Part shown: positions 1-61,674 of the stretch, piece after piece | Position numbering within the stretch: the stretch's first letter is position 1 | Layout of the letters: each line of letters opens with the position of its first letter | Source of the DNA: a virus | DNA length: 61,674 nt | Strand: one strand, 5' to 3' | IMG/VR virus record: IMGVR_UViG_3300042691_006837 | Location: 1-61,674 of that record | Notes under the pieces: generated by a model | The model's input: only the letters and a program-made list of their open reading frames with translations | The model's database searches: none | What the model was told of the DNA's origin: nothing | Made by a program: the position numbers and the translations under genes

Positions 1-57
1 CGGCTGAAAGTTGCATGGCAGAGTAAATCACCATGCCAACCATAAGAACGATGGCCG
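1..57. repeat. Terminal direct repeat, left copy
   Basis: These 57 bases are identical to the last 57 bases of the window (61618-61674). A gene interrupted by the window end continues in frame when one copy is removed and the ends are joined. This is the usual signature of a circular assembly, so the repeat is most likely an assembly overlap and not a biological terminal repeat. Confidence 0.95.
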
Positions 58-112
58 GGATGCCAATCACCCCGATGACTTTGCTAGCTAATTCCTTTGC
101 GTTTTTTTCCAT
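1..112 (-). CDS. Junction-spanning small membrane protein (N-terminal part)
   Basis: This is the 5' part of a 115-residue protein whose remainder lies at 61382-61674. Reading from the ATG at 112-110, the first 23 residues begin MEKNAKELASKVIG and run into the hydrophobic stretch IPAIVLMVGMVIYSAM, which matches the other end of the window after the 57-bp repeat. The ATG overlaps the TGA of the upstream gene (ATGA), so translation is probably coupled. A likely transmembrane segment spans residues 12-33 and a second one follows in the distal part. It sits directly upstream of the holin gene, which suggests a role in lysis or the membrane; the function itself is not recognised. Confidence 0.85.
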   Translation of the reverse strand, partial: MEKNAKELASKVIGVIGIPAIVLMVGMVIYSAMQLSA

Positions 113-558
113 CACCAAGCCCCCGTAAGTTTAAGCACCGCGTAAATAATTACCGAAATTACTAGGAGAATTCCCCACTCTTTACGGGCCTCCATGCGCT
201 TGCGGTAAAACTCATCGTGTAGCTCGCGGTGGTCTTTTCGTAGCCGGACAATCAAGGCTTTAATTTCTGATACCGCTGCTTTTCCAAACTCCCGCTCAAT
301 ATCCCGGTACATCTGCGCTTCGGCATCCCGAATCTGGCGGATAATCCTGTACTCTTTTACAGCATCCATAAACACCATGTCGCCACGGCGTTGGATTTCC
401 TGCTGACGCTTTTTCCAGGCAACTCTAGCCTTGGCTTCCTCGTCCAGAAAGGCGTTTACTTCTCGGGCCGTTTGGTGGATTTCCCGACCAACTTCCAGCC
501 CTTTTTTGATCCCTGACAGCGCCGCTCGAGCGCTTGCTGCTGCGTCTAAATCCGGCAT
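112..558 (-). CDS. Coiled-coil protein with C-terminal membrane anchor
   Basis: A 148-residue protein beginning MPDLDAAASARAAL. I chose this ATG (558) over one 51 bases upstream because a GGGGGAA ribosome site lies just before it. The middle is highly charged and helical (KKRQQEIQRR, RDAEAQMYRDIEREF, VRLRKDHRELHDEF) and should form coiled coils. The C-terminal 20 residues (WGILLVISVIIYAVLK) form one transmembrane helix, giving a tail-anchored topology. It is the first gene of the lysis group: small membrane protein, holin, membrane peptide and endolysin follow with overlapping starts. A spanin-like or virion role are both possible; I cannot assign a family. Confidence 0.75.
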   Translation of the reverse strand: MPDLDAAASARAALSGIKKGLEVGREIHQTAREVNAFLDEEAKARVAWKKRQQEIQRRGDMVFMDAVKEYRIIRQIRDAEAQMYRDIEREFGKAAVSEIKALIVRLRKDHRELHDEFYRKRMEARKEWGILLVISVIIYAVLKLTGAW

Positions 559-613
559 TTCAGTTCCCCCAATACTGTCCCAAAATATCAGAGAAAACCG
601 AAAAATCAATGCC

Positions 614-841
614 TTACACCGCCACTATTACAACCGTGTCGGTGTCACTAAACCACAACATCCGCCCGTAACAAGCAATATTCCAATCCGGTCCAGATGC
701 TTCACTCCAGGATGGCACTTCAATTCGAACATGCTTAGCAAGGATTTCTCTGTCATTTTCAAAGACTCGCCATACATGATCTATTGAACCTCGTCCTGGT
801 TGCCCACGGCTTTTATTAAAACGGATTAAATATTTATTCAT
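614..841 (-). CDS. Small conserved phage protein, function unknown
   Basis: A 75-residue protein rich in aromatic and charged residues, with the segment HVWRVFEND, the segment SWSEASGPDWNIACYG and a hydrophobic end DTDTVVIVAV. It resembles small proteins seen near tail and oxygenase genes of aquatic phages, but no function is known to me. Its start overlaps the end of the upstream gene by 8 bp, which points to translation as part of the same message. Confidence 0.7.
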   Translation of the reverse strand: MNKYLIRFNKSRGQPGRGSIDHVWRVFENDREILAKHVRIEVPSWSEASGPDWNIACYGRMLWFSDTDTVVIVAV

Positions 842-1565
842 GCGGGCAAATTTTAAGCCCCCGCTTGTATCTATTTAAAGTCATTAAATTAAAAGCTGGT
901 GACATCCTCATCTTTTCAAATTCTGTTTCTGAAATCAAATGATAGTGAAGTTTGATAGGGCGCTCTGCCAAAGGAATAACATGCACTAGCGGCTGCCCCA
1001 AAAACAATTCGTGTACTACCCGATCTTTTTGTCTTTTTACAAAAATATTAATGTTTGGTTCAACAACTACATTTTTATGCATCGGTATTACTCCTGGAGC
1101 AATAATAACGTCGCTGTTTTTAACTTCGTTCCATGTTGGGGCTGTAAGCAGTACATCTATTTTTTCTTCTGTTTTAATAAGCCATGGGTTAATTATTTTC
1201 ATATGTTCATGAGTATTTACAAACCCACACCCACCAAGTTGTTTTGGATCGTGCTTTTCTATTGATGATTTTTTGTCTATAAACTGATATCTCCAAGAAT
1301 TTTCACAAATTTCAATATTTAAATCAGACCACAATGGGAACATAAACCCAGAAGAATAAAGAGACACAAATCCGGGACAAGTTTTTATGCTCCTGCTTAA
1401 AACAAGAGGGTCATTTAGATTTTCACTAAAAGTTGATTTTGGTAAATTTTTAAACCATTCAGGAATAAATGCTGACGCTTTTTTTGGCTTGGCATAGTTA
1501 AAAACTTCTTCACGTGCCGTAAAAAAATGTATATTTAAAACTTTAGGTTTACAAAACCAAAACAT
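834..1565 (-). CDS. Conserved phage protein of about 240 residues, function unknown
   Basis: A 243-residue protein with N-terminal MFWFCKPKVLNIHFF and the segments IPEWFKNLPK, CPGFVSLYSSGFMFPLWSD and LGQPLVHVIPLAERP. This layout is shared with uncharacterised proteins of T4-like cyanophages and other aquatic phages (a DUF6065-like pattern, from memory). Starting at 1565 its ATG overlaps the upstream TAA as TAATG, favouring coupled translation; an ATG 21 bases earlier (1586) is also open. It follows the tail chaperone-like gene in the tail/oxygenase block. The proteins of this type have been suggested to act on iron or sugars, but I see no motif that decides it. Confidence 0.7.
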   Translation of the reverse strand: MFWFCKPKVLNIHFFTAREEVFNYAKPKKASAFIPEWFKNLPKSTFSENLNDPLVLSRSIKTCPGFVSLYSSGFMFPLWSDLNIEICENSWRYQFIDKKSSIEKHDPKQLGGCGFVNTHEHMKIINPWLIKTEEKIDVLLTAPTWNEVKNSDVIIAPGVIPMHKNVVVEPNINIFVKRQKDRVVHELFLGQPLVHVIPLAERPIKLHYHLISETEFEKMRMSPAFNLMTLNRYKRGLKICPHE

Positions 1566-1951
1566 TAGTACGGACCCTTTGGCCACTTTATATCATTAGG
1601 GAACCCAGGTTGAAGTTTAATTTCACGGAGTGCTTTACGATATTCAATCCATTCAGATTTTTCCCCAGAAGTCATTGGCACATCAGGCAACATCGACCAA
1701 TCCGACTCACGCAAAAGTTGTTTTGCTCTTTCCCAGGCAAGCTCGGCTTCGGTTGACGTAACCGGTCCAGGGGGGGCGTCACCAGCTTCAACCCAACCAA
1801 GACCGGCGTAATCAGAACCAATCCAAGAAAGATCACCAATCTTGTCAATCACTCCATGAAGACCAAAAATTGGACCCCAATTTTCAGGAAGCGGCTGCGG
1901 TTCGTTTAGAGTTGCGCCGGTTTTTAGGTTTTTCAGTTGCCACAGTTTCAT
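1565..1951 (-). CDS. Putative tail assembly chaperone-type protein
   Basis: A 128-residue protein. Its C-terminal part reads AWERAKQLLRESDWSMLPD followed by SGEKSEWIEYRKALREI. The order 'R-x-LL-x-SDW-x-LPD ... W-x-x-YR-x-ALR' is the signature of phage tail fibre / tail assembly chaperone proteins, which assist fibre folding or attachment. The N-terminal half (residues 1-70) does not match anything I recognise. It lies just downstream of the collagen-like fibre gene and an unknown gene, consistent with helping tail adhesins. Its first 68 bases overlap the end of the upstream gene in another frame. Confidence 0.65.
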   Translation of the reverse strand: MKLWQLKNLKTGATLNEPQPLPENWGPIFGLHGVIDKIGDLSWIGSDYAGLGWVEAGDAPPGPVTSTEAELAWERAKQLLRESDWSMLPDVPMTSGEKSEWIEYRKALREIKLQPGFPNDIKWPKGPY

Positions 1952-2378
1952 TTTGTTTGTCCTTTGCCATTAAAGAAGGTTGAAGACCAGGCTGCTCTTC
2001 TGGAGCAGGAAGATTTGCACCAAGGTTCATAAAAGGTTTAATGCTGTTAACAAATGGCGGGTGTTTAGAATAAAACAACTTCTCTTCTGGTGTAAGCTTC
2101 CAATCCCTCCAACTTGCAAAGTCATTTCTTGGTTGAATATGTATATGACATCCAACATTTGCAGCTAATTGATGAATTAATTCAATTACTTCAACTGGCT
2201 GCATGATTGCCCAAATCACATTTCCATCGTTACCACGCATCATTAATTCGGTAGTTCCACCAAAACAAGTTCCAACAGATACCGAACGTGCTCGACGCAG
2301 ATCGCCTTTACGACTTTCTATTTTCATTCGATTTTCAGTTTGTTCCCAGGCTTTTTGAACTTTTTTAGTTTCTCGCAT
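1884..2378 (-). CDS. Conserved phage protein, function unknown
   Basis: A 164-residue protein starting MRETKKVQKAWEQTE; the ATG at 2378 has a GAGGAC ribosome site about 9 bases before it, so I prefer it to the ATG at 2402. The N-terminus is charged and helical, the centre (RSVSVGTCFGGTTELMMRG, MQPVEVIELIHQLAANVGC) looks like a compact alpha/beta domain, and the C-terminal tail is basic and low in complexity (KPKNRRNSKRTAAAS). Similar central segments occur in other aquatic phages. The 68-bp out-of-frame overlap with the tail chaperone-like gene falls in this low-complexity tail. Confidence 0.7.
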   Translation of the reverse strand: MRETKKVQKAWEQTENRMKIESRKGDLRRARSVSVGTCFGGTTELMMRGNDGNVIWAIMQPVEVIELIHQLAANVGCHIHIQPRNDFASWRDWKLTPEEKLFYSKHPPFVNSIKPFMNLGANLPAPEEQPGLQPSLMAKDKQNETVATEKPKNRRNSKRTAAAS

Positions 2379-2413
2379 TTCTAAAGTCCTCGTGCTACAC
2401 ATTTAACTATTTA

Positions 2414-3211
2414 TTACTGAGGGTTCCAACTTACATTTATAGAAGCACCAGAAGGTACTGTTAGTGGGTAACTTCCTGAAACAGCTACAGTGTAATTTAG
2501 TCCGCTTGCAGGATTTCCTGGATTTCCAGGGCCACCCGATGTTCCAGGGTTTCCGCCACCTCCACCTCCACCTCCCCCACCAGCTGCGCGACTAAATGCG
2601 GCGCCACCTACGCCACCTCCACCACCACCTTGGAAATTACAAGAATGCCCGCCTGGACCATAAGCACCGCCAACGCCACCACACATACCACCAGGGCCAC
2701 CCGGTCCTCCGTTTCCACCAGGGGGATAAGGAGTTCCAGCACCCCCTGGAACCCCTCCAAGACTTCCACCAGGACCACCGGGACTGCCAGGAGAAACAAC
2801 GCCAAATGCTCCATAAGGACACCCTGGGGTTCCGGGGTTACCGTACGTACCAGCACTACCACCATAACCGCCGTAGCCAGTACAACCACCCGGAAAATTG
2901 TAGCCAAACCCTGACGCTGATGCACCGTTGCCACCAGCGCTGCCTGGATTACCTTGATATCCATTTGATCCAGGCCCTCCACCAATTCCACCAGGGCATC
3001 CGCTACCACCTTTCCCTCCAGGGGCGCCACCCCCCGGATTTCCAGGATTTCCTGGGTAACCAGGAGTTCCAGGCGACCCGTAACCAGTAACAGAAACAGT
3101 AGTAATACCCACGGGCGTATTCCATGTACCGGGAGAATAAAATGTTTGGCTACCCCCAGGAGTAATAGTTTTTCCGCCAAATAACGTAATTTTAGGGGTT
3201 CCAGCAGGCAT
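2414..3211 (-). CDS. Collagen-like / polyglycine tail adhesin
   Basis: A 265-residue protein. Residues about 1-45 form a non-repetitive head (ITLFGGKTITPGGSQ, YSPGTWNTP). Residues about 46-235 are almost wholly Gly with Pro, Asn, Ser and Ala, with more than 20 X-Pro-Gly tripeptides (SPG, TPG, YPG, NPG) and a run of ten glycines. Residues about 236-265 are a beta-rich end (NYTVAVSGSYPLTVPSG). Such glycine-rich domains form the polyglycine-II sandwich in adhesins of T4-like phages (S16 gp38) or collagen-like fibres; either fits a host-recognition tip. A GAGGTGAT ribosome site precedes the ATG. Directly upstream, 8 bp away, are three 2OG-Fe(II) oxygenase genes that may hydroxylate it. Confidence 0.8.
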   Translation of the reverse strand: MPAGTPKITLFGGKTITPGGSQTFYSPGTWNTPVGITTVSVTGYGSPGTPGYPGNPGNPGGGAPGGKGGSGCPGGIGGGPGSNGYQGNPGSAGGNGASASGFGYNFPGGCTGYGGYGGSAGTYGNPGTPGCPYGAFGVVSPGSPGGPGGSLGGVPGGAGTPYPPGGNGGPGGPGGMCGGVGGAYGPGGHSCNFQGGGGGGVGGAAFSRAAGGGGGGGGGGNPGTSGGPGNPGNPASGLNYTVAVSGSYPLTVPSGASINVSWNPQ

Positions 3212-3219
3212 ATATCACC

Positions 3220-3816
3220 TCATTCGTAATAAAACCAGCCAGTAACAATGTACTTGCTGCGTTGACCAAAAACTGTGTTCCCTCGATGCGCATGAGTAAA
3301 TGCAGCGGGCCACAGTACCATAGTATTTTTTGTTGGTTTTAATCGACGTTGTTGATAAAGAAATTCTGTTTCGCCAGCTTCTTCATCGGCAAGTGTATTT
3401 AAGTACAACATGTACACCAAAACTCGCTCTGCATTTCCATTGTTACCTTGCTCACAATGCCAAACATGGTACCCACCACCGGGGTCAGTACGCTGCATTT
3501 TCATAGCAGTACCGGTAATTTTGGCGTCTTTCAAACCAGAAAATTCTTCTGTATAGGAGTCATAACATATTTGAAGACCATCAAAAAACATCCGAACAGC
3601 CGGAGTTTTATTAAACGCGGCAACAGTATGGGCGCCAAGATTCAACTCAATATGAGTATCATTCTTTTTGTGCTTTGGCATACCTTCATATTGCTGCCGG
3701 TTAAAGCCAGCTCCAGATTCAATAAGGCGCTCAAATTCGTTAATTAAATGCTGACAATACCCTTCTGGGTAAACGTCAGAATAAATTCCAATAAAATCTT
3801 TATATTCAGCTTTCAT
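3220..3816 (-). CDS. 2OG-Fe(II) oxygenase, prolyl-4-hydroxylase-like
   Basis: A 198-residue protein of the 2-oxoglutarate/Fe(II)-dependent dioxygenase superfamily (double-stranded beta-helix). The iron site can be read as H120-x-E122 in YHVWHCEQG with a distal His at 175 or 177 (FTHAHRGN). The 2OG-binding basic residue is R186 or K188 in RSKYIVTGWF. The strand GETEFLYQQ lies between. The family hydroxylates protein proline or lysine, or small substrates. The HxE in place of HxD is a known variant but should be noted. It overlaps the upstream oxygenase gene by 4 bp and is followed by the X-Pro-Gly-rich tail protein, so a virion protein is a plausible substrate (inference). Confidence 0.85.
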   Translation of the reverse strand: MKAEYKDFIGIYSDVYPEGYCQHLINEFERLIESGAGFNRQQYEGMPKHKKNDTHIELNLGAHTVAAFNKTPAVRMFFDGLQICYDSYTEEFSGLKDAKITGTAMKMQRTDPGGGYHVWHCEQGNNGNAERVLVYMLYLNTLADEEAGETEFLYQQRRLKPTKNTMVLWPAAFTHAHRGNTVFGQRSKYIVTGWFYYE

Positions 3817-4400
3817 TTAAAAGAAGGTCCTGATACCCATGCAACTAACGATTGACGGCTACCCTGCGTAACAGGAGTAACTTGGTGCAACACATACGAC
3901 GGAAAAGCAACAATAAGACCTCGTTGTTTACGTGCATTAACTGGCTCTAACCCGGTCATTATTTGAAGATTACCACCTTCGTATTGACTTGGATCGGTTA
4001 ACTGGAGCACTAAAGAAAGCTTACGACTAACCGATCTATTGCCACCATAATCTTGATGCCATCCGTACATACCATGTTCAGATTGATCGTAGTTAGTAAG
4101 TTGTAATGCTTCACCAAAACCAGTCAAATCAAATCTATAAAACTGTGAGTTAAGTGAAGAAGCTACGTGGGCAAGCCTTTCAAAAATCCATTTTGTATCT
4201 GGATCATTAGATATCCAAGACACATTAGAACGCCTAATTCGTGCTAGATCCTCACCTTGCGGGCTTCCACCAACCTGAGCTTTTTGATCCGCTTTAATTG
4301 CCTGCTCTTGCAAAAAATTAAGCTCTTGGTCGGAAAATGCTCCTTCCCACCAAACAAACGATTCAATCCGCTCTGAATATGGTGTTAGCAAGTACTGCAC
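3813..4400 (-). CDS. 2OG-Fe(II) oxygenase, PKHD-type
   Basis: A 195-residue dioxygenase with the canonical triad: H115-x-D117 in YGWHQDYGG, the distal H172 in AFPSYVLHQV, and the 2OG-binding R182 in TQGSRQSLVAWVSG. The strand EGGNLQIM between them is typical of the PKHD/PiuC-type hydroxylases. The start overlaps the end of the upstream oxygenase gene by 16 bp. Its substrate cannot be read from the sequence. It belongs to a different subfamily from both of its oxygenase neighbours, so the three are not recent duplicates. Confidence 0.9.
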   Translation of the reverse strand: MQYLLTPYSERIESFVWWEGAFSDQELNFLQEQAIKADQKAQVGGSPQGEDLARIRRSNVSWISNDPDTKWIFERLAHVASSLNSQFYRFDLTGFGEALQLTNYDQSEHGMYGWHQDYGGNRSVSRKLSLVLQLTDPSQYEGGNLQIMTGLEPVNARKQRGLIVAFPSYVLHQVTPVTQGSRQSLVAWVSGPSFK

Positions 4401-4978
4401 GCACGCTCCTTATGGGAAACAACAAAATGAATACACCTTGTTGGAACTTCTGAATTACCACCTATAAGTTGATGCTGCACCCACGAATTGCTAAACAAAA
4501 CTGTGCCTGGGCGAACGGTTTTAAAATTGATTAGTCCGGTGGCATTTGTTATTTCGTTACCCTGAATGTAATCTAATTCAATCATTTGTTTATTTGCTCT
4601 AGTGTCATGATAAATGGGGTACGCTCCATTTTCAGGGGTCTCAAGAAAAAACCATCCACAAATTTGACTATTCTTATGTACATGAATATTTGTCCCAGCC
4701 CCTTTTTGCAACTCCTGCGCCCACAGGCATTGAAAATAAAAATCATACTTTTCAACGTCATAACCTTGTGTGCGCAAAATATCTACAGATGACCACAACA
4801 AATAATCAGATAATTCACGCATATCGGGGTCATTACCGACATGTTCTGACTGAAGCATTGCCCACATGGAGTTGCGCACTTTATCCAAGTGTTTCATCGC
4901 TGCGGGCAATGCTTTTTTTACAAAGTCAGGCCGTTCATCTCGATAGACAATAGCCGGAAAATATGCGTAGCCTTCCAT
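4385..4978 (-). CDS. Putative 2OG-Fe(II) oxygenase (Oxy_5 type)
   Basis: A 197-residue protein matching the pattern of the putative 2OG-Fe(II) oxygenase family 5 found in cyanophages and marine bacteria. The iron motif is H99-x-H101 in NIHVHKNSQICGWFFL, then YPIYHDTR, a distal H169 in NSWVQHQLIGG and R181 in PTRCIHFVVSH. The ATG overlaps the TGA of the small gene upstream (ATGA). It heads the run of three oxygenases. Whether the HxH version is catalytically active is not certain from the sequence. Confidence 0.8.
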   Translation of the reverse strand: MEGYAYFPAIVYRDERPDFVKKALPAAMKHLDKVRNSMWAMLQSEHVGNDPDMRELSDYLLWSSVDILRTQGYDVEKYDFYFQCLWAQELQKGAGTNIHVHKNSQICGWFFLETPENGAYPIYHDTRANKQMIELDYIQGNEITNATGLINFKTVRPGTVLFSNSWVQHQLIGGNSEVPTRCIHFVVSHKERACSTC

Positions 4979-5211
4979 CAGCTGTTTATGTAATTGACTA
5001 ATGTAGTTGCATAAGCGGTAATGTCTGCTGCTGTTACTTCACGAGCATCAACAGGTTGACTACGACGGTTTTCAATTAGCGTATGCTGGGCAATACGGAC
5101 TGCTTCAAGCTTTGCTCGTTTTGTATCAAGCGCCATTTGATTAGCATGTCGGACGTTTTCAACACCTAACTGAATGTCTAACTGAGCTTGCTGATCTGCG
5201 GTTAAAGCCAT
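4978..5211 (-). CDS. Small conserved protein upstream of the oxygenases
   Basis: A 77-residue, mostly helical protein (MALTADQQAQLDIQLG ... TAADITAYATTLVNYINS). The ATG follows the site GGAGAATTAAAATGGC, a ribosome-site arrangement repeated before several structural genes here. Small proteins of this sort lie beside tail fibre genes in aquatic phages. It links the fibre gene upstream to the oxygenase run by an ATGA overlap. No function is recognised. Confidence 0.65.
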   Translation of the reverse strand: MALTADQQAQLDIQLGVENVRHANQMALDTKRAKLEAVRIAQHTLIENRRSQPVDAREVTAADITAYATTLVNYINS

Positions 5212-5235
5212 TTTAATTCTCCTAAAAAGTTAAGT

Positions 5236-6633
5236 TTAAGCTTTTACATCTTTCATAACGATATTGCCATACCAAGTCGTTCCACCATTAGGGGTGAAGA
5301 ACGCCCAGATATCTGTTGCGTTTGCGGTCGTTGTACGTGATAGGGTACCAGCACCGCCTGGGAAATTGAATGATCCACCAGACCAAGCCACCGTCCGGCC
5401 TGCCGTCCCATCGTTAGTTAGAATTAGGGTGAAGGACGATGATCCAGTTGCAATTGGGTTTTGAAGAGTAAACGTACAGCTACCAGTTAGCGTAGCGGAA
5501 AATACGTTGGCTGTTTGAAGGTCAATGTTTATTGCTGTTCCGGTGTTGCCAAGAGCTACTACTGTGTCGGCGTATGCTACAGGCTGAGTATAGCCTGCCG
5601 ATGTAATACGCATACGTTCTACAGCAGCGGTAGCAAATGACAATGCGTTATCGGTATGTGTGTAATAAATCCAACCTTGATACGCTGCGCTACCGCTTGT
5701 CCCATCTGCAAACAAAATACGACCTAGACTTGAGGTTCCGCTAGAAATAGTCATTCCTACGTCACCGCTTGCGTTCCCAATTACAAGATTGGTTCCACCG
5801 GCAAAATAACTACTAGGAGAACTATTTCCGATACCAACAAGCCCCGTAGAATTAACCACAACCCGCTGTGTGCCATCCGTAGCAATCGACACTTCGTTGT
5901 CAGCGGAGAAATAAATACCGGTATTCGTATCCCCAGCGTTTGTAATTGACGGTGCAGATACAGACCCATCAGGGAAAAGCACCACTGTTGAATGAGTAAA
6001 CACACCAGTCGAGTCAGCAATAGACGCTGAAGCGGTACCATCTTTTGCCTTGATGTTAGTTACTTCAAGGTTGGTAAGGTCAGCTGTTGTGGCGTTAAGA
6101 GTGCCAACTCCAGAGATGTCACCAGTTGTATCAGCAATCGTGACGACTGAATTTTGAATTAGCTTGCCGCTGGTTAAGTCAAAGCGAGCAATCGCGTTAT
6201 CGGTCGCGCTAGCCGGGCCTACAACGTCCCCAGTTCCGCCCACTTGAACAAAATCAGAGCCATTCCAGGCTACTAAAGCTTTAGCACCAGCTGCGATTGT
6301 TACTCCGGTTGTTGCAGCGCCTTTTAAAACTACGGCTCCATCAGACTGGTTTACTACAACATAAGCTTTAGAAGAGCTGGGGGCGATAATATTACGGCTC
6401 GTTCCGGGGGTTCCGGTTGGAATTAAAATTGCACATCGGGCTTCGTTAGATGCTCCTGACCCTGTAGTGCTTAGAGTCCAATCGCCAGAAGTAACACTAG
6501 CGGTTGCGGAGCCAGCAATTGAATCCTCGACTAGCTCAGTAATACTATCGTTAACGACTTGGCCCCAGGTACCAGACAACTCGCCGGTAGTCGGAAGGGC
6601 GAAGCCCAATAAATTAGTGTAATTGGTTGCCAT
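5236..6633 (-). CDS. Tail fibre protein
   Basis: A 465-residue virion protein. The N-terminus (NYTNLLGFALPTTGELSGTWG, about residues 4-24) is the attachment-like segment that recurs in fibres of aquatic phages. The remainder is rich in Ser, Thr, Gly and Ala with beta-type repeats such as GTLNATTADLTNLEVTNI and SITNAGDTNTGIYFSADN, typical of trimeric distal fibres. The C-terminal 100 residues (TLTGSCTFTLQN, GTAGRTVAWSGG, TWYGNIVMK) resemble the end domains of many phage fibres. It precedes the small protein, oxygenase and collagen-like genes and probably forms part of the host-recognition apparatus. Confidence 0.75.
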   Translation of the reverse strand: MATNYTNLLGFALPTTGELSGTWGQVVNDSITELVEDSIAGSATASVTSGDWTLSTTGSGASNEARCAILIPTGTPGTSRNIIAPSSSKAYVVVNQSDGAVVLKGAATTGVTIAAGAKALVAWNGSDFVQVGGTGDVVGPASATDNAIARFDLTSGKLIQNSVVTIADTTGDISGVGTLNATTADLTNLEVTNIKAKDGTASASIADSTGVFTHSTVVLFPDGSVSAPSITNAGDTNTGIYFSADNEVSIATDGTQRVVVNSTGLVGIGNSSPSSYFAGGTNLVIGNASGDVGMTISSGTSSLGRILFADGTSGSAAYQGWIYYTHTDNALSFATAAVERMRITSAGYTQPVAYADTVVALGNTGTAINIDLQTANVFSATLTGSCTFTLQNPIATGSSSFTLILTNDGTAGRTVAWSGGSFNFPGGAGTLSRTTTANATDIWAFFTPNGGTTWYGNIVMKDVKA

Positions 6634-6644
6634 GTTTGGTCCTT

Positions 6645-7709
6645 TTAAGCTGCTACATCAATCTCTTCCCAGTTTGGTACCTGGGCGTCGTTAATTTGGG
6701 TCCATCCTGATATAAATACTACTCCAACAGCGCCAGTAGCGGATACCCCGGTTACTAACTTGCTGTCATCAATCTCGACGTCTACTGTGCCAATTGCCCC
6801 GGTAGCCGAAACTCCAGACGGTTTTGCAATAACAACAGGTGTAATGGCCTGGACTGCCCCAGTGCCGCTAACCCCGGTCACATTAACTACTGCGTCATAT
6901 TGGGGTGTGACTGCTCCAACTGCTCCTGTACCTTGCACCCCAACCGGTTGAATGTACTCGCTTGTAGAGAACGTACAAGTTCCAACAGCTCCTGTGCCCT
7001 CAACCCCAGTAACAAGAATTGCATCATCAACTTCGATGGTTACGGTACCAACATTACCGGTACCTTCAACCCCCGTAACAATAAATATTTTACCAATTGA
7101 GAATCCTACGGCGCCAACTGCGCCTGTACCTTCAACACCATTTGGTACAAAAGAATCATCAACTTCAAAAGTTACGGTACCAACCGCGCCTGTGGCCTCA
7201 GATCCAGTTACAACGTAACTAATTAACGGGACCGTAGTCCCAATCTGCCCCGTACCTTCAACACCATCTAGGATTACTACCTCTCCAACAGAGATAGATA
7301 CATTGCCAACAGCACCGATACCTTCAACACCTGTAACTACTAGGGCGTCATTAATCTTGACCGCAACATCGCCTACAGCACCGGAACCCTGAGCCGATAT
7401 AGATCCGTTACCCCAAGCACCGCCGCCCCAATTGATTGAACCCCATCCATCAAGATAAACCGTACGGTTAAACGGCACATTATTTACTGCGCCTGTACCT
7501 TGAACTCCAGACACAGTTGGTGTGACTGTGAGAGCTACATCATTAGTAGAAGCGGTACCTGAAACCCCAGTAACAGAGGTAGTTACTGCAAACGAAACAG
7601 TACCTACGGCCCCAGCACCAGATGTGCCGGTTACTGCATAGTAATAGAGATCTGTACCCCAGGCACCTTCACCCCAGGGTGGTTCTCCCCAACCAGCGTA
7701 TACCGGCAC
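6645..7709 (-). CDS. Repeat-built tail/virion protein
   Basis: A 354-residue protein made almost wholly of about 14 copies of a roughly 20-residue unit whose core is GVEGTGAVG (variants GVSATGAIG, GVQGTGAVG), separated by beta-like segments such as TVTFEVDDSFV. Two tryptophan-glycine motifs, GWGEPPWGEGAWG near residue 6 and GWGSINWGGGAWG near residue 89, interrupt the array. A similar W-G motif occurs in the gp10-like tail protein at 58425-60314. The regular repeat suggests an elongated beta-solenoid or bead-string fibre. The end reads SGWTQINDAQVPNWEEI, a compact cap. The family is not named to me. Confidence 0.7.
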   Translation of the reverse strand: MPVYAGWGEPPWGEGAWGTDLYYYAVTGTSGAGAVGTVSFAVTTSVTGVSGTASTNDVALTVTPTVSGVQGTGAVNNVPFNRTVYLDGWGSINWGGGAWGNGSISAQGSGAVGDVAVKINDALVVTGVEGIGAVGNVSISVGEVVILDGVEGTGQIGTTVPLISYVVTGSEATGAVGTVTFEVDDSFVPNGVEGTGAVGAVGFSIGKIFIVTGVEGTGNVGTVTIEVDDAILVTGVEGTGAVGTCTFSTSEYIQPVGVQGTGAVGAVTPQYDAVVNVTGVSGTGAVQAITPVVIAKPSGVSATGAIGTVDVEIDDSKLVTGVSATGAVGVVFISGWTQINDAQVPNWEEIDVAA

Positions 7710-7717
7710 AAATTACC

Positions 7718-8179
7718 TTAAGCGATACGAATAATTGCGGTCGCTGCCGCTGCTGCGGGGAATTGAATCTGGAAGTCGCCAGAAGAAACTTGCTGGTCGC
7801 CGCCAAAGCTCAATACCGCACAAGCGGGATCGCCAGCTGCTGTGTCGTTGTAAATAATTCCACCAGATGTCGTAAAAGTTGCCGACGTCCAAGTAGTGTT
7901 ATCAAAGTCACAAACAGCGGTCGTGCTATCAGCTACAGGAGTTACCGAAGTCAGTGTATTACCGCCGGTAGTGTAACCTGTGGCATTGGGTAATTCATCT
8001 GAATTGCCAGTTAAATTAGTATAGCTAGTGGTGGCTGCGCCATAGGTACCAGTAACCGATGCTGTAGCTTTAGCTAAAGCTAATTTAAAGGTGTTGCCGC
8101 CGGGGTTTGAAAAGTTATGAACTGCTTTAAGGATTTCTACCTTAAAAGAAGTTGGCATTGCTGTGGTAAATCCAGCCAT
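7718..8179 (-). CDS. Virion structural protein, paralogue 1
   Basis: A 153-residue protein starting MAGFTTAMPTSFKVEIL with a clear GGAGAATTAAAATGGC ribosome site. It shares its plan with the gene at 8468-8884: SFK-x-E-L near the start, then a 'D(F/V)NN-x-x-W' segment, then TFTTSGGIIYND, AVLSFGGDQQV and a closing FPAAAAATAIIRIA. The composition (Thr, Gly, Ala, Ser) and position between tail adaptors and fibres suggest a tail or decoration protein. The exact role is not known. Confidence 0.7.
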   Translation of the reverse strand: MAGFTTAMPTSFKVEILKAVHNFSNPGGNTFKLALAKATASVTGTYGAATTSYTNLTGNSDELPNATGYTTGGNTLTSVTPVADSTTAVCDFDNTTWTSATFTTSGGIIYNDTAAGDPACAVLSFGGDQQVSSGDFQIQFPAAAAATAIIRIA

Positions 8180-8180
8180 T

Positions 8181-8468
8181 TTAATTCTCCAAGAGTTTTG
8201 TTAATTCGGGGTGCCCCGCATCGCGGAAGCGGTTAGTAAGCGTAGTGCCATGAGATCTAATACATTGATGCCCATAGCTAATTAAAACACTACGAATTTG
8301 ATTTTTAAATGCCTCTGCTTGCTGTCGGATAACCGGATCAGCTGTTGCACTAACAGCAATAATACGATCTAACGCATTTTCAGCAAGCTCTTCGGGAGTG
8401 AAGCCTCGACCCGAGACTCCCATCGCTTTAATATTACCGAGTAATGCGCCGCCAGAAGTTGAAAACAT
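8181..8468 (-). CDS. Small conserved phage protein between the paralogues
   Basis: A 95-residue, mainly helical protein with the segment GRGFTPEELAENALDRII and the segment AEAFKNQIRSVLISYGHQCI. Proteins of this kind are found in the tail gene blocks of many aquatic and cyanobacterial phages but have no assigned function. It lies between two paralogous structural genes and overlaps neither by more than one base, so it belongs to the same tightly packed transcript. Confidence 0.7.
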   Translation of the reverse strand: MFSTSGGALLGNIKAMGVSGRGFTPEELAENALDRIIAVSATADPVIRQQAEAFKNQIRSVLISYGHQCIRSHGTTLTNRFRDAGHPELTKLLEN

Positions 8469-8884
8469 TAGGTCATCCTTATGATTGCACTGTCTGCTGT
8501 ATTAGCAGGGAATGTCACAGTAAACGTGTTACTTGTTACCGAACGATCTGAACCAAAGTTAAGCACTGCAATCGAGCGATTAGCTTTGCTAGAGTTGTAA
8601 ATTAATGCCCCACGACAAGTAAAAGTAGCGTTAGGCCAGGAGGCATTATTAAAGTTAACAAACGCCGTATCACTAGACGTTAACACTGTTGCCCCAGTTA
8701 GCGTAATCCCACCAGCCGCATAACCTGTGCCGGTGATCTCATTAGACGTGGTATATGCAATAGTGTCGGCGCCAAGATCAGCAAACGCGGTGTAAAGCGC
8801 AATTTTGATGGTGTCTGTAAGAAGGTTATGAACCCCCTCGTACAGCTCTTCTTTAAACGACGTGGTCTGGGTTTGCGTAATCAT
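8468..8884 (-). CDS. Virion structural protein, paralogue 2
   Basis: A 138-residue protein starting MITQTQTTSFKEELYEGVHNLL. It matches the downstream paralogue in order and spacing: VNFNNASWPNATFT, then GALIYNSS, IAVLNFGSDRSV and a final FPANTADSAIIRMT. The pair probably arose by duplication with the helical gene now between them. The ATG lies 4 bp inside the end of the adaptor gene. A minor virion or tail decoration role is likely. Confidence 0.7.
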   Translation of the reverse strand: MITQTQTTSFKEELYEGVHNLLTDTIKIALYTAFADLGADTIAYTTSNEITGTGYAAGGITLTGATVLTSSDTAFVNFNNASWPNATFTCRGALIYNSSKANRSIAVLNFGSDRSVTSNTFTVTFPANTADSAIIRMT

Positions 8885-9564
8885 TTAACTGGATACCTTA
8901 CCTGCCCATCTCTGTAGGCATCCTGACGTAGCTTACCGTCGCCAAGCTGTTTAGCCATCATAAATGCTTCATCGTACCGTTTCTGGTACACCACGATCAC
9001 ATCCTGCTCACCCTTCATAAAGGTGTAGGCTTCAAGCAACGCACCGTAGAGCAGCAGCGAGTCCATATTTTCACCAAGCCAGGTGGTCCCTGCCGTGACA
9101 ATAGACTCTGGGTAATAGCCGTAATGCAGCTCCATTGTGTAGTTAGCGTTTGGCGTAGGCCCAAGGATAAACGTATTAGCATCAAAGTAAGCGTAGTGAG
9201 TCGGCTTACCGGTTGTAGCAGGGTACGGAAACGCTTCGCGGATGAAGTTAACGTCCTTGTTAAGCAAGTACTCATAGATGCCAGTAGCCGGGTCAATGAC
9301 TGCTAGGGAATACGTGTACAAGAAATCAGACGGCTGCTGCAAGTACTTATTGCCGTTTGTTGTCGTTCCAGTCACGTTTTTACGGATCGCAGGGAACTGG
9401 ATCGTGTTATAGATCCGCTGCTCAGCCTGCTGAATGAACGTATCAATCTGCTCTTTTTGGGTAAACGTCACCGTTCCCGTACCGGCAGGGTCGGTCCAGG
9501 AGGTGCTGGGGAAGTCGTTCTCGACGTAACCCTTGATCGTTTCAAAGAGCTGAGAGTAGTTCAT
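8881..9564 (-). CDS. Head-tail adaptor (tail accessory) protein
   Basis: A 227-residue protein with an N-terminal helical part (FETIKGYVENDFP, QIDTFIQQAEQRIYNT) followed by LQQPSDFLYTYSLAVID and ELHYGYYPESI. This arrangement is that of adaptor or tail accessory proteins of short-tailed phages (P22 gp4 / SU10 adaptor type), which sit on the portal and connect the tail. The C-terminal part is helical (GALLEAYTFMKGEQDVI). A second, longer adaptor-like protein is encoded at 10474-11214. I rate the family fit as likely rather than sure. Confidence 0.65.
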   Translation of the reverse strand: MNYSQLFETIKGYVENDFPSTSWTDPAGTGTVTFTQKEQIDTFIQQAEQRIYNTIQFPAIRKNVTGTTTNGNKYLQQPSDFLYTYSLAVIDPATGIYEYLLNKDVNFIREAFPYPATTGKPTHYAYFDANTFILGPTPNANYTMELHYGYYPESIVTAGTTWLGENMDSLLLYGALLEAYTFMKGEQDVIVVYQKRYDEAFMMAKQLGDGKLRQDAYRDGQVRYPVK

Positions 9565-9566
9565 AT

Positions 9567-9830
9567 TTAACCCATCGGTCCCCGAGCCATTGTGCCTTTA
9601 GTAGCCGCACCCGTACCCCGAATTTTAATCCCAGAGGTCTTAGTTTCGGGATAAGTTTTTGCAGCAATATTTCCAACCGACACGTTCATGCGTTTTAGTT
9701 CTTCGGACCCAGTGCCACCTTTAACGATGTCCTGAATCTTAACCATCTGACCCTGCATTGTGTGCGGTGCAGCATAAACGTCGGCTTGGCCAACCTCTTT
9801 ACCCATAACTTTTTTGCTGAACTTAGCCAT
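9567..9830 (-). CDS. Small basic virion-associated protein
   Basis: An 87-residue Lys/Gly-rich protein (MAKFSKKVMGKEVGQ ... ATKGTMARGPMG). It is one of a series of short, basic, glycine-rich genes between the capsid and tail genes. Such proteins recur in the same place in related aquatic phages and may be packaged in the head, but there is no motif that shows this. Confidence 0.6.
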   Translation of the reverse strand: MAKFSKKVMGKEVGQADVYAAPHTMQGQMVKIQDIVKGGTGSEELKRMNVSVGNIAAKTYPETKTSGIKIRGTGAATKGTMARGPMG

Positions 9831-9832
9831 GA

Positions 9833-10042
9833 TTAGATCCCTGCCTTAGGTACTTTACGAACGGGAGACTTCTGGTTAGCAACCTTAGCCAGGCCACGAC
9901 CCAGTCGTTTCATCTCTAAATTGGTTTTACCGCCAGCGCGATAGCCTTTAGCACCGTGCATCTTTTTCTCATGGGTCTTGACGGCCTTTTTGGCTACCTT
10001 CTCCATCATGGGCTTGTCTTTTGCGATATCTGAGTGTTTCAT
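9833..10042 (-). CDS. Small very basic protein
   Basis: A 69-residue protein with many lysines (EKVAKKAVKTHEKKMHGAKG) and the segment KTNLEMKRLGRGLAKVANQK, which is conserved in other aquatic phages. The high charge suggests nucleic-acid contact or packing in the capsid. It is separated from the next small gene by two bases. Confidence 0.6.
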   Translation of the reverse strand: MKHSDIAKDKPMMEKVAKKAVKTHEKKMHGAKGYRAGGKTNLEMKRLGRGLAKVANQKSPVRKVPKAGI

Positions 10043-10051
10043 TTATTGCTC

Positions 10052-10474
10052 CTAAGAAGTAGTTACTGTTCCAACAAAGGTTTTAGCCACAAGTGCGTTT
10101 GGCGTCAACCCTGCATCGTTTGCCCTGGCGCCCCCGACGGGGTACCAGCCCCATTCAATAATTCGACTACCGCCTGATGGATCACCAGTTTGATCGGTAT
10201 CAGGCCCTGTTCCGGCCTCAATCTGCAGCCCTGTATAGCCTGCTTGTAAATACGTTGTATCCGGACGAGGATTGCGCAAAGCCTGGGGGTCGTTAACGGG
10301 GTACATACCAAGCTGCAACTGAGGCTGATCTGGTTCCCAACAGGTATGGCAGACAAGCAAATTAATGTTCTTAGTCTTGATAACGAGCTGGCGCAGTTCC
10401 TTCAGCTTATAGCGAAATCCACACCTATCGCATTGCGATATGGCCCATTTACCGGACGCAAACTTACTGGGCAT
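10052..10474 (-). CDS. Zinc-ribbon virion protein
   Basis: A 140-residue protein with an N-terminal zinc ribbon: ISQCDRCGFRYKLKELRQLV, then LLVCHTCWEPDQPQLQLG, i.e. two CxxC knuckles at residues 15-18 and 42-45. The remainder is Gly/Thr-rich and less structured. This small zinc-ribbon protein is common next to the adaptor gene in related phages. Its start shares a base with the end of the adaptor gene upstream. Confidence 0.7.
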   Translation of the reverse strand: MPSKFASGKWAISQCDRCGFRYKLKELRQLVIKTKNINLLVCHTCWEPDQPQLQLGMYPVNDPQALRNPRPDTTYLQAGYTGLQIEAGTGPDTDQTGDPSGGSRIIEWGWYPVGGARANDAGLTPNALVAKTFVGTVTTS

Positions 10475-11214
10475 TAGTAGAACAACTCCCGTGGCGCAAG
10501 CCGCAGGGATGCCTTTTCACGGTCTTCAGACGAGGCCAAGAGCCACTGCTCTTCGTAGTCCATCTTCAGCCGGTCAAGACGAGCCTGACCCTCTGGGATC
10601 TTAAGTGCAATGTAATACGCTAGCCCCGCTACCAGGCACGTCAACATCCGGAACGGAATGTCTTGGGTGTTAGTGCCATTACCCGCATCTTGAATTCGGC
10701 GTAAACGCCAGTACACAAAGGTGTAGTAGTTGCTCTGATCTGGCGCAGGCCAGACGTTAATCTTGGGGTGATCTACACCTGTAATTAAATTTGTACCCGC
10801 AGGTTCGCCCCCAGGAGGATAAGTTGCCCCCGAAGACCGGTCGATCCAAACCTGAATTGGGCGCCCTTGAGCGTTTTTGTTTGGAATCGTAGAGTAGGTA
10901 GAAACACTAATACGGGTGATATTGATGTCGGTTTGGTTGACACCGGTTTGAGTCCGGATCACATGGTCCAGCAGATCAATTGTGTCTACCGGCAGCGGGT
11001 ATGTAATCTGCCCCTCAACCATGGCAATCGAACCCTGCTCAATGGTCCAAAGATTGATGCCTCGGTTTGCCCATTCAACAGTCAAAAGATTAAGGCTACG
11101 CCGCGCAGTACGCAGGTCATAGCCAGACCGCAGCTCGCCACCGGCCCGCTCAAACGCCTCTTCAACGAGGTTATTGAGGTCTAAATTAAAACTAGATACG
11201 CCGGAAGTCGTCAT
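10474..11214 (-). CDS. Head-to-tail adaptor (P22 gp4-like tail protein)
   Basis: A 246-residue protein. The N-terminus NLNLDLNNLVEEAF-like helix (residues 8-20) is followed by DLRTARRSLNLLTVEWANRG, then beta segments EGQITYPLPVDTIDLLDHV and GRPIQVWIDRSSG. The C-terminal half (YTFVYWRLRRIQDAGN, FRMLTCLVAGLAYYIALKIPE) is helical. This plan is typical of the tail accessory factors which bind under the portal. It is encoded with the other adaptor and zinc-ribbon genes. Confidence 0.7.
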   Translation of the reverse strand: MTTSGVSSFNLDLNNLVEEAFERAGGELRSGYDLRTARRSLNLLTVEWANRGINLWTIEQGSIAMVEGQITYPLPVDTIDLLDHVIRTQTGVNQTDINITRISVSTYSTIPNKNAQGRPIQVWIDRSSGATYPPGGEPAGTNLITGVDHPKINVWPAPDQSNYYTFVYWRLRRIQDAGNGTNTQDIPFRMLTCLVAGLAYYIALKIPEGQARLDRLKMDYEEQWLLASSEDREKASLRLAPRELFY

Positions 11215-11474
11215 TTTATTTTCCTGTGCCGAACAACTTTTTTAGCCACCGTACGAGGTTGTGGTACGAACTGTGCTCCTCGGGCTTTACCGGCACGCTT
11301 GGCTCGGGTGGTGGCGGCGTACTCTTGCGGGGAGAGCGCTTTAATGGCGGCTTTGGGGAGGTACCTTTCGCCGGTCGCTTCACTTCCTTGCGTTGAGGGC
11401 TTGCCACTTTTCGTTCTCCACTCTTGCTTTGTCCAAGCTTTTAGACTTCTCTGCGGCTTTTTCAAGTTCGACAT
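11211..11474 (-). CDS. Small basic conserved protein (KTKSGKPSTQG type)
   Basis: An 87-residue protein with an AAAGG ribosome site 8 bases before the ATG. The segment SLKAWTKQEWRTKSGKPS followed by ERYLPKAAIKALSPQEYAA is highly conserved in other aquatic phages, so the frame is real. The C-terminus is strongly basic (RTVAKKVVRHRKIK). The first 95 bases overlap, in another frame, the end of the gene at 11380-11586. Confidence 0.7.
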   Translation of the reverse strand: MSNLKKPQRSLKAWTKQEWRTKSGKPSTQGSEATGERYLPKAAIKALSPQEYAATTRAKRAGKARGAQFVPQPRTVAKKVVRHRKIK

Positions 11475-11586
11475 ATCGTTGCCTTTGCCTAATTTGCCTA
11501 AAATCTTCTGAAGCCTGCAGAATCCAGTTAAACGTATTTCCGTCCCGATGGTAGTCGTGAACCGGAAACCTAATCCCGATAGCCAC
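11380..11586 (-). CDS. Probable small protein with GTG start
   Basis: A 68-residue frame beginning at a GTG with an AAAGG site 6 bases upstream. It encodes VAIGIRFPVHDYHRDGNTFNWIL followed by a charged helix (ELEKAAEKSKSLDKARVENE). The helix-rich composition looks like real protein, yet the last third overlaps the conserved gene at 11211-11474 out of frame. I keep it with moderate confidence. No family is known. Confidence 0.45.
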   Translation of the reverse strand: MAIGIRFPVHDYHRDGNTFNWILQASEDFRQIRQRQRYVELEKAAEKSKSLDKARVENEKWQALNARK

Positions 11587-11848
11587 CGCCAGCCTTTTTA
11601 TACTGCATAGCTAGCATCTGAGCTTTACGGGCACTCCACTGTCCCGGAGCGCCACCCTTCCCACCAGCCTTAATACGCTCAAACAATGACTTACGCATGC
11701 CGGGTTTGGTGTAGTTCCCGGCCTCGTTGACCTTAGACTCTCCACCTTCTTTAAACGCCTTAAACTTATCACCATCCTTACGGGCTTTGGTTTTAGCTTT
11801 TGGCATCTTAGAGGGCATGATAGCCCCCATACCCCGGCTTGCCATCAT
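11570..11848 (-). CDS. Small conserved basic protein (GGESKVNEAGNYTKPG type)
   Basis: A 92-residue protein with the very conserved core GGESKVNEAGNYTKPGMRK and the end WSARKAQMLAMQYKKAGGGY, both widespread in uncultured aquatic phages. The ATG overlaps the TGA of the preceding gene (ATGATG). It is Lys/Gly-rich, like its neighbours. Its location between capsid and tail adaptor genes fits a minor head protein; no activity is known. Confidence 0.75.
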   Translation of the reverse strand: MMASRGMGAIMPSKMPKAKTKARKDGDKFKAFKEGGESKVNEAGNYTKPGMRKSLFERIKAGGKGGAPGQWSARKAQMLAMQYKKAGGGYRD

Positions 11849-12240
11849 TTGCAGGAACCGCCTTTGCGCATCTTGGTCATGCCGCCAGCTTTCATACCTT
11901 TACCGCCAGCCATGACAACCTGTTTGCCCTTGGTTTTACCTTTGACAGCAACACCATCACGGCTAGGAGCAGCAGTCTTAACAGCGCCCATTTTGGAAGC
12001 GGCGGTACCACCTTTTGAGTATTTCATTTCAGACCCTTTCTTAGGTTTAGAGAGCCCAGCTTCGCTTAAGCCAATAGCCATTGCTTGCTTGGGATTGGTT
12101 ACTTTTTGCCCGGAAGAAGACTTTAGTTTTCCGGACCGAAACTCGCGCATTACTGTTGCAACTTTGTTCTTTTTGGGCATGGGGTTACCGCCAGCGTCGG
12201 CGGATTTGCCTCCAAGACTACCAACCCCAAACTTTTTCAT
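11845..12240 (-). CDS. DUF6496-like small protein with GKTKG tag-like motif
   Basis: A 131-residue protein. Residues about 24-65 (KVATVMREFRSGKL, QKVTNPKQAMAIGLSEAG) match the DUF6496 pattern, which is common in phage and bacterial small proteins. Downstream is RDGVAVKGKTKGKQVV, an internal form of the tag found at the C-terminus of the next three proteins. It ends in MRKGGSCK. Basic and Gly-rich throughout; the function is unknown. Confidence 0.7.
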   Translation of the reverse strand: MKKFGVGSLGGKSADAGGNPMPKKNKVATVMREFRSGKLKSSSGQKVTNPKQAMAIGLSEAGLSKPKKGSEMKYSKGGTAASKMGAVKTAAPSRDGVAVKGKTKGKQVVMAGGKGMKAGGMTKMRKGGSCK

Positions 12241-12488
12241 ACCATTCGCCCTTTGGTTTTGCCTTTGGTAGCAATTCCATCAGCAGCTTTGCGGTAACCG
12301 GTCTGACCACCCTTAGCCATTTTTTTAACCTTGCCACCTTTGCGCATAGTTTCAGTAGCAGGTACAACACGATCAGCCTCACCACTACGGCTTAAACGTA
12401 CACGCTCAGCAGCACCTGCGGCGGTACGGGGCAACCCACTGTCTTTAGCGGATTGACGCCCAAAAAGGTATCGTCTTAGAAAATTCAT
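12237..12488 (-). CDS. Small basic protein with ADGIA-GKTKG C-terminal tag
   Basis: An 83-residue protein. It starts MNFLRRYLFGRQSAKDSG and ends in YRKAADGIATKGKTKGRMV. The last 15 residues are nearly the same as in the next two proteins upstream, although the N-terminal parts are unrelated. Its ATG overlaps the end of its neighbour by 4 bases in frame order. Function unknown; a virion targeting or packing tag is an inference. Confidence 0.7.
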   Translation of the reverse strand: MNFLRRYLFGRQSAKDSGLPRTAAGAAERVRLSRSGEADRVVPATETMRKGGKVKKMAKGGQTGYRKAADGIATKGKTKGRMV

Positions 12489-12490
12489 AG

Positions 12491-12712
12491 TTACACCATC
12501 TTTCCGCGAGTTTTGCCGCGTTGAGCGCAGCCATCAGCGACTTTGCGGTACCCAACTTGACCGCCTTTAGCATAAAACTTTTTAGTCAGTGTAATACCGG
12601 CTCCTTTACCAACCCTACCCAAAGCAAGAGTGCCATACGGCGTTTCTATTTCTGGTTTTGGTAATTTAATCTTAGGGCCACCGCCTTCTTCTTTAGGTTT
12701 GTCGTTAAACAT
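12491..12712 (-). CDS. Small protein with ADGCA-GKTRG C-terminal tag
   Basis: A 73-residue protein. The front (IKLPKPEIETPYGTLALGRVG) is beta-like and unlike the neighbours; the end YRKVADGCAQRGKTRGKMV carries the shared tag. The linker KGGQVGYRK is also shared with the previous protein (KGGQTGYRK). Nothing identifies its activity. Confidence 0.7.
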   Translation of the reverse strand: MFNDKPKEEGGGPKIKLPKPEIETPYGTLALGRVGKGAGITLTKKFYAKGGQVGYRKVADGCAQRGKTRGKMV

Positions 12713-12714
12713 TT

Positions 12715-13101
12715 TTACACCATCCTTCCACGAGTTTTGCCGCGTTGGGCAATGCCGTCAGCGCGTTTAGATGCTGATGAAACCATACCACCTTTTTTCA
12801 TACCTAACTCTTTTTTAGCCTCTTCAACCCGTCGTTTTCTGGCTTCTGTAGCAGATCCGGGGCCTGGAAGGTTTTTTCCAGCGCCCTTAGAGCGCATTAA
12901 AAAACTACCAATATCAGAGATGGTGTCGCTGGCTTTCTGTCCAAAAGACTCATCTTTTTCCAACTGCTTACGAGCACTTTCCTGACGTTCTTTTTTCCGA
13001 AGATCATCTAACTCTTTACCGTAATAAGTTTTCCCATTACGACTTTCCATCTCAAACACATCAGCCGGAACCTTTGATGGCGAATCAACAATAGGCATCA
13101 T
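12715..13101 (-). CDS. Small helical protein with ADGIA-GKTRG C-terminal tag
   Basis: A 128-residue protein with a charged helical middle (ELDDLRKKERQESARKQLEKD), a short segment SDTISDIGSFLMRSKG and the C-terminal tag SKRADGIAQRGKTRGRMV. It is the third protein in a row with this tag. It lies between a membrane protein gene and the other tagged genes. Confidence 0.7.
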   Translation of the reverse strand: MMPIVDSPSKVPADVFEMESRNGKTYYGKELDDLRKKERQESARKQLEKDESFGQKASDTISDIGSFLMRSKGAGKNLPGPGSATEARKRRVEEAKKELGMKKGGMVSSASKRADGIAQRGKTRGRMV

Positions 13102-13341
13102 TTATCCTTTTTGAATAAGCCGATCAATCTTTTCTTCAAGGCGATTAAACCGTTGGTCAATGTGTTCAGTAATTCTTTCAACTTCTGCTTTAGTGACGTT
13201 ATCACGGGCCACCTCCACTCTTGTTTGATTAAGCAACGTCTCGACGTCGCTAAGTTTTTTAAACTTCTCGTGCGCCATATAGGACACCAGGCCAAGAACA
13301 ATACTTAAGCCGCCATTCCAAAGAAGAATCGTGCTATCCAT
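13102..13341 (-). CDS. Small membrane-anchored coiled-coil protein
   Basis: A 79-residue protein with one N-terminal transmembrane helix (LLWNGGLSIVLGLVSYMAH) and a long C-terminal coiled coil (AEVERITEHIDQRFNRLEEKIDRL). The layout resembles small phage membrane proteins that precede or accompany holins, or that sit in the virion; neither is proved. It is placed among capsid-associated small genes and not in the lysis group. Confidence 0.7.
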   Translation of the reverse strand: MDSTILLWNGGLSIVLGLVSYMAHEKFKKLSDVETLLNQTRVEVARDNVTKAEVERITEHIDQRFNRLEEKIDRLIQKG

Positions 13342-13596
13342 TTAACACTTCCAAGCACGTAAAGACTTGTTAATACGGCTGTTGGGATCATTGGCTGTTT
13401 TAGCTGACGTAAGTTTTTTCTTCATGCCGGACATCCGGGCGCAAAAAGATTTCTTACGGGCTCCACCCTCAGGCTGCGGAGCTTTAAGCCCTGGTTTCCC
13501 TGGGTTAGCGCGATTGTAAGAAGCCCGACCTTTGGCGTTTAAGCCACCTTTCGGGTTCTTACCCTCTTTCCGTTGCCAGGCAGGGGTCTTAGCCAT
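13342..13596 (-). CDS. DUF6321-like small basic protein
   Basis: An 84-residue protein with strong matches in memory to the DUF6321 pattern: PAWQRKEGKNPKGGLNAKG, then LKAPQPEGGARKKSFCARM and NDPNSRINKSLRAWKC. Proteins with this sequence are found in very many aquatic phages, with no known function. The end overlaps the next gene by 8 bp. Confidence 0.8.
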   Translation of the reverse strand: MAKTPAWQRKEGKNPKGGLNAKGRASYNRANPGKPGLKAPQPEGGARKKSFCARMSGMKKKLTSAKTANDPNSRINKSLRAWKC

Positions 13597-13873
13597 AGAA
13601 CACCACTGCTGTAGTGCTTGCAGCGTTAGTTACATAAACGTCGGTCTCGCAAAGGATGCCTTCACCAGGAATTACCACGTTTACACAACCAGAATCTGCG
13701 GGACCAGTAAATGAAAATCGAACAGTCCCACTAGCACCGCCATCTTTAATAACTACTGTGCCTGCGCCAGCATAGGAAATCAGAAGCCCTTTAATACGAG
13801 TACGCCCATCGTAAACCGTGGTACTTGTATTGGCTGCTGCTACGCCAGCTTTTACGTCATATTGCATCGCCAT
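13589..13873 (-). CDS. Small beta-rich structural protein
   Basis: A 94-residue protein with alternating beta strands (STTVYDGRTRIKGLLISY, GTVVIKDGGASGTVRFSF, GILCETDVYVTNAA). A GGAGAACCAAAATGGC ribosome site precedes the ATG. This type of small domain is often encoded next to the capsid genes and may decorate the head or form a minor tail piece. Confidence 0.65.
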   Translation of the reverse strand: MAMQYDVKAGVAAANTSTTVYDGRTRIKGLLISYAGAGTVVIKDGGASGTVRFSFTGPADSGCVNVVIPGEGILCETDVYVTNAASTTAVVFYG

Positions 13874-14021
13874 TTTGGTTCTCCGGTGCGTCTAACCTAT
13901 TGATTAACATCTGGTAGGCGGAGATAGTGGCTTGGGCTTGAATCAAAAAGGTTTGGGCCTTGTTTGCTTCTTGCTCTAACTCACGGATCTCCGATTCCAG
14001 AAATTCTTTGGTTATCTGCAT
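13857..14021 (-). CDS. 54-residue coiled-coil protein
   Basis: A short gene filling the gap between two structural genes. The ATG at 14021 overlaps the TAA of the upstream gene (TAATG) and the frame stays open to the TGA at 13857, inside the start of the next gene. The product begins MQITKEFLESEIRELEQEA and is one amphipathic helix or coiled coil, with LIQAQATISAYQMLINRL following. The overlaps at both ends argue for real, coupled translation. Function unknown; it may assist assembly of the flanking proteins. Confidence 0.65.
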   Translation of the reverse strand: MQITKEFLESEIRELEQEANKAQTFLIQAQATISAYQMLINRLDAPENQNGDAI

Positions 14022-14617
14022 TAAGTCAGAGTTGTACCAACGGTGATGTAGTGAGGAACGCCGCCAACCAAAATCTTGATTGCTTTAGCAGTTCCACCAA
14101 CAGTACCGGTTCCAACAATGGTAGCTGCAGGGCCACTCTCAATATTCAGAAAGTTCTGGATCTCACCAGTCTGTGATCCGCTGTCCGAAATACGGATGAA
14201 CGAAGAAGCTGCGCCAAGAGTTACGTTGGAGCTGTAGTCGGTATCAAGTTGGAGAACAGCCAGCGTGCCGCCGGGAGTTGTTGCTGTACCACCAAGAGTT
14301 GCACGAATTGCGTTGGCAGCGCCAGAAATTGAACCACCAGTATTAATTGAGGTGGAGATATGCGCACCGTTAATTGTGCCGCCGGTAGCTGCGTTAGCGC
14401 CAGTAACACGAGTAAAAGCACGAAGAGTCTCACCTGAGCCAGTTGAGGTAAAGGTTAGACGGGAATAATTTAGACGTACATCGCCTGTAGTGTTGCTGGC
14501 GGTGCCGTAAAAACTGGAAATATTGCCTGCTGTAGTGGCAACAATGGGGTCGGTAGAAGTACCGCCGATAAAGCCATTTTGCGACGCGACTGGGCCGCTA
14601 AAAGTAGTTTGAGCCAT
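14021..14617 (-). CDS. Virion structural protein downstream of the capsid gene
   Basis: A 198-residue protein rich in Gly, Thr, Ser and Ala. It begins MAQTTFSGPVASQNGFIGG and contains RLTFTSTGSGETLRAFTRV and GGTINGAHISTSINTGGS; the end is GGVPHYITVGTTLT. The beta-type composition resembles head fibre or decoration proteins encoded just after the capsid gene. An AAAGGATGAGCA ribosome site precedes it, behind a leader that lies between the capsid terminator and the gene. Confidence 0.7.
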   Translation of the reverse strand: MAQTTFSGPVASQNGFIGGTSTDPIVATTAGNISSFYGTASNTTGDVRLNYSRLTFTSTGSGETLRAFTRVTGANAATGGTINGAHISTSINTGGSISGAANAIRATLGGTATTPGGTLAVLQLDTDYSSNVTLGAASSFIRISDSGSQTGEIQNFLNIESGPAATIVGTGTVGGTAKAIKILVGGVPHYITVGTTLT

Positions 14618-14632
14618 TGCTCATCCTTTCGT

Positions 14633-14664
14633 GTAGTAGCACATCCCCGTATCGTCTCTACTAC
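14633..14664. other. Inverted repeat in the leader of the post-capsid gene
   Basis: GTAGTAG (14633-14639) and CTACTAC (14658-14664) can form a 7-bp stem around 18 bases. It lies between the capsid terminator and the ribosome site of the gene at 14021-14617, so on the minus-strand message it would be a 5' hairpin. It may stabilise or regulate the message; otherwise the 132-base gap holds only the terminator. Confidence 0.4.
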
Positions 14665-14718
14665 GTCTGCCAAGCCAGTCGATACAGGTAAGAAATCTTG
14701 GTAACTGAAGAATACAAC

Positions 14719-14749
14719 AAAAGGGGGGCTTTGCAACCCCCCTCTTTTA
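14719..14749 (-). terminator. Rho-independent terminator after the major capsid gene
   Basis: Read on the minus strand, GGGGGG (14742-14737) pairs with CCCCCC (14728-14723) across a short loop, and a TTTTGTT run follows. The stop codon of the capsid gene is immediately upstream. It should end or thin out transcripts after the capsid gene, so capsid message can exceed that of the tail genes. Confidence 0.85.
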
Positions 14750-15661
14750 TTACGCAGCTCCGGGTGAACCGAACACGCCAAGCGGGTCCGACCAACCAAA
14801 ACTATAACGCTCACGGGCCTTGTAACGGACGTTGCCTGTGTCGAAATCCCCGTCCATGGACTGAGCCAGGGGGGTACGAACAAAGTGCTTCAGACCGTTG
14901 GGCACGTCTGTCGTGAGGAACCATGCGTCCGTATCCGTCAAGAAGTGGTTAACAGCGTAACCCTCGGGGATAGAACCATTGTTCTTCAGAGCGTTGATGT
15001 CGTTGTCGGCGGTGCCAACACGCAGCTCGGTCTCGAGGATTCGAGTTGCAACGAACATCAGTGACGGGGGAACAATCAGCTTCTTGGGCTTAGCAGCGAT
15101 GAGCAGACCACGCTCGTCCGTCCACGCAGCGATCTGAATAACGGCGGCTTCCAGGGAAGTCTCGTTCAGGTCAGCAGGTGTTGCGGGTTCGTTGCTGTTT
15201 ACACCGCCAGAAACCAGGGGATGCTGGGTCGAGAAGAGCTCAACACCGTCACCACCGGGGTAGGACGACGAGAAGCCGTTATTCAGGACTGCAGCAGCTT
15301 TGGTCTGCTTGGTGTAAGCCATAGCACGGGCCAGAGCCTTGGTGTAACGCGAAGCGAGAGAGTCATAGAGGTTGTCCTCAATTGCCTCTTCCGTCAGCGA
15401 GAATCCAAGAACGATGGTCTCGTGGTTGTAGCGAGCCGTCCATGCCTCTTGTGCATTGTCATAAGCCATGGCAGCGCCTTCAGCTTTGACGGGTGCAGCA
15501 GAGAAGCCAGACAGTTTGGTCTCTTCTTCGAAGGAACGCTCGGAGCTCTCGGTCTCGAAAATCTCCTTGTGCTCTTCGCCATAACGTGCGTACTCCATAC
15601 CGAACAACGCGTTCAGGCCTGGGAGCAGCTCTTTCAGTAGTTGTGCGCGTGAAATAGCCAT
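14750..15661 (-). CDS. Major capsid protein
   Basis: A 303-residue protein with an AAGGAG ribosome site 8 bases before the ATG and a strong terminator right after the stop, as expected for the most abundant virion protein. Features include MEYARYGEEHKEIFETESS, EGAAMAYDNAQEAWTARYNHE, IVLGFSLTEEAIEDNLY and the end RERYSFGWSDPLGVFG; these fit the Mu-like / HK97-fold major capsid proteins of aquatic podovirus-like phages. It lies after portal, co-chaperonin and scaffold genes in the normal order of head genes. The fold assignment is from recognised pattern and position, not from an alignment. Confidence 0.85.
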   Translation of the reverse strand: MAISRAQLLKELLPGLNALFGMEYARYGEEHKEIFETESSERSFEEETKLSGFSAAPVKAEGAAMAYDNAQEAWTARYNHETIVLGFSLTEEAIEDNLYDSLASRYTKALARAMAYTKQTKAAAVLNNGFSSSYPGGDGVELFSTQHPLVSGGVNSNEPATPADLNETSLEAAVIQIAAWTDERGLLIAAKPKKLIVPPSLMFVATRILETELRVGTADNDINALKNNGSIPEGYAVNHFLTDTDAWFLTTDVPNGLKHFVRTPLAQSMDGDFDTGNVRYKARERYSFGWSDPLGVFGSPGAA

Positions 15662-15673
15662 TTACATTACTCC

Positions 15674-16321
15674 TTAAGCGCCAGTGGCGTTGTAATACGA
15701 GTGGAAGCCAAAGTTAAATTTGACAATCAACTCAGGGAACACGATGTTGCCGCTAGATACATAGGATGTATCGGGGACAAGATCAACAATACGCATAGCA
15801 TACGTTTGGGTCGGAGCGCCCGAATTCCAGTACACGCCAACACGGGAATCCCCAGTTGTGGTGTCACCAGTATTCAGAACCAACTGCACGTTATTGCCCA
15901 GAACGGTTTGCTGCAGGGGAGTAACGTCGAGGCCGGTGGTATCGGCGGTGTCGCCAACCGAAACAACCTTAAACAGGGTGTCAGGATCGTCAACAACGAT
16001 AGCAACAGCATCGGTTACGCCAGACGAAAAGCCCGGCCAGTACTGCTGGAACACCTTCTGCTTAGTAGAAGGATTGGTGTACGAGCAGCCAACAAAAACA
16101 CCGATGATGCCAGGAACAGCGGAAGTGTCGGTATCTAGCGTGCCCTTGATGATCGTGCCGCTTGAGCCAATCATAACAACGTCACCGTTAAACAGTGCTG
16201 TGTTGTAGTTGACAGAAGAGGTGGTGATCGGTAGGGAACGAGTTGCACCGGCAAATACCTGTCCACCGATCAGGTTGATCGGCTGCAAACCATAAGGTTT
16301 GCTAACAGTAGGATAAGCCAT
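15674..16321 (-). CDS. Capsid decoration or minor head protein
   Basis: A 215-residue beta-rich protein. The N-terminus YGLQPINLIGGQVFAGATR is widely conserved beside the capsid gene of aquatic phages. The remainder alternates strands and turns (ALFNGDVVMIGSSGTIIKG, IVVDDPDTLFKVVSVG). An AGGAG site 6 bases from the ATG suggests strong expression. A decoration or cement protein is the usual interpretation. Confidence 0.7.
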   Translation of the reverse strand: MAYPTVSKPYGLQPINLIGGQVFAGATRSLPITTSSVNYNTALFNGDVVMIGSSGTIIKGTLDTDTSAVPGIIGVFVGCSYTNPSTKQKVFQQYWPGFSSGVTDAVAIVVDDPDTLFKVVSVGDTADTTGLDVTPLQQTVLGNNVQLVLNTGDTTTGDSRVGVYWNSGAPTQTYAMRIVDLVPDTSYVSSGNIVFPELIVKFNFGFHSYYNATGA

Positions 16322-16338
16322 TTAGAACTCCTAAAAAG

Positions 16339-16788
16339 TTATTTACCTTTACCGAACGAGGCTGAGGACTTACGCTCCTTAAAGAGCGGCATCCGAGCAT
16401 CGTTCTCTCTCATAAAGTTGCTCTCTACGGACTCCGCTTGGGCTTGTGTTTGCTTGTCAAAGTAGTCTTTGCGTTGCTCAACAAACTCAACCGGCATCTT
16501 GCAGAGTAACAACCCCGCCACCTCAATGTTGTCCTTAAAACGACTATTGGGGTCGGCTAGCAGTTTAAATTTGGGTTGCTCTTCAATCCGAACCGGCTCC
16601 CAGCCCTCGCGCATCTTGGAAGAGATGTTACGGGCGTCAGCCTGATTCAACATAGAAACCCGAATCCAACGGTACGCATAACCCGGCTCTTTATCTGGTT
16701 GAGGCAGGGTTTCAGGGCGCATCCACTGCTTGGGGCGCTCTGCTTGTGTACGGGACTCTAATTCGCGTGCAAGTCTATTTTCAGCCAT
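16339..16788 (-). CDS. Conserved head-region protein
   Basis: A 149-residue protein, charged and mixed helical (AENRLARELESRTQAERPK, YAYRWIRVSMLNQADARNI, FVEQRKDYFDKQTQAQAES), ending in a basic Lys/Ser-rich tail. Ribosome site GGAGAATCAAAATGGC. The gene overlaps the scaffold gene by 8 bp and lies in front of the capsid genes. It is common in related phages at this place; its role is unknown. Confidence 0.65.
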   Translation of the reverse strand: MAENRLARELESRTQAERPKQWMRPETLPQPDKEPGYAYRWIRVSMLNQADARNISSKMREGWEPVRIEEQPKFKLLADPNSRFKDNIEVAGLLLCKMPVEFVEQRKDYFDKQTQAQAESVESNFMRENDARMPLFKERKSSASFGKGK

Positions 16789-17773
16789 TTTGATTCTCCA
16801 GTCTCATAAATTCCTTCGCATACTGTTCAGGCGTAATGCCCAACCTCTTAATCGTATTCATCTGGGTTTGGGTCAGACGAATCTTCTTAGAAGACGTACT
16901 TCGGGATGCCGGAGCAACCACAGTGGCGGGTTTAGTATCTGTGCGCTGTACGGGCTTGCCGCCCCCGTCAGTCGTTTTAACTTCGTCCCCGAATTTCTCG
17001 GGAAATTTCGCACGGATTGTTGCGTCAATCCGTTGGTAATATTCATCGGTGGTCGCATACGCGGCACCATGAGCAGCCACTAAATCTTCGTGCAAACCAA
17101 GTGCTAAGGCTGTCATTACCCTGTCTTGACCAAACCACTCATTGCGCTCTTGCCACGCAGCGGCCTTTTGGTCAGGACGGGGCACTTGTGTCTGTTGTTG
17201 TGGGATATTTACAGGAGTTTCATCAACTTGTAAAGGGGTAGGCTTATATCTTTCTGCTTGATCCGCCTTAATCTTGGCAGCAGTCAGGCGTTCCTGAGCC
17301 TCCACGATCTTGTCGATATCACCTTCTTCATAGGCTGCACGGTACTGCTGCTTGGCTATTTCTAGGTTCCGAACAGCCGTTTCCTTGAAGGAAGTAACAA
17401 GCGCAGACTCCCGGTCGTTGACCGTACTCTTTAGTCGGCGGTTCTCTTCCAGCAGCTTTTGAGCTACAAGGATAGCCTCCTGTTGCTCACGCAAAGCCCG
17501 TTCTTTCTCACGGCGCTCGTCGTGATACACCTTCTTCATCTGCTTCAGGCGAGTCTTGACCTTGTCGGAATACTCTTCTAACTCGTCTGCCTCTAATTCT
17601 TGAACAATTTCCTTGGGTAATGGCTCCCGTCCACGGTCCTGTTCAGGGGTGTCGTCGATGATTTCAATGTCATCTTCTACGGGTTTACCCTTAGATTCTT
17701 GAGTCTCGGCCTTAGTTTCTTTCTCGTCCGGAAACTCGTATTCGATTTCGTACTCTTTCTTTTCTTCTGCCAT
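16781..17773 (-). CDS. Scaffolding protein
   Basis: A 330-residue protein starting MAEEKKEYEIEYEFPDEKE (AAGGAG site 8 bases upstream; an earlier ATG at 17803 has none). Residues 1-75 are very acidic; residues about 85-175 form long coiled coils (KTRLKQMKKVYHDERREKER, LLEENRRLKS, RYKPTPLQ following); a Gln/Pro-rich linker comes next and a basic helical C-terminus (KKIRLTQTQMNTIKRLGITPEQYAKEF) ends it. An acidic, coiled-coil body with a basic C-terminal capsid-binding helix is the classic form of head scaffolds, and it lies between portal and capsid genes. Confidence 0.8.
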   Translation of the reverse strand: MAEEKKEYEIEYEFPDEKETKAETQESKGKPVEDDIEIIDDTPEQDRGREPLPKEIVQELEADELEEYSDKVKTRLKQMKKVYHDERREKERALREQQEAILVAQKLLEENRRLKSTVNDRESALVTSFKETAVRNLEIAKQQYRAAYEEGDIDKIVEAQERLTAAKIKADQAERYKPTPLQVDETPVNIPQQQTQVPRPDQKAAAWQERNEWFGQDRVMTALALGLHEDLVAAHGAAYATTDEYYQRIDATIRAKFPEKFGDEVKTTDGGGKPVQRTDTKPATVVAPASRSTSSKKIRLTQTQMNTIKRLGITPEQYAKEFMRLENQNG

Positions 17774-17783
17774 GTCAAACTCC

Positions 17784-18194
17784 TTATGCGCGACTGATGC
17801 CACGAGGATCTTCTACAACCCCCTCGACACTGTCGTCGTTGATAATCCGGAACTCGCGTCCGTGGATTTTTACCCGTGTACCAGCGTGCGGTCTGACGAG
17901 AATAAAGTCGCCTTCCTTACACCAGGGTCCACTTGGAAACCGTTTGTCGTCCTTGTAGCAATCCGGCCCCATCTTAAGAACAAATAACACGGTAGTAAGC
18001 AGCTCTTCGTGTTGCATCGTAATGTCTGCTTTGACAATACCGCTGTCGTACCTATTCTCAATGTCAGGAATCGCACACAAAATGCGATAGCCTGAAGGGT
18101 CAGGAAGCTGCTTGGCTTTCTGTTCGGCTGTTTCGGGTAAAACAGTTGAATCTTCTGGGTTATCGGGGTTTGTGCCGATAAGAAGTTCACTCAT
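17784..18194 (-). CDS. GroES-like co-chaperonin
   Basis: A 136-residue protein with the Cpn10 plan: GYRILCAIPDIENRYDSGIV, mobile-loop region near residues 50-65, then WCKEGDFILVRPHAGTRVKI and FRIINDDSVEGVVEDP. As in T4 gp31 and the phage co-chaperonins, it would cap the host GroEL chamber to fold the capsid protein. It sits in the head operon between portal and scaffold, which supports that role. It is longer at the N-terminus (about 30 residues) than bacterial GroES, as are other phage versions. Confidence 0.85.
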   Translation of the reverse strand: MSELLIGTNPDNPEDSTVLPETAEQKAKQLPDPSGYRILCAIPDIENRYDSGIVKADITMQHEELLTTVLFVLKMGPDCYKDDKRFPSGPWCKEGDFILVRPHAGTRVKIHGREFRIINDDSVEGVVEDPRGISRA

Positions 18195-18375
18195 TGGAGT
18201 TTTCCATCCTTTCTTTGAGGTCGTTTAGTTTGGACTGTGCGACAAGCAGACCTCGGATCTTTCCGCACAGGTGTTGATACTCTGCGTAGTCTTTGGCAGA
18301 CCCAGCTGCCAGACTTTCTTTAACTGCGTCCATCTCTTCTCTCATTTGTGATGAGAGGTATTCAATTGCGTCCAT
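18187..18375 (-). CDS. Small helical protein between portal and co-chaperonin
   Basis: A 62-residue protein, nearly all helix: MDAIEYLSSQMREEMDAVKE then DYAEYQHLCGKIRGLLVAQSKL. The ATG shares a base with the portal stop codon, and the end overlaps the co-chaperonin gene by 8 bp. Similar small genes occur behind portal genes in other phages. Function unknown. Confidence 0.7.
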   Translation of the reverse strand: MDAIEYLSSQMREEMDAVKESLAAGSAKDYAEYQHLCGKIRGLLVAQSKLNDLKERMENSNE

Positions 18376-20879
18376 TACTCACCTTGTTTGGGGGGTGTTT
18401 GTGGTTTCTGAGCCTGAATCATGTCTTTAATCATCTGAGCGCCTAGGCGGGTACCCTCAAGCTCCTGACGGAACTGCTGGTCCGTGCTGCTTCGCTCGAT
18501 GTCCACACCAAGTTTGGTACCCTCGATTTCACTCTTAAGCGCCAACTGCTCCATAGCCTGACGCTCTTGCGATGCAATCCGCTCTTGCTCAAGTGCAAGC
18601 TGAGCTGCTTTGAGTTGTGCGTCTGTTTGATCCTTCTGAGCTTTGCGTTGCTGCTCGGCTGCTTTGATCTGAAGCTCTTGCATCTGCATCTGAATGATCG
18701 GATCTTGCATCTGCTGCTGAGCCTGCTGTTGAGCGGCCTGCTGCTGGTTTTGCAATGTGAGCTGTTGTGCAGCTTGTGCAACCAGACGAGATAGCGCGGT
18801 CTCAACTTCCTCAGACATCTGCTCGTCTTCCTTAACCGTCGGAATCGGAGCGCCAACTTGCTGCTCGATCATGTTGCGATACATGAACCCATAGTGCTCG
18901 GCAATGTGAGCCTGCATAGCTGCAGCCATCTGAGGCGCCATGGGGTTTTGTCCAATCATCTGCATAGTCATCGGGTCACGCAAAAACGCCATGTGGGTCG
19001 CTATATGAGCCTGGTGATCCTGATAAGCAAAGGCTTTGAGCGGCTTCATCTTCAGCATCGCCATGTTCTCGCTGATCGGATCTACGGGCTTAGCGTCATC
19101 CTCAATCGGCACAAGCTTGGCTGCATCCTTAACACCCAGCACATCTAGCATCTGACGGTGAAGCTGTGGCAGGTTATAGATCTGTGGTGCTGACTGCGCC
19201 ATCTGAAGCACTGCCTGATACTGGACAACCTTCTGCGACATGGTTGCCGCATTGGGGTCAGAGACAGGAATAACTTCCACGACGTTATAGTCGGCCTTCT
19301 TCGCACGCGGTGGGCCTTCTTCTGGCTCGTAGTCGTACGACTCAGGCGTGTAGTCACGGATGATGTTCTTGAGGAGCTTGAACTCCTGCTTCATCGAGTA
19401 GTGGATGCGCGCCTGAACTGCAGACATCACCTTGAGCGTGCGCTCAAGAATTGCCAGCGTTGTACCCACTGGGCTTTGCGCTGACATGTCAGAGACTTTA
19501 AGGTCGGCGGCAGAAGCAAAACGACGGCCTTCATCAACAATCGTACCCAGTAATGCCATGAGTACCTGTGACGGCTCCTTGTACGGGAGCGTCATGATGT
19601 TGTCTTTGATTGTGCCGGAAGCTACATCAACGTCTCGGAACTCGGCAGGGGCAATCGGTGTATCATCGCCCTTAACTCTAAGGCCCTTAGTCTTGAATCC
19701 TCCGGGCAGGTTTGACAGTGTGCCAGCATCAACCAGCTGCCGTATAAGGCTAGTCCCAGACTTAGCAAAAGCGCCAATAAGGTGAATAAGACCAAAACAG
19801 TAAAAGCCAAAACCCGGTACGTAACCGTAATGGACGAAATGATTCCTCTTCGCTTTAAGCGGGTCATCTGGGTGCCAATTTCTCCGGATTGCTAAAACAG
19901 TTTGTGTTGACTTCTCAATAGTCACGACGTACGGCAGCGCAATGCCGGTCTCTTTGCCGTCGTCATCCTTGTCCTCGTAACCTGGTAGGTCCAGGTCAAC
20001 GTGCATCTCAAGGATCTTATAGCGATCATCTGTTGTCGCTCTAAAGCCCATCTTCTCAGCGATCTTTTTCTCGACCTCATCGAAGGTATCGTTGGGCGTG
20101 CCCATCTCTACATCACGATAAAAGCCCGCTACCTGAAGCCTGCGCATCTCGTTCTCGGTCTTGCGCATGACGTGAGTTACACGCTCGCTTGTCTCAAGGC
20201 TTGAGGCGCCGTAGGGCACGACAATATCTTCGGCAGGAATAAATATTGCCACCTGACGCTCAAGGCTCGGGTCGTAATAGACTTTCTTGAACGCGTTACC
20301 TGCAAGGCCCAAGCCCCACAGCATCCGCTCATGCTCAGGCCGGTACTCAACCATGACCTCTGTGAGCTGGTAGTTCATATCGTCTTTGACTCGGATAGAC
20401 GCTTCTTTTTTCTCAGGCGTCTCCTTGCCAAGGATCTGTGTCTTAACTGGACCAGCCGGAGGGAACGTCTCCATGATGGTCTCGGCTTGGAACTTAACAA
20501 GCGCCTCACTTAACAGCGGATGGTACACACCACATGAGCCAGGCCAAGGCTCCGTGCGATCCTCGATCTTCATCCCCAGAAGCTCAAGCCCGTCGACGTA
20601 GGTCTGCATCCAGTCCTTGCGTGAGTCAATGTCGCTCTGGAAGTCGCCAAGCAGGTCGCTTGCAAGGGTCTCAAGCTCCTGGTCGCCCATCTTCTCGGCG
20701 ATGTTCTCATTGAACTCGTCGTCTTCTTCCTCAGCCTTGCCAATCTCAATCTCGATATCGCCAATGCCAAGCCGTACAGCCTCGGGATCCTCGATCTCAA
20801 TCTCAATAGCTGGCTCAGCAACCATGTCATCGCCAATGAGACCTAGGGGGGCTGGGTTTACTGCTTTCTCAATAGCCAT
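18375..20879 (-). CDS. Portal protein (P22-like)
   Basis: An 834-residue protein forming the dodecameric gate through which DNA enters the head. Residues about 60-640 carry the portal body: KDWMQTYVDGLELLGMKIEDRT, WPGSCGVYHPLLSEAL, WGLGLAGNAFKKVYYDPS, GYVPGFGFYCFGLIHLIG. The last 180 residues are a Gln-rich coiled coil (QQAQQQMQDPIIQMQMQELQ and following), like the long helical barrel of the P22 portal. The N-terminal 60 residues are acidic. An AAGGATGAATT ribosome site precedes the ATG, and the gene follows the large terminase directly. Confidence 0.9.
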   Translation of the reverse strand: MAIEKAVNPAPLGLIGDDMVAEPAIEIEIEDPEAVRLGIGDIEIEIGKAEEEDDEFNENIAEKMGDQELETLASDLLGDFQSDIDSRKDWMQTYVDGLELLGMKIEDRTEPWPGSCGVYHPLLSEALVKFQAETIMETFPPAGPVKTQILGKETPEKKEASIRVKDDMNYQLTEVMVEYRPEHERMLWGLGLAGNAFKKVYYDPSLERQVAIFIPAEDIVVPYGASSLETSERVTHVMRKTENEMRRLQVAGFYRDVEMGTPNDTFDEVEKKIAEKMGFRATTDDRYKILEMHVDLDLPGYEDKDDDGKETGIALPYVVTIEKSTQTVLAIRRNWHPDDPLKAKRNHFVHYGYVPGFGFYCFGLIHLIGAFAKSGTSLIRQLVDAGTLSNLPGGFKTKGLRVKGDDTPIAPAEFRDVDVASGTIKDNIMTLPYKEPSQVLMALLGTIVDEGRRFASAADLKVSDMSAQSPVGTTLAILERTLKVMSAVQARIHYSMKQEFKLLKNIIRDYTPESYDYEPEEGPPRAKKADYNVVEVIPVSDPNAATMSQKVVQYQAVLQMAQSAPQIYNLPQLHRQMLDVLGVKDAAKLVPIEDDAKPVDPISENMAMLKMKPLKAFAYQDHQAHIATHMAFLRDPMTMQMIGQNPMAPQMAAAMQAHIAEHYGFMYRNMIEQQVGAPIPTVKEDEQMSEEVETALSRLVAQAAQQLTLQNQQQAAQQQAQQQMQDPIIQMQMQELQIKAAEQQRKAQKDQTDAQLKAAQLALEQERIASQERQAMEQLALKSEIEGTKLGVDIERSSTDQQFRQELEGTRLGAQMIKDMIQAQKPQTPPKQGE

Positions 20880-20888
20880 AATTCATCC

Positions 20889-22412
20889 TTAATAAAACGG
20901 CTCGCGTCGCCGTCTGAACTGTATGGGGTCGTCCTCTTCATCCAAGAGGGTTCTAATGTAGCCACCCTTGCGGAACCGCATCAGGGCAAGGGATACCGAG
21001 TCAACGTAGTCATCATGCTCGCCCGCAGGGAAAGATGCAACCTCGTCCACGACCTCTTCAGCCCACTGAGTGTTGGGCGCCCAGACCCGCCCAGAGGCGA
21101 ACAGATCTGACACGGCATTAAGTCTGGATATCTTGTCGTTGCCCCGGCTGGGCGTGAACTCTTGGACCGGAATACCCATGGCCCGCATCTCATAGATGAG
21201 CGGCGCCCCTGATGCCTTCTTCTCGATGATCACTGAGTCCGGATTCCACTCTTTATATTGCTCGATGGCGCAGCGCTTTAGCTCCGGAAACTCCATCCGG
21301 TCCCGAAACGCGTTCAAAAGTATGATGTTTGCCTGACTTATGCCGTTACTGTCGGGGTGGTAAAACACGCCCCACGTCGTTAGCGCTGAGTAGTCGGCCC
21401 GGTTTGACTTCTCGAACGCCGTATCCCAGGCCATCAGGGTAAATTCACAGTAAGGCGGGTCTTCTTTGTCCCAAATCTGCCACCACTCGCGCTTGACGAT
21501 GGCCGAAGTCTCAGAAGTTGGGTTTTGCTGGTACTGAGCCTGCCATTTGGCATTAGGAAGTTCCTGTTTTAGGACATCCAGCTCCTTTTTTGACCAAAAT
21601 TCTGGCCAAAGTGGGTTCCCAGAGGGTAAAAGTGCCGGAAATTCGATGACTTCCCACTCATCGCCGCCCCGTTGAGCTGCAGCTTTGAGAACCTGCCCCG
21701 TTAAGTCCTTCTTGGACCACCTTGTCATCACGATGACAATAGAACCCCCCGGCTGCAGACGCTGCCGTGGACCCGAGGTGTACCACTCGTAGGTCTTATC
21801 GTATATGTCTGGGTTGATTTCGGCTAGTGCCGCCTCTTGTTCCGAGTGTGGGTCGTCGATGATGAGAAGATCCGCGCCTTTACCCGTGACAGCGCCTCCA
21901 ACACCGATAGCAAAATAGTCTCCCCCAGCGTTAGTCGCCCACCGGCCAGCAGCCTTAGAGTCCGCTTGTAGTTCAACTCCAGTAAATATTGATCTATAGA
22001 CTTCCTGGTCGACAAGATTTCGCACCTTTCTACCGAATCCGACGGCAAGTTCAGCTGTATGAGACGTTTGAATGACTTTTTTATGCGGGTAGTTGCCTAA
22101 AAACCACGCTGGTAGCAAATAAGAGGCGAACTCACTCTTAGTATGACGAGGGGGCATGTTGATAATTAGCCGTTTTAGCTCGCCGCGCGCCACTCTTTCA
22201 AAGGCACGGGCCATCCTAGCGTGGTGTCGACCACCAATAAATGTAGGCCAAACCTTTTTTACGAACTCCATGAAGTTCTTTTGAGCTTTTTCTTGCTCAA
22301 CCAGCCGGTCGTACATCTCCAACTGCTGCAAAACCTTGCGCTTTTCCGCATCTGGTAACTGCGGTAACACCTGTAGCAGGGCGTTTAGTTCACTGAGGGT
22401 CGGTGCTTGCAT
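20889..22412 (-). CDS. Terminase large subunit
   Basis: A 507-residue DNA-packaging motor. The ATPase domain shows the Walker A form MPPRHTKS (residues 86-93) and Walker B LLIIDDPHSE (residues 182-191) with catalytic acid D187 region. The nuclease domain follows with D330 (LMAWDTAFEKS), E397 (VIIEKKASG) and D467/D471 (EHDDYVDSVS), the RNase H-like metal site of the Terminase_6C family. It acts at the portal to translocate and cut DNA. The start lies 23 bp inside the small-subunit gene, as usual for terminase pairs. Confidence 0.95.
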   Translation of the reverse strand: MQAPTLSELNALLQVLPQLPDAEKRKVLQQLEMYDRLVEQEKAQKNFMEFVKKVWPTFIGGRHHARMARAFERVARGELKRLIINMPPRHTKSEFASYLLPAWFLGNYPHKKVIQTSHTAELAVGFGRKVRNLVDQEVYRSIFTGVELQADSKAAGRWATNAGGDYFAIGVGGAVTGKGADLLIIDDPHSEQEAALAEINPDIYDKTYEWYTSGPRQRLQPGGSIVIVMTRWSKKDLTGQVLKAAAQRGGDEWEVIEFPALLPSGNPLWPEFWSKKELDVLKQELPNAKWQAQYQQNPTSETSAIVKREWWQIWDKEDPPYCEFTLMAWDTAFEKSNRADYSALTTWGVFYHPDSNGISQANIILLNAFRDRMEFPELKRCAIEQYKEWNPDSVIIEKKASGAPLIYEMRAMGIPVQEFTPSRGNDKISRLNAVSDLFASGRVWAPNTQWAEEVVDEVASFPAGEHDDYVDSVSLALMRFRKGGYIRTLLDEEDDPIQFRRRREPFY

Positions 22413-23010
22413 CCGGATCCTCTTCAGTTTGCTCTTCTACTTCTTCTTTAACACCCAGCTCAGCCTCTAGGTCGTCGACCAGCGGCTCTACGTCTATCGT
22501 ATTGCTGTGAATCAGGCGCCGAACCTTATCGCGGATGGCGGTTTCCAGATCTTCCGTAGTCCTGTGGGTGACCGTAACCTCGGATTTCTCAACAAAGAGA
22601 CCCACGTCGCTAATCTTTCCAAGCAGTTCTAGCGCTTTGAGTTCGTATTTAGTGTCTCCGCAGTCAGCTAGGAGTATGAGCTTGTTGGTTACTAAGGTTC
22701 TTAACTGTGTCGCATCCGCCACAACCTGCTGGTCATAGGCTTTTAATAGCGCGCCGACCCTGGCAGCAACCTCGGGAGTATTTAGTTCAGCTGGGAGATT
22801 CTTTGTTTTGCTGTCTTTGCGCAGGTCGTCAAAGAGCTTATTTGCAGCCTTCTCGTGCTCTGGAGTCATATCAAACCCCATGCCGAGTTCTTGCAAAACC
22901 ATCGCTGTCGTTGAAGAAACCTCTACTGCCTCGCGTGCTGATGAAGGCACGTCGTCATCCTGAGAATCAGGCAATGCAACCGAGTTGTCCGGTGTCACAT
23001 TAATTGGCAT
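22390..23010 (-). CDS. Terminase small subunit (putative)
   Basis: A 206-residue protein with the conserved middle LRTLVTNKLILLADCGDTKYELKA, then LLGKISDVGLFVEKSEVTV, a segment seen in small terminases of related phages. Both ends are acidic and low in complexity (EEVEEQTEEDPDAS). It would bind the packaging start site and stimulate the large subunit. It is the first gene of the leftward arm, beginning next to the divergent control region. No clear ribosome site precedes the ATG. Confidence 0.75.
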   Translation of the reverse strand: MPINVTPDNSVALPDSQDDDVPSSAREAVEVSSTTAMVLQELGMGFDMTPEHEKAANKLFDDLRKDSKTKNLPAELNTPEVAARVGALLKAYDQQVVADATQLRTLVTNKLILLADCGDTKYELKALELLGKISDVGLFVEKSEVTVTHRTTEDLETAIRDKVRRLIHSNTIDVEPLVDDLEAELGVKEEVEEQTEEDPDASTDPQ

Positions 23011-23044
23011 GTAAGGGGCTTTTTGTAGGCTCCAGTTTTGCCGA

Positions 23045-23072
23045 AGTGTAACAGCGTTTTTTATAAACGCAA
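23045..23072 (-). promoter_or_regulatory. Candidate leftward promoter for the head arm
   Basis: On the minus strand TTGCGT (23072-23067) and TACACT (23050-23045) lie 16 bases apart, a weak sigma-70-like pair, 35-60 bases before the small terminase gene. A GCGTTT/AAACGC hairpin (23054-23070) overlaps it. The match is poor at the -35 box, so activation by a phage factor could be needed. Confidence 0.3.
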
Positions 23073-23252
23073 GAAAAAGTTGCCGGTCTGTTCCCGGCTG
23101 TCAGGGGCAGGAGTTCCCCGAGACCACGGCTGCTTCGTTTTTGTGTGAGCCAAGAATCAAGCGGGACCCGGACTCACGGAATAAATATATACCCCCCTGG
23201 GGCAAATAGGGGACCCAAAACACATAGGGGGGTGTTTTCCCTAAGACGGCTT

Positions 23253-23272
23253 AAGTTAGCGCGGACTAACTT
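23253..23272. promoter_or_regulatory. Palindrome AAGTTAG-N6-CTAACTT
   Basis: A perfect 7-bp inverted repeat with a 6-base centre (CGCGGA), lying in the middle of the divergent control region. It has the size of a binding site for a dimeric regulator and could equally be a small RNA hairpin. No protein is assigned to it. Confidence 0.45.
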
Positions 23273-23459
23273 CGAAGGGGGTGGGGGTTGCTGAAAGTTG
23301 GAAATGTTTTGTGCAAATTATTGTGTATGTAGGAGCTGTAGTACATATGGCTAGTTTAGGGGGGTGGGGAGTGGTGGGGGTCTACCTAGTCAAATTGAGT
23401 TGCCGGTAGGGTTTTAAAATTTTTTAGAGAATCCTAGACCTATCTAGTTCTTCCGCGTT

Positions 23460-23491
23460 TGTTCGCGTCCGTCATCGTATCCGCGCGAACA
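23460..23491. promoter_or_regulatory. Palindrome TGTTCGCG-N16-CGCGAACA
   Basis: A perfect 8-bp inverted repeat ending 35 bases before the -35 box of the rightward promoter. Its arms carry the same TGTTC/GAACA half-sites that occur in the 29-bp dyad elements and in the AATGTTCTA array, but in the outward-facing order. It may be an operator for the early promoter. Confidence 0.45.
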
Positions 23492-23526
23492 CAGTCGGCG
23501 CGGCTGGCGTCAACCCCTGCGAAAAT

Positions 23527-23556
23527 TTGACACTCTGTGTTTGATTGTGTTATTAT
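23527..23556 (+). promoter_or_regulatory. Sigma-70 promoter for the first early gene
   Basis: TTGACA (23527-23532) and TATTAT (23551-23556) are 18 bases apart, a near-consensus host promoter. Transcription would start about 23563 and give an 85-base leader containing the first GAACA dyad hairpin before the gene at 23648. Confidence 0.8.
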
Positions 23557-23595
23557 GTAGTCATGGTGATCGAGACGCGTTGTCTACGGCCATGC

Positions 23596-23624
23596 GAACA
23601 AAACCGTATCAAGCGGGTTTGTTC
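23596..23624 (+). promoter_or_regulatory. GAACA dyad element, copy 1
   Basis: GAACAAAACCG, seven bases, then CGGGTTTGTTC. The arms pair over 10 of 11 positions and could form a hairpin in the leader of the gene at 23648, about 13 bases before its GGAG ribosome site. This is one of five such elements in the rightward arm, all with a 7-base centre. Confidence 0.65.
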
Positions 23625-23647
23625 ATCTTCAATATGGAGTTGCAAAA

Positions 23648-24376
23648 ATGAAAAATGCTCAAGTAGTTGTAAACCCGACTAGCACGTTCAACACCGAAAC
23701 GGTCGTTGCCGATGCAGTATCCACTACGTTCACTCTGTCGGCTGAGTTAGCCGAGACGGTAGCAGTAGCGGCTGAGATGGCGCAAGACGCGGCCTTCGAT
23801 TTTGGCAAGGCCTGCGATTCTATCGCGGCGGTTCTCGGTGGTCTTAAGCGCGATGGTCTGCTGACCTTTGCATCTTGGACGGTCGTTGCCGATGCCTTCA
23901 AAAAAGCGGCGGCGGTTCGGGCGCGTGACAATGGCGCGATTGATCCGGAGGGTGCGGCGCAGGATACGTTCGACCGCGTGGTCAAGCGCAACAAGGAAAT
24001 TCACGGTTTGGTGAAACCTGCGGCTGAGAACAAGGACGCTAAGCGTATGGCCGAAAAGCGGGCGCAGGATCAGGCCAAGGCTCTGCAGTCGGCGCAAGGC
24101 AAGTCGGTTGAGGAATTAGAGTCGGCCAAGCGTGCGCTGTATTCTGAAGCAAGCGATGAGTCGATTGCCAAGGCCAAGGCTCTCGAGAAAGTGATCAAGG
24201 TTGTCAAGTCTGCCGAGAAGGACGCAGTTAATGAGCAGATGAAACCACTCACTGCGGCGGCTGGCGAGGCGCACAAGGCGATCATGCAGTTTATGAAGGA
24301 CAAGAATGATCCCAAGTTACTCGGCGATTATGTGATTCTGCTCAAGCGCACCTTGGAAATTTGGCAAGGTAAGTAA
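23648..24376 (+). CDS. Early protein of unknown function
   Basis: A 242-residue protein, the first of the rightward arm, behind a near-consensus promoter and a GGAGTTGCAAAA ribosome site. It is Ala/Lys-rich and mostly helical: LAETVAVAAEMAQDAAFDFG, KACDSIAAVLGGLKRDGLL, ESAKRALYSEASDESIAKAK. The middle (FDRVVKRNKEIHGLVKPAA) is basic. The size, position and lack of known family suggest an early host-takeover or DNA-binding protein, but this is inference. A UUCG-capped hairpin terminates its message. Confidence 0.7.
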   Translation: MKNAQVVVNPTSTFNTETVVADAVSTTFTLSAELAETVAVAAEMAQDAAFDFGKACDSIAAVLGGLKRDGLLTFASWTVVADAFKKAAAVRARDNGAIDPEGAAQDTFDRVVKRNKEIHGLVKPAAENKDAKRMAEKRAQDQAKALQSAQGKSVEELESAKRALYSEASDESIAKAKALEKVIKVVKSAEKDAVNEQMKPLTAAAGEAHKAIMQFMKDKNDPKLLGDYVILLKRTLEIWQGK

Positions 24377-24382
24377 TGCTTC

Positions 24383-24400
24383 GGGGGGCTTCGGCCCCCC
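24383..24400 (+). terminator. UUCG-tetraloop hairpin after the first early gene
   Basis: GGGGGGC (24383-24389), TTCG loop, GCCCCCC (24394-24400). This is an extremely stable hairpin placed 7 bases after the stop codon. The following bases (ATTCTAT) are not a good U run, so it may act as an mRNA end-stabiliser or partial terminator and not as a full stop. Confidence 0.65.
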
Positions 24401-24421
24401 ATTCTATCGAAAGGGATAATT

Positions 24422-24601
24422 ATGGATATGCAAGTTGATGAGTTACTCGCTTATGCGGTTAGTCGGTTTGGGCAGTCTCGGCACTACGTTCTTCGCTTTG
24501 GGGCCAGCACTCCTGTTGTGGAGTGCACCGAACCTGATGGCACTTCGGTTGCTGAGTTCTGGTTCAAGAATGGTTTTATTCACCAGCAGGATTTTGTTTA
24601 A
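24422..24601 (+). CDS. 59-residue early protein
   Basis: A short gene with an AAAGGGAT ribosome site before its ATG. The product starts MDMQVDELLAYAVSRFGQS and continues HYVLRFGASTPVVECTEPDG, then AEFWFKNGFIHQQDFV. It has a normal amino-acid mix and no low-complexity tract. It lies between the hairpin after the first early gene and the repeat-rich non-coding block. Function unknown; the size fits early host-takeover proteins. Confidence 0.65.
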   Translation: MDMQVDELLAYAVSRFGQSRHYVLRFGASTPVVECTEPDGTSVAEFWFKNGFIHQQDFV

Positions 24602-25103
24602 TCAGCCGACTTGGATCGCGTCAGCGATTCGGGTCGGAACAAGGACTGACTTTTTGTCAGTCCGCCTGACCAGTTCTTTTCTGACCAGTTCCATAGAAAC
24701 AACGTCATAGCCCATGGAAACAACGCGGGAGCCCACGCGAACAAAACCGTGCAACGCGGTAATGTTCTACGAAAAGAGTGCATTGTACGTAATGTTCTTA
24801 ATGTTCTACATTATTGTTCTACGCTTAAGTCTTTGATTATAAAGCAATGTTCTATTGTTCTGTGTTTTTTGGGAAAAATCACGGTAGCCAAGATCAAAAG
24901 AGGCATCTTGCATGATCATAGAAATTTCCGAGAATAGGATGATTCTCTCGGGGGGGCTATATAAATTCATAGAACATTAGAACATTAGAACAATACCCCT
25001 CAAACGGCTTGCCCTAGCCATTCATATTGTTCGTATGTCCCCAATAAAAATAGAACATTCCGAACAATATAGAACATTAGACCCCCAAAACCCCCTTTGT
25101 AAC
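24602..25103. repeat. Repeat-rich non-coding block, candidate replication origin
   Basis: About 500 bases without a credible gene. It holds a perfect hairpin GGACTGAC-TTTTT-GTCAGTCC (24643-24663), an 11-bp direct repeat CTGACCAGTTC (24666 and 24681), a 14-bp near-repeat CCATrGAAACAACG (24691 and 24712), a GAACA dyad (24739), then AATGTTCTA copies (24761, 24800, 24846, with AATGTTCTT at 24791 and ATTGTTCTA at 24813) and inverted TAGAACATT copies (24970, 24978, 25051, 25070, with TAGAACAAT at 24986). Iterons in both orientations around an AT-rich centre are typical of origins or operator arrays. Expression of nearby early genes could be controlled here too. Confidence 0.55.
24739..24767 (+). 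promoter_or_regulatory. GAACA dyad element, copy 2
   Basis: GAACAAAACCG, TGCAACG, CGGTAATGTTC. GAACA pairs with TGTTC and CCG with CGG around a 7-base centre; the inner three bases do not pair fully. The right arm merges with the first AATGTTCTA repeat (24761-24769), so the two repeat families share a half-site. Confidence 0.65.
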
Positions 25104-25132
25104 TTGACAATGTAAACTACCTATGCTATAAT
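25104..25132 (+). promoter_or_regulatory. Perfect consensus sigma-70 promoter
   Basis: TTGACA (25104-25109), a 17-base spacer, and TATAAT (25127-25132), with TGC just before the -10 box (extended -10). This should be among the strongest host-type promoters possible. It drives the gene at 25195 and probably the closely packed genes after it, with a leader of about 55 bases. Confidence 0.92.
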
Positions 25133-25194
25133 AGGGTTTGTTCAATAGAAATTCGTCCACTAACCCTGACCTCACTATTACACGGAGAAACACA

Positions 25195-25443
25195 ATGACA
25201 CACAGCACGAACATAACCGCACCGCACGGCTTTGTTCCCAAGCCCTGCCGCATCTGCGGCGAGACCATCGACCCCCGTCGTGCCGCCCTTGAAAAGACAA
25301 CCTGCATCGACTGCCAAGTCGACCTCGACCGCACGAACCCTGTGCGTCATCTCGTTGCCATCCCCTACGGCAAGGGGGCGTATCAGTACATCCACGACCC
25401 AAAAGACCTGTTCAACACGAACCAGAAACACATCCGTACGTAA
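25195..25443 (+). CDS. DksA/TraR-like zinc finger protein
   Basis: An 82-residue protein; the ATG at 25195 has a GGAGAAACACA site, so I choose it over the upstream open frame. Residues about 20-42 read CRICGETIDPRRAALEKTTC-IDC, the C-x2-C ... C-x2-C ribbon of the DksA/TraR family (C..CG..I...R). DksA-type proteins bind RNA polymerase in its secondary channel, and plasmid and phage versions (TraR) alter host transcription. The coiled coil of DksA is missing, so polymerase binding is less certain. It is the first product of the consensus promoter at 25104. Confidence 0.7.
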   Translation: MTHSTNITAPHGFVPKPCRICGETIDPRRAALEKTTCIDCQVDLDRTNPVRHLVAIPYGKGAYQYIHDPKDLFNTNQKHIRT

Positions 25444-25463
25444 TTCTCAAGAAAGGAATAACA

Positions 25464-25727
25464 ATGAAGCAGGAACAAGCACCAAACCCTCTAATTGAAA
25501 TGATTACTCACGCCATCCAGCCCATGCCGAACAAACCCGCGCCCAACGGGATAGTTCGCGTTGTGGTCAAGACCCATTACGGCACTAAGTTCTTCTACGC
25601 CGACAACCCCGTTGCGGATCTGTTTCTCAAGGTTCAGGGCGGGAAAACGCTAAAGCCCGAGTCCCTCAAAACATTGAAGGCCAACGGCTACGAGATCCAA
25701 TATCGCTACGAGGAGGTGAAGTTATGA
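25464..25727 (+). CDS. Small early protein, function unknown
   Basis: An 87-residue protein with AAAGGAATAACA before the ATG. It includes NGIVRVVVKTHYGTKFFYAD and LKTLKANGYEIQYRYEEVKL, an alpha/beta pattern without a known motif. The last bases overlap the start of the next gene by 4, so the genes are cotranslated. Confidence 0.65.
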   Translation: MKQEQAPNPLIEMITHAIQPMPNKPAPNGIVRVVVKTHYGTKFFYADNPVADLFLKVQGGKTLKPESLKTLKANGYEIQYRYEEVKL

Positions 25728-26209
25728 AGTGGAACCACAGGGTCGTAGACCTATCGGCAGAAAACGGCGGTGAGCCGTTGTTCGGGTTGCGCGAAGTCTA
25801 TTACGGGGACGATGGCAAGCCCGAGTCTTATTGCGATCCGTTCATGGTGGGCGATGACTTGGCCGAGTTACGCCGACTGGTCGAGCGGTTGGAGAAGGCG
25901 TTGGCCGAGCCTGTTGTTAAGTTCGAGTTGAGGTATTGCCGAGCCTGTGAAACCGAGGTGGACGCGGTGGACGGGGAGTGTACGAAGTGCGGTCAACCGA
26001 CTGAGGAGGTGGTTCAAATTAATCGGGGCAGATACGAGGATTGGGAGGTGGTCTGCATCGACTCCGAGACCTACGCCATTTACCGCAAGGACTACAACGA
26101 AGAATGGCAAGACGAGCAAGGGAACAACCTTGTCTTTGACACGGCTGAGGAAGCCACACAGTACTTGAGAAACACGTTCAACGAAGGAGGTAGTAATGCA
26201 ACCACATGA
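25724..26209 (+). CDS. Early protein with central zinc ribbon
   Basis: A 161-residue protein. The N-terminal 70 residues (MKWNHRVVDLSAENG, LFGLREVYYGDDGKPESYC, LAELRRLVERLEKALAEP) match the common small phage protein that binds nothing known. A zinc ribbon follows at about residues 72-91 (CRACETEVDAVDGECTKCG), then an alpha/beta tail (YAIYRKDYNEEWQDEQGNN). It appears to be a fusion of two small phage modules. It overlaps both neighbours slightly. Confidence 0.65.
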   Translation: MKWNHRVVDLSAENGGEPLFGLREVYYGDDGKPESYCDPFMVGDDLAELRRLVERLEKALAEPVVKFELRYCRACETEVDAVDGECTKCGQPTEEVVQINRGRYEDWEVVCIDSETYAIYRKDYNEEWQDEQGNNLVFDTAEEATQYLRNTFNEGGSNATT

Positions 26210-26297
26210 GGCGGCGCAAAGCGTGGCTTGGTTCGTTGTCCTAGTCTTTATAGGCATAGGGCTTGTCTTGTTCCACGATTACAGAAAGGAGAAATGA
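26196..26297 (+). CDS. 33-residue membrane peptide
   Basis: A tiny gene with a perfect AGGAGG ribosome site. Its product has one transmembrane helix (SVAWFVVLVFIGIGLVLF) and a short basic tail (HDYRKEK). It overlaps the genes before and after it. Early phage membrane peptides of this size often affect the host envelope; here that is inference. Confidence 0.65.
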   Translation: MQPHEAAQSVAWFVVLVFIGIGLVLFHDYRKEK

Positions 26298-26479
26298 TGG
26301 ACGGCGAAAAAGACGACGGCGTTGTGGTCGGGGTGTTTACGCACAAGGAATACCAAACGGTGCTAGATGCCTTGGACTTGGCGTGGAAGTGGTACGAGGA
26401 TCGTGGACTCACATACGAGGCGCGGCAAGCCGACAAGTTGTGGGACGCGATGCGCAAGGTTTTAACGGAGGGCGCGTAA
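26294..26479 (+). CDS. Small early protein
   Basis: A 61-residue protein, MMDGEKDDGVVVGVFTHKEY then VLDALDLAWKWYEDRGLT and a helical end. The ATG overlaps the preceding TGA (ATGATG) with an AAGGAGAA site upstream. The stop overlaps the next ATG as TAATG. The family is unknown to me. Confidence 0.65.
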   Translation: MMDGEKDDGVVVGVFTHKEYQTVLDALDLAWKWYEDRGLTYEARQADKLWDAMRKVLTEGA

Positions 26480-26964
26480 TGGGCTACGCATCACAGGTGG
26501 TCATCACGTTGCACGGCAACAAAGAGGACGTGTCGTTGGCTTTGACCATGTATCAGGCATCCGAGACGTTAGAGCAGATTGACGCGGCTTGGCACATCTT
26601 GAGCACGGCCAACGGCTACGTTGATTTCTTTTACTACCATGACGAGGACTCTATGCACGTTGCTTGGCGGTTCAATTGGGTGAAGTTTTATGAGGAATCC
26701 CAAACGGCGTTGAACCGACTAGGCGATATTGTTGAGGCCTTGCATAACGAGCATGGCGCGGAGGTGACGCTGACCCTGAGACGCTTGGGCGAGGACGTGA
26801 CCGACTACGAAGAATTGGAGTGGGGCAAGGGCGAGTACGACGAGAGCATCGAGGTCGTGCGGCGGCTAGACGTGGAGTTGCCTGTGGCAGACATCAAGCA
26901 GTTTTTTGAGAACAAAACCGCATGGGGCGGGAAAATTCAAGGAGATGACAATGCAAGTAAGTAG
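26479..26964 (+). CDS. Early alpha/beta protein, function unknown
   Basis: A 161-residue acidic protein. It begins MGYASQVVITLHGNKEDVSL and has YVDFFYYHDEDSMHVAWRFN and TLTLRRLGEDVTDYEELEWG, alternating strands and helices. It has no catalytic motif I recognise. The start is coupled to the previous stop (TAATG). The last 55 bases hold a GAACA dyad element that serves as leader of the next gene. Confidence 0.65.
   Translation: MGYASQVVITLHGNKEDVSLALTMYQASETLEQIDAAWHILSTANGYVDFFYYHDEDSMHVAWRFNWVKFYEESQTALNRLGDIVEALHNEHGAEVTLTLRRLGEDVTDYEELEWGKGEYDESIEVVRRLDVELPVADIKQFFENKTAWGGKIQGDDNASK
26910..26938 (+). promoter_or_regulatory. GAACA dyad element, copy 3 (within a gene)
   Basis: GAACAAAACCG, CATGGGG, CGGGAAAATTC. 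CCG/CGG and GAA/TTC pair, but the GAACA/TGTTC match is weaker than in other copies. It lies in the end of the gene at 26479-26964 and ends one base before the AAGGAG ribosome site of the next gene, so its position is the same as in copies 1 and 4. Confidence 0.5.
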
Positions 26965-27871
26965 TGCTGGACTAAAGGTGTTCCACACCTACGAGCAGGT
27001 GCTCTCTCACTACGAGAGCGTAGTGCCGTACCGTTCAGGGTGCGAGAAGGGCAAGCGGCCACTCGGTAGCAACCGCAGGTATCTGTACCTTCTGATTGAC
27101 AAGTACACCGAGACCAACGCGATAGCCCTGTCCCTCTATGGCAAGGACATCGTGACCTTTTTCCCGTCAGGCAAGATTGAAGTCTGTCTTGGTGGCTACG
27201 ACTCGGTATCAACGAGGCAGTTCATCACGGCAGTCACGCCTTGGTCGTGTGAAACACACCGTGGAACAACGTACTTGCGAACGGCGAGTGGGCACTTTGC
27301 TTTCCCAAACCCCCACTATTCCCTGATTCTTGAGGATAGCGTGGTACTTAACCCACAACATGAGATCGTCTACCGACTGAATCGCAAGGCACTCAACGTC
27401 ATACGGGATAAGTATGCACCGTTTCGGGAGTACGTGCAGAACATGGGGTCGATCACAAACTGCATCACGATGCAGGAGTTCGACGAGGCAAAGATCCCTG
27501 TCGCGGGGTGGAGCACCCAAGAAGGCCGAGTCCAACGCATCAATCTGCCGACTGCATCGGTGAGGTATTACCACGGGATAGCCAAACCATTGGAGGAGAT
27601 GAATTTGTTCATCGGCATGGTGGAGCACTCGTGTGAGAACGATGACTTAGAAGGTCTTTATCACGCGTATCTGTTGCTAGGTATCAGCGCGTTGGACTTT
27701 ACTTATTTTGACAATACGTTTAGATACAGAGGCGAGCCTATTGCTAAGCAATGCCTTGAGTTCTTTGATGAGATTTTGAAGTACGTGCATCGTGACACGC
27801 TATTCACGAAAGAAGTATTGCCCTTGGGCAAGAAGAGCAGTAATGACAATCGGAAGTACTTTAACTATTGA
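26951..27871 (+). CDS. Conserved phage protein of about 306 residues
   Basis: The ATG at 26951 has AAGGAG 6 bases before it and is preferred. N-terminal half: HTYEQVLSHYESVVPYRSG, RYLYLLIDKYTETNAIALS, YGKDIVTFFPSGKIEVCLGG. This 'Y-x-K-D-I-V-T-F-x-P-x-G' pattern is seen in many phage early proteins of unknown role. C-terminal half is helical (EEMNLFIGMVEHSCENDD). It ends in a basic tail. It may process or bind nucleic acid, but nothing proves it. Confidence 0.7.
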   Translation: MQVSSAGLKVFHTYEQVLSHYESVVPYRSGCEKGKRPLGSNRRYLYLLIDKYTETNAIALSLYGKDIVTFFPSGKIEVCLGGYDSVSTRQFITAVTPWSCETHRGTTYLRTASGHFAFPNPHYSLILEDSVVLNPQHEIVYRLNRKALNVIRDKYAPFREYVQNMGSITNCITMQEFDEAKIPVAGWSTQEGRVQRINLPTASVRYYHGIAKPLEEMNLFIGMVEHSCENDDLEGLYHAYLLLGISALDFTYFDNTFRYRGEPIAKQCLEFFDEILKYVHRDTLFTKEVLPLGKKSSNDNRKYFNY

Positions 27872-27898
27872 ACAAAACCGCATGGTGCGGGAATGTTC
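27870..27898 (+). promoter_or_regulatory. GAACA dyad element, copy 4
   Basis: GAACAAAACCG, CATGGTG, CGGGAATGTTC. It begins at the stop codon of the previous gene and ends 12 bases before the AAGGAG ribosome site of the AAA+ ATPase gene. The outer GAACA/TGTTC and inner CCG/CGG pair. Confidence 0.65.
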
Positions 27899-27920
27899 TT
27901 AACCTTAAAAGGAGTTGTAA

Positions 27921-29009
27921 ATGGAAATCAATCTGTCAACACAAGTATCTTTGTCTGAAGCAGCCGATCTGATTCTTGCAGTCGGTCACGAGAACGCAGT
28001 CCACATGGTAGGCGAGCCTGGCATCGGCAAAACTGCAACCCACGACATCATCGTGGAGAAGTCAGGGTTCAAGGGCATCTACATTGATGCGCCGAACGTA
28101 GAGTTGGGTGACCTTGGCATCCCTGTGCCGAACCATGAGACTAAGACCACGCATTACTATGTTAATGAGCATTGGGGGTTCCATACCAATGAGCCGCTTG
28201 TCATCTTCATCGACGAGTTCACTAAAGCCGCGCAGGGTGTGCAGAATATGTTGCATCCGCTACTCAATGAGCGCCGCATCGGTGGAATCAAACTGCATCC
28301 TCAGTCCATCGTGGTGACGGCGGGTAATCTGTCGGGTGACTCGGTGGGTGACGTGATGAAAGCGCACACACGCAACCGCTTGACCGTACTCAATATTAAG
28401 AAACCACACGCAGGTATCAACGCCGACGGTTCTATTGACTCAGGGTCGTGGGGTGAGTGGGCAGTTCGCAACGACGTAGCCCCCGAGGTAATCACGTGGG
28501 TCAAAGAGTATCCGACTGTCTTGGCATCGTATCTTGATGGTGGTCAGGCTGAGAACGCATACATATACAATCCTAAGAAACCACAAATGAGTTTTGTGTC
28601 TCCGCGTTCGCTGGTAAAAGCATCGAACATTGTCAAGCGGAGAATGTCGTTCAGTAACAACACTCTGAAGGGTGCTTTGGAAGGTACGATTGGTGCGGCA
28701 GGTGCGCGAGATATGTTGTCTTATCTTGACGTCGCCGACTCGCTACCAACGTGGGAGCAGATACTTACTAATCCAAACACCGCGCCTGTGCCCAACAGTC
28801 CTGCGGCTCTGTGTATCTTGGCGTTCAACGCATTGCAGAGAATGGATCGTGCCAACGTAGCCAAGTGGTTCGACTACATGAAGCGCACACCGAAAGAGTT
28901 GCAGTCTGTGTTCTGTCTGTCTGCCATGAAGTCAACGGACAAGAAGCAGTTGTTGATGACTAGCGCACCGTTCGTAACTTGGATGCGCGAGAACCAGTAT
29001 CTATTCTGA
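27921..29009 (+). CDS. MoxR-type AAA+ ATPase
   Basis: A 362-residue AAA+ protein. Walker A is GEPGIGKT (residues 31-38), Walker B VIFIDEF (residues 94-100), sensor 1 TAGN (residues 133-136), and an arginine-rich segment AHTRNRL follows. This is the MoxR/AAA_5 form, which acts as a chaperone-like remodeller together with VWA-domain proteins. The VWA partner is encoded two small genes downstream, and a DUF3150-like protein after that. The cassette is probably a unit acting in the host cytoplasm early in infection; its substrate is unknown. Confidence 0.9.
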   Translation: MEINLSTQVSLSEAADLILAVGHENAVHMVGEPGIGKTATHDIIVEKSGFKGIYIDAPNVELGDLGIPVPNHETKTTHYYVNEHWGFHTNEPLVIFIDEFTKAAQGVQNMLHPLLNERRIGGIKLHPQSIVVTAGNLSGDSVGDVMKAHTRNRLTVLNIKKPHAGINADGSIDSGSWGEWAVRNDVAPEVITWVKEYPTVLASYLDGGQAENAYIYNPKKPQMSFVSPRSLVKASNIVKRRMSFSNNTLKGALEGTIGAAGARDMLSYLDVADSLPTWEQILTNPNTAPVPNSPAALCILAFNALQRMDRANVAKWFDYMKRTPKELQSVFCLSAMKSTDKKQLLMTSAPFVTWMRENQYLF

Positions 29010-29203
29010 TGGATAGGTTCGTACTTTTTGAGGGCGAGGTCTGGCGACTGTTGAACACGGATCACAATGGCGACAAGAAGTTGTGGCGCATTGGGATTGT
29101 CGAATTAGGGGAACGGATATGGAATCGTTGGGTTCCTGCCCACAAGTGCACCCTGCTAGACCCCGCGTTAAACGTATTATTTAAGGAGAAACAAAATGAT
29201 TGA
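29009..29203 (+). CDS. Small protein in the MoxR-VWA cassette
   Basis: A 64-residue protein, MDRFVLFEGEVWRLLNTDHNG then LWRIGIVELGERIWNRWVP. The ATG overlaps the stop of the ATPase gene (TGATG). A compact beta domain rich in Trp is likely. No family known. Confidence 0.65.
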   Translation: MDRFVLFEGEVWRLLNTDHNGDKKLWRIGIVELGERIWNRWVPAHKCTLLDPALNVLFKEKQND

Positions 29204-29378
29204 AGTATTAGCCGGTATAACAACGCTATCGCTTTTTCTAGCATGGCGTCTGTATGTAGTATCGCATCGCTTAAAGGTTGCTGACGTGTTGTTGCGCGGC
29301 ATCGTGAGCGGCAAGGTCGAAGTCCAACACACGGACGACGGGTTTCAATTAAAAGTTGTGGAGAAGCACAATGGCTAA
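29196..29378 (+). CDS. Small membrane protein in the MoxR-VWA cassette
   Basis: A 60-residue protein with an N-terminal transmembrane helix (VLAGITTLSLFLAWRLYVVS) and a soluble C-terminal part (SGKVEVQHTDDGFQLKVVEK). The AAGGAGAAACAAA site before the ATG is good. It overlaps both neighbours by 8 bases and might link the ATPase-VWA machinery to the membrane. Confidence 0.65.
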   Translation: MIEVLAGITTLSLFLAWRLYVVSHRLKVADVLLRGIVSGKVEVQHTDDGFQLKVVEKHNG

Positions 29379-30618
29379 ATTAACTGCTGAACAACGCATC
29401 GAGAAGGTACACGTTGCGCTTATGCGCAACCCTAAGTTCTGCCTATTCTCGGGGATGTTTATGGTGGGCAAGGTGTCTGTTGACGACAAGATCCCAACGG
29501 CTCGGACGGATGGTGTCAACGTCGAGTACGGACGCGAGTTCGTGGATCGGCTGAATGATAAACAGTTGGGGTTCCTGATCCTGCACGAGGCGATGCACAA
29601 AGCGTATCGTCATCTAACAACGTGGGAAAAACTCTACAAGAAGAATCGTCACGTTGCTAACGTAGCGTGTGATTACGTTATCAATCTGCAAATCCGTGAC
29701 TACGATCCCGAGGGTGATTTCGTTGAGATGCCGACTGATGAGGAAGGCAACGTGATGGGCTGCATCGACGAGCGGTTCCGTGGCATGGACGCAGGTCAGG
29801 TATTCGGTATTCTTGAGAAAGAGTTGCCGCCTCCCCCGCCGCGTGGTCGCCCCTGTGATGACGGTGGTGACGACGGAGACCCGAACAAACCCGTGTCGCA
29901 CGGTAATGTTCAGCAAGGTTTCGATGAGCATGATTGGGAGAACGCTAACTCGATGGATCCCAAAGAGGCCGAAGAGATGGCGAAGGAGATCGACAATGCT
30001 CTGCGTCAGGGTGCGTTACTCGCGGGCAAGATGAACGGCAAGGTATCTCGGGATATTCAAGAATTGCTTACGCCTAAGATTGATTGGCGCGAGGTGCTAC
30101 GGGATTTCGTCAAGACAGTTGCACAAGGCCGAGACGATACGTCATGGCGTAGGTACAACAAGCGGCTGATCGGTAGCGATGTCTATATGCCGATTCCCAT
30201 CTCTCAGAAACTTGGGAGCGTAGCCCTTGGTGTCGACACATCAGGTTCGGTGGGTGGCGAGATCCTTGCTCAGTTCTTGGGTGAGGTCAAGTCGATCTGT
30301 GACGAGGTGTCGCCTGATGTGGTGGATCTAATCTATTGGGACTCACGAGTTGCCGCGCATGAAAAGTACGAGGGTCACATGGTTCATGGCTTGACTGATT
30401 CTACGAAACCACGAGGCGGTGGTGGTACGTCGCCCGAGTGTGTGCCGAAGTACTTGGGCAAAGAGAACATCAAGCCCGACTGCGTGGTGATGCTGACCGA
30501 TGGGTATTTCTATGGTGACGAAGAAGGTGATTGGTCAAACGTCGGAGCCCCTGTGCTTTGGTGTGTGATCGACAACAAACATTTCACGGCTAAGAACGGC
30601 GTGACAGTTCACATTTAG
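29371..30618 (+). CDS. VWA-like / metallopeptidase-like protein (DUF2201 type)
   Basis: A 415-residue protein. Residues about 1-150 form a putative metallopeptidase-like domain with HEAMHKAYRH (HExxH at 72-76), followed by an acidic Pro/Gly-rich linker. Residues about 280-415 are a VWA domain with a MIDAS motif DTSGS (289-293), T353 and D377 (MLTDGYF). DUF2201 proteins of bacteria pair both domains and occur next to MoxR ATPases, as here. The ATG at 29371 has a GGAG site, so the 5 residues upstream are excluded. The presence of intact HExxH suggests activity, which has not been shown for the family as far as I know. Confidence 0.88.
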   Translation: MAKLTAEQRIEKVHVALMRNPKFCLFSGMFMVGKVSVDDKIPTARTDGVNVEYGREFVDRLNDKQLGFLILHEAMHKAYRHLTTWEKLYKKNRHVANVACDYVINLQIRDYDPEGDFVEMPTDEEGNVMGCIDERFRGMDAGQVFGILEKELPPPPPRGRPCDDGGDDGDPNKPVSHGNVQQGFDEHDWENANSMDPKEAEEMAKEIDNALRQGALLAGKMNGKVSRDIQELLTPKIDWREVLRDFVKTVAQGRDDTSWRRYNKRLIGSDVYMPIPISQKLGSVALGVDTSGSVGGEILAQFLGEVKSICDEVSPDVVDLIYWDSRVAAHEKYEGHMVHGLTDSTKPRGGGGTSPECVPKYLGKENIKPDCVVMLTDGYFYGDEEGDWSNVGAPVLWCVIDNKHFTAKNGVTVHI

Positions 30619-30626
30619 GAGGTAGT

Positions 30627-30782
30627 ATGGGACGCATTACGGTATCAGTAAACGAGGAGTCGGTACGCCGACTCAAGGAAATGCAGGTGAAGTTGTATGA
30701 CGAGATGGGCGTGGAGTTTTCTCTCAGCCAAGTCATTGACTTCTTGGTCAAGCAATACTTAAAGGAGAACGGTGATGAGTGA
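30627..30782 (+). CDS. Small ribbon-helix-helix-like protein
   Basis: A 51-residue protein with an AGGAGG ribosome site. Residues 3-8 (RITVSV) could form the DNA-binding strand, followed by two helices (EESVRRLKEMQVKLYDEM and SLSQVIDFLVKQYLKEN), the layout of CopG/Arc-type ribbon-helix-helix repressors. If so, it could bind a dyad operator such as the GAACA elements. This is from secondary-structure reading only. Confidence 0.6.
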   Translation: MGRITVSVNEESVRRLKEMQVKLYDEMGVEFSLSQVIDFLVKQYLKENGDE

Positions 30783-31638
30783 GTCATTCGGGATTGCAAC
30801 GAGCGCAATGCTGGTCGAGTTGTCGATCAGTTGTTGGACTGCGCGTAAACTAGACAAGCGTGTTTCTCAAGAAGTGGATGCGGATAAAGGTGCGCGGGCA
30901 CGTGCTGGTAACTACCAAAAGAATCTGTTGGCGGGTACGCATAAGTTGGACAACATCGTGAAGTTCGCAGCCAACGTCAGAGCATGGCATCTTGCTAACA
31001 CTTTGCCGTGGTCGGACAACGGGCTACGACTGCTACCGATGGATAACTTCTTGCGTTACAAGGAGCGACTGGGCGAGTACGAGGAGGAGTACAACCTGCT
31101 GGTTGATTCGTTCTTGAACGAGTATCCGACATTGGTGGACGCTGCGGCGTTTCAGTTGGGGGATCTATTCGATAGAAACGAGTACCCCGAAGTCAACGAC
31201 ATAGCCCATAAGTTCCGATTCCAATACGTGTTCTCGCCTGTGCCGACTGTGGGTGACTTCCGTATCGACATCAACGAGCAAGCCAAAGCGGAGTTGACGG
31301 ATAACTTCAACCGTAACTTTGACTCGCGGATCCAAGGTGCTATGAAGGAAGCATGGACTCGACTGCATGATTGTCTGACCCATGTTAGCGAGCGACTTGG
31401 AGACGTGAACGAGGGCGAGCGTAAGGTGTTTCGTGATTCTCTAGTAGGGAACGCACAGGAGTTGGTCGATATGCTCAAGGTTCTCAACGTAACCAAAGAC
31501 CCTGATCTTGAGCGTGCCCGTCAGCAGTTGGCGCAGACATTCACAGGCTTGGAAGTCAAAGACCTGCGGGAAAGTGCCGACATTCGCAAAGACGTGCGAG
31601 CCCAAGTCAACGATATTCTCAACAAATTTAATTGGTAA
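30775..31638 (+). CDS. DUF3150-like protein
   Basis: A 287-residue, mainly helical protein. The front (VELSISCWTARKLDKRVSQEV, then ARARAGNYQKNLLAGTHKLD) and the segment ANTLPWSDNGLRLLPMDNFL match the DUF3150 family, which is found in phages and in mobile elements together with AAA+ and VWA proteins. The ATG at 30775 lies in the end of the previous gene, 8 bp overlap, and has an AAGGAGAAC site. It is probably the third part of the MoxR-VWA machine. Confidence 0.8.
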   Translation: MSESFGIATSAMLVELSISCWTARKLDKRVSQEVDADKGARARAGNYQKNLLAGTHKLDNIVKFAANVRAWHLANTLPWSDNGLRLLPMDNFLRYKERLGEYEEEYNLLVDSFLNEYPTLVDAAAFQLGDLFDRNEYPEVNDIAHKFRFQYVFSPVPTVGDFRIDINEQAKAELTDNFNRNFDSRIQGAMKEAWTRLHDCLTHVSERLGDVNEGERKVFRDSLVGNAQELVDMLKVLNVTKDPDLERARQQLAQTFTGLEVKDLRESADIRKDVRAQVNDILNKFNW

Positions 31639-31647
31639 GGAGTTGCC

Positions 31648-32490
31648 ATGAAGTTTCTACCTAGCAAACAAAAGCCCGACGGACTGTCCCCCCGCCTGAA
31701 AGAGGTACTAGATATTGTTCACGCCAAACGCCCACTCATCGAGTACGAAGTGGTAGATGTTGATTTCAACAACGAGGCGAGCAAGGTCAAGTGTTGGCAA
31801 CACGGGCAGTTCCTCGGCAGTATCGACTCACATTTCAAGAAATACAGTAACGCCTCGGGCATGACGGTTACTTGGTTCTGTGTCTATTCACCACACATTA
31901 CGAAAGAAAGGGGTGACGCACATCGCAGATACCTTAAGAACGCAAAGACTGCGGCGAAGGTTGCGATTGAGTCTTTGATAAAGACACCGCTTGAGCAATT
32001 GGGTAGGGATTTGGCTAACCTAGGTCAGGGCGCGGCAGAGAGTGTGATGTCACGAGTACACAGCGATCTCAGATACGGCATGAAGTTCAATGAGGTCGCG
32101 GCAATTGATTATTTTATTGCGTTGCACAGTGGGGAGGCAGTCGAGCCGCCTAAAATAATTATGGATAACATCACAGACAAAGCGGTAAAGGCTAGGGATA
32201 ACTTCTTGATTGCAAAGAATGTGATAAACCATGTCCATGCGAAGAACTGCTATTACATCAAACAGATGAAAGACGAGACGTGGCTTTTCGCCGACCCCGC
32301 TATTCTTAACACAACGTCCAAGATTCAGACGACATACGATCTGCCTGATGCGGTGCAAGAGAAACTTACAATGCTAAAGTTATTGGAGCATCATCAGTTT
32401 GCCAAAGACATCGGCATCAAACTCAAGCCTAGTATGGATGAAGACCTTGAGGTTTATGTTGTAGTCAAAGGCGAAACTGTGACATACTAA
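31648..32490 (+). CDS. Conserved phage protein at the end of the MoxR block
   Basis: A 280-residue protein with AAGGAGTTGCC before the ATG. It has DIVHAKRPLIEYEVVDVDFN, WQHGQFLGSIDSHFKKYS and a helical middle (RDLANLGQGAAESVMSR). Some segments are like those in other phage proteins following the DUF3150 gene, but no function is known. Its message ends in the hairpins at 32540-32610. Confidence 0.65.
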   Translation: MKFLPSKQKPDGLSPRLKEVLDIVHAKRPLIEYEVVDVDFNNEASKVKCWQHGQFLGSIDSHFKKYSNASGMTVTWFCVYSPHITKERGDAHRRYLKNAKTAAKVAIESLIKTPLEQLGRDLANLGQGAAESVMSRVHSDLRYGMKFNEVAAIDYFIALHSGEAVEPPKIIMDNITDKAVKARDNFLIAKNVINHVHAKNCYYIKQMKDETWLFADPAILNTTSKIQTTYDLPDAVQEKLTMLKLLEHHQFAKDIGIKLKPSMDEDLEVYVVVKGETVTY

Positions 32491-32576
32491 ATTCGTTTCG
32501 TTCACCATATTGCAGATGTGGTAGCAACTCCGTGGCCTGTGTAGAGCGGGAAATCTGCTAACTCTACAACCTAAGC

Positions 32577-32610
32577 GAACATTACCGTGCCAAGCGGTTT
32601 TGTTCGCTTT
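32577..32610 (+). terminator. GAACA dyad element, copy 5, with U run (terminator-like)
   Basis: GAACATTACCG, TGCCAAG, CGGTTTTGTTC. The arms extend to AAGCGAACA/TGTTCGCTT, a 9-bp outer stem, and five Ts follow, so this copy looks like a rho-independent terminator for the block ending at 32490. Its sequence is the reverse complement of the other copies, e.g. copy 2. A second small hairpin (TGTAGAG/CTCTACA, 32540-32568) precedes it. Confidence 0.65.
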
Positions 32611-32654
32611 TTCATTTAGGGTATCCCCTACTCTAAAATTTTTCTTCCTACCCC

Positions 32655-32683
32655 TTGCAAACCTAAAACGGTTGAAGTATACT
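32655..32683 (+). promoter_or_regulatory. Sigma-70 promoter for the replication block
   Basis: TTGCAA (32655-32660), 17-base spacer, TATACT (32678-32683). It follows the terminator-like hairpin and precedes the nuclease gene at 32713 by a short leader with an AAGAGGA ribosome site. It should drive the block of nuclease and polymerase genes. Confidence 0.75.
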
Positions 32684-32712
32684 CTGTCCACAATCCGACA
32701 AGAGGATACAAG

Positions 32713-33036
32713 ATGGCCGTCACACCCGAAGGAAGAGTCAAAGCAAAAGTCAAGGCTTTGCTCAACAAATATAATGTCTATCACTTCATGCCCGCAACGG
32801 GCGGTTATGGTCGAAGTGGCGTGCCCGATATTATCTGCTGTGTTGGTGGAAAGTTTCTTGCCATCGAATGTAAGGCTGGCAATAACAAGCCGACTGCATT
32901 GCAAGAGCGCGAATTAGAACGGATCGAAGAAGCAGGCGGCATAGCCTACGTTATTAACGAGACAAGCCTTGAGTCGTTTGAGGGCGCTCTACGCGCTTTC
33001 ATCGTTGACCTGACTAGTTCCCACAGAGGAGTGTGA
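32713..33036 (+). CDS. VRR-NUC domain nuclease
   Basis: A 107-residue stand-alone VRR-NUC protein of the PD-(D/E)XK nuclease superfamily. The motif is GVPDIICC (D39) followed by FLAIECKAG (E52-x-K54), then TALQERELERIEEAGGIAYVI. Such proteins in phages act as Holliday-junction or structure-specific nucleases during replication and recombination. The first product of the promoter at 32655. It ends over the start of the next gene. Confidence 0.9.
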   Translation: MAVTPEGRVKAKVKALLNKYNVYHFMPATGGYGRSGVPDIICCVGGKFLAIECKAGNNKPTALQERELERIEEAGGIAYVINETSLESFEGALRAFIVDLTSSHRGV

Positions 33037-33038
33037 GC

Positions 33039-33434
33039 GTGAAAGAAAAATTGCTAAAAAGATTTTGTTCGGAGCAGGTCTGCATCTTGCTTGAACGCAT
33101 GGACTCTCACCCCGAAGAGTTTGTCAACGGCTGTGGGAAATCCCGCTACTTTGAACCAAAGTGGTCTCCAATTCTTAACGAGGGCGCGTTCAATAGAATT
33201 GAAAAGTATTTGCTTAAATCAAAAATGTTTGGTATTCGCAGACGGCAGACAAAGGCCGACATCATATTAGTGCTAACACGAGATGTGACGGATGTTGAGG
33301 ACGAGAGTCCGAAGATGTCCACGACGTCACGGTTCTCTGATCAGGTGGCACAGAAAATGATCCTCAATAAAGCGCAGATTGAAATGCTGAGAAACAATCC
33401 ATACCTAAAACCGCAAAGCAATAAAAACCCATGA
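33039..33434 (+). CDS. Replication-block protein, winged-helix-like
   Basis: A 131-residue protein. I chose the GTG at 33039, since AGGAG is 7 bases upstream; the GTG at 33033 is too close to it. The segment FNRIEKYLLKSKMFGIRRRQTKADIIL may be a winged helix. It shares the pattern 'L-x-SKM-x-G' with the small protein at 37803-37991. It ends 4 bases into the polymerase gene. Function unknown. Confidence 0.6.
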   Translation: MKEKLLKRFCSEQVCILLERMDSHPEEFVNGCGKSRYFEPKWSPILNEGAFNRIEKYLLKSKMFGIRRRQTKADIILVLTRDVTDVEDESPKMSTTSRFSDQVAQKMILNKAQIEMLRNNPYLKPQSNKNP

Positions 33435-35242
33435 TTATCACAGTCGATTTTGAAACGTACTACGACCGTGAGTTCTCATTGTCCAAGATGACGACCGAAG
33501 AGTACGTGCGCGACGACCGCTTTGAGGTCATCGGAGTTGGCGTAAAGGTTGACGACGCCGACACCGTATGGTTTAGCGGAACCCATGAAGAGACTGCGAG
33601 TTTTATGTCGGAATTCAAATGGGATGAGGCGTTTGTCCTAGCACACAATACGATGTTTGACGGGGCAATCCTGTCTTGGCGGTTCGGGATCAAGCCGATG
33701 ATGTGGCTCGACACCCTCTGCATGGCTCGCGCAACCGACGGAGTTGAGGCGGGAAACAGTCTTGCGAAGTTGGCTGAACGGTACAACCTAGGAGTGAAAG
33801 GACAGGAGGTAGTCAATGCGCTTGGTAAAAGAAGAACCGATTTTTTGGCTGGTGATCTTGATCGTTATGCAAGTTATTGCGTTAATGATGTTGATCTTTG
33901 CTATCGGCTGTTTAATACACTAGCACCGAATTTTTCAAAAGGCGAAATACGTTTAATTGATCTGACGCTGCGTATGTTCACAGAACCCGTGCTTCAGTTG
34001 GACTTGCCCCTGTTAGAACAGCATTTGGAAGAGGTCAAAGAGAAAAAAGAACGGTTATTAGCTGCAGCTAGCTCTGATAAAGACACGCTGCTTTCTAACG
34101 AAAAATTTGCTGCCCTGCTTCAGAGCATCGGCGTTGAGGTTCCGACTAAGATCAGTCCCGCCACGGGCAAAGAAACGTGGGCGTTGGCCAAGTCAGACGA
34201 GGGGTTGAAAGCCCTGCAAGAACATAACGACCTAAGAGTGCAAGCCCTTGTTGCTGCACGCTTGGGAACAAAGAGTACCTTAGAGGAAACGCGAACGGCA
34301 CGGTTTATCGGTATCGCCAAGAGAGGGGCGATGCCTGTGCCGCTTCGTTATTACGCCGCACACACTGGGCGTTGGGGTGGAGACGACAAACTAAACCTAC
34401 AAAATCTGCCACGGAAATCGTTATTGAAGCAGGCTATCGAACCGCCGAAAGGGTTTGTAATTATCAATAGTGACTCATCGCAGATTGAAGCACGGACTGT
34501 GGCTTGGCTTGCGGGACAGGAGGATTTAACAGATGCGTTCGACAAAGGTGAAGATGTCTACAAGATCATGGCATCAGCTATTTATAACAAACGAATTGAA
34601 GAAATTTCGAAAGATGAACGCTTTGTGGGGAAGACAACGATTCTCGGAGCGGGCTACGGCATGGGCGCGGCTAAGTTTCAGGCGCAACTTAGGACTTTTG
34701 GAGTCGACCTTCCGGAAGAAGAGTGTCAGCGCATCATCCGAGTCTACCGAGAGACATATCCCAAAATCCCCGCGCTTTGGAAACAGGCACAAAATTGTCT
34801 TGAAGCGTTCATTAGTCGCCAAGCATCTCCAATCGGTACGCAACCACAAGCGTTATATATTGATGCCAAAAGAGATGGTACGACCGCTTTCAGACTTCCG
34901 TCCGGGCTCTATCTTGGATACGCAGGACTCGAGAAAGACTCAGACGGTCAGATTACATACCGAACCCGTGCTGGACGTACAAAGATATATGGCGGGAAGG
35001 TCGTTGAAAATTTTACGCAGGCAATAGCACGCTGCGCAGTCGGGGAACAGATGCTAAAAATCGCTAAACGATATAAGGTAGCATTGACTGTTCACGACTC
35101 CGTGGTGTGCATTGCACCCGAAGCCGAGGTCGACGAAGCCGTTGCCTATGTAACGGAGTGCATGACATGGCGCCCCAAGTGGGCACAAACATTACCCTTA
35201 AATTGTGAGGCAGGTTATGGTAAAGATTACGGATCAGCTTGA
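33431..35242 (+). CDS. Family A DNA polymerase
   Basis: A 603-residue polymerase with 3'-5' exonuclease. Exo I is DFE at 6-8, exo II near D77 (HNTMFDGAIL), exo III Y149-x3-D153 (YCVNDVDLC). The polymerase core has motif A with D348 in NSDSSQIEART, motif B R397-x3-K401-x7-Y409 (RFVGKTTILGAGYG), and motif C H555-D556 in TVHDSVVC. The Tyr of the usual DYSQIE is Ser here, and the usual HDE is HDS. It makes the phage DNA together with the primase-helicase at 42072. No 5'-3' exonuclease domain is present, as in T7-like enzymes. Confidence 0.95.
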   Translation: MIITVDFETYYDREFSLSKMTTEEYVRDDRFEVIGVGVKVDDADTVWFSGTHEETASFMSEFKWDEAFVLAHNTMFDGAILSWRFGIKPMMWLDTLCMARATDGVEAGNSLAKLAERYNLGVKGQEVVNALGKRRTDFLAGDLDRYASYCVNDVDLCYRLFNTLAPNFSKGEIRLIDLTLRMFTEPVLQLDLPLLEQHLEEVKEKKERLLAAASSDKDTLLSNEKFAALLQSIGVEVPTKISPATGKETWALAKSDEGLKALQEHNDLRVQALVAARLGTKSTLEETRTARFIGIAKRGAMPVPLRYYAAHTGRWGGDDKLNLQNLPRKSLLKQAIEPPKGFVIINSDSSQIEARTVAWLAGQEDLTDAFDKGEDVYKIMASAIYNKRIEEISKDERFVGKTTILGAGYGMGAAKFQAQLRTFGVDLPEEECQRIIRVYRETYPKIPALWKQAQNCLEAFISRQASPIGTQPQALYIDAKRDGTTAFRLPSGLYLGYAGLEKDSDGQITYRTRAGRTKIYGGKVVENFTQAIARCAVGEQMLKIAKRYKVALTVHDSVVCIAPEAEVDEAVAYVTECMTWRPKWAQTLPLNCEAGYGKDYGSA

Positions 35243-35399
35243 TTACACACCGCATGAGTTAGAGGCAAAGCGCCTTCTCAAAGAGGTTCACCAGCTTTTA
35301 TTGCTAAATGATTTTGTAGCAGCAGTAGATGGACTAGACCGTGCAATGGTTGAGTTACGACTGATGCGCACCGCTATCAAGAGCCATATCAAAGAATGA
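35217..35399 (+). CDS. Small helical protein after the polymerase
   Basis: A 60-residue protein, MVKITDQLDYTPHELEAKRLL and LLNDFVAAVDGLDRAMVEL. It starts 26 bp inside the polymerase gene and ends 4 bp into the next gene. It is nearly all helix, with no known family. A GTG at 35205 is an alternative start. Confidence 0.6.
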   Translation: MVKITDQLDYTPHELEAKRLLKEVHQLLLLNDFVAAVDGLDRAMVELRLMRTAIKSHIKE

Positions 35400-36067
35400 A
35401 TTACACATGGTCATATAGCAGCATCTCGCTGTTCCAACAGTGCCCACGGAAATACTACCGACTGCGGGTGTTGAAGGATATCGTCGAACCCCCCGCTGCG
35501 CATTTGGATTATGGGACTGCGGTGCATCAAGCCGCAGAAGATTATGTCTGTAACGACAAAGCGTTAGACCCGAAGTACGCTTTTATAAAGCCTGTGTTGG
35601 ACCAATTAAAAAGTTTGCCAGGTGCTAAGTTGTGCGAGTACGAAATGGGGCTGACCAAAGATTTTAAGCCATGCGGGTTCAGAGATGAGAACGTGTGGTT
35701 CCGAGGCATTGCTGACCTTCTTATCATTGACGGTGATCAGGCAAAACTAATTGATTACAAGACGGGCAAGAAAAGTCAGTACGCAGACACGAAGCAGTTG
35801 GAGTTGTTAGCCCTGCTAGTGTTTAAGCACTTCCCATACGTCCAAAGTATTCGGGCGGGGTTAGTGTTTGTAGTGGCAGAGGATTTGGTCAAAGCCGAGT
35901 TCAATGCTGATGTGCAAGAAGGGGCGTGGCAGAGGTGGCTACCTGAGATTCAAAGGCTGGAAAAAGCTATGGAAACTGAGGTATGGAACGCGCGCCCCAA
36001 TTTTACGTGCCGTAAATTCTGTCCCGTAGTGGACTGTGAACATAATGGAAAAGGAGAGTTTCGATGA
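35396..36067 (+). CDS. RecB/Cas4-like PD-(D/E)XK nuclease with Fe-S motif
   Basis: A 223-residue nuclease. S-x4-F-x2-CPRKYY (residues 9-21) opens the fold, H44 in AVHQAAE, D107 in RGIADLL, D120-x-K122 in LIDYKTGKK and Q134 in KQLELLAL are the catalytic set. C16 together with C205, C209 and C214 (CRKFCPVVDC) looks like the four-cysteine iron-sulphur clasp of Cas4/AddB enzymes. It would resect or trim DNA ends during recombination-dependent replication. The ATG overlaps the previous stop (ATGA). Confidence 0.88.
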   Translation: MNYTWSYSSISLFQQCPRKYYRLRVLKDIVEPPAAHLDYGTAVHQAAEDYVCNDKALDPKYAFIKPVLDQLKSLPGAKLCEYEMGLTKDFKPCGFRDENVWFRGIADLLIIDGDQAKLIDYKTGKKSQYADTKQLELLALLVFKHFPYVQSIRAGLVFVVAEDLVKAEFNADVQEGAWQRWLPEIQRLEKAMETEVWNARPNFTCRKFCPVVDCEHNGKGEFR

Positions 36068-36411
36068 AATCCAAAGCAGCAAAAATACGCGATATGGTGA
36101 TGCAAGAAATACCCCCGAAAGACATCGCCGCTAAGTTAAAAGTACCCATCAGTACGGTCTACACAGTTCGTTGGAAGATGAAGAAAACCAAGCCGACCGC
36201 AGAAGTCCAAACAAAAGTTAAGCGAATGTTGGATCGGACTAGACCAAAAGCAAGAGAACTTAATCGTCACAACGAGTTGTTGGAGTATTTGATGAAAGAA
36301 ATGCAAGAGACCAACAAACTAATTAGTGACGCAGAAGCTATCCGCACTTATTTAGCCGTGCGTCTCAAAGAAGCGTTTAATGCTAGAGCGGAGGCTGCTG
36401 AACGTGCCTGA
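36064..36411 (+). CDS. Helix-turn-helix protein
   Basis: A 115-residue basic protein. Residues about 4-40 form a helix-turn-helix (KIRDMVMQEIPPKDIAAKL, then VPISTVYTVRWKM), followed by a basic linker and a long C-terminal helix. The HTH is like those of resolvase/terminase small subunits. It could be a transcription or replication regulator. It overlaps both neighbours. Confidence 0.65.
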   Translation: MKSKAAKIRDMVMQEIPPKDIAAKLKVPISTVYTVRWKMKKTKPTAEVQTKVKRMLDRTRPKARELNRHNELLEYLMKEMQETNKLISDAEAIRTYLAVRLKEAFNARAEAAERA

Positions 36412-36625
36412 CGTTACGCAGTGGATGGTCGATCAGTTGGTCAAGCCTGAGCATCAGTGCCGAGAAGTGGTAGCCCCGCCTCTCGATGCGGTGCGGATGG
36501 CTTGGCCATTTAAGACCGAAGAAGAGTTGCAGCTTCTAAGTAAATGGTTCAAGAAACAGCAGCGAGCGGTAAAAGAAAAACAGATTAAAGAACACGTTGA
36601 AACTTACGGAAAGGCTTTGGTATGA
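36404..36625 (+). CDS. Small helical protein
   Basis: A 73-residue protein. A GTG at 36404 with GGAGG 9 bases upstream is preferred over the ATG at 36380. It has VTQWMVDQLVKPEHQCREV and EEELQLLSKWFKKQQRAVKE. Function unknown. Confidence 0.5.
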   Translation: MPDVTQWMVDQLVKPEHQCREVVAPPLDAVRMAWPFKTEEELQLLSKWFKKQQRAVKEKQIKEHVETYGKALV

Positions 36626-36873
36626 GCGCAAATGATTCTCAAGTAGGAGGAGATCACTACAAGCAGATGGGCGTGCAACCTTGGGAAGCTATGGAAGCAT
36701 GGCTGTCCCCGGCACAGTTCCGTGGCTTTTTGTTGGGGTCAGCGATTGCCTACCTTGCCCGAGTCAATACTAAAGGTGTTGATGGCAAAGGCGGCATACA
36801 GGATATTAAAAAAGCCAGACACTATTTGGACAAAATAATTGAGCTGGAGGAAAGCAATGAAAGAACTAATTGA
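36622..36873 (+). CDS. DUF3310 protein
   Basis: An 83-residue protein matching DUF3310, a small family common in phages and sometimes called nucleotide-kinase-like. The core is SQVGGDHYKQMGVQPWEAME, LGSAIAYLARV and KKARHYLDKIIELEE. Its activity is not established. The ATG overlaps the previous stop (ATGA). Confidence 0.85.
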   Translation: MSANDSQVGGDHYKQMGVQPWEAMEAWLSPAQFRGFLLGSAIAYLARVNTKGVDGKGGIQDIKKARHYLDKIIELEESNERTN

Positions 36874-37060
36874 CTTCAAAGCGATATGGGTTTGGTTAGT
36901 TGAGCGGTGGCGCACTTCATTTATTACGTTTCTTTTTACAGTTGCAGGCTTTAGCGCAGGTGGAGCAGTAAACGAGAAGTCTATCGTCGACGACTGCAAA
37001 TACATGGGTTCGTTCCGCGATGGCATCCAGGCATATAACTGCACACCGAGGGCGAGATGA
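36857..37060 (+). CDS. Small membrane protein
   Basis: A 67-residue protein with GGAGG 6 bases before the ATG. It has a transmembrane helix (SFITFLFTVAGFSAGGAV) and a soluble C-terminal end with two cysteines. Its role is unknown. The last 4 bases overlap the next gene. Confidence 0.65.
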   Translation: MKELIDFKAIWVWLVERWRTSFITFLFTVAGFSAGGAVNEKSIVDDCKYMGSFRDGIQAYNCTPRAR

Positions 37061-37275
37061 GTGAAGCAATAATTTTTCACTGCGATGTAGAGATATGTGG
37101 TTCTAAGATTAAAAAAGGCACATTTGTCCGACAAAAGGAATGGGTTGAGCTAGATGTAAACGAAGTGATTGAAGTAATTCATAAAAACATTCCTAATCCA
37201 ACCCCAGAACTATTAGATAAACTTTACGGTTTAGTAGCGGATATAGATTTGTGGTTACAGGAGAAGAACGCATGA
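37057..37275 (+). CDS. Small protein, function unknown
   Basis: A 72-residue protein, MSEAIIFHCDVEICGSKI then VELDVNEVIEVIHKNIPN and a helical end. ATGA overlaps at both ends show it is one of a chain of coupled small genes. Confidence 0.6.
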   Translation: MSEAIIFHCDVEICGSKIKKGTFVRQKEWVELDVNEVIEVIHKNIPNPTPELLDKLYGLVADIDLWLQEKNA

Positions 37276-37451
37276 GAGTTCGCTCATCCACCCGCGTGGT
37301 ATGCAGGGCAAGAAAAGTCCGCGTGGTGATCATGACCCAGACTCAACTAGAATTTCTTAAACGCCTTGGTATTGCGTTAAAAGATTACTGCAGACAACCT
37401 GAAATTAGAAAACGTATGGTAGTTAGGTACAAGTTTGGAGTAAAACAATGA
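37272..37451 (+). CDS. Small basic protein
   Basis: A 59-residue basic protein; the ATG at 37272 overlaps the previous stop. An internal ATG at 37332 (MTQTQLEFLKRLG) is also possible, with the first 20 residues then being untranslated. The C-terminal half is helical (LKRLGIALKDYCRQPEIRKR). Function unknown. Confidence 0.45.
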   Translation: MRVRSSTRVVCRARKVRVVIMTQTQLEFLKRLGIALKDYCRQPEIRKRMVVRYKFGVKQ

Positions 37452-37615
37452 GCGACGGCGGTAAAGGGTCAGCGCCTAGGCCGCTAGGCGTGGACTGGGA
37501 CAAGTTTGAGGAGTCGTGGGACAAGATCTTTGGCCCAAAGAAAGTTAAGGTCAGCGGTGTGCCTTACGAAGTTGAGGAAGACAAGCTACCCAAGAAAGAG
37601 GAGAAGAGCGAATGA
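37448..37615 (+). CDS. 55-residue phage protein (SDGGKGS-type)
   Basis: A short gene with a start that overlaps the previous stop (ATGA). The product begins MSDGGKGSAPRPLGVDWDKF and continues EESWDKIFGPKK; the same opening occurs in small proteins of other proteobacterial phages. The C-terminus is highly charged. The next gene begins in its stop codon. Confidence 0.65.
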   Translation: MSDGGKGSAPRPLGVDWDKFEESWDKIFGPKKVKVSGVPYEVEEDKLPKKEEKSE

Positions 37616-37806
37616 AATTTATTTTAGCGTTTTGCACGATAGCAACAATCGTATTGCTTGTAATGCACCGGATGGATCAGCGCTACGCCGAGGGTGTGGC
37701 GCACGGAGTAAAAACGGCGTTACACCTGCCCCCCTCAGAGGCACTCGAAGTAACGTGTGCTTCCCTGTGGATTGGAGAACAGGCAAAGAAGGCGCAGAAA
37801 CAGTGA
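37612..37806 (+). CDS. Small membrane or secreted protein
   Basis: A 64-residue protein with an N-terminal hydrophobic helix (FILAFCTIATIVLLVMH) and a soluble C-terminal part. It may be a membrane anchor or signal sequence. It is linked by an ATGA overlap to the previous gene and by GTGA to the next. Role unknown. Confidence 0.65.
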   Translation: MKFILAFCTIATIVLLVMHRMDQRYAEGVAHGVKTALHLPPSEALEVTCASLWIGEQAKKAQKQ

Positions 37807-37991
37807 CAGTTGAGGAAAGAATATGGGCCGATTTGGTGCGGCGCAAACACTTTGCCAGCGCAAAACAGATTATGAAGACCGCACAGTCGAGCAGAACTTA
37901 CACAAAAGAGGTTCTACAGAAATACGTAACCAGAGGAGTTTTGGAGTCCAAGATGTATGGGGGAGACCTTGTTTACAAGATCAGAGACTGA
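37803..37991 (+). CDS. Small winged-helix-like protein, GTG start
   Basis: A 62-residue protein starting at a GTG that overlaps the previous TGA. The segment FASAKQIMKTAQSSRTYTKEV followed by LESKMYGGDLVYKI has the helix-helix-wing pattern. It shares 'ESKM-x-G' with the protein at 33039-33434. A longer open frame upstream in the same phase overlaps well-supported genes, so I do not use it. Confidence 0.55.
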   Translation: MTVEERIWADLVRRKHFASAKQIMKTAQSSRTYTKEVLQKYVTRGVLESKMYGGDLVYKIRD

Positions 37992-38026
37992 CCTTAAAAT
38001 GGTGAGACCTAACTCTGGAGGTAACT

Positions 38027-38335
38027 ATGCCTTACGTAAACAAGCCACGGCCCTATAAGAAAGAATGGCAACAACAAAAGGCCCGCAATGAAAAAGACGA
38101 ACGAGCGACCAGAGAACGTGCCCGGTACCACATGGACAAATCCGGTACCGACAAGAACGGAAACGGTAAGGCCGACGCCAGAGAAGGCAAGGATATTGAC
38201 CACGTCAAGCCCTTATCAAAGGGAGGCACAAACGCCAAATCGAACCTTCGACTTAGAACAGTTTCGGCTAACAGATCATTCTCTCGCAATGCTGACGGGT
38301 CGGTACGCAAAAACAGCCCCCGTAAAAAAGTCTGA
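38027..38335 (+). CDS. HNH-like endonuclease
   Basis: A 102-residue basic protein with GGAGG before the ATG. The core DIDHVKPLSKGGTNAKSNL (residues about 54-72) has the HNH pattern D-H ... N, but the usual zinc cysteines are missing. The tail is basic and rich in Lys and Arg. It lies in the replication block and may nick DNA for replication or packaging. 248 bp at its end overlap the next gene's open frame. Confidence 0.7.
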   Translation: MPYVNKPRPYKKEWQQQKARNEKDERATRERARYHMDKSGTDKNGNGKADAREGKDIDHVKPLSKGGTNAKSNLRLRTVSANRSFSRNADGSVRKNSPRKKV

Positions 38336-38846
38336 GAAAGAACATTCGGAAGATCTGCGTAAGTTCTTCTACAAGCACGGTTGGGAATATCGGGAGCAGT
38401 GGCCAACAAAAAGCGGTAAAGCTATCGACTTTTTAGTCAAGGCTCCCTACGATGGGGGCCACATATTCTTTGGCATTGAGTGCAAAAAGGATATGGACAA
38501 GACGACTAACGCTACGATTTTTGCCGATCATCTTGAGCAGGCAGCGGCGTATTCCAAAGACCTAAAGATGCCTGTGTTTCTTGGGCCAGTTTATTTTCCT
38601 GGTTCGCCACAATCTGCCTGCCTAGGTGGGCACCAACTAACTTCTGTAGCCGCATTGAATATTTTTGGTGGTCGGATGAATGTCGGCACTCTTATTTTTA
38701 GAACAGGGTTTGCTGAAATCGAACCGTATATTCTGTTGCGAGGTGACGTTTTCTGGGACACCACAGGATTTAACAAAGACCGTCTAACTTACGTCGTGAC
38801 GACAGGCTCAGCAAAAACAAGAGAACCGCTTAAAGTATGGAAATAA
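38088..38846 (+). CDS. PD-(D/E)XK-type nuclease-like protein
   Basis: Up to 252 residues. The nuclease-like core starts near residue 80: EDLRKFFYKHGWEYREQWP, then KAIDFLVKA (D) and IFFGIECKKDM (E-x-K), followed by HLEQAAAYSKDLKMPVFLGP. This is the D ... ExK layout of restriction-type or VRR-like nucleases. AAAGG 6 bases before the ATG at 38088 supports the early start, which would mean a 248-bp out-of-frame overlap with the HNH gene; the ATG at 38289 would give 185 residues but has no ribosome site. It overlaps the helicase gene by 10 bp. Confidence 0.75.
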   Translation: MKKTNERPENVPGTTWTNPVPTRTETVRPTPEKARILTTSSPYQREAQTPNRTFDLEQFRLTDHSLAMLTGRYAKTAPVKKSEKEHSEDLRKFFYKHGWEYREQWPTKSGKAIDFLVKAPYDGGHIFFGIECKKDMDKTTNATIFADHLEQAAAYSKDLKMPVFLGPVYFPGSPQSACLGGHQLTSVAALNIFGGRMNVGTLIFRTGFAEIEPYILLRGDVFWDTTGFNKDRLTYVVTTGSAKTREPLKVWK

Positions 38847-40393
38847 TTAACAATCAGGTGCTGGTCGTTCGCACCAAGTTCCCTAGTCGTATTACAGAGT
38901 CGATCAAGAAAAGCAAAGTAGTCCAAAAGAAGGGCGAGGTTAGCGAGGTTGCCGTTCACTGGGGGTTGAAAGAAGCCCAAGTACTAAGTACGTTGAACCT
39001 GAAGAAGGTGCCGTCGCCTATTGTGCGTGATTACAACTGGCCCGGAGTCTACCCCCCGATGTCGCACCAGAAAGACACGGCTTCGTTTTTTACTCTCCAC
39101 AAAAGAGCGTTCTGTTTTAACGAACAGGGGACGGGCAAGACGGCTGCTGCTATCTGGGCGGCTGATTATCTTATGACCCAGGGGCTAGTTCGGCGGGTTC
39201 TGATTATCTGCCCGTTGTCGATTATGCAAGCCTCATGGCAGTCAGACTTGTTCAAATGCGCAGTTCACCGGATGGTTAGTGTTGCGCACGGTACTCGAGA
39301 AAAGCGTAAAGCCTTGGTCAACAGTAACTCCGAGTTCGTCATCGTCAACTACGATGGGGTCGAGACGATTGCTGAAGATATTATCGCCGACGGCAGATTT
39401 GATCTGGTGATTGTGGACGAAGCCAACGCCTACAAAAATGTTACTACGAAGCGTTGGAAAACACTCCAAAAGATCTTAAAGCCTGAAACATGGCTATGGA
39501 TGATGACAGGAACCCCGGCTGCTCAGTCGCCAACAGATGCCTACGGTTTGGCCAAGATGTGTGTGCCCACTGCGGTGCCACGGTTCTTTGGGGCGTTCCG
39601 CGATATGGTCATGGTGAACCTAAGTCGGTTCAAGTGGATACCCAAGCCAAGTGCGCAACAGACGATCTTCAATGTACTGCAGCCTGCAATCCGCTTTACC
39701 AAGGATGAGTGTATTGACCTACCGGAGATTACCTACACCTACAGAAACGCACCGCTGACGCCGCAGCAAGATAAGTATTACAAGCAGCTCAAGAAAGATA
39801 TGCTGATGGTAGCGGCTGGCGAAGAGGTGTCCTCAGTTAATGCTGCGACAAATCTGACTAAACTACTCCAGATTTCAGGCGGCGCAGTCTACACCGACGC
39901 TGGCAACACTATTGAGTTTGATGTGAGCAATCGCTTGAACGTCGTGCAGGAAGTCATTGATGAGGCATCGCACAAAGTCCTGGTGTTTGTTCCCTTTACC
40001 CACACAATCACGCTGCTCAAAGAGTTCTTACAAAAGAATGGCATAGAATCAGATGTCATCAACGGTAGCGTACCTGTGACGAGGCGCACAGAAATCATCA
40101 AGCGGTTTCAGGAAGAAGCGAAGCCGAAAGTGTTGCTGATCCAACCGCAGGCTGCAGCGCATGGGATTACCCTAACTGCTGCGAACGTAATCATTTGGTA
40201 TGCTCCTGTGACTTCGATTGAGACTTATCTGCAAGCTAACGCACGCATTCACCGGCAAGGTCAGAAGAACCCGATGACAGTTGTTCACATCACCGGTAGT
40301 CCCGTCGAGACTAAGTTGTACTCCATGCTGCAAAACAAATTAGAAACCCACACGCAGCTAGTGGATTTGTATAAAAACGAAATTAGTTCTTGA
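38837..40393 (+). CDS. SNF2-type DNA helicase
   Basis: A 518-residue superfamily 2 ATPase. Motif I is NEQGTGKT (residues 95-102), motif II VDEANAYK (193-200, DEAN in place of DEAH), motif III MTGTPAAQ (223-230) and motif VI NARIHRQGQ in the C-terminal domain. Phage SNF2-like proteins remodel DNA or displace bound proteins during replication. It is next to nuclease genes, as is usual. The stop codon overlaps the -35 box of the next promoter. Confidence 0.92.
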   Translation: MEIINNQVLVVRTKFPSRITESIKKSKVVQKKGEVSEVAVHWGLKEAQVLSTLNLKKVPSPIVRDYNWPGVYPPMSHQKDTASFFTLHKRAFCFNEQGTGKTAAAIWAADYLMTQGLVRRVLIICPLSIMQASWQSDLFKCAVHRMVSVAHGTREKRKALVNSNSEFVIVNYDGVETIAEDIIADGRFDLVIVDEANAYKNVTTKRWKTLQKILKPETWLWMMTGTPAAQSPTDAYGLAKMCVPTAVPRFFGAFRDMVMVNLSRFKWIPKPSAQQTIFNVLQPAIRFTKDECIDLPEITYTYRNAPLTPQQDKYYKQLKKDMLMVAAGEEVSSVNAATNLTKLLQISGGAVYTDAGNTIEFDVSNRLNVVQEVIDEASHKVLVFVPFTHTITLLKEFLQKNGIESDVINGSVPVTRRTEIIKRFQEEAKPKVLLIQPQAAAHGITLTAANVIIWYAPVTSIETYLQANARIHRQGQKNPMTVVHITGSPVETKLYSMLQNKLETHTQLVDLYKNEISS

Positions 40394-40418
40394 CAAAGTA
40401 CAGTTGTGGTATTACTAT
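40390..40418 (+). promoter_or_regulatory. Sigma-70 promoter before the ssDNA-binding and primase block
   Basis: TTGACA (40390-40395), a 17-base spacer and TACTAT (40413-40418). The -35 box includes the stop codon of the helicase gene. It should drive the genes at 40462-41980 and perhaps the primase-helicase, with a leader of about 36 bases holding an AAGGAG ribosome site. Confidence 0.8.
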
Positions 40419-40461
40419 AAATCATCAGACGAAGATCTGAGATTAACCAGAAGGAGTTGTT

Positions 40462-40851
40462 ATGGAAGTGTCTGTAGACAAGCTCGTTTCTATTTACATT
40501 AAGATGCGCGATAAGCGCGACGAAGTTAAGCGTAAATTAGAAGCTGAGATGAATGACATCGAGGAGCAGATGAAGGTCGTCAGCAATCAAATCCTTGATG
40601 TATGCAAAGAGAACGGCGTCGATAGTTTCCGTACACCGTATGGAACTGCGTATCGTACTTTGAAGAGCCGCTTCTGGACTAATGACTGGGAGCAGTTTCA
40701 CAAGTTTATGCAGGAACATCAGGCTATGGAGTTGCTGGAACGCCGGATTCACCAAAGCAATATGAAGCAGTTTTTAGATGAAAACCCAGACTTGCACCCA
40801 GCAGGTCTGCAAATTGATCGTGAGTACGCAATAACCATTAGGAGAAAATGA
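40462..40851 (+). CDS. Coiled-coil replication-block protein
   Basis: A 129-residue protein. Residues 1-55 form a coiled coil (YIKMRDKRDEVKRKLEAEMN) and the C-terminal part reads SFRTPYGTAYRTLKSRFWTN, DWEQFHKFMQEHQAMELLE. Similar proteins lie before the following gene in other phages (Gp157-like pattern). Its role may be to help the ssDNA-binding or recombination protein. The stop overlaps the next ATG. Confidence 0.7.
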   Translation: MEVSVDKLVSIYIKMRDKRDEVKRKLEAEMNDIEEQMKVVSNQILDVCKENGVDSFRTPYGTAYRTLKSRFWTNDWEQFHKFMQEHQAMELLERRIHQSNMKQFLDENPDLHPAGLQIDREYAITIRRK

Positions 40852-41735
40852 TGTCAAATGAGATTAGTTTGTTTCAACAAGCAGTGCCCGACTACATCAA
40901 AGAAGCCGGGGTCGACGAGTTAACCAAAGCCCTAGGCGGTGGCGGTGGTCTGAAGCGGATCTCGATTCGCGGCAGCGTCTTCCGTATGATGGTCGGTGGC
41001 GAGGAGATTGCTAAGAACGAAAGCCGTTCGATGAACGTAGTCGTCGTAAACGGCACAAAGTATGTAGCCCGTAAATTCTATGCAGGAAAATATGTTCCCG
41101 GAGAATCAGCCCCACCAGACTGCTGGTCTAACGACGGTCTTACACCTGACGCCAGCATTGAGGCGCCACAGCATTCAAACTGTGAAAACTGCCCTCAAAA
41201 CATCAAGGGTTCAGGACAGGGCGATAGCCGTGCTTGCCGTTACGAAAAGCGCTTGGCAGTTGTCTTAGCCGACGACATCAAAGGCAGCGTGTATCAGTTG
41301 CTGCTGCCCTCAAAGTCTTACTTTGGCAAGGGCGATTTGGAGCACATGCCGTTTGAGCAATACGCCAAATACGTTTCTTCGCAGGGCTACAACATCAATA
41401 TGCTTGTGACGGAGATGAAGTTTGACTCCGATAGCGACAACCCCAAGCTGACGTTCAAACCTGTTGGGTTCCTGAATAAGGATCAGTGGGAAGTTGCTAA
41501 GACACAGGGCAACACGCCGGAAGCTAAGTCTGCAATTATGATGACTGCCGCCCATACCGATGCTAAGCCAAAAGCAATCGCTGCCCCCGCAGTCAAAGCC
41601 GAAGCCGTAGTAGAAGCACCTGCTGCTGAAGTTCCCGAGCCAACCAAGAAAACTACTAAGAAGTCTGCTGAAGAGCCGACTGCTAAGAAAGACTTGGCGT
41701 CGATCATGGGACAGTGGGCGACTGACGACGAGTGA
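40848..41735 (+). CDS. Candidate ssDNA-binding protein
   Basis: A 295-residue conserved phage protein. The main domain has LKRISIRGSVFRMMVGG, MNVVVVNGTKYVARKFYAG, CENCPQNIKGSGQGDSRACRY (possible zinc site) and LAVVLADDIKGSVYQLLLP. A long Ala/Pro/Lys-rich linker follows, and the end is acidic (GQWATDDE), as in gp2.5, gp32 and SSB proteins, where the acidic tail binds partner enzymes. The gene lies between helicase and primase-helicase genes. I infer an ssDNA-binding function; it is not proven. The second ATG (40851) has better ribosome-site spacing. Confidence 0.6.
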   Translation: MMSNEISLFQQAVPDYIKEAGVDELTKALGGGGGLKRISIRGSVFRMMVGGEEIAKNESRSMNVVVVNGTKYVARKFYAGKYVPGESAPPDCWSNDGLTPDASIEAPQHSNCENCPQNIKGSGQGDSRACRYEKRLAVVLADDIKGSVYQLLLPSKSYFGKGDLEHMPFEQYAKYVSSQGYNINMLVTEMKFDSDSDNPKLTFKPVGFLNKDQWEVAKTQGNTPEAKSAIMMTAAHTDAKPKAIAAPAVKAEAVVEAPAAEVPEPTKKTTKKSAEEPTAKKDLASIMGQWATDDE

Positions 41736-41737
41736 CC

Positions 41738-41980
41738 ATGGATAGTCGCGGTTACAGTTCTCGGATAATCAAGGCAAACAAAGAAGCCAGTACTAGCAAC
41801 CCCGGCGTTTTGCTGGGGAGGCTGTGCATTGCTAAAGAAATCCCAGTGTCTGACGTGTCTGAGTTTTTCGGCGTTAGTCGTATGACCATCTACAAGTGGT
41901 TCAAAGGACTAGAAATCCCGCGACGTAAGCAGATCACAAAGATTGAAGAAGTGTTAGCGAAGGCTAAGTTTTCCACATAA
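41738..41980 (+). CDS. Helix-turn-helix DNA-binding protein
   Basis: An 80-residue protein with a Cro/XRE-like helix-turn-helix: GVLLGRLCIAKEIPVSDVSEF, then FGVSRMTIYKWFKG (residues about 23-58). The C-terminal helix is basic. It is a plausible regulator of the promoters and dyad elements in this arm. Nothing nearby suggests lysogeny. Confidence 0.75.
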   Translation: MDSRGYSSRIIKANKEASTSNPGVLLGRLCIAKEIPVSDVSEFFGVSRMTIYKWFKGLEIPRRKQITKIEEVLAKAKFST

Positions 41981-41987
41981 GTTAAAC

Positions 41988-42059
41988 GGGCATCTAGTTC
42001 GACGGAACGAAAAGGGGTAGTACGCCGCAGCCCCCTGATGCCCATCCTTTTCTGCGGCG
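41988..42059 (+). ncRNA. Structured leader with pseudoknot-type stems
   Basis: The 91-base gap before the primase-helicase gene contains two perfect stems in interleaved order: GGGCATC (41988-41994), CGCCGCAG (42023-42030), GATGCCC (42037-42043), CTGCGGCG (42052-42059). First pairs with third and second with fourth, which is the order of an H-type pseudoknot. A small hairpin GTTC-GACG-GAAC (41997-42008) lies within the first loop. The second stem ends 4 bases before the AAGGGCGG site, so folding could control translation. No known riboswitch is recognised. Confidence 0.55.
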
Positions 42060-42071
42060 CAAGGGCGGCTA

Positions 42072-44900
42072 ATGGCAACAAAAGATCTACTGACAGCAGT
42101 GCTATCCCAAGAGGGGTGGTACTGCATTGTCGGTCTAAAGACGGGGAGTAAGCCAAGACAGACATTCCATGAGACATTGGAGTCCTGTGAGCAAGTAGTT
42201 GCTGACTTGGTAAAAGATCAATACAACGCATACTTTGCGTGCGCTAAGTACGAAACAAACGAAAACCGAACCAAAGCTAACGCTAAGTATTTCAAAGCGT
42301 TTTGGCTAGACATCGACTGCGGCGAGGGCAAAGACTACCCAGATCAGTCAACTGGGTTGCAGGCGCTTATTAAATTCTGTGAAACCATGAGTCTGCCTAA
42401 GCCGACCGTGGTTAACTCTGGGCGTGGTCTACATATCTACTGGCGGCTGAAAGAAACAATCGGTGCTAAAGAGTGGTTGCCTGTAGCCGAGCGGCTTAAG
42501 TATCTGTGTGATGAGTACGAGTTCCGCACGGATCCGTCACGCACTGCGGATGCCGCATCTATTCTGCGAGTGCCTGAGACTTTTAACTTTAAGGACGATC
42601 CACCAAATCCTGTGGCTATCATGGCCATGGGCAAAGAGGTCGACTACGAAGAGTTCAAGAACAAACTCGGCGTACTTATTGCACCGCCGGGCTTTGATAT
42701 TCCGAAGCAGCCCCTAAATGAACTGACCAAAGCTCTCGCCAACAACGAAGAGAATTGGTTTAAAGTCATTATCTCCAAGACAATCAAAGGGGAGGGATGT
42801 GCCCAGATTCACAAGATTGCCACTGAACAAGATACGGTTGGCTACGACTTGTGGCGTGCGGGGCTGTCTGTGGCTTGGGCGTGTGAAGACCGGGACGAAG
42901 CAATCCATAAAATCTCGGAAGGCCATCCTGACTACGATCCCCACGCGACGGTACGCAAAGCAAGAGATACCGGAGGCCCTCAGAAATGCGTTACGTTTGA
43001 AAAATGGAACCCAGGAGGATGCGATGGATGTCCGCACAAAGGCAAGATTGCAGGGCCGATTGCGCTTGGCAGAAAGATTCTACGTGCTAGTAACAAAGAT
43101 AACGTCGTTGAAGTACCGCAACAAGAACCTAGCGTACCGGCAGCCACTTTTGTAATCCCAGATTATCCGTTCCCTTACTTCAGGGGCAAGACCGGCGGCA
43201 TCTATCGCTCGAACGGTGACGGTGACGATCCGGATCTAGTCTACAACCACGATCTGTATGTAGTTAAGCGGATGCGAGACCCTGGCAAAGGTGAGGTTGC
43301 ATGGCTACGGTTTCACTTGCCAGTCGACGGCGTACGGGAGTTTGCACTGCCTGTAACAGACCTGATGACCAAAGAGCGGTTCCGTGAGCGGCTAGGGTTT
43401 CATGGTGTCGTAGCACCTCAGAAGCAGATGGACGGCATCATGGCGTATGCCATCAAATTTGTTAACGAGCTTCAATACAAACAACAACTGGAGATAATGA
43501 GGATGCAGTTCGGATGGGCAGACAAGAACAGTAAATTTATTGTGGGGGAGCAGGAGATCACTGCTGAAGGCACGCGGTACAGCCCCCCATCAAGCGTCAC
43601 ATCGGTGCTGTCAGAGTACATGCAGCCAGTCGGTACACTGGAGGAATGGAAAAAGATTGCTAACGTCTACAACCGAGTCGGCTTTGAGCCACATGCCTTT
43701 GGGTTCTTCACGGCTTTTGGTTCGCCACTGCTGACCCACCTGAAGCTGAAAGGTGCGGTAATCAACCTGATCAATACCCAGTCTGGTACGGGTAAAACGA
43801 CGGTAGCCAAGGTTATGCACTCAGTCTGGGGGCACCCGGATGAGCAAATGTTGATCTGGAAAGACACGATGAACATGAAACTAAACCGACTGGGGATCAT
43901 GAACAATCTCCCAGCAAGCTGCGACGAGGTAACGAAGCTAGAAGCCGACGATTTCTCTGACTTCTTATACGCCATATCACAAGGACGGGCGCGGGGCCGA
44001 CTGCAGTCCCAGGTCAACCAAGAGCGAATCAACAATTCCAAGTGGTCGCTGATCTGCGTCTGTACATCAAATGCGTCTTTCTACGACAAGCTGTCATCGC
44101 TCAAGGCTACCCCTGACGGCGAGATGATGCGCTTGATTGAGTATCAGATCCCAGAGACGCAGCTTATGGAGAAGTCTGAGGCCGACGAGATATACGGCAA
44201 GCTGGATGCAAACTACGGCCATGCAGGACGGGTGTACGCACAGTGGCTGGTCTCCAACCTCGAAGAAGCCATCGACATGGTTAAAGAGGTGCAGCTAGTC
44301 ATCGACAAGAAAGTGAAGTTTAGCGGGCGTGAGCGGTTCTGGTCTGGTGTAGCTGCATGCAACATCGCAGGTGCCATGATTGCTAAGAAGCTGGGTCTGA
44401 TTGACATCGACATCAAGCGGGTGTTTGAGTGGATGATCAAAGAGTTTTCGCAGATGCGCAAAGAGATCAAGCCGCCTTCAACTAACCACGCCAGCGTGAT
44501 CGGCGAGTTCTTAAACGAGTACCGGGGCAGCATCTTGGTTATCAACGACGCTACCGACAATCGTACGGGTTTATCCCAACTGCCGATTGTGGAACCCAAG
44601 TACGACTTGCTGGTCCGTATGGAGCCCGACACCAAGAAGTTATTCATTAGCACCAAGCAGTTACGACAGTTCTGCACCAAGAACCAAATCACCCTCAAGG
44701 ACGTCCTAACCGCTCTTGCCGCCGAAGGTATCTACGAAAAGACGGTCAAGAAGCGCATGGCAAAAGGCACTAAGATTGAGGGACTGCCCACGGATGCCTT
44801 TATGTTTGACTGCTCCAAGGGCGATTTCATTAACCCAGACGAATACGCTGAGGCGCTAAGACCAGCAGATGCGGATACACGGAGTCAGCTTTCAGATTGA
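42072..44900 (+). CDS. AEP primase - DUF927 helicase fusion
   Basis: A 942-residue replication protein. The N-terminal primase of the archaeo-eukaryotic type has D80-x-D82 in FWLDIDCG and H121 in SGRGLHIYW, with ASILRVPETFNF near residue 165. A possible zinc site (GGCDGCPHKG) lies around residue 315. The C-terminal half carries DUF927-like ATPase features: Walker A SGTGKTTVAKVM (about 571-582) and an acidic segment ASCDEVTK as a Walker B. It would prime and unwind DNA for the family A polymerase. Its start follows a structured leader. Confidence 0.88.
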   Translation: MATKDLLTAVLSQEGWYCIVGLKTGSKPRQTFHETLESCEQVVADLVKDQYNAYFACAKYETNENRTKANAKYFKAFWLDIDCGEGKDYPDQSTGLQALIKFCETMSLPKPTVVNSGRGLHIYWRLKETIGAKEWLPVAERLKYLCDEYEFRTDPSRTADAASILRVPETFNFKDDPPNPVAIMAMGKEVDYEEFKNKLGVLIAPPGFDIPKQPLNELTKALANNEENWFKVIISKTIKGEGCAQIHKIATEQDTVGYDLWRAGLSVAWACEDRDEAIHKISEGHPDYDPHATVRKARDTGGPQKCVTFEKWNPGGCDGCPHKGKIAGPIALGRKILRASNKDNVVEVPQQEPSVPAATFVIPDYPFPYFRGKTGGIYRSNGDGDDPDLVYNHDLYVVKRMRDPGKGEVAWLRFHLPVDGVREFALPVTDLMTKERFRERLGFHGVVAPQKQMDGIMAYAIKFVNELQYKQQLEIMRMQFGWADKNSKFIVGEQEITAEGTRYSPPSSVTSVLSEYMQPVGTLEEWKKIANVYNRVGFEPHAFGFFTAFGSPLLTHLKLKGAVINLINTQSGTGKTTVAKVMHSVWGHPDEQMLIWKDTMNMKLNRLGIMNNLPASCDEVTKLEADDFSDFLYAISQGRARGRLQSQVNQERINNSKWSLICVCTSNASFYDKLSSLKATPDGEMMRLIEYQIPETQLMEKSEADEIYGKLDANYGHAGRVYAQWLVSNLEEAIDMVKEVQLVIDKKVKFSGRERFWSGVAACNIAGAMIAKKLGLIDIDIKRVFEWMIKEFSQMRKEIKPPSTNHASVIGEFLNEYRGSILVINDATDNRTGLSQLPIVEPKYDLLVRMEPDTKKLFISTKQLRQFCTKNQITLKDVLTALAAEGIYEKTVKKRMAKGTKIEGLPTDAFMFDCSKGDFINPDEYAEALRPADADTRSQLSD

Positions 44901-45066
44901 TTGGTCCAAGTTCAAGCCCGGACGCACCTTCTTCATACCCTGTCTTGACCTAGAGGCAGCAAAAAACGAAGTGCGTCGGGCGACAAAAAGGCTACGCTAT
45001 ACGATAGAAATGCGTGGTGTCATTGAGAACGGCGTCCAAGGCTTGCGTGTGTGGAGACTTAGATAG
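44869..45066 (+). CDS. Last small gene of the rightward arm
   Basis: A 65-residue protein, MRIHGVSFQIDWSKFKPGRT then FFIPCLDLEAAKNEV and a basic end. The pattern 'IDW-x-KF-x-x-G-x-x-FF-x-PC' occurs in small phage proteins. It starts 32 bp inside the primase-helicase gene and is followed by the hairpins and terminator between the arms. Confidence 0.65.
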   Translation: MRIHGVSFQIDWSKFKPGRTFFIPCLDLEAAKNEVRRATKRLRYTIEMRGVIENGVQGLRVWRLR

Positions 45067-45079
45067 TAATATCCGCCTT

Positions 45080-45114
45080 GACAGCTCCTCCTCGCTGTCG
45101 TGTCTCATGGACAC
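45080..45114 (+). other. Two small hairpins before the convergent terminator
   Basis: GACAGC-N8-GCTGTC (45080-45099) and GTGTC-TCATG-GACAC (45100-45114) lie back to back after the last rightward gene. They may protect the 3' end of the message. The remainder of the 100-base gap holds only the terminator. Confidence 0.45.
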
Positions 45115-45141
45115 TCCTTTTCTGGTTATTGAACGACCTAA

Positions 45142-45167
45142 CCCCCGCCCAGTGCGGGGGTCTTTTT
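45142..45167 (+). terminator. Terminator between the converging arms
   Basis: CCCCCGC (45142-45148), CCAGT loop, GCGGGGG (45154-45160), then TCTTTTT. It is a good rho-independent terminator for the rightward arm, ending at the stop codon of the leftward 2,196-residue protein. In the leftward sense the same stem is followed by few Ts, so stopping there would be weaker. Confidence 0.9.
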
Positions 45168-48100
45168 CACTCGGTCTCGCCGTAGTACCCCATGTCCCGC
45201 AAAGTTTCTATGAGGTTTTTATTGATTGGGATGCCGCCTGTCACCGAAGCAAGCCCACGAGATTTCATACGGGTCTTGATTGATTTTTGTAACCCAGCAG
45301 GGGTAATCGGGTACATCGGGTACATTTGGTTAAACCGAGCAATTTTGTCAATTACTCGATCCTTGAAGTCATCGTCCTGAGTATCAACTGCCATAAAGAA
45401 AGCGTTCATCAGGTCGGTGCGTTTGCTAATGATGTCCTGCTCCATACCCTTCATCTCGATGTTAGCCTTCTGGCGCTGCGAGACTTTTTCCGGGGCAAAG
45501 CCAAGCGACTGGGCAAGTGCATCTTTTGGCGAGATGTTGGAAACCAACTCGTCACCTTTTAGGGTCAGAACACCTTCGGTCGAGTACCGTGCTGCAACCA
45601 TCGGCTGCTTAAACACGGCAGGCATGATCTTCTCTGCACCGCGATAGTAGTGCCCGTCGTTATAAAGTTTGAAAGCGTCGGCAAAATTGACACCCAAAGC
45701 TGCAGTCGGCCCAAGCATATTGATAATCATGTTCTGGAACGCAGTAACCTCATCTTGGCTCTTGCGTGCATCACGGAACCAGAGGTCATTCAGGCTCATA
45801 CGATCTGCGAAGTTCATGCCGGTAGCGGTGGTAACCAAGCCCCGAGTCATAGCGTCGCCAGCCGTGTCACCGAATGTCTGTGCCATCCAGTTCTTAAACC
45901 AATTCTCAAAGTCAAGCGGTGGCTCATCGTCATCAGAGAACACGGCGTACATAGCCTCAATAACCGACGAACCAACAGAGAACAACGGCATACCTGTGGC
46001 ACCAGCAAAGAGGAACGTCATGCCAAGAGTACCCAGCAAGCGGTCACGGCCTTCTTGACGGATGCGCTTTACCTCGTTAGTAATTGCTGCATCTAAATCT
46101 GCAGCGTTTAACGTCGGCTGTCCGTAGCGAGCACGCTCACGAATAATGTTGTCTCGAATTTGTCCAAGCTGCTCTTCGGTTGGCTTATCCATCCACTCAA
46201 ACCCACTACGAGTTAGCAGATAAGTCATCTGTTGCGGGAACTGCTTGAACTGCAGGATGACTTTAGCGTAAGCGTTTTGCAGATAGCGGGGCTTATTAAG
46301 CGTGGAGTAATCAAACATTGCCCGGTAGGTAAGGTCTTTAGCTTGATCAACTGCTTTCTTAAACGCTACTTCTTTAGAGTCACCGCCCTTAATTGCACTA
46401 TCGTAAGCCATACGGAACGCACTCATCGCCATGACTTCACGGTTAAACCGCTCGGCGTGGTGGAACATAGCACTGAAGGCTTTCATGATGGTGTCTACCC
46501 GACCCGAATACATATTGGATGGGGCTTCAGCAACACCGGCCAAGTCGTGTGACTGCGTAATATCAATCAAACCACTGGAAACAAAAATGTCGTAAGCAGC
46601 TTTTTCAGTGGGGTCTAACTTAGCATTACCAATACTAGGCATAGCCAGATTTCCATCAGCGTCACGGAAACCAGAACTCATAAACCGTTTACTGTACCCA
46701 AGCAGTGTGCCAGCAGATTTAGTTTTTCCAAACCGTGCCGACAGTACAGGGAAGCCGATAGCCGGGATGCCCAGCATGTTGACTAAAGCCGAAGCAGGTG
46801 CAGTTAGATACCAAATAAACGACACGTTAGAAAGCAGGGATGGAATAGTGCCGGTATCCGTCGGGTTCATTACGTATTCTAAGCGGCGCTCAAGCTCAGA
46901 TACGTAGTCGCTATCGGCTGCGTTAGCACGCTCTTTAGCCAATGCCGAAGCAGCATTAAGTTGCTCAAACATCGTCCGTGCATACTTAAACCGAGACTGC
47001 TGGTAAGCCATGTGGAACGATGAATCAGTGAACGCCCGTAGCATATCCTGGGATGCACCCGACACTTGCTTACGGTTGATAAACATCTTACGAACGCTTT
47101 TATTAGGTAGCGTCAAATAATAAAGCTGCTCTACGCTGTCTTTAATGTTCTCACGAAGCGTTGTTGAATCATTACCAGTAGCGTTGTCAATAATCTTTTC
47201 AATATCGCTAAGAATTGCCAAGTCTTTAAAGTTGTTTTTTAGCGTATTGCGCATGTCGTTGCTAGGAACAATCTTTCGATTATCTCCAGCCTTCTTCATC
47301 TCTGCGGCAAGTTTTGCCTGATAAAAGTTGCGCTGTCTTGCGCTATCAAACATGTAAAACTCTGAGTTAGGCCCACTACCAACCTGTATTGAAAAGCGAC
47401 CAAACCGCTTTAACGGGAAGTATGGCTGGATGCTGTCTTCTTCAAACTTTTTGGTCAGTTCTTTTTTAACAGCAGCAATCTCTGCTGCTGTCTTACCTTG
47501 CCCAATCATTGATAGTTCAATGTTGCGAAGCAACGTGGCTTTGTACTCTTCCATTCGTGCTTTATAAAAATCACGAACTCGCACATAAAGCTGTTTGCCG
47601 GTGGTGTCTAGACTATCCCAAGCTGCTTTAAGCGCTGCATTGCCTTTGGCATCAACAGATGGATCAATACCTTGCAACGTGCTATCAATCATTAACAGAC
47701 TGAGGTCTTTGTTACGCCCAGGGTGCGCTGACTGATACTTCTGCCAGTCTTTAGTAATTTTTGAAACTTCATTCAGGATGGCGTTTCGATCCTCCATCAT
47801 GTTTTCAATTGCTTCAATGAAGTTTCGTGCTGAATCTCCTAGGCGCCCACCAATCAGATCTTGTAACTGCCGTAACGTGAAAGCACCCAAAATATACTTA
47901 CGAGTACTGTCACCAACAGAGTCGACCATAATCCCGACATTGTTTTTAACGATGTTCCACGAAGGGCGTTCAGCTAAGAAATCCAAGAATCGACGAGCGA
48001 TGCCAACATCCGTCGGCATAGGCCCAGGCTTAAACGTGCCAGCGTAAACGCTCTTTCTCTTAGTTGGCGCAGCACCAGCGTTTAAAGAATTAGTTAACGG

Positions 48101-51100
48101 GAACGATGGTGTATCACGCTTAACCGTAGCTGACATAAGAATGTCAGCGTTTACATACGTGGCAAAAAGTGCATTGTCTCTGTCCGCACCCATTAATTGA
48201 GCAGCGAAGCGAACAAACTTAGACCAAATTGAAGTATCAGACGACTTGTATTTCAGCGTCCGTAGCAGCTTATTGAACTCTTCGTTTGAATAGGCCTCAG
48301 CAATAAACTCGTCTAAGTTAGTAAAGCCATACTCAGCTACTTTCGGGAACGACGACTTGGCGTACTCGTACAGCTTCTCTAGCTCGTTTAATGCTTTACG
48401 CTGCGCCCTATTAAGCTGGTCTGGGTTACGAATAGCGTGTGCTGTAGCAGCATGTATTACTTCGTGGAAGAACGTGTAGAACGACAACCCTTTGCGCTCG
48501 GCGTTGAGGTTGATAATGTCCTCGGCAGGGAAGAACGTACCAGACGCACTTAGAGTTGGCACCGCTTCTTTGTACTTTTCCCGAACCAGATCATATTTCA
48601 GGCTCTTAATAACTGCGTCAGGCAACTGCTTTTTCCTAGCAATCGTCTCAAGTGCGTTAACTACGTAGACCGGATCAGACAGATCTCGGTTGAAGTATGC
48701 GTTGTAAACGTCGGGGTATAGGTCTTGCAGGTCCTGCAATAGGCTATCAAACGTAGCCTTGACCTTGCTAACTTCCATTTGAACAAGCTCGTTTTGCTTG
48801 TTGATGTAGACCGACGTAGGCAGATTTAGATCAAGTAGTCTCTGCGACAGCGATAAAAAGTATGTGTTGCTTGTGATGCGGCGCAGCACATCAAGAGCGC
48901 CATTAAGGTCGTTCTTTTCTAGCTTAGCGACTACGGCAGGGTGCAGTGGTTTAAATAGCGCCGCTGGGTTTTTAGAGTCAAGCGGAGTCTCTTTGATTAG
49001 TTTCTGCAGTTCAGCTTCGCTCTTATCAAGGCTCTTCTCAACCTCTTTGATTTTTCTGCGGTACTCGTTGAGCGCCTTAATATTGCCAACGCTCTTGTTC
49101 AGCTCATACTTGTAGCGGTCTACGGTACGGTCAAAAGCGGCAAGAACCTGCGCCGGGAAGTTTTCTTCAATGTACGCACGGAAAAGTTTTGCCTGCTCAC
49201 CGTTTTGCCCAGAGAACGTATCGCCCTTGGGGGTGTCGTAAGCAAAGTCAAATGCAGCCGAGCGCATGGCCAAGCCGTAGTTCCACTGGCTAAAGTAGTT
49301 GTACGCAGCCTGCTCTTCGGGAGAACGGCTTTTTTCGGAGCTAAGGCGTAGCGCATTAAGGATACGGCTGACACGTGCAGGGATGCGGGTGTCGGAACCA
49401 AACGATTCTGTAGCAGCCTGTTCTGCGGTGTAACCAAGAGTCTCGGCCTTGCGGCGCGCCATAAAGTCACGGAACTGCGTACGAAGCTCGTTAAGCCCAC
49501 GCAACGTCGTGAGGTCAGGCATCTTGGTGCGGCTCTTAAGCATCTGAGCCTGCTCTGCAGCCGACTTGCCAGCCATATAAGAGGCAAAGTTTGCCGCAGC
49601 TTGTGGGTCGTCAATCAACGAGAACTGATTAAAGAAGTCGTTGACCTGCTGTTGGTTTGCGTTACGCTGGTCTGGTTTGATGTTGTAGGGACCAATGTAT
49701 TCCTGAATCTCATCAATAAAATTCTTGATGGCAGACTTATAGTTGGTTACGCCCTGTTCGGCTTCAGCACTAGACTGAAGATTATTCAAAAAACCGTATA
49801 ACTGGTCAGACCTCTTTCCAAAGTCAAAAGGCGCAGCTTGCGTTTCAGGCGCTTCAATTTCAACCCGCTCAGGTGCAATCCCAGCCGGACGCTCAAGCTG
49901 AAACTCAGGCTCACCCATCTCCATCAACGATGGCAGATTACGCTCAACGTCACCTTCAGGAATGGTCAGATCAAACCCAAGTTGCTCACCTTTAGCTAAC
50001 AAAGCACCTTGTTTACCTTTGCGTGCCAATGCAGCTTCAAGCCGCATGCGCTCTTCGGGAGACTGTGCCGAGTCTAAGTCGGCTTGGGTAACAGGACGAA
50101 GCTCTGTTTTAAACTTAATCTGCCCTTCAGCTACTCGCCGTAATACTTCCTTAGCATAGGATGTGCCCTTGCCGTTCTTAGCGTTGTAAAGAATACGGTC
50201 GGCTTCGTTGCCAAAGAAGCCAGCAGCCATGAGATCTTCACGGGTAACGGCGGCTTCTGCGTCGGTTAGTTTGTAAAGTTTACGAATGGAACCGAGTTCA
50301 CGGTCCATGGCATTCAGAGGGCCAATAGACTCACCACGGCGAAGCGCACGCTCTTTGGCCTGCAGTTCTTGCAGATATGCAGAGGCTTCCTCAAGCCGAG
50401 GATCTTCTGGGTCGACTCGTTTTAAGTCTTGAATGTATTGCTGAGCAGTCTGAATCCGCTCGTTTAATGCAACACCGACATCCCCTGTTCCACCTCCAAC
50501 GACATCAGGAGCCCCGCTAGTTGGTTCCAGTCCTCGTCCTTCAGTTGCAGTAGCTCCTGCGGCAGGTTGTCGCTGTATTTCTTCTTGCCCGCCAGACACA
50601 GGAACGCCTCGCTCACGTGCTCCGGGGATAGCTCCAGTACCTTCATCTGTGTCCTCCTGAGTAAACCCAAGGTCAAGCTGGTCAAACGTAGTTGTGTCTT
50701 TGAACTCGGCGCCAGTTTCTGCAGCAGGACGTCGCTGCCCAATACCTTTGATTGCGCCTGCAGTACCAGAGATACCCCCGCCGCCGACTGCGCCTCGAAC
50801 TCCAGACTCAACCAAGCGATTAAATTCTTTGCTGCCCCAGGCTTCTGCGTTGTCGGCAACAAACTTTTCTGCAGCAATACTTATTGCTTCTTGGGCTGCT
50901 TCAGTCGGACCCTCGGTAGCAGCACCGGTAACAACCCCAGCAGTTGCGCCACGAGCGATACCCGGAGGCATGCCAGAGCGCTCAAGGATCTTTTCTACAA
51001 CCCCAGCCTTCATGCCGGGTGTGAACTGACGAACTAACGCAGCAGGCAGAATCGAGTCAAGAGCGGCTGCAACCGAGCCAGCCAGCAGCGAAGCACCAAG

Positions 51101-51757
51101 CTCCATCTGGCCTTCAGTCTCTTCGCCGGTGTAAATATTTTGGAAAACTTCGGGGGCGTTAAGCGCATAGGAGCCAAGGAAAGCACCAGCTCCACCACCT
51201 CGAACCGCACCTTTTGTAGCAGCCTGAGCCGCATATCGGGTAGCCGCAGCTTCTGCCGCCTCTCTAGCAGCCGCCGTTTTAAGAGCTTGTTGTGCAGCCA
51301 TACGGCTACCGAGCGCAGCACCGCCCACACCAGGGATAATCGCGGTAGCGATATTTGGAATTTGTTCAGCTACGGTCTCAGTAATAAACGGCAGGACATC
51401 GCCAAGTCCTTTAACATCTGACAGCTCTTTATAACGAGCACCGTACTTTTGCTCAATCTCACGTTGTGTTTCAGCAGCTTCTTCCATCTGCCGCCGAGCG
51501 TATTCATCAGCACCAACAGCTCTGGCTGCCATGGCGGGCAGCACATCACCTAGTAAAGATCCAGTCTGCTTAGCTCCACGAACAATAGCGCGGCCTGTCA
51601 TATCAAAGAACCCAGTGTCTTTAGTGGGTTCTTGAGGCGGTTCTATCGGCGTAGCTTCAAGCTCTTGGAGGTACTCGACTAGACGTTTTGCACTAGCAGT
51701 ATCCCCAGCCGCATGCGCTTTACGTAAAGCCTCATACAGTTGATTTAGGTCTGCCAT
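45167..51757 (-). CDS. Giant internal virion / polyvalent protein with HExxH
   Basis: A 2,196-residue protein, the largest here. Residues about 100-330 contain hydrophobic Ala/Gly-rich stretches (IPNIATAIIPGVGGAALGS, GAFLGSYALNAPEVFQ) likely to insert in membranes. Around residue 1097 the motif FFHEVIHAATAH has HExxH as in zinc metallopeptidases. Near residue 1445 there is PYFPLKRFGRF, the PLxRFG motif of giant phage and prophage polyvalent proteins. The remainder is mainly helical. Proteins of this size at the end of the tail operon in podoviruses are usually ejected with the DNA. The metallopeptidase-like motif could open the cell wall or process host proteins. Confidence 0.8.
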   Translation of the reverse strand: MADLNQLYEALRKAHAAGDTASAKRLVEYLQELEATPIEPPQEPTKDTGFFDMTGRAIVRGAKQTGSLLGDVLPAMAARAVGADEYARRQMEEAAETQREIEQKYGARYKELSDVKGLGDVLPFITETVAEQIPNIATAIIPGVGGAALGSRMAAQQALKTAAAREAAEAAATRYAAQAATKGAVRGGGAGAFLGSYALNAPEVFQNIYTGEETEGQMELGASLLAGSVAAALDSILPAALVRQFTPGMKAGVVEKILERSGMPPGIARGATAGVVTGAATEGPTEAAQEAISIAAEKFVADNAEAWGSKEFNRLVESGVRGAVGGGGISGTAGAIKGIGQRRPAAETGAEFKDTTTFDQLDLGFTQEDTDEGTGAIPGARERGVPVSGGQEEIQRQPAAGATATEGRGLEPTSGAPDVVGGGTGDVGVALNERIQTAQQYIQDLKRVDPEDPRLEEASAYLQELQAKERALRRGESIGPLNAMDRELGSIRKLYKLTDAEAAVTREDLMAAGFFGNEADRILYNAKNGKGTSYAKEVLRRVAEGQIKFKTELRPVTQADLDSAQSPEERMRLEAALARKGKQGALLAKGEQLGFDLTIPEGDVERNLPSLMEMGEPEFQLERPAGIAPERVEIEAPETQAAPFDFGKRSDQLYGFLNNLQSSAEAEQGVTNYKSAIKNFIDEIQEYIGPYNIKPDQRNANQQQVNDFFNQFSLIDDPQAAANFASYMAGKSAAEQAQMLKSRTKMPDLTTLRGLNELRTQFRDFMARRKAETLGYTAEQAATESFGSDTRIPARVSRILNALRLSSEKSRSPEEQAAYNYFSQWNYGLAMRSAAFDFAYDTPKGDTFSGQNGEQAKLFRAYIEENFPAQVLAAFDRTVDRYKYELNKSVGNIKALNEYRRKIKEVEKSLDKSEAELQKLIKETPLDSKNPAALFKPLHPAVVAKLEKNDLNGALDVLRRITSNTYFLSLSQRLLDLNLPTSVYINKQNELVQMEVSKVKATFDSLLQDLQDLYPDVYNAYFNRDLSDPVYVVNALETIARKKQLPDAVIKSLKYDLVREKYKEAVPTLSASGTFFPAEDIINLNAERKGLSFYTFFHEVIHAATAHAIRNPDQLNRAQRKALNELEKLYEYAKSSFPKVAEYGFTNLDEFIAEAYSNEEFNKLLRTLKYKSSDTSIWSKFVRFAAQLMGADRDNALFATYVNADILMSATVKRDTPSFPLTNSLNAGAAPTKRKSVYAGTFKPGPMPTDVGIARRFLDFLAERPSWNIVKNNVGIMVDSVGDSTRKYILGAFTLRQLQDLIGGRLGDSARNFIEAIENMMEDRNAILNEVSKITKDWQKYQSAHPGRNKDLSLLMIDSTLQGIDPSVDAKGNAALKAAWDSLDTTGKQLYVRVRDFYKARMEEYKATLLRNIELSMIGQGKTAAEIAAVKKELTKKFEEDSIQPYFPLKRFGRFSIQVGSGPNSEFYMFDSARQRNFYQAKLAAEMKKAGDNRKIVPSNDMRNTLKNNFKDLAILSDIEKIIDNATGNDSTTLRENIKDSVEQLYYLTLPNKSVRKMFINRKQVSGASQDMLRAFTDSSFHMAYQQSRFKYARTMFEQLNAASALAKERANAADSDYVSELERRLEYVMNPTDTGTIPSLLSNVSFIWYLTAPASALVNMLGIPAIGFPVLSARFGKTKSAGTLLGYSKRFMSSGFRDADGNLAMPSIGNAKLDPTEKAAYDIFVSSGLIDITQSHDLAGVAEAPSNMYSGRVDTIMKAFSAMFHHAERFNREVMAMSAFRMAYDSAIKGGDSKEVAFKKAVDQAKDLTYRAMFDYSTLNKPRYLQNAYAKVILQFKQFPQQMTYLLTRSGFEWMDKPTEEQLGQIRDNIIRERARYGQPTLNAADLDAAITNEVKRIRQEGRDRLLGTLGMTFLFAGATGMPLFSVGSSVIEAMYAVFSDDDEPPLDFENWFKNWMAQTFGDTAGDAMTRGLVTTATGMNFADRMSLNDLWFRDARKSQDEVTAFQNMIINMLGPTAALGVNFADAFKLYNDGHYYRGAEKIMPAVFKQPMVAARYSTEGVLTLKGDELVSNISPKDALAQSLGFAPEKVSQRQKANIEMKGMEQDIISKRTDLMNAFFMAVDTQDDDFKDRVIDKIARFNQMYPMYPITPAGLQKSIKTRMKSRGLASVTGGIPINKNLIETLRDMGYYGETE

Positions 51758-53166
51758 TATTTACCGGTGTACATTTTTACTATCGAATCAATATCCGGAG
51801 GTCTATTTAAAGAACCGCCAAAACTAGGCGCAAACAGTCTTTGTTCAAGCGATTTGCGTATGTCTTCATACTGTTTACGACGTGGGTCATCTTTCTTCAT
51901 TAAACTTAGTTGATCACTAACGAATTGAAGATTAAATTTATCTCGCTGCATATCAGCGTTTTCAAACCCAGGGCGAATAGTTTTAGAAAACTTTGCGTAT
52001 TCTTCAGGGTTACGCAGATACTCTTCAAACGGTGACGGACGACTTGATGCGCTAATTCTAGCAACGCGCTCTTGAGTTTCACGCTGTAACCGACTTAAAT
52101 CTTCGTCACTTATACGCTTGGCCACTCTTTCACGTAGCTCAGCCGCTTTGTCATAGTCGCCCCTAGCTTCAGCACGGCGAGCCTGCTGGATGTCAGCCAA
52201 AGTTTTACGGTCATCACGATCCAGTTTCTTCTGCTCTTTAAGATCCTGAGCATAACTTTGCATCGCAGCAGATAAGCCTTTGCCAATATTAGTAAGTGCG
52301 TCTGGAGACTGCCCGGACATAACGCCAAAACCAGCCTCAGCTACACGCATCCACATATTTTGTTGTCGCTCAGCTTTCTTTTCTGCGGCGCTACCACGAA
52401 CTTCTTTTTCAAGCTCTTCGTAAGCCTGACCCTGAGGACCATATTGCTGACGTTCTTTCATAAGCTCGTCAATAGTCGGCGCCGTTTGTTTTGGCGCTGC
52501 CGGGACTGCGGCTATGGGAGCTGCTGTACGAGGTGCAGGTGCAGCGATGCCTACTGGAGTTACTTGTTGAGCAGCGGGAGCGGCAGGGGCAGCGGCAGGA
52601 ATAGGCGCAGCCTGAGCAGGAGCGGGGGCGGCTACATTAAACCTTTTTAGAATTTCTTCTCGAGTGCGGCCATATTTACCGCTCTTGATGTCGTATATTT
52701 GAGCAAGTCCAAGTTTCCCAGTAAGTTCAACAGGAACTGCAACTTCGCCAAATTGGGTTCTATCAGCGTCGTCAGGCATGAACATGTCAAATGTTCCACC
52801 TACTTGGAACCGAGGAACAGCACCGCCGCCATCAAATGCAACAATCCCGCCAGCAGCCATGGTCCGCTCGTCGTACATATCTTCACGAATTGGCAATCCT
52901 TCAATACCCGCTGCAGGAGCTTCTTGAGCCTCAGATTCAGCAATCAAAGCCATATTATTTTCAGTAACGCTTGCAGGTGTCTTCTGCGCCAAGGCTTTCA
53001 TATTTGCAGCCTGCTTAACCATCTCAGCTTTTTCACTCAAGATGATTGGAACCAGACTGATATTTATCTGATTCATCTGAGCCATTTTTAAAAGCTCCTG
53101 CTGAGGCAGCAGGGCTAGCTCTTTAATTGAATTTTTTTGGTCTTTAAGTGCGCTAAGGATACTCAT
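51757..53166 (-). CDS. Internal virion protein, Ala/Pro-linker type
   Basis: A 469-residue protein. The N-terminus is helical (SILSALKDQKNSIKELALLP); residues about 105-170 have GGIVAFDGGGAVPRFQVGG, a motif common in ejected proteins of aquatic phages. An Ala/Pro-rich linker (residues about 177-235) leads to coiled coils (QSYAQDLKEQKKLDRDDRKT, DYDKAAELRERVAKRIS). It is encoded with three other large virion proteins and probably ejected or internal. The start overlaps no neighbour; it shares one base with the giant gene. Confidence 0.7.
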   Translation of the reverse strand: MSILSALKDQKNSIKELALLPQQELLKMAQMNQINISLVPIILSEKAEMVKQAANMKALAQKTPASVTENNMALIAESEAQEAPAAGIEGLPIREDMYDERTMAAGGIVAFDGGGAVPRFQVGGTFDMFMPDDADRTQFGEVAVPVELTGKLGLAQIYDIKSGKYGRTREEILKRFNVAAPAPAQAAPIPAAAPAAPAAQQVTPVGIAAPAPRTAAPIAAVPAAPKQTAPTIDELMKERQQYGPQGQAYEELEKEVRGSAAEKKAERQQNMWMRVAEAGFGVMSGQSPDALTNIGKGLSAAMQSYAQDLKEQKKLDRDDRKTLADIQQARRAEARGDYDKAAELRERVAKRISDEDLSRLQRETQERVARISASSRPSPFEEYLRNPEEYAKFSKTIRPGFENADMQRDKFNLQFVSDQLSLMKKDDPRRKQYEDIRKSLEQRLFAPSFGGSLNRPPDIDSIVKMYTGK

Positions 53167-53169
53167 TGA

Positions 53170-54201
53170 TCAGCCCCCTCCACCTTGGAACATATTGTAC
53201 AGACCAAGTCCAGCTAAACCCATACCAGCTAATTGGCTGGCAAAGCTAGGTGCAGGGGTTGCAGTTTTTTGAGTAACATCGGTTGCTGGAATACCACGGA
53301 GCACATTAGAGATACCTTGGAGCTGAGTTTCAGGATAGTTAAGCCGAGACATGAGATCCTGATACTGAACATCGAGTTGCTGTTGCTGAACCCCACGCTG
53401 CAGATCGCCGTAGGCTCCCATGGTCTTAAGGCGATCAATGTCAGCAGCCTGTTGACCGATACCCAGTTGACCCATAGTTCCAGCAAGACCGGCAAGACCT
53501 TGACCTGCAGCTAAACGCTGTTGGGCTGCTTGAAGAGCCGCGTTCTGATTTGCCTGTTGCGCCTGAAGCCCAAGCTGGTTCTCAACATTGAACTGACCCA
53601 ATGCCTGCTGATATGCGTTTTGCAGACCGGTTGCTTGAATCTGACCCATCTGACCAGCTAAGGCTTTCTCACGCTCAGTTGTAGCTAAAAGCTGACGAGC
53701 ACCGCCGTATGTGCCTTGACGTGCTGCGCCAAGATTTTGAGCTAGTTGAGCTTTTTGAGCATCGGTAACAGCAGCTTGTTTCTGAATGTCGGTCACTGCC
53801 TGTTGATACGGCGACATGTAAGCACCAAGAACGCCTTGCCCAGTGATGCTGCCAATACCAACCGTGGGAGCCTGCAATCCAGTCAACGTGCCATATACGT
53901 CACCAGCACCCATACCGTACTGAGTGCCAGCAGCAAACTGCCCCGGCGTGGTCATACCAGCTAACTGAGTACCAACCTGCTGTTGGAAGGGGGAAAGACC
54001 TGCAATCCGACCAGCACCTTCAAGACCAGCAGCGCCTAATCCAGCGCCATAGCGAGTTTGGTAGTCTGGACTATAGACCTTGTATGCCTGCTCAATCAGG
54101 CCAGGTATAGCCGGTGTTGCACCCTCCGCAGGTTTGCCAACGTAATATGGCCTTAGAAACTCTGGGATTTCACTCGTGGTTTGTATGGTTTGAACTGCCA
54201 T
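53170..54201 (-). CDS. Internal virion protein, Gln/Ala-rich
   Basis: A 343-residue protein. After FLRPYYVGKPAEGATPAIPG it has Gly-rich hydrophobic segments (RYGAGLGAAGLEGAGRIAGL), then YMSPYQQAVTDIQKQAAVTD, a motif shared by internal virion proteins of many podovirus-like phages, and Gln/Ala-rich helices (NAALQAAQQRLAAGQGLAGL). It ends in a hydrophobic Gly-rich tail. It lies between two other large virion protein genes. Ejection into the cell to form the DNA channel is a likely role. Confidence 0.7.
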   Translation of the reverse strand: MAVQTIQTTSEIPEFLRPYYVGKPAEGATPAIPGLIEQAYKVYSPDYQTRYGAGLGAAGLEGAGRIAGLSPFQQQVGTQLAGMTTPGQFAAGTQYGMGAGDVYGTLTGLQAPTVGIGSITGQGVLGAYMSPYQQAVTDIQKQAAVTDAQKAQLAQNLGAARQGTYGGARQLLATTEREKALAGQMGQIQATGLQNAYQQALGQFNVENQLGLQAQQANQNAALQAAQQRLAAGQGLAGLAGTMGQLGIGQQAADIDRLKTMGAYGDLQRGVQQQQLDVQYQDLMSRLNYPETQLQGISNVLRGIPATDVTQKTATPAPSFASQLAGMGLAGLGLYNMFQGGGG

Positions 54202-54210
54202 AGTTGTTCC

Positions 54211-57200
54211 TTAAGCGGGCATGTACCGCATTGGGTTAATTTCTTTACCTTGCTTTGTAGTGCCGGTACGAGCCTGTCGTACTTTGTCCATCATTGCATA
54301 GAGCTTCTTAGGCCCAACTTTTTTAACTACTTCAGGCGGAATCACAGCTTCACCGTCTGCAACTCGAGCAGGTTGTCTACCAGCAATCGTAGTCGGAATT
54401 GAATCGCTCATGCCGTCCCCATCACCTTTAATTGGTGAAGCGCCGTATTTTTTAGCCAGCATCTTAAGCCCAGCATCGGTACTGCCGTTGCCTAAGTGCG
54501 CAACAACGTCGGCGGGAACCACAAAGCTACCTTCTTTCAGACCACCTGCGGCCATGTCGTAGCCTAATTCATCAGTAACTGGACCACCTTCAGCGTACTG
54601 GAGCGGATACCGGCTCATAATTCCGTAAGCAAGATTCCGCATGCGCTCTTCTTCGTCTTCCTGCGCAATTTTTGCTGCCGCTTGCTTATCCATACCCTCA
54701 GTCGTAGAAACGCCAGTTAAAGCGACGGTTCCGGCAGTCATGGGAGTTAATGGTTTATCAGTAAACGGATTTACACCGCCAGCTTCTTGAGCAGCAGTTT
54801 GAATTGCTTTGTCACTGCTAAGCAACTTAGGAGCGCCTGTAATACTAGACTTAATGTTTTGCCCCGTTGCTTTTGCGTAATCCGTAAAGCCAGAACCTTC
54901 GGGAAGATCAGTAATGAACCCACGTGATGTCGTCGGAGCTGGTGCTGTCGGCGTAGTGGGCACTGCAGTTATTGGGGGTAATTCTGCGGGTGGGGGAGCA
55001 AAGAACTGAGGTCCACCCCCACCGTAAACGTCGCCAAGCCGATCAAAAGCCATATCAGAAGGTGGGGTGGCTGGTGCAGATGCAGCACCGAAAATGTCAG
55101 ACCCGCCACTGTAAACATCAGCCAACGGATCAATTGCAGCGGTTTTAGCAGCCTCACCAGCTGCAGCTGCGCTACGAGCTAAGCTACCCAGACCATACGA
55201 TGTGATGCCGCTAACCAAAGCGCGTTTAAAATCAAACGTCTTGCCACCTTTACCGCCCGCAAAGCCGCCTGCAATACCACTAAGAGCAGCGGCCATTGGA
55301 AGTCCAATGCCGGGGATAAACGGGATCACAAATTGAGCAACCTTAGCTATGGGCTTAATAATTCGTTTGAATGTTCTATCTAACCAGCCAAACTCAGGTA
55401 GGCCAGTCTCGGGGTTGATCGTGCCAGAGCCGCCCATCTGCATCGCTAGAGCCTGAAGTCCAGCTACCTCGTCAGGGGTCATGTGAACTAGCATGGTGTC
55501 GTCACCACGGCCTTTGTCCTGAACTTTTTTGGCTAAGGAGGCAATACCGCCGTCGGCCATACCAATATAACCGCCTTCGCGTGCAGGTACAAAATTAAGC
55601 GTCGCAGGTGGGCCACTAGTAGTGTTAGTGTCTGGTGGAGCCTCTGGTACTCGAACAGTAGTACCTGGTGTAGGAGGGTTATACGGAACAATCCCAGACG
55701 GCACATTAGTTGGTAGCACAAGTGTTCGAGGTGCTACATATCCTTGGGACGCCGCGATTAAAGCAGCAACATCCTGGGCACCTTGATACTGCGGAGACAA
55801 GTTAATTGCTGGGCGTGCAGGTGTAGCAGGTACCCCCGTGTACGGAGTCGGTGCAGCCATCCCAGGAACAACCGCAGCGCCAGGAGCCGAGCCACCAAGC
55901 AACGGGCGATCAGCAAAAGTCTGGAAGGGCTTCAAAGCACCAAGACCAGCTGGCTGCTGCGCAAACTCAACTTGTCCATACTGAGGACGCTGGGTCTTAA
56001 CTAAAGCACCTTCAAGAGCGTTGATTGCTTCGCGTGCTTTAACTTCGGCATTAGCCTGGTTGATGATGTCGGCCTGAGTAGCCTGAGTGTTGTAGCCGGT
56101 AAAAGCCTCTTTGCCAAAAGCGTATGGAACATTCAACTCTCTGGCACGGTCAGCCACCATAAAATTGGATGGCGCATACGGGGTACCGAGAGAATCAAGT
56201 ACGCCTTGAATTTCTTTAGCACGTGCCTGAGCATCAGCCAACGTATTGCCTGCGCCAAGCTGGAACCCGTATAACTCGTCAAGAACAACGTGAGCCTGCG
56301 GCTTATTAAGGGCTGTAAAGATCTTACTTACATCGTTACCTGCGGAGCGAAGCTCAGTCTGCAACGTGCGGAACTCATCAGCCGACATAGCCCCACTATT
56401 TAAAGCACGGGCAGCGGCAGCAGCGACAGCACCAGATTGCAGGATGTTCTCGCCAGCAGTAGCGGTGTACCCAGGAGCCTCGGGGATGCCAGTAGTAAAA
56501 GTTGAACGGACCGTGCCTTGGGTTACCGGAGCTGCAAACTGAACGGCTTGCCCATCAATATAAGAAAGGTTAGCTGCATCAGCAGGTACGTCGTAAATAC
56601 TCTGAGTAAGGCCTCGACCGCCATAAGGGTCGGCTTCAAGGTCTGGAGAAATAATGTTGGTGTAGTAGCCCTCGGCAACAGCTTGTGCAGCTTTAGCAAT
56701 ATCCGTGTTTTGAGCACCACCCTCTAGATAATCTTTAAGCGCACGCTCAGCAAGTCCCGGATCTGTCTGCATCCGACTAAACCAATACTGGAAACCCTCT
56801 TGCTCGGGGTTACGCTCAAACATCTGACGGTAGCCGCTAGTCAGCAACTGAGTGTCGTAGTTTTGTCCTTCGAGAGAGCGGTTTAACGACTGGTTAATGT
56901 CGTTGATGCTGCTGCCCTGCTCTAGCTTTGCGATGTAGTCTCTAAGACCTGTGGCGTCGGCTTCACGGCCAAGCTGCTCACGATACGCAGCTATAACTGC
57001 TTTCTCACGAATTTCGGCAGCGGAAACTTCTTTAGCGTCGTTACCGGTAGCTGACTTACCAATAATATCGTAGGCCTCGGCAGCGGTTTTGCCTTTAAGC
57101 TGCTCAATCCAATAATCCAAGCCGTTTTTATCTGGCGAACGCTCAAATAGGTCTTGATAAATAGCCTCGATTTCCCCGCCGGTCACGTACCGTTTGGGCT

Positions 57201-57231
57201 TCAGGGAAGTTTGTCCTTTGGATTTAGCCAT
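54211..57231 (-). CDS. Internal virion protein with DUF4214-like repeats
   Basis: A 1,006-residue protein. Three helical repeats at about residues 20-160 have the DUF4214 pattern: IYQDLFERSPDKNGLDYWI, YREQLGREADATGLRDYI, YRQMFERNPEQEGFQYWF. Residues about 615-680 are hydrophobic (IAKVAQFVIPFIPGIGLPMA) and could cross a membrane. The C-terminal 130 residues (GSFVVPADVVAHLGNGSTDA, DGEAVIPPEVVKKVGP) form a domain found in internal virion proteins of aquatic phages. It is the largest after the 2,196-residue protein and lies in the same operon. Confidence 0.75.
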   Translation of the reverse strand: MAKSKGQTSLKPKRYVTGGEIEAIYQDLFERSPDKNGLDYWIEQLKGKTAAEAYDIIGKSATGNDAKEVSAAEIREKAVIAAYREQLGREADATGLRDYIAKLEQGSSINDINQSLNRSLEGQNYDTQLLTSGYRQMFERNPEQEGFQYWFSRMQTDPGLAERALKDYLEGGAQNTDIAKAAQAVAEGYYTNIISPDLEADPYGGRGLTQSIYDVPADAANLSYIDGQAVQFAAPVTQGTVRSTFTTGIPEAPGYTATAGENILQSGAVAAAAARALNSGAMSADEFRTLQTELRSAGNDVSKIFTALNKPQAHVVLDELYGFQLGAGNTLADAQARAKEIQGVLDSLGTPYAPSNFMVADRARELNVPYAFGKEAFTGYNTQATQADIINQANAEVKAREAINALEGALVKTQRPQYGQVEFAQQPAGLGALKPFQTFADRPLLGGSAPGAAVVPGMAAPTPYTGVPATPARPAINLSPQYQGAQDVAALIAASQGYVAPRTLVLPTNVPSGIVPYNPPTPGTTVRVPEAPPDTNTTSGPPATLNFVPAREGGYIGMADGGIASLAKKVQDKGRGDDTMLVHMTPDEVAGLQALAMQMGGSGTINPETGLPEFGWLDRTFKRIIKPIAKVAQFVIPFIPGIGLPMAAALSGIAGGFAGGKGGKTFDFKRALVSGITSYGLGSLARSAAAAGEAAKTAAIDPLADVYSGGSDIFGAASAPATPPSDMAFDRLGDVYGGGGPQFFAPPPAELPPITAVPTTPTAPAPTTSRGFITDLPEGSGFTDYAKATGQNIKSSITGAPKLLSSDKAIQTAAQEAGGVNPFTDKPLTPMTAGTVALTGVSTTEGMDKQAAAKIAQEDEEERMRNLAYGIMSRYPLQYAEGGPVTDELGYDMAAGGLKEGSFVVPADVVAHLGNGSTDAGLKMLAKKYGASPIKGDGDGMSDSIPTTIAGRQPARVADGEAVIPPEVVKKVGPKKLYAMMDKVRQARTGTTKQGKEINPMRYMPA

Positions 57232-57252
57232 GAGCGGATTATCCTAGATCTG

Positions 57253-58425
57253 TCAAGGGGTTACAACAGCAATAACGGGAGTGCCAACCTCACCGGCACC
57301 AGCTACACCAACCGGGGTAACCCTAGTGAGGGCTGCTACAGGGGCTGAGACATAAGCTACGGTTGCAATTATTGATGGGGTGGCTGGAATAGCAGGTGTA
57401 GTGCCGGAAGCCGATACCGCAGGTAATGCTTGAATCGTACAGGCGGTATTGTAGGTATGCCACATGATCTCAATGTAATCATTTGCGGCAAGGTCAATAA
57501 AAAAGTTCAAAGCCCCAATTAAGTGGCCGTCAATTGAGCCGTGTTTGTTTGGTACCGAAAACTGACTGTTGCTATGGGCTATATCTGCGGCCGAACTTAA
57601 TACCCCATTCTTCCTAAACCAAACGTCAATATCATGGATCTGAGAATCGGTGTTTACAAACTGCGCACTGAACTGAAGGTTGTACCTTCCAGGGTAAGTA
57701 ACCACTAACTTAGATGCTCTTGTCCCTGTTATGGTGGTGCTAGATACCGTCTGAGAGACACTGACCGTATACGTGCCTGTACCTCCTGGTGTTCCGGTAA
57801 GCTGGGTCACAATGTACGTATTAGCAGAAACCCCAGTGCCTGTAATTATCATCCCCGGCAAGATGCTACCTGCGCTATTAGCCGTAACCGTCATGGTCGT
57901 AGTGGCTATTGAGGCTGTAAATGTTGTTGTATGGCTACCTATGCTTACACCGTAACTGTAATCCGTGGTGTCATAGGTCATTGCATAAGCAGTAGCAATA
58001 TTCCCGTCAGCCTGATTTAGGGTGCTTGAAAACGCCCCATGCGGGAAGTTGATCTCCCTACCAGAACCTGTAAACAGGGACGCATTAGCCTGCGCAGCAG
58101 TCATGTTGCCAAAGACTGCATTACCACCCTGAAATGACCCGGAAGTCATTAAGTTAGCTACGAGGTTTGTGAAGTCCCCGTACTCGGCATCCATCGACCC
58201 GCCGGTAAAAGTGCTGGCCGTCACACTGTCAGCCGTTACGTCGCCACCGGTAAAGTCACCCCCTATAAACTGCAGCGCCCGATAGGAGTTAGCCTGGTTG
58301 GGGGTTTGGGAGTCAAGCTGCGAAAAGTACAAACCCAGAACACGAACGATCTGGGTCATATAGAGCTGGTCGTAGACCTTCGGGGGAACGGGCAGCGGTG
58401 GCGCCCGGAACTTCTCCATTGCCAT
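57253..58425 (-). CDS. Tail fibre-like virion protein
   Basis: A 390-residue protein. The front (VYDQLYMTQIVRVLGLYFSQL) resembles tail attachment segments after the gp10-like protein. Residues about 165-235 form an inserted beta domain (ASIATTTMTVTANSAGSI, GTGVSANTYIVTQLTG, TGTYTVSVSQTVSST) common in aquatic phage tail proteins. The end GVAGAGEVGTPVIAVV resembles the repeat unit of the protein at 6645-7709. The ATG shares a base with the tail protein's stop. Confidence 0.65.
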   Translation of the reverse strand: MAMEKFRAPPLPVPPKVYDQLYMTQIVRVLGLYFSQLDSQTPNQANSYRALQFIGGDFTGGDVTADSVTASTFTGGSMDAEYGDFTNLVANLMTSGSFQGGNAVFGNMTAAQANASLFTGSGREINFPHGAFSSTLNQADGNIATAYAMTYDTTDYSYGVSIGSHTTTFTASIATTTMTVTANSAGSILPGMIITGTGVSANTYIVTQLTGTPGGTGTYTVSVSQTVSSTTITGTRASKLVVTYPGRYNLQFSAQFVNTDSQIHDIDVWFRKNGVLSSAADIAHSNSQFSVPNKHGSIDGHLIGALNFFIDLAANDYIEIMWHTYNTACTIQALPAVSASGTTPAIPATPSIIATVAYVSAPVAALTRVTPVGVAGAGEVGTPVIAVVTP

Positions 58426-60314
58426 TAGCGCATACCATCCGGGCGAACATCGAGACGAGGGCTACCTAGCTGCCATTGCACACCTAGATCTTCTGAACTT
58501 ACTTTTAGCGCCATTTGACGGGCACGGGCACGGATAAAGACTTGATCTGTATAGACGTCAACAGAGCTTTCAACTACAGGTTGTCCATCAAAAGCGTCTT
58601 GCTGATAGGACGCCCCCGGGAAGTTTCTGGGCCGTACAGCAAACGTAACCTCGGGCGTTGCCGCCGTGGACCCACTAAAGTTGACATCCGGAATGATCCG
58701 TCGGCTGAGCATAAATTTATCGCCGTCGGCTAAGTCAAAATCTGAAGACTGGATGTAAGACACCATCGGGGCGCCGTTATCGTCAACCCCACGCTCATGG
58801 TCATAAAGGATACCGCCGTAGCCGGTAGCCTGCGGGTAGGTACGAAGCGGGTTATCCAACCAAGCAGTGCGGTTCAGAGAGCCGTAGAACCATACGTTCT
58901 CCATATAGTTAAAGACCACATAGCTGTCGACCGTGTCCGAGTTAGCCGAGCAGTAGAACCACCAAATCTCATGGTAGCCCTCGTTAGTGCCGCAGATAAT
59001 CTGGTCGGTCTGGTTGTAGTTTAGGTTGCTAAACACGTGGTTTCGCAAGGTGCAGGGGAGCGTCTCAACCCGCCCAGAGTAGGCGAAGAACTTATCCTGG
59101 CCCATCCAATAGGTCACGTTGTTAGCCGAGATACAGGCACGGGGGCCAATAATTGAGATGTTGTCGGCGTATTCTTGAACACCAAAAACGTCCACAGTAC
59201 CTAGGTACTGCAGGGTGTACAAGTGGGTCTGGGTCCAGACTAGGATTTCCTGCCGAACCGCAAGAGCGCGAACAATGTTCGAACCCCTCGAAACGCGAAG
59301 GAAACCAGCCGAATTGGTCGGGGTAGGCGTCCAGTTCGTAGGATCATCCTGATTCGCCCATCTAATGAGAAGAGGGTCGAAAGCACCGCCGCCAAAAGGA
59401 GTAGCGCCAAAGGCCAAAAGATGCTTATCGTTTTGCGATACAAGTACCTGCATAGCCTCTGAAGGAACATCGCTAGCCCCCGGTAATGAAGACAAAAGAA
59501 CCGCCCGAACCCCAAGTGGCACCGCAGCATTGACGTTAGTACCCCGCTGCCAGTAGTAAATAGGACCGTTGCGGATGTTCATTGCCAGGTCGTTGTCGAA
59601 CTGATCAAACCACCAATCGCGTTGGGGTAGGAATACCGGCGTAGCGCTACCTAAACCCCAAGGCTCAGTACCCCAAGTGCTTGTGCCCCAACCGTAACCA
59701 AAGGTCGTGATGTCATACCCAGGGGAGATCTCAAAAGCGGCTACGACAGCGCCACCGCCGTTACCTGAGTCAGAAGCATTAGATTCTACGGGTAAACCCG
59801 TAGTTGGGCTTTTAGCAACAATGGTGTACGAGTCGGCATTGATAACGGTAGCGATCTCGTAGTTCTGGTTAAGAACAGCAGCCGTAATATTTCCGCCAAG
59901 ACTTACTGCCCCAGAGAAAGTTACAAAATCTCCGACGTTGGCGCCATGCGCTAAGTCTGTCACCGTAATAGTGCTACTGAAAGGTGCAACGGTGTCGGCG
60001 GCAAAAGTGGTTTGGCCTGCACCGGATGTAGCCCGAAGCGGCGTAATATCGTAGTAGATAGCACCGGCCTCGATGTACACCTTTTTACTGGTACCAACAG
60101 CCAGAAGGTCGTCGTTATAGCTGGTAAACCAACCAAACATCTGCCGACAGATACCGAGAAAGGTCTGGGATGTAGCAGCAAGCCAGCCGCCTAGCTTTTG
60201 TGGGTAGCCTGAACGAAACCGGATTTTGTCGCAGGCGAACCAACCGCCCTCATTGGTGTAGTTGGTCTGATCTCTGTTAACGCCCGGTCGAAACTGTAGT
60301 TTTATAAAGGACAT
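58425..60314 (-). CDS. P22 gp10-like tail hub / DNA-stabilisation protein
   Basis: A 629-residue protein. It starts FIKLQFRPGVNRDQTNYTNEGGW and has DKIRFRSGYPQKLGGW, the signature opening of phage stabilisation proteins (P22 gp10 type). Beta-propeller-like segments follow (NDLLAVGTSKKVYI, RALAVRQEILVWTQTHLYTLQYL, ISANNVTYWMGQDKFFAYSG). An inserted W-G motif (YGWGTSTWGTEPWGLG) is shared with the repeat protein. It forms the tail nozzle/hub closing the portal channel. It is transcribed after the endolysin, two bases apart. Confidence 0.82.
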   Translation of the reverse strand: MSFIKLQFRPGVNRDQTNYTNEGGWFACDKIRFRSGYPQKLGGWLAATSQTFLGICRQMFGWFTSYNDDLLAVGTSKKVYIEAGAIYYDITPLRATSGAGQTTFAADTVAPFSSTITVTDLAHGANVGDFVTFSGAVSLGGNITAAVLNQNYEIATVINADSYTIVAKSPTTGLPVESNASDSGNGGGAVVAAFEISPGYDITTFGYGWGTSTWGTEPWGLGSATPVFLPQRDWWFDQFDNDLAMNIRNGPIYYWQRGTNVNAAVPLGVRAVLLSSLPGASDVPSEAMQVLVSQNDKHLLAFGATPFGGGAFDPLLIRWANQDDPTNWTPTPTNSAGFLRVSRGSNIVRALAVRQEILVWTQTHLYTLQYLGTVDVFGVQEYADNISIIGPRACISANNVTYWMGQDKFFAYSGRVETLPCTLRNHVFSNLNYNQTDQIICGTNEGYHEIWWFYCSANSDTVDSYVVFNYMENVWFYGSLNRTAWLDNPLRTYPQATGYGGILYDHERGVDDNGAPMVSYIQSSDFDLADGDKFMLSRRIIPDVNFSGSTAATPEVTFAVRPRNFPGASYQQDAFDGQPVVESSVDVYTDQVFIRARARQMALKVSSEDLGVQWQLGSPRLDVRPDGMR

Positions 60315-60316
60315 GA

Positions 60317-60823
60317 TCAGCTCATAAATAAGGCAACTTCGGCTTTGCGGCGACGCACCAACCCAGGTAACACCTTGCCACCGCCCTTGGTGTACATCAT
60401 AAAGCCTTCTGCAATTCTATCCAAGGAGTCGTCACGCAAAATGCGCTGACGGAGGGTTGACCGTTGAAACCCACCTACTCCTATGTTGTAGGAAAGAGCG
60501 ACACAAGCATCAAAAAGGCCTTGATTCCCAGATAGATTGGGAGCAAGTCGAAGAACACCACGTTCAAAACTGACGAGCAGATTCTTGAAGCGATCCTCCA
60601 ACTCCGGCTTCGTCCATACGCGATTGTGTTCTGGTGCAAGTGGGTACTCCTTACGAATTAGTCCTGTGTAGCCTTCCTTACGAACCATCGGCAATTTGAT
60701 CTGATCCTGATGAAGCACCTCACCCCAACCCACAGTCCAAAGATGCGCCGGGCATAAATAAGGCTTATTCCGATACCCTTCAAACTCGTGCATCAGGTGA
60801 ATGCCTTTATCAGACGTTTTCAC
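60317..60823 (-). CDS. Endolysin (T4/P22-type lysozyme)
   Basis: A 168-residue glycoside hydrolase of family 24, which cuts the glycan strands of peptidoglycan. With the GTG start at 60823, the catalytic set is E15-x8-C24-x5-T30 (FEGYRNKPYLCPAHLWT), the P22-type version with Cys in place of Asp. I choose this GTG because it overlaps the TGA of the tiny gene upstream (GTGA). FDACVALSYNIGVGGF near residue 108 and KVLPGLVRRRKAEVALF near the end are typical. There is no signal peptide, so export depends on the holin. Confidence 0.92.
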   Translation of the reverse strand: MKTSDKGIHLMHEFEGYRNKPYLCPAHLWTVGWGEVLHQDQIKLPMVRKEGYTGLIRKEYPLAPEHNRVWTKPELEDRFKNLLVSFERGVLRLAPNLSGNQGLFDACVALSYNIGVGGFQRSTLRQRILRDDSLDRIAEGFMMYTKGGGKVLPGLVRRRKAEVALFMS

Positions 60824-60885
60824 GATAACCAGCCCACGAAAAAGCAAGCTCCGCCAAACACCAGCCAGGTCAAGGTATCACTCAT
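60820..60885 (-). CDS. 21-residue membrane peptide in the lysis cassette
   Basis: A tiny frame between holin and endolysin. The ATG overlaps the holin TGA (ATGA) and its TGA overlaps the endolysin GTG (GTGA), so it is translationally coupled at both ends. The product starts MSDTLTWLVF and continues GGACFFVGWL, nearly all hydrophobic, enough for one membrane helix. It could aid holin action or only serve to couple translation. Confidence 0.6.
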   Translation of the reverse strand: MSDTLTWLVFGGACFFVGWLS

Positions 60886-61388
60886 TTCTTGGTCCATCCA
60901 CGGCTGCCGAACCAAAACCCTATAATTCCGCCGAGCATGGCCATCTCATCAGCGCTGAAAATCAGGTCGGTCGCCCGAATAAAATCGTCCACCGTAAGGG
61001 GGCCAAGGCCCTCTTTAAACAGCAAGAAGTAGGCTAGACCAGCGTTTACTAATACCAGCTCGAGTACAAAAATATATGTCACGGTGGGGCGTACTGTAGC
61101 TACGTAGTTAACGGCCCACTTGCTAGCCTTTTCCATGACTTTTTCGTCGTGTTTTAGGGCCGCTTCCGTCATCTGGGCCTCGGCCTGCATGGCTACCTGG
61201 TCGGTGCGAATCTCCTCGATACGCTGCTGGGCGGCAAAACCCTGCGCAGCCATTTGAAGCTGAACTTCGTTCTGAAGACGGGCCAAAGCAATCTCATGGG
61301 ACTGATCAGCCTTGTTTTGGAAGAACTCAAGTAGTTTAGGCAGGCCAGATACCAGTAGGCCGCCAAGGGTGGAAATGAGGCTTAACAT
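60882..61388 (-). CDS. Holin, 3-TM gene-transfer-release type
   Basis: A 168-residue protein. An N-terminal hydrophobic segment (LISTLGGLLVSGLPKLLEFF), a charged coiled coil (residues 27-85), a long transmembrane helix (VRPTVTYIFVLELVLVNAGL, AYFLLF) and a C-terminal one (MAMLGGIIGFWFGSRG) fit the 3-TM holins first described in gene transfer agents. The ATG overlaps the end of the upstream membrane protein by 7 bp. It would open the inner membrane for the lysozyme encoded downstream. The long coiled coil is typical of this family. Confidence 0.85.
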   Translation of the reverse strand: MLSLISTLGGLLVSGLPKLLEFFQNKADQSHEIALARLQNEVQLQMAAQGFAAQQRIEEIRTDQVAMQAEAQMTEAALKHDEKVMEKASKWAVNYVATVRPTVTYIFVLELVLVNAGLAYFLLFKEGLGPLTVDDFIRATDLIFSADEMAMLGGIIGFWFGSRGWTKK

Positions 61389-61674
61389 TTGGAATTCTCC
61401 ATGTTGACTGTGTCATCCCCCTTACGGACGGTGACTTTTCCGTCTTCTACATCAACCCGCATAGGGGCTTCCTTCTGATCAAGACGGGCAATAAGGTTCT
61501 GAATAACCTGAAACTCAGGTTTGTCTTCTTTGTCTTTGGTGCCGGTAATCCCTGCAATCATTGAGATTAGGGCCATGATGACGCCAGAGGCCATGCCCAC
61601 AATTGGAGTCAAAGCCTCGGCTGAAAGTTGCATGGCAGAGTAAATCACCATGCCAACCATAAGAACGATGGCCG
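61382..61674 (-). CDS. Junction-spanning small membrane protein (C-terminal part)
   Basis: The 3' part of the 115-residue protein whose first 23 codons lie at 58-112 at the other end of the window. In this part a second hydrophobic segment (VGMASGVIMALISMIAGITG) follows, then a charged soluble tail (DKEDKPEFQVIQNLIARLDQ, VTVRKGDDTVN). An internal ATG at 61660 would give a truncated start but is not needed once the ends are joined. It overlaps the holin ATG by 7 bp and may act with it (antiholin or accessory), which is inference from position. Confidence 0.85.
   Translation of the reverse strand, partial: AIVLMVGMVIYSAMQLSAEALTPIVGMASGVIMALISMIAGITGTKDKEDKPEFQVIQNLIARLDQKEAPMRVDVEDGKVTVRKGDDTVNMENSKC
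61618..61674. repeat. Terminal direct repeat, right copy
   Basis: Identical to bases 1-57. Position 61617 (T) and position 58 mark where the match ends on each side. Removing one copy gives a 61,617-bp circle. Confidence 0.95.

Follow-up and report, generated by a model that had tools for sequence, protein, structure and literature searches.

The window analysed here is the whole stretch of 61,674 bases, an IMG/VR virus record of an uncultured water phage. Its terminase is 48-57% identical to those of the pelagiphages HTVC027P and HTVC023P, the freshwater phage DSL-LC04 and the Synechococcus phage MinM2. On the minus strand a run of three 2OG-Fe(II) oxygenase genes (C, B and A) leads directly into the gene of a Gly-rich protein (G). 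The genes are, in the order of transcription:

5236..6633 (-): F, tail fibre protein (465 aa) upstream of the cassette; phrog_9942 tail fiber, 1.2e-17.
4978..5211 (-): t, small protein (77 aa) between tail fibre and oxygenases, conserved in position in relatives; no family found.
4385..4978 (-): C, 2OG-Fe(II) oxygenase of PF13759/TIGR02466 type (197 aa) with HxH (H99, H101) and H169; phrog_81; optional in relatives.
3813..4400 (-): B, PKHD/PiuC-like 2OG-Fe(II) oxygenase (195 aa), H115/D117...H172...R182.
3220..3816 (-): A, prolyl-4-hydroxylase-like 2OG-Fe(II) oxygenase (198 aa), H120-x-E122...H177 (or H175)...K188.
2414..3211 (-): G, protein rich in Gly and X-Pro-Gly (265 aa), proposed substrate and putative tail adhesin, predicted to have beta strands at both ends and a polyglycine-type core.
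1884..2402 (-): h, conserved protein (172 aa) directly after G, conserved in position; no family found.
1565..1951 (-): p, tail fibre assembly chaperone (Phage_tail_APC); PF16778, 1.9e-15; phrog_4912 tail fiber assembly.

C and B overlap by 16 bases and B and A by 4 (ATGA), whereas A and G are separated by 8 bases. A preliminary description of the sequence had reported three oxygenases of three different subfamilies with readable iron ligands, lying upstream of a 265-residue tail protein with over 20 X-Pro-Gly tripeptides. This observation is confirmed by our analysis, including the reading frames, the coordinates and the ligand residues. However, Pfam assigns the enzymes to two families only, namely A (6.7e-13) and B (5e-14) to PF13640 and C (4.2e-9) to PF13759, all above the curated cut-offs. 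A (P4H-like, Lys as 2OG ligand) and B (PKHD/PiuC-like, Arg) are nevertheless clearly different subtypes. G consists of 37% Gly and contains 25 X-Pro-Gly, while 13.1 +/- 2.7 are expected from its composition and none of 20,000 shuffles reached 25. 71% of its prolines precede Gly and the longest Gly-X-Pro run is GSPGTPGYPGNPGNPG at residue 45. G itself hits no Pfam, PHROG or NCBIfam family, and a tblastn search against annotated phages with the low-complexity filter on gave no match. Its designation as a tail protein is thus inferred from its position between a tail fibre and a tail fibre assembly gene.

The identity of A was evaluated by profile and structure comparison. A profile built from 33 A sequences finds only two PDB sequences at E<0.1, both prolyl 4-hydroxylases (5c5t, 6iuq). 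The AlphaFold model (pLDDT 83.8) has the PBCV-1 viral collagen prolyl hydroxylase (vCPH, 5c5t) as best Foldseek match (E 2e-10, probability 1.00), and all 50 listed hits are prolyl hydroxylases. H120-x-E122, H175, H177 and K188 are invariant in 80 sequences, which fits the two His and one acidic iron ligand of this class, with Glu instead of the usual Asp. Lys in the 2-oxoglutarate position is also found in collagen P4Hs. The distal ligand could be H175 or H177, whereby H177 seemingly fits the P4H spacing better. B resembles PKHD-type hydroxylases by its HxD...H...R motif and by profile (PDB 3dkq, 6e-9, and PiuC, 9ghl), although it falls far below the NCBIfam equivalog cut-offs (66 vs 143 bits). 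C exceeds the PF13759 cut-off (37.1 vs 27) but not that of TIGR02466 (37.8 vs 62.5). It carries HxH in place of HxD, and H99, H101 and H169, its putative iron ligands, are invariant in 82 sequences. Overall, the ligand residues are invariant in 51 to 82 relatives.

To examine conservation of the arrangement we collected 81 distinct A proteins from IMG/VR, of which 74 have at least 900 bases downstream in view. All 74 are followed by G, 44 directly (median gap 7 bases) and 30 after another gene, supporting that the open reading frame of G is real. B is located directly upstream of A in 73 of 75 distinct loci, and C is present in 37 of 63 non-redundant loci with the region in view. Most of the genes between A and G encode a fourth protein, D, found in 27 of 74 non-redundant G loci. 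D shows an invariant HxD...H...R and is labelled ferrochelatase by PHROGs. From its motif we assume that D is a probable 2OG oxygenase, but searches of Pfam and the PDB returned no family to confirm this. Within the G family, loci with D have more Pro in G than those without (9.15 vs 7.49%, p=4e-4), Pro being the most different residue. As these loci belong to one phage group, synteny alone does not show function.

Hence we sampled Gly-rich viral proteins without reference to oxygenases, using DNA patterns for PGx5, Gly runs, GGx repeats and mixed PGG, and then determined which IMG/VR records carry PF13640 anywhere. The scans ended at 120 rows, so the samples are arbitrary rather than random. 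PGx5 mostly returned collagen-like linkers, most of them without oxygenase, and matches both strands as the pattern is palindromic; it was kept only as one stratum. Among 77 records with a protein of at least 24% Gly, the 22 oxygenase-positive ones have a median of 4.45 X-Pro-Gly per 100 aa compared to 0.81 in the 55 negative ones (p=9e-7). At least 1.5 X-Pro-Gly per 100 aa is reached in 19/22 vs 13/55 (OR 20, p=5e-7). In the two scans whose patterns hold no Pro the medians are 1.63 vs 0.60 (p=9e-4), with 6.1% vs 2.9% Pro. Tested one residue at a time, Pro is the most different of all 20 residues and PG the most different xG dipeptide. Oxygenase-positive contigs are lower in GC, so base composition acts in the opposite direction, and the effect holds within GC bins. 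Three exceptions with high X-Pro-Gly content (loci L187, L240 and L543) turned out to have PF13640 elsewhere on the record, whereas inclusion of PF13661 added nothing. Some Pro-Gly-rich Gly proteins do lie on records without a known 2OG family.

A second, independent sample was based on the pattern GNxGNxGNxG with x left free. Pro occurs at x in 17 of 22 oxygenase-positive and 11 of 75 negative records (p=7e-8), and in 10/15 vs 11/75 if the clade of the window is left out (p=9e-5). Of the 20 residues at x, Pro has the lowest p. Four of 11 exceptions tested carry a PF13759 oxygenase instead, in contrast to one of 18 Pro-free controls; several others are short fragments.

The association could also stem from descent and habitat, such that a few aquatic phage lineages happen to have both oxygenases and Pro-richer polyglycine adhesins without any enzyme-substrate relation. 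In favour of this, many oxygenase-positive proteins fall into a few families, the records are metagenomic fragments, the sampling is arbitrary and none of the p-values is tree-corrected. However, when 120 proteins were collapsed into 67 sequence families, 13 oxygenase-positive and 54 negative families still differ (median 4.26 vs 0.80, p=9e-5). Moreover, two other tail-region families show no such link outside the clade of the window. PF16778 was found in 7 of 24 Pro-positive and 3 of 25 Pro-free records of the second sample, but in 1 of 17 vs 3 of 25 without this clade, and PF13884 in 2 of 24 vs 5 of 25 (counted by hand). Together with the persistence within GC bins and without the clade of the window, this renders shared descent and habitat an unlikely explanation.

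In the opposite direction, sampling the enzyme by its motif GGYHVWH yielded 118 A-like genes. Those at least 54% identical to A have a Gly/XPG-rich neighbour in 24 of 25 cases (22 of 22 with adequate flanks). This drops to 2 of 16 at 45-54% identity and 8 of 77 below 45%, i.e. 10 of 93 below about 54%. The scattered cases pair divergent enzymes with Gly-rich proteins of other families (L185, L614, L739, L775). Many others are found in different settings, one distant clade among glycosyltransferase-like genes. HTVC027P gp73 is A-like with no Gly-rich protein in the 24 kb read, and in cyanophage ACG-2014i an A-like gene adjoins a 1,180-aa protein of the structural region that is not Gly-rich. 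HTVC023P has B-, C- and D-like enzymes but no A-like enzyme in its tail cluster, and its Gly-rich gp70 has 2% Pro and one Pro-Gly. MinM2 showed no 2OG annotation in the 30 kb read and no Gly-rich tail protein among the CDS checked. A-like enzymes therefore have more than one partner, and the pairing with Pro-Gly-rich proteins is a property of some clades. The occurrence of oxygenases without any Pro-Gly-rich protein in relatives at the same rate as with it had been named beforehand as a refuting condition. It is half fulfilled, since most members of the wider GGYHVWH family lack such a neighbour, although oxygenase-positive viruses have Pro-Gly-rich proteins far more often than oxygenase-negative ones.

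These exceptions leave room for the possibility that the oxygenases modify other targets (the tail fibre F, a host protein such as EF-Tu, or nucleic acid) and that G merely shares their operon. The Pseudomonas putida P4H, which acts on EF-Tu, is among the structural hits of A (4j25, 4iw3), and up to four enzymes are more than one type of substrate needs. We regard this as unlikely, because it explains neither why Pro before Gly, of all 20 residues, rises in Gly-rich proteins of oxygenase-positive viruses, including unrelated families, nor why the Pro content of G follows D.

The preliminary description had further proposed a collagen hydroxylation system by which the phage hydroxylates its own adhesin. 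This interpretation is partly supported. A P4H-type enzyme is tied to an X-Pro-Gly-rich, probable adhesin protein, by synteny in close relatives and by co-occurrence in unrelated Gly-rich families, but the assignment as collagen is not supported. G has no Collagen (PF01391) hit and its longest unbroken Gly-x-y run is 8 triplets, although some XPG-rich partners in other phages (L283, L605, L187) do hit PF01391. A polyglycine-II type tail-tip domain is thus likelier than a triple helix. The AlphaFold model of G (pLDDT 80.8) has strands mainly near both ends and little regular structure in between. Structure matches are weak and not significant (Bxb1 tail tip E 0.03, Pam3 fibre E 1.0). We take G to be a polyglycine-type tail adhesin by inference.

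Taken together, our data suggest that the cassette is a virion-protein hydroxylation module (probability roughly 0.6). In this view A, with O2, 2-oxoglutarate and Fe(II), would hydroxylate prolines in X-Pro-Gly of G, made from the next gene, before or while G folds onto the tail. B, and D in relatives, would probably share that work or modify other residues of G or of the tail fibre, and C may do likewise. Hydroxyproline before Gly would favour extended polyproline/polyglycine-II helices and so stiffen the adhesin, or add hydroxyls at its surface. The genes, the fold class (from the predicted model), the active-site residues, the synteny and the statistical link between oxygenase and Pro-Gly are what our analysis shows. 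In contrast, hydroxylation itself, G as its substrate, the residue modified, the presence of G in the virion as a host-binding adhesin and the benefit are inferred. B, whose closest families have unknown or other substrates, correlates as well as A, so the correlation does not tell the two enzymes apart. That the enzymes act on G but mainly on residues other than Pro (Lys, Asn, Asp) is very unlikely. The families of B and C and a raised KG dipeptide in oxygenase-positive records (p=0.002, uncorrected) would be in line with it, but Pro is by far the strongest residue signal and the fold neighbours of A are prolyl hydroxylases.

2OG oxygenases are common, largely unexplained genes of aquatic phages. 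A 2022 survey raised tail collagen as a possible target while stating that the viral use of prolyl 4-hydroxylase 'remains cryptic' (PMC9301287). Literature searches on viral prolyl hydroxylases with tails or collagen found no paper reporting the pairing or its co-variation in phages, as far as open-licence PMC text is concerned. The co-variation names a substrate class and residue and makes the question testable. If the reading is right, adhesin function depends on oxygen, iron and 2-oxoglutarate in the host, recombinant adhesins made without the enzymes would be immature, and phages become a source of compact prolyl hydroxylases for protein engineering. More tentatively, phages of several lineages may carry a cassette of up to four oxygenases that matures a polyglycine-II type adhesin, such that hydroxyproline stabilises or decorates a non-collagen helix bundle at the tail tip. 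This would represent a post-translational layer on phage host recognition that sequence alone does not show.

Viral prolyl hydroxylation as such is known from PBCV-1, whose vCPH (Eriksson et al. 1999, cited in PMC9301287) is virus-encoded, acts on X-Pro-Gly-type peptides and is the best structural match of A. However, PBCV-1 is an algal virus and not a phage, A has HxE instead of HxD and only 19% identity, and vCPH is not known here to sit next to its substrate. The Mimivirus L230 lysyl hydroxylase/glycosyltransferase (Luther et al. 2011, cited in PMC8968730) likewise modifies the virus's own collagen-like proteins, but it is a bifunctional enzyme acting on Lys of true collagens in a eukaryotic host. 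The Bacillus anthracis P4H (Schnicker and Dey 2016, cited in PMC8968730) is a prokaryotic enzyme acting on collagen-like Pro-Pro-Gly peptides, yet bacterial and not part of a phage tail module. PiuC/YbiX PKHD-type hydroxylases share HxD...H...R with B, which scores far below their NCBIfam cut-offs. Finally, the polyglycine-rich tail adhesins gp38 of phages S16 and PP01 (PMC12892980) and gp24 of Pam3 (PMC9608196) show a Gly-rich core (39% Gly in Pam3 gp24) on a beta domain, and in Pam3 a tail-fibre chaperone gene partners it, as at the present locus. No hydroxylase has been described with them, whereas G is Pro-rich and lies directly downstream of the oxygenases.

A clade of A-like P4H genes (A being the prolyl-4-hydroxylase-like oxygenase of the window), about 34-52% identical and 244-254 aa long, is found in clusters of glycosyltransferase-like genes, one with the GRLGNQMFQYA motif typical of GT11 fucosyltransferases. 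This arrangement is seen at locus L736 (1256-4526) and at similar loci (L726, L758, L732, L755). It represents a different substrate setting, possibly glycosylation of hydroxyproline.

PHROG families labelled ferrochelatase (phrog_2954, phrog_3531) and DNA endonuclease V (phrog_274) are hit by the following 2OG oxygenases, the assignment of D being only probable. Seemingly these labels are wrong.

L073, 3271-3900: D, the additional probable oxygenase of relatives
Window, 3813-4400: oxygenase B
Window, 3220-3816: oxygenase A

Two further proteins are encoded elsewhere in the window:

45167-51757, minus strand: 2,196-aa protein matching DarB-like antirestriction and, weakly, virion RNA polymerase families
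6645-7709, minus strand: 354-aa protein made of VTGVEGTGAVGTV-like repeats, upstream of the tail fibre

A similar repeat and ending is exhibited by gp68 of HTVC023P. Moreover, a relative (L051, 3-3962 and 9929-14169) carries several long collagen-like proteins next to the cassette, with up to 177 unbroken Gly-x-y triplets, mostly SGYSGFSG; the longest has almost no Pro. In the sample drawn without reference to oxygenases, Lys-Gly dipeptides are also more frequent in Gly-rich proteins of oxygenase-positive records (p=0.002, uncorrected), Lys-Gly being the site class of collagen lysyl hydroxylases.
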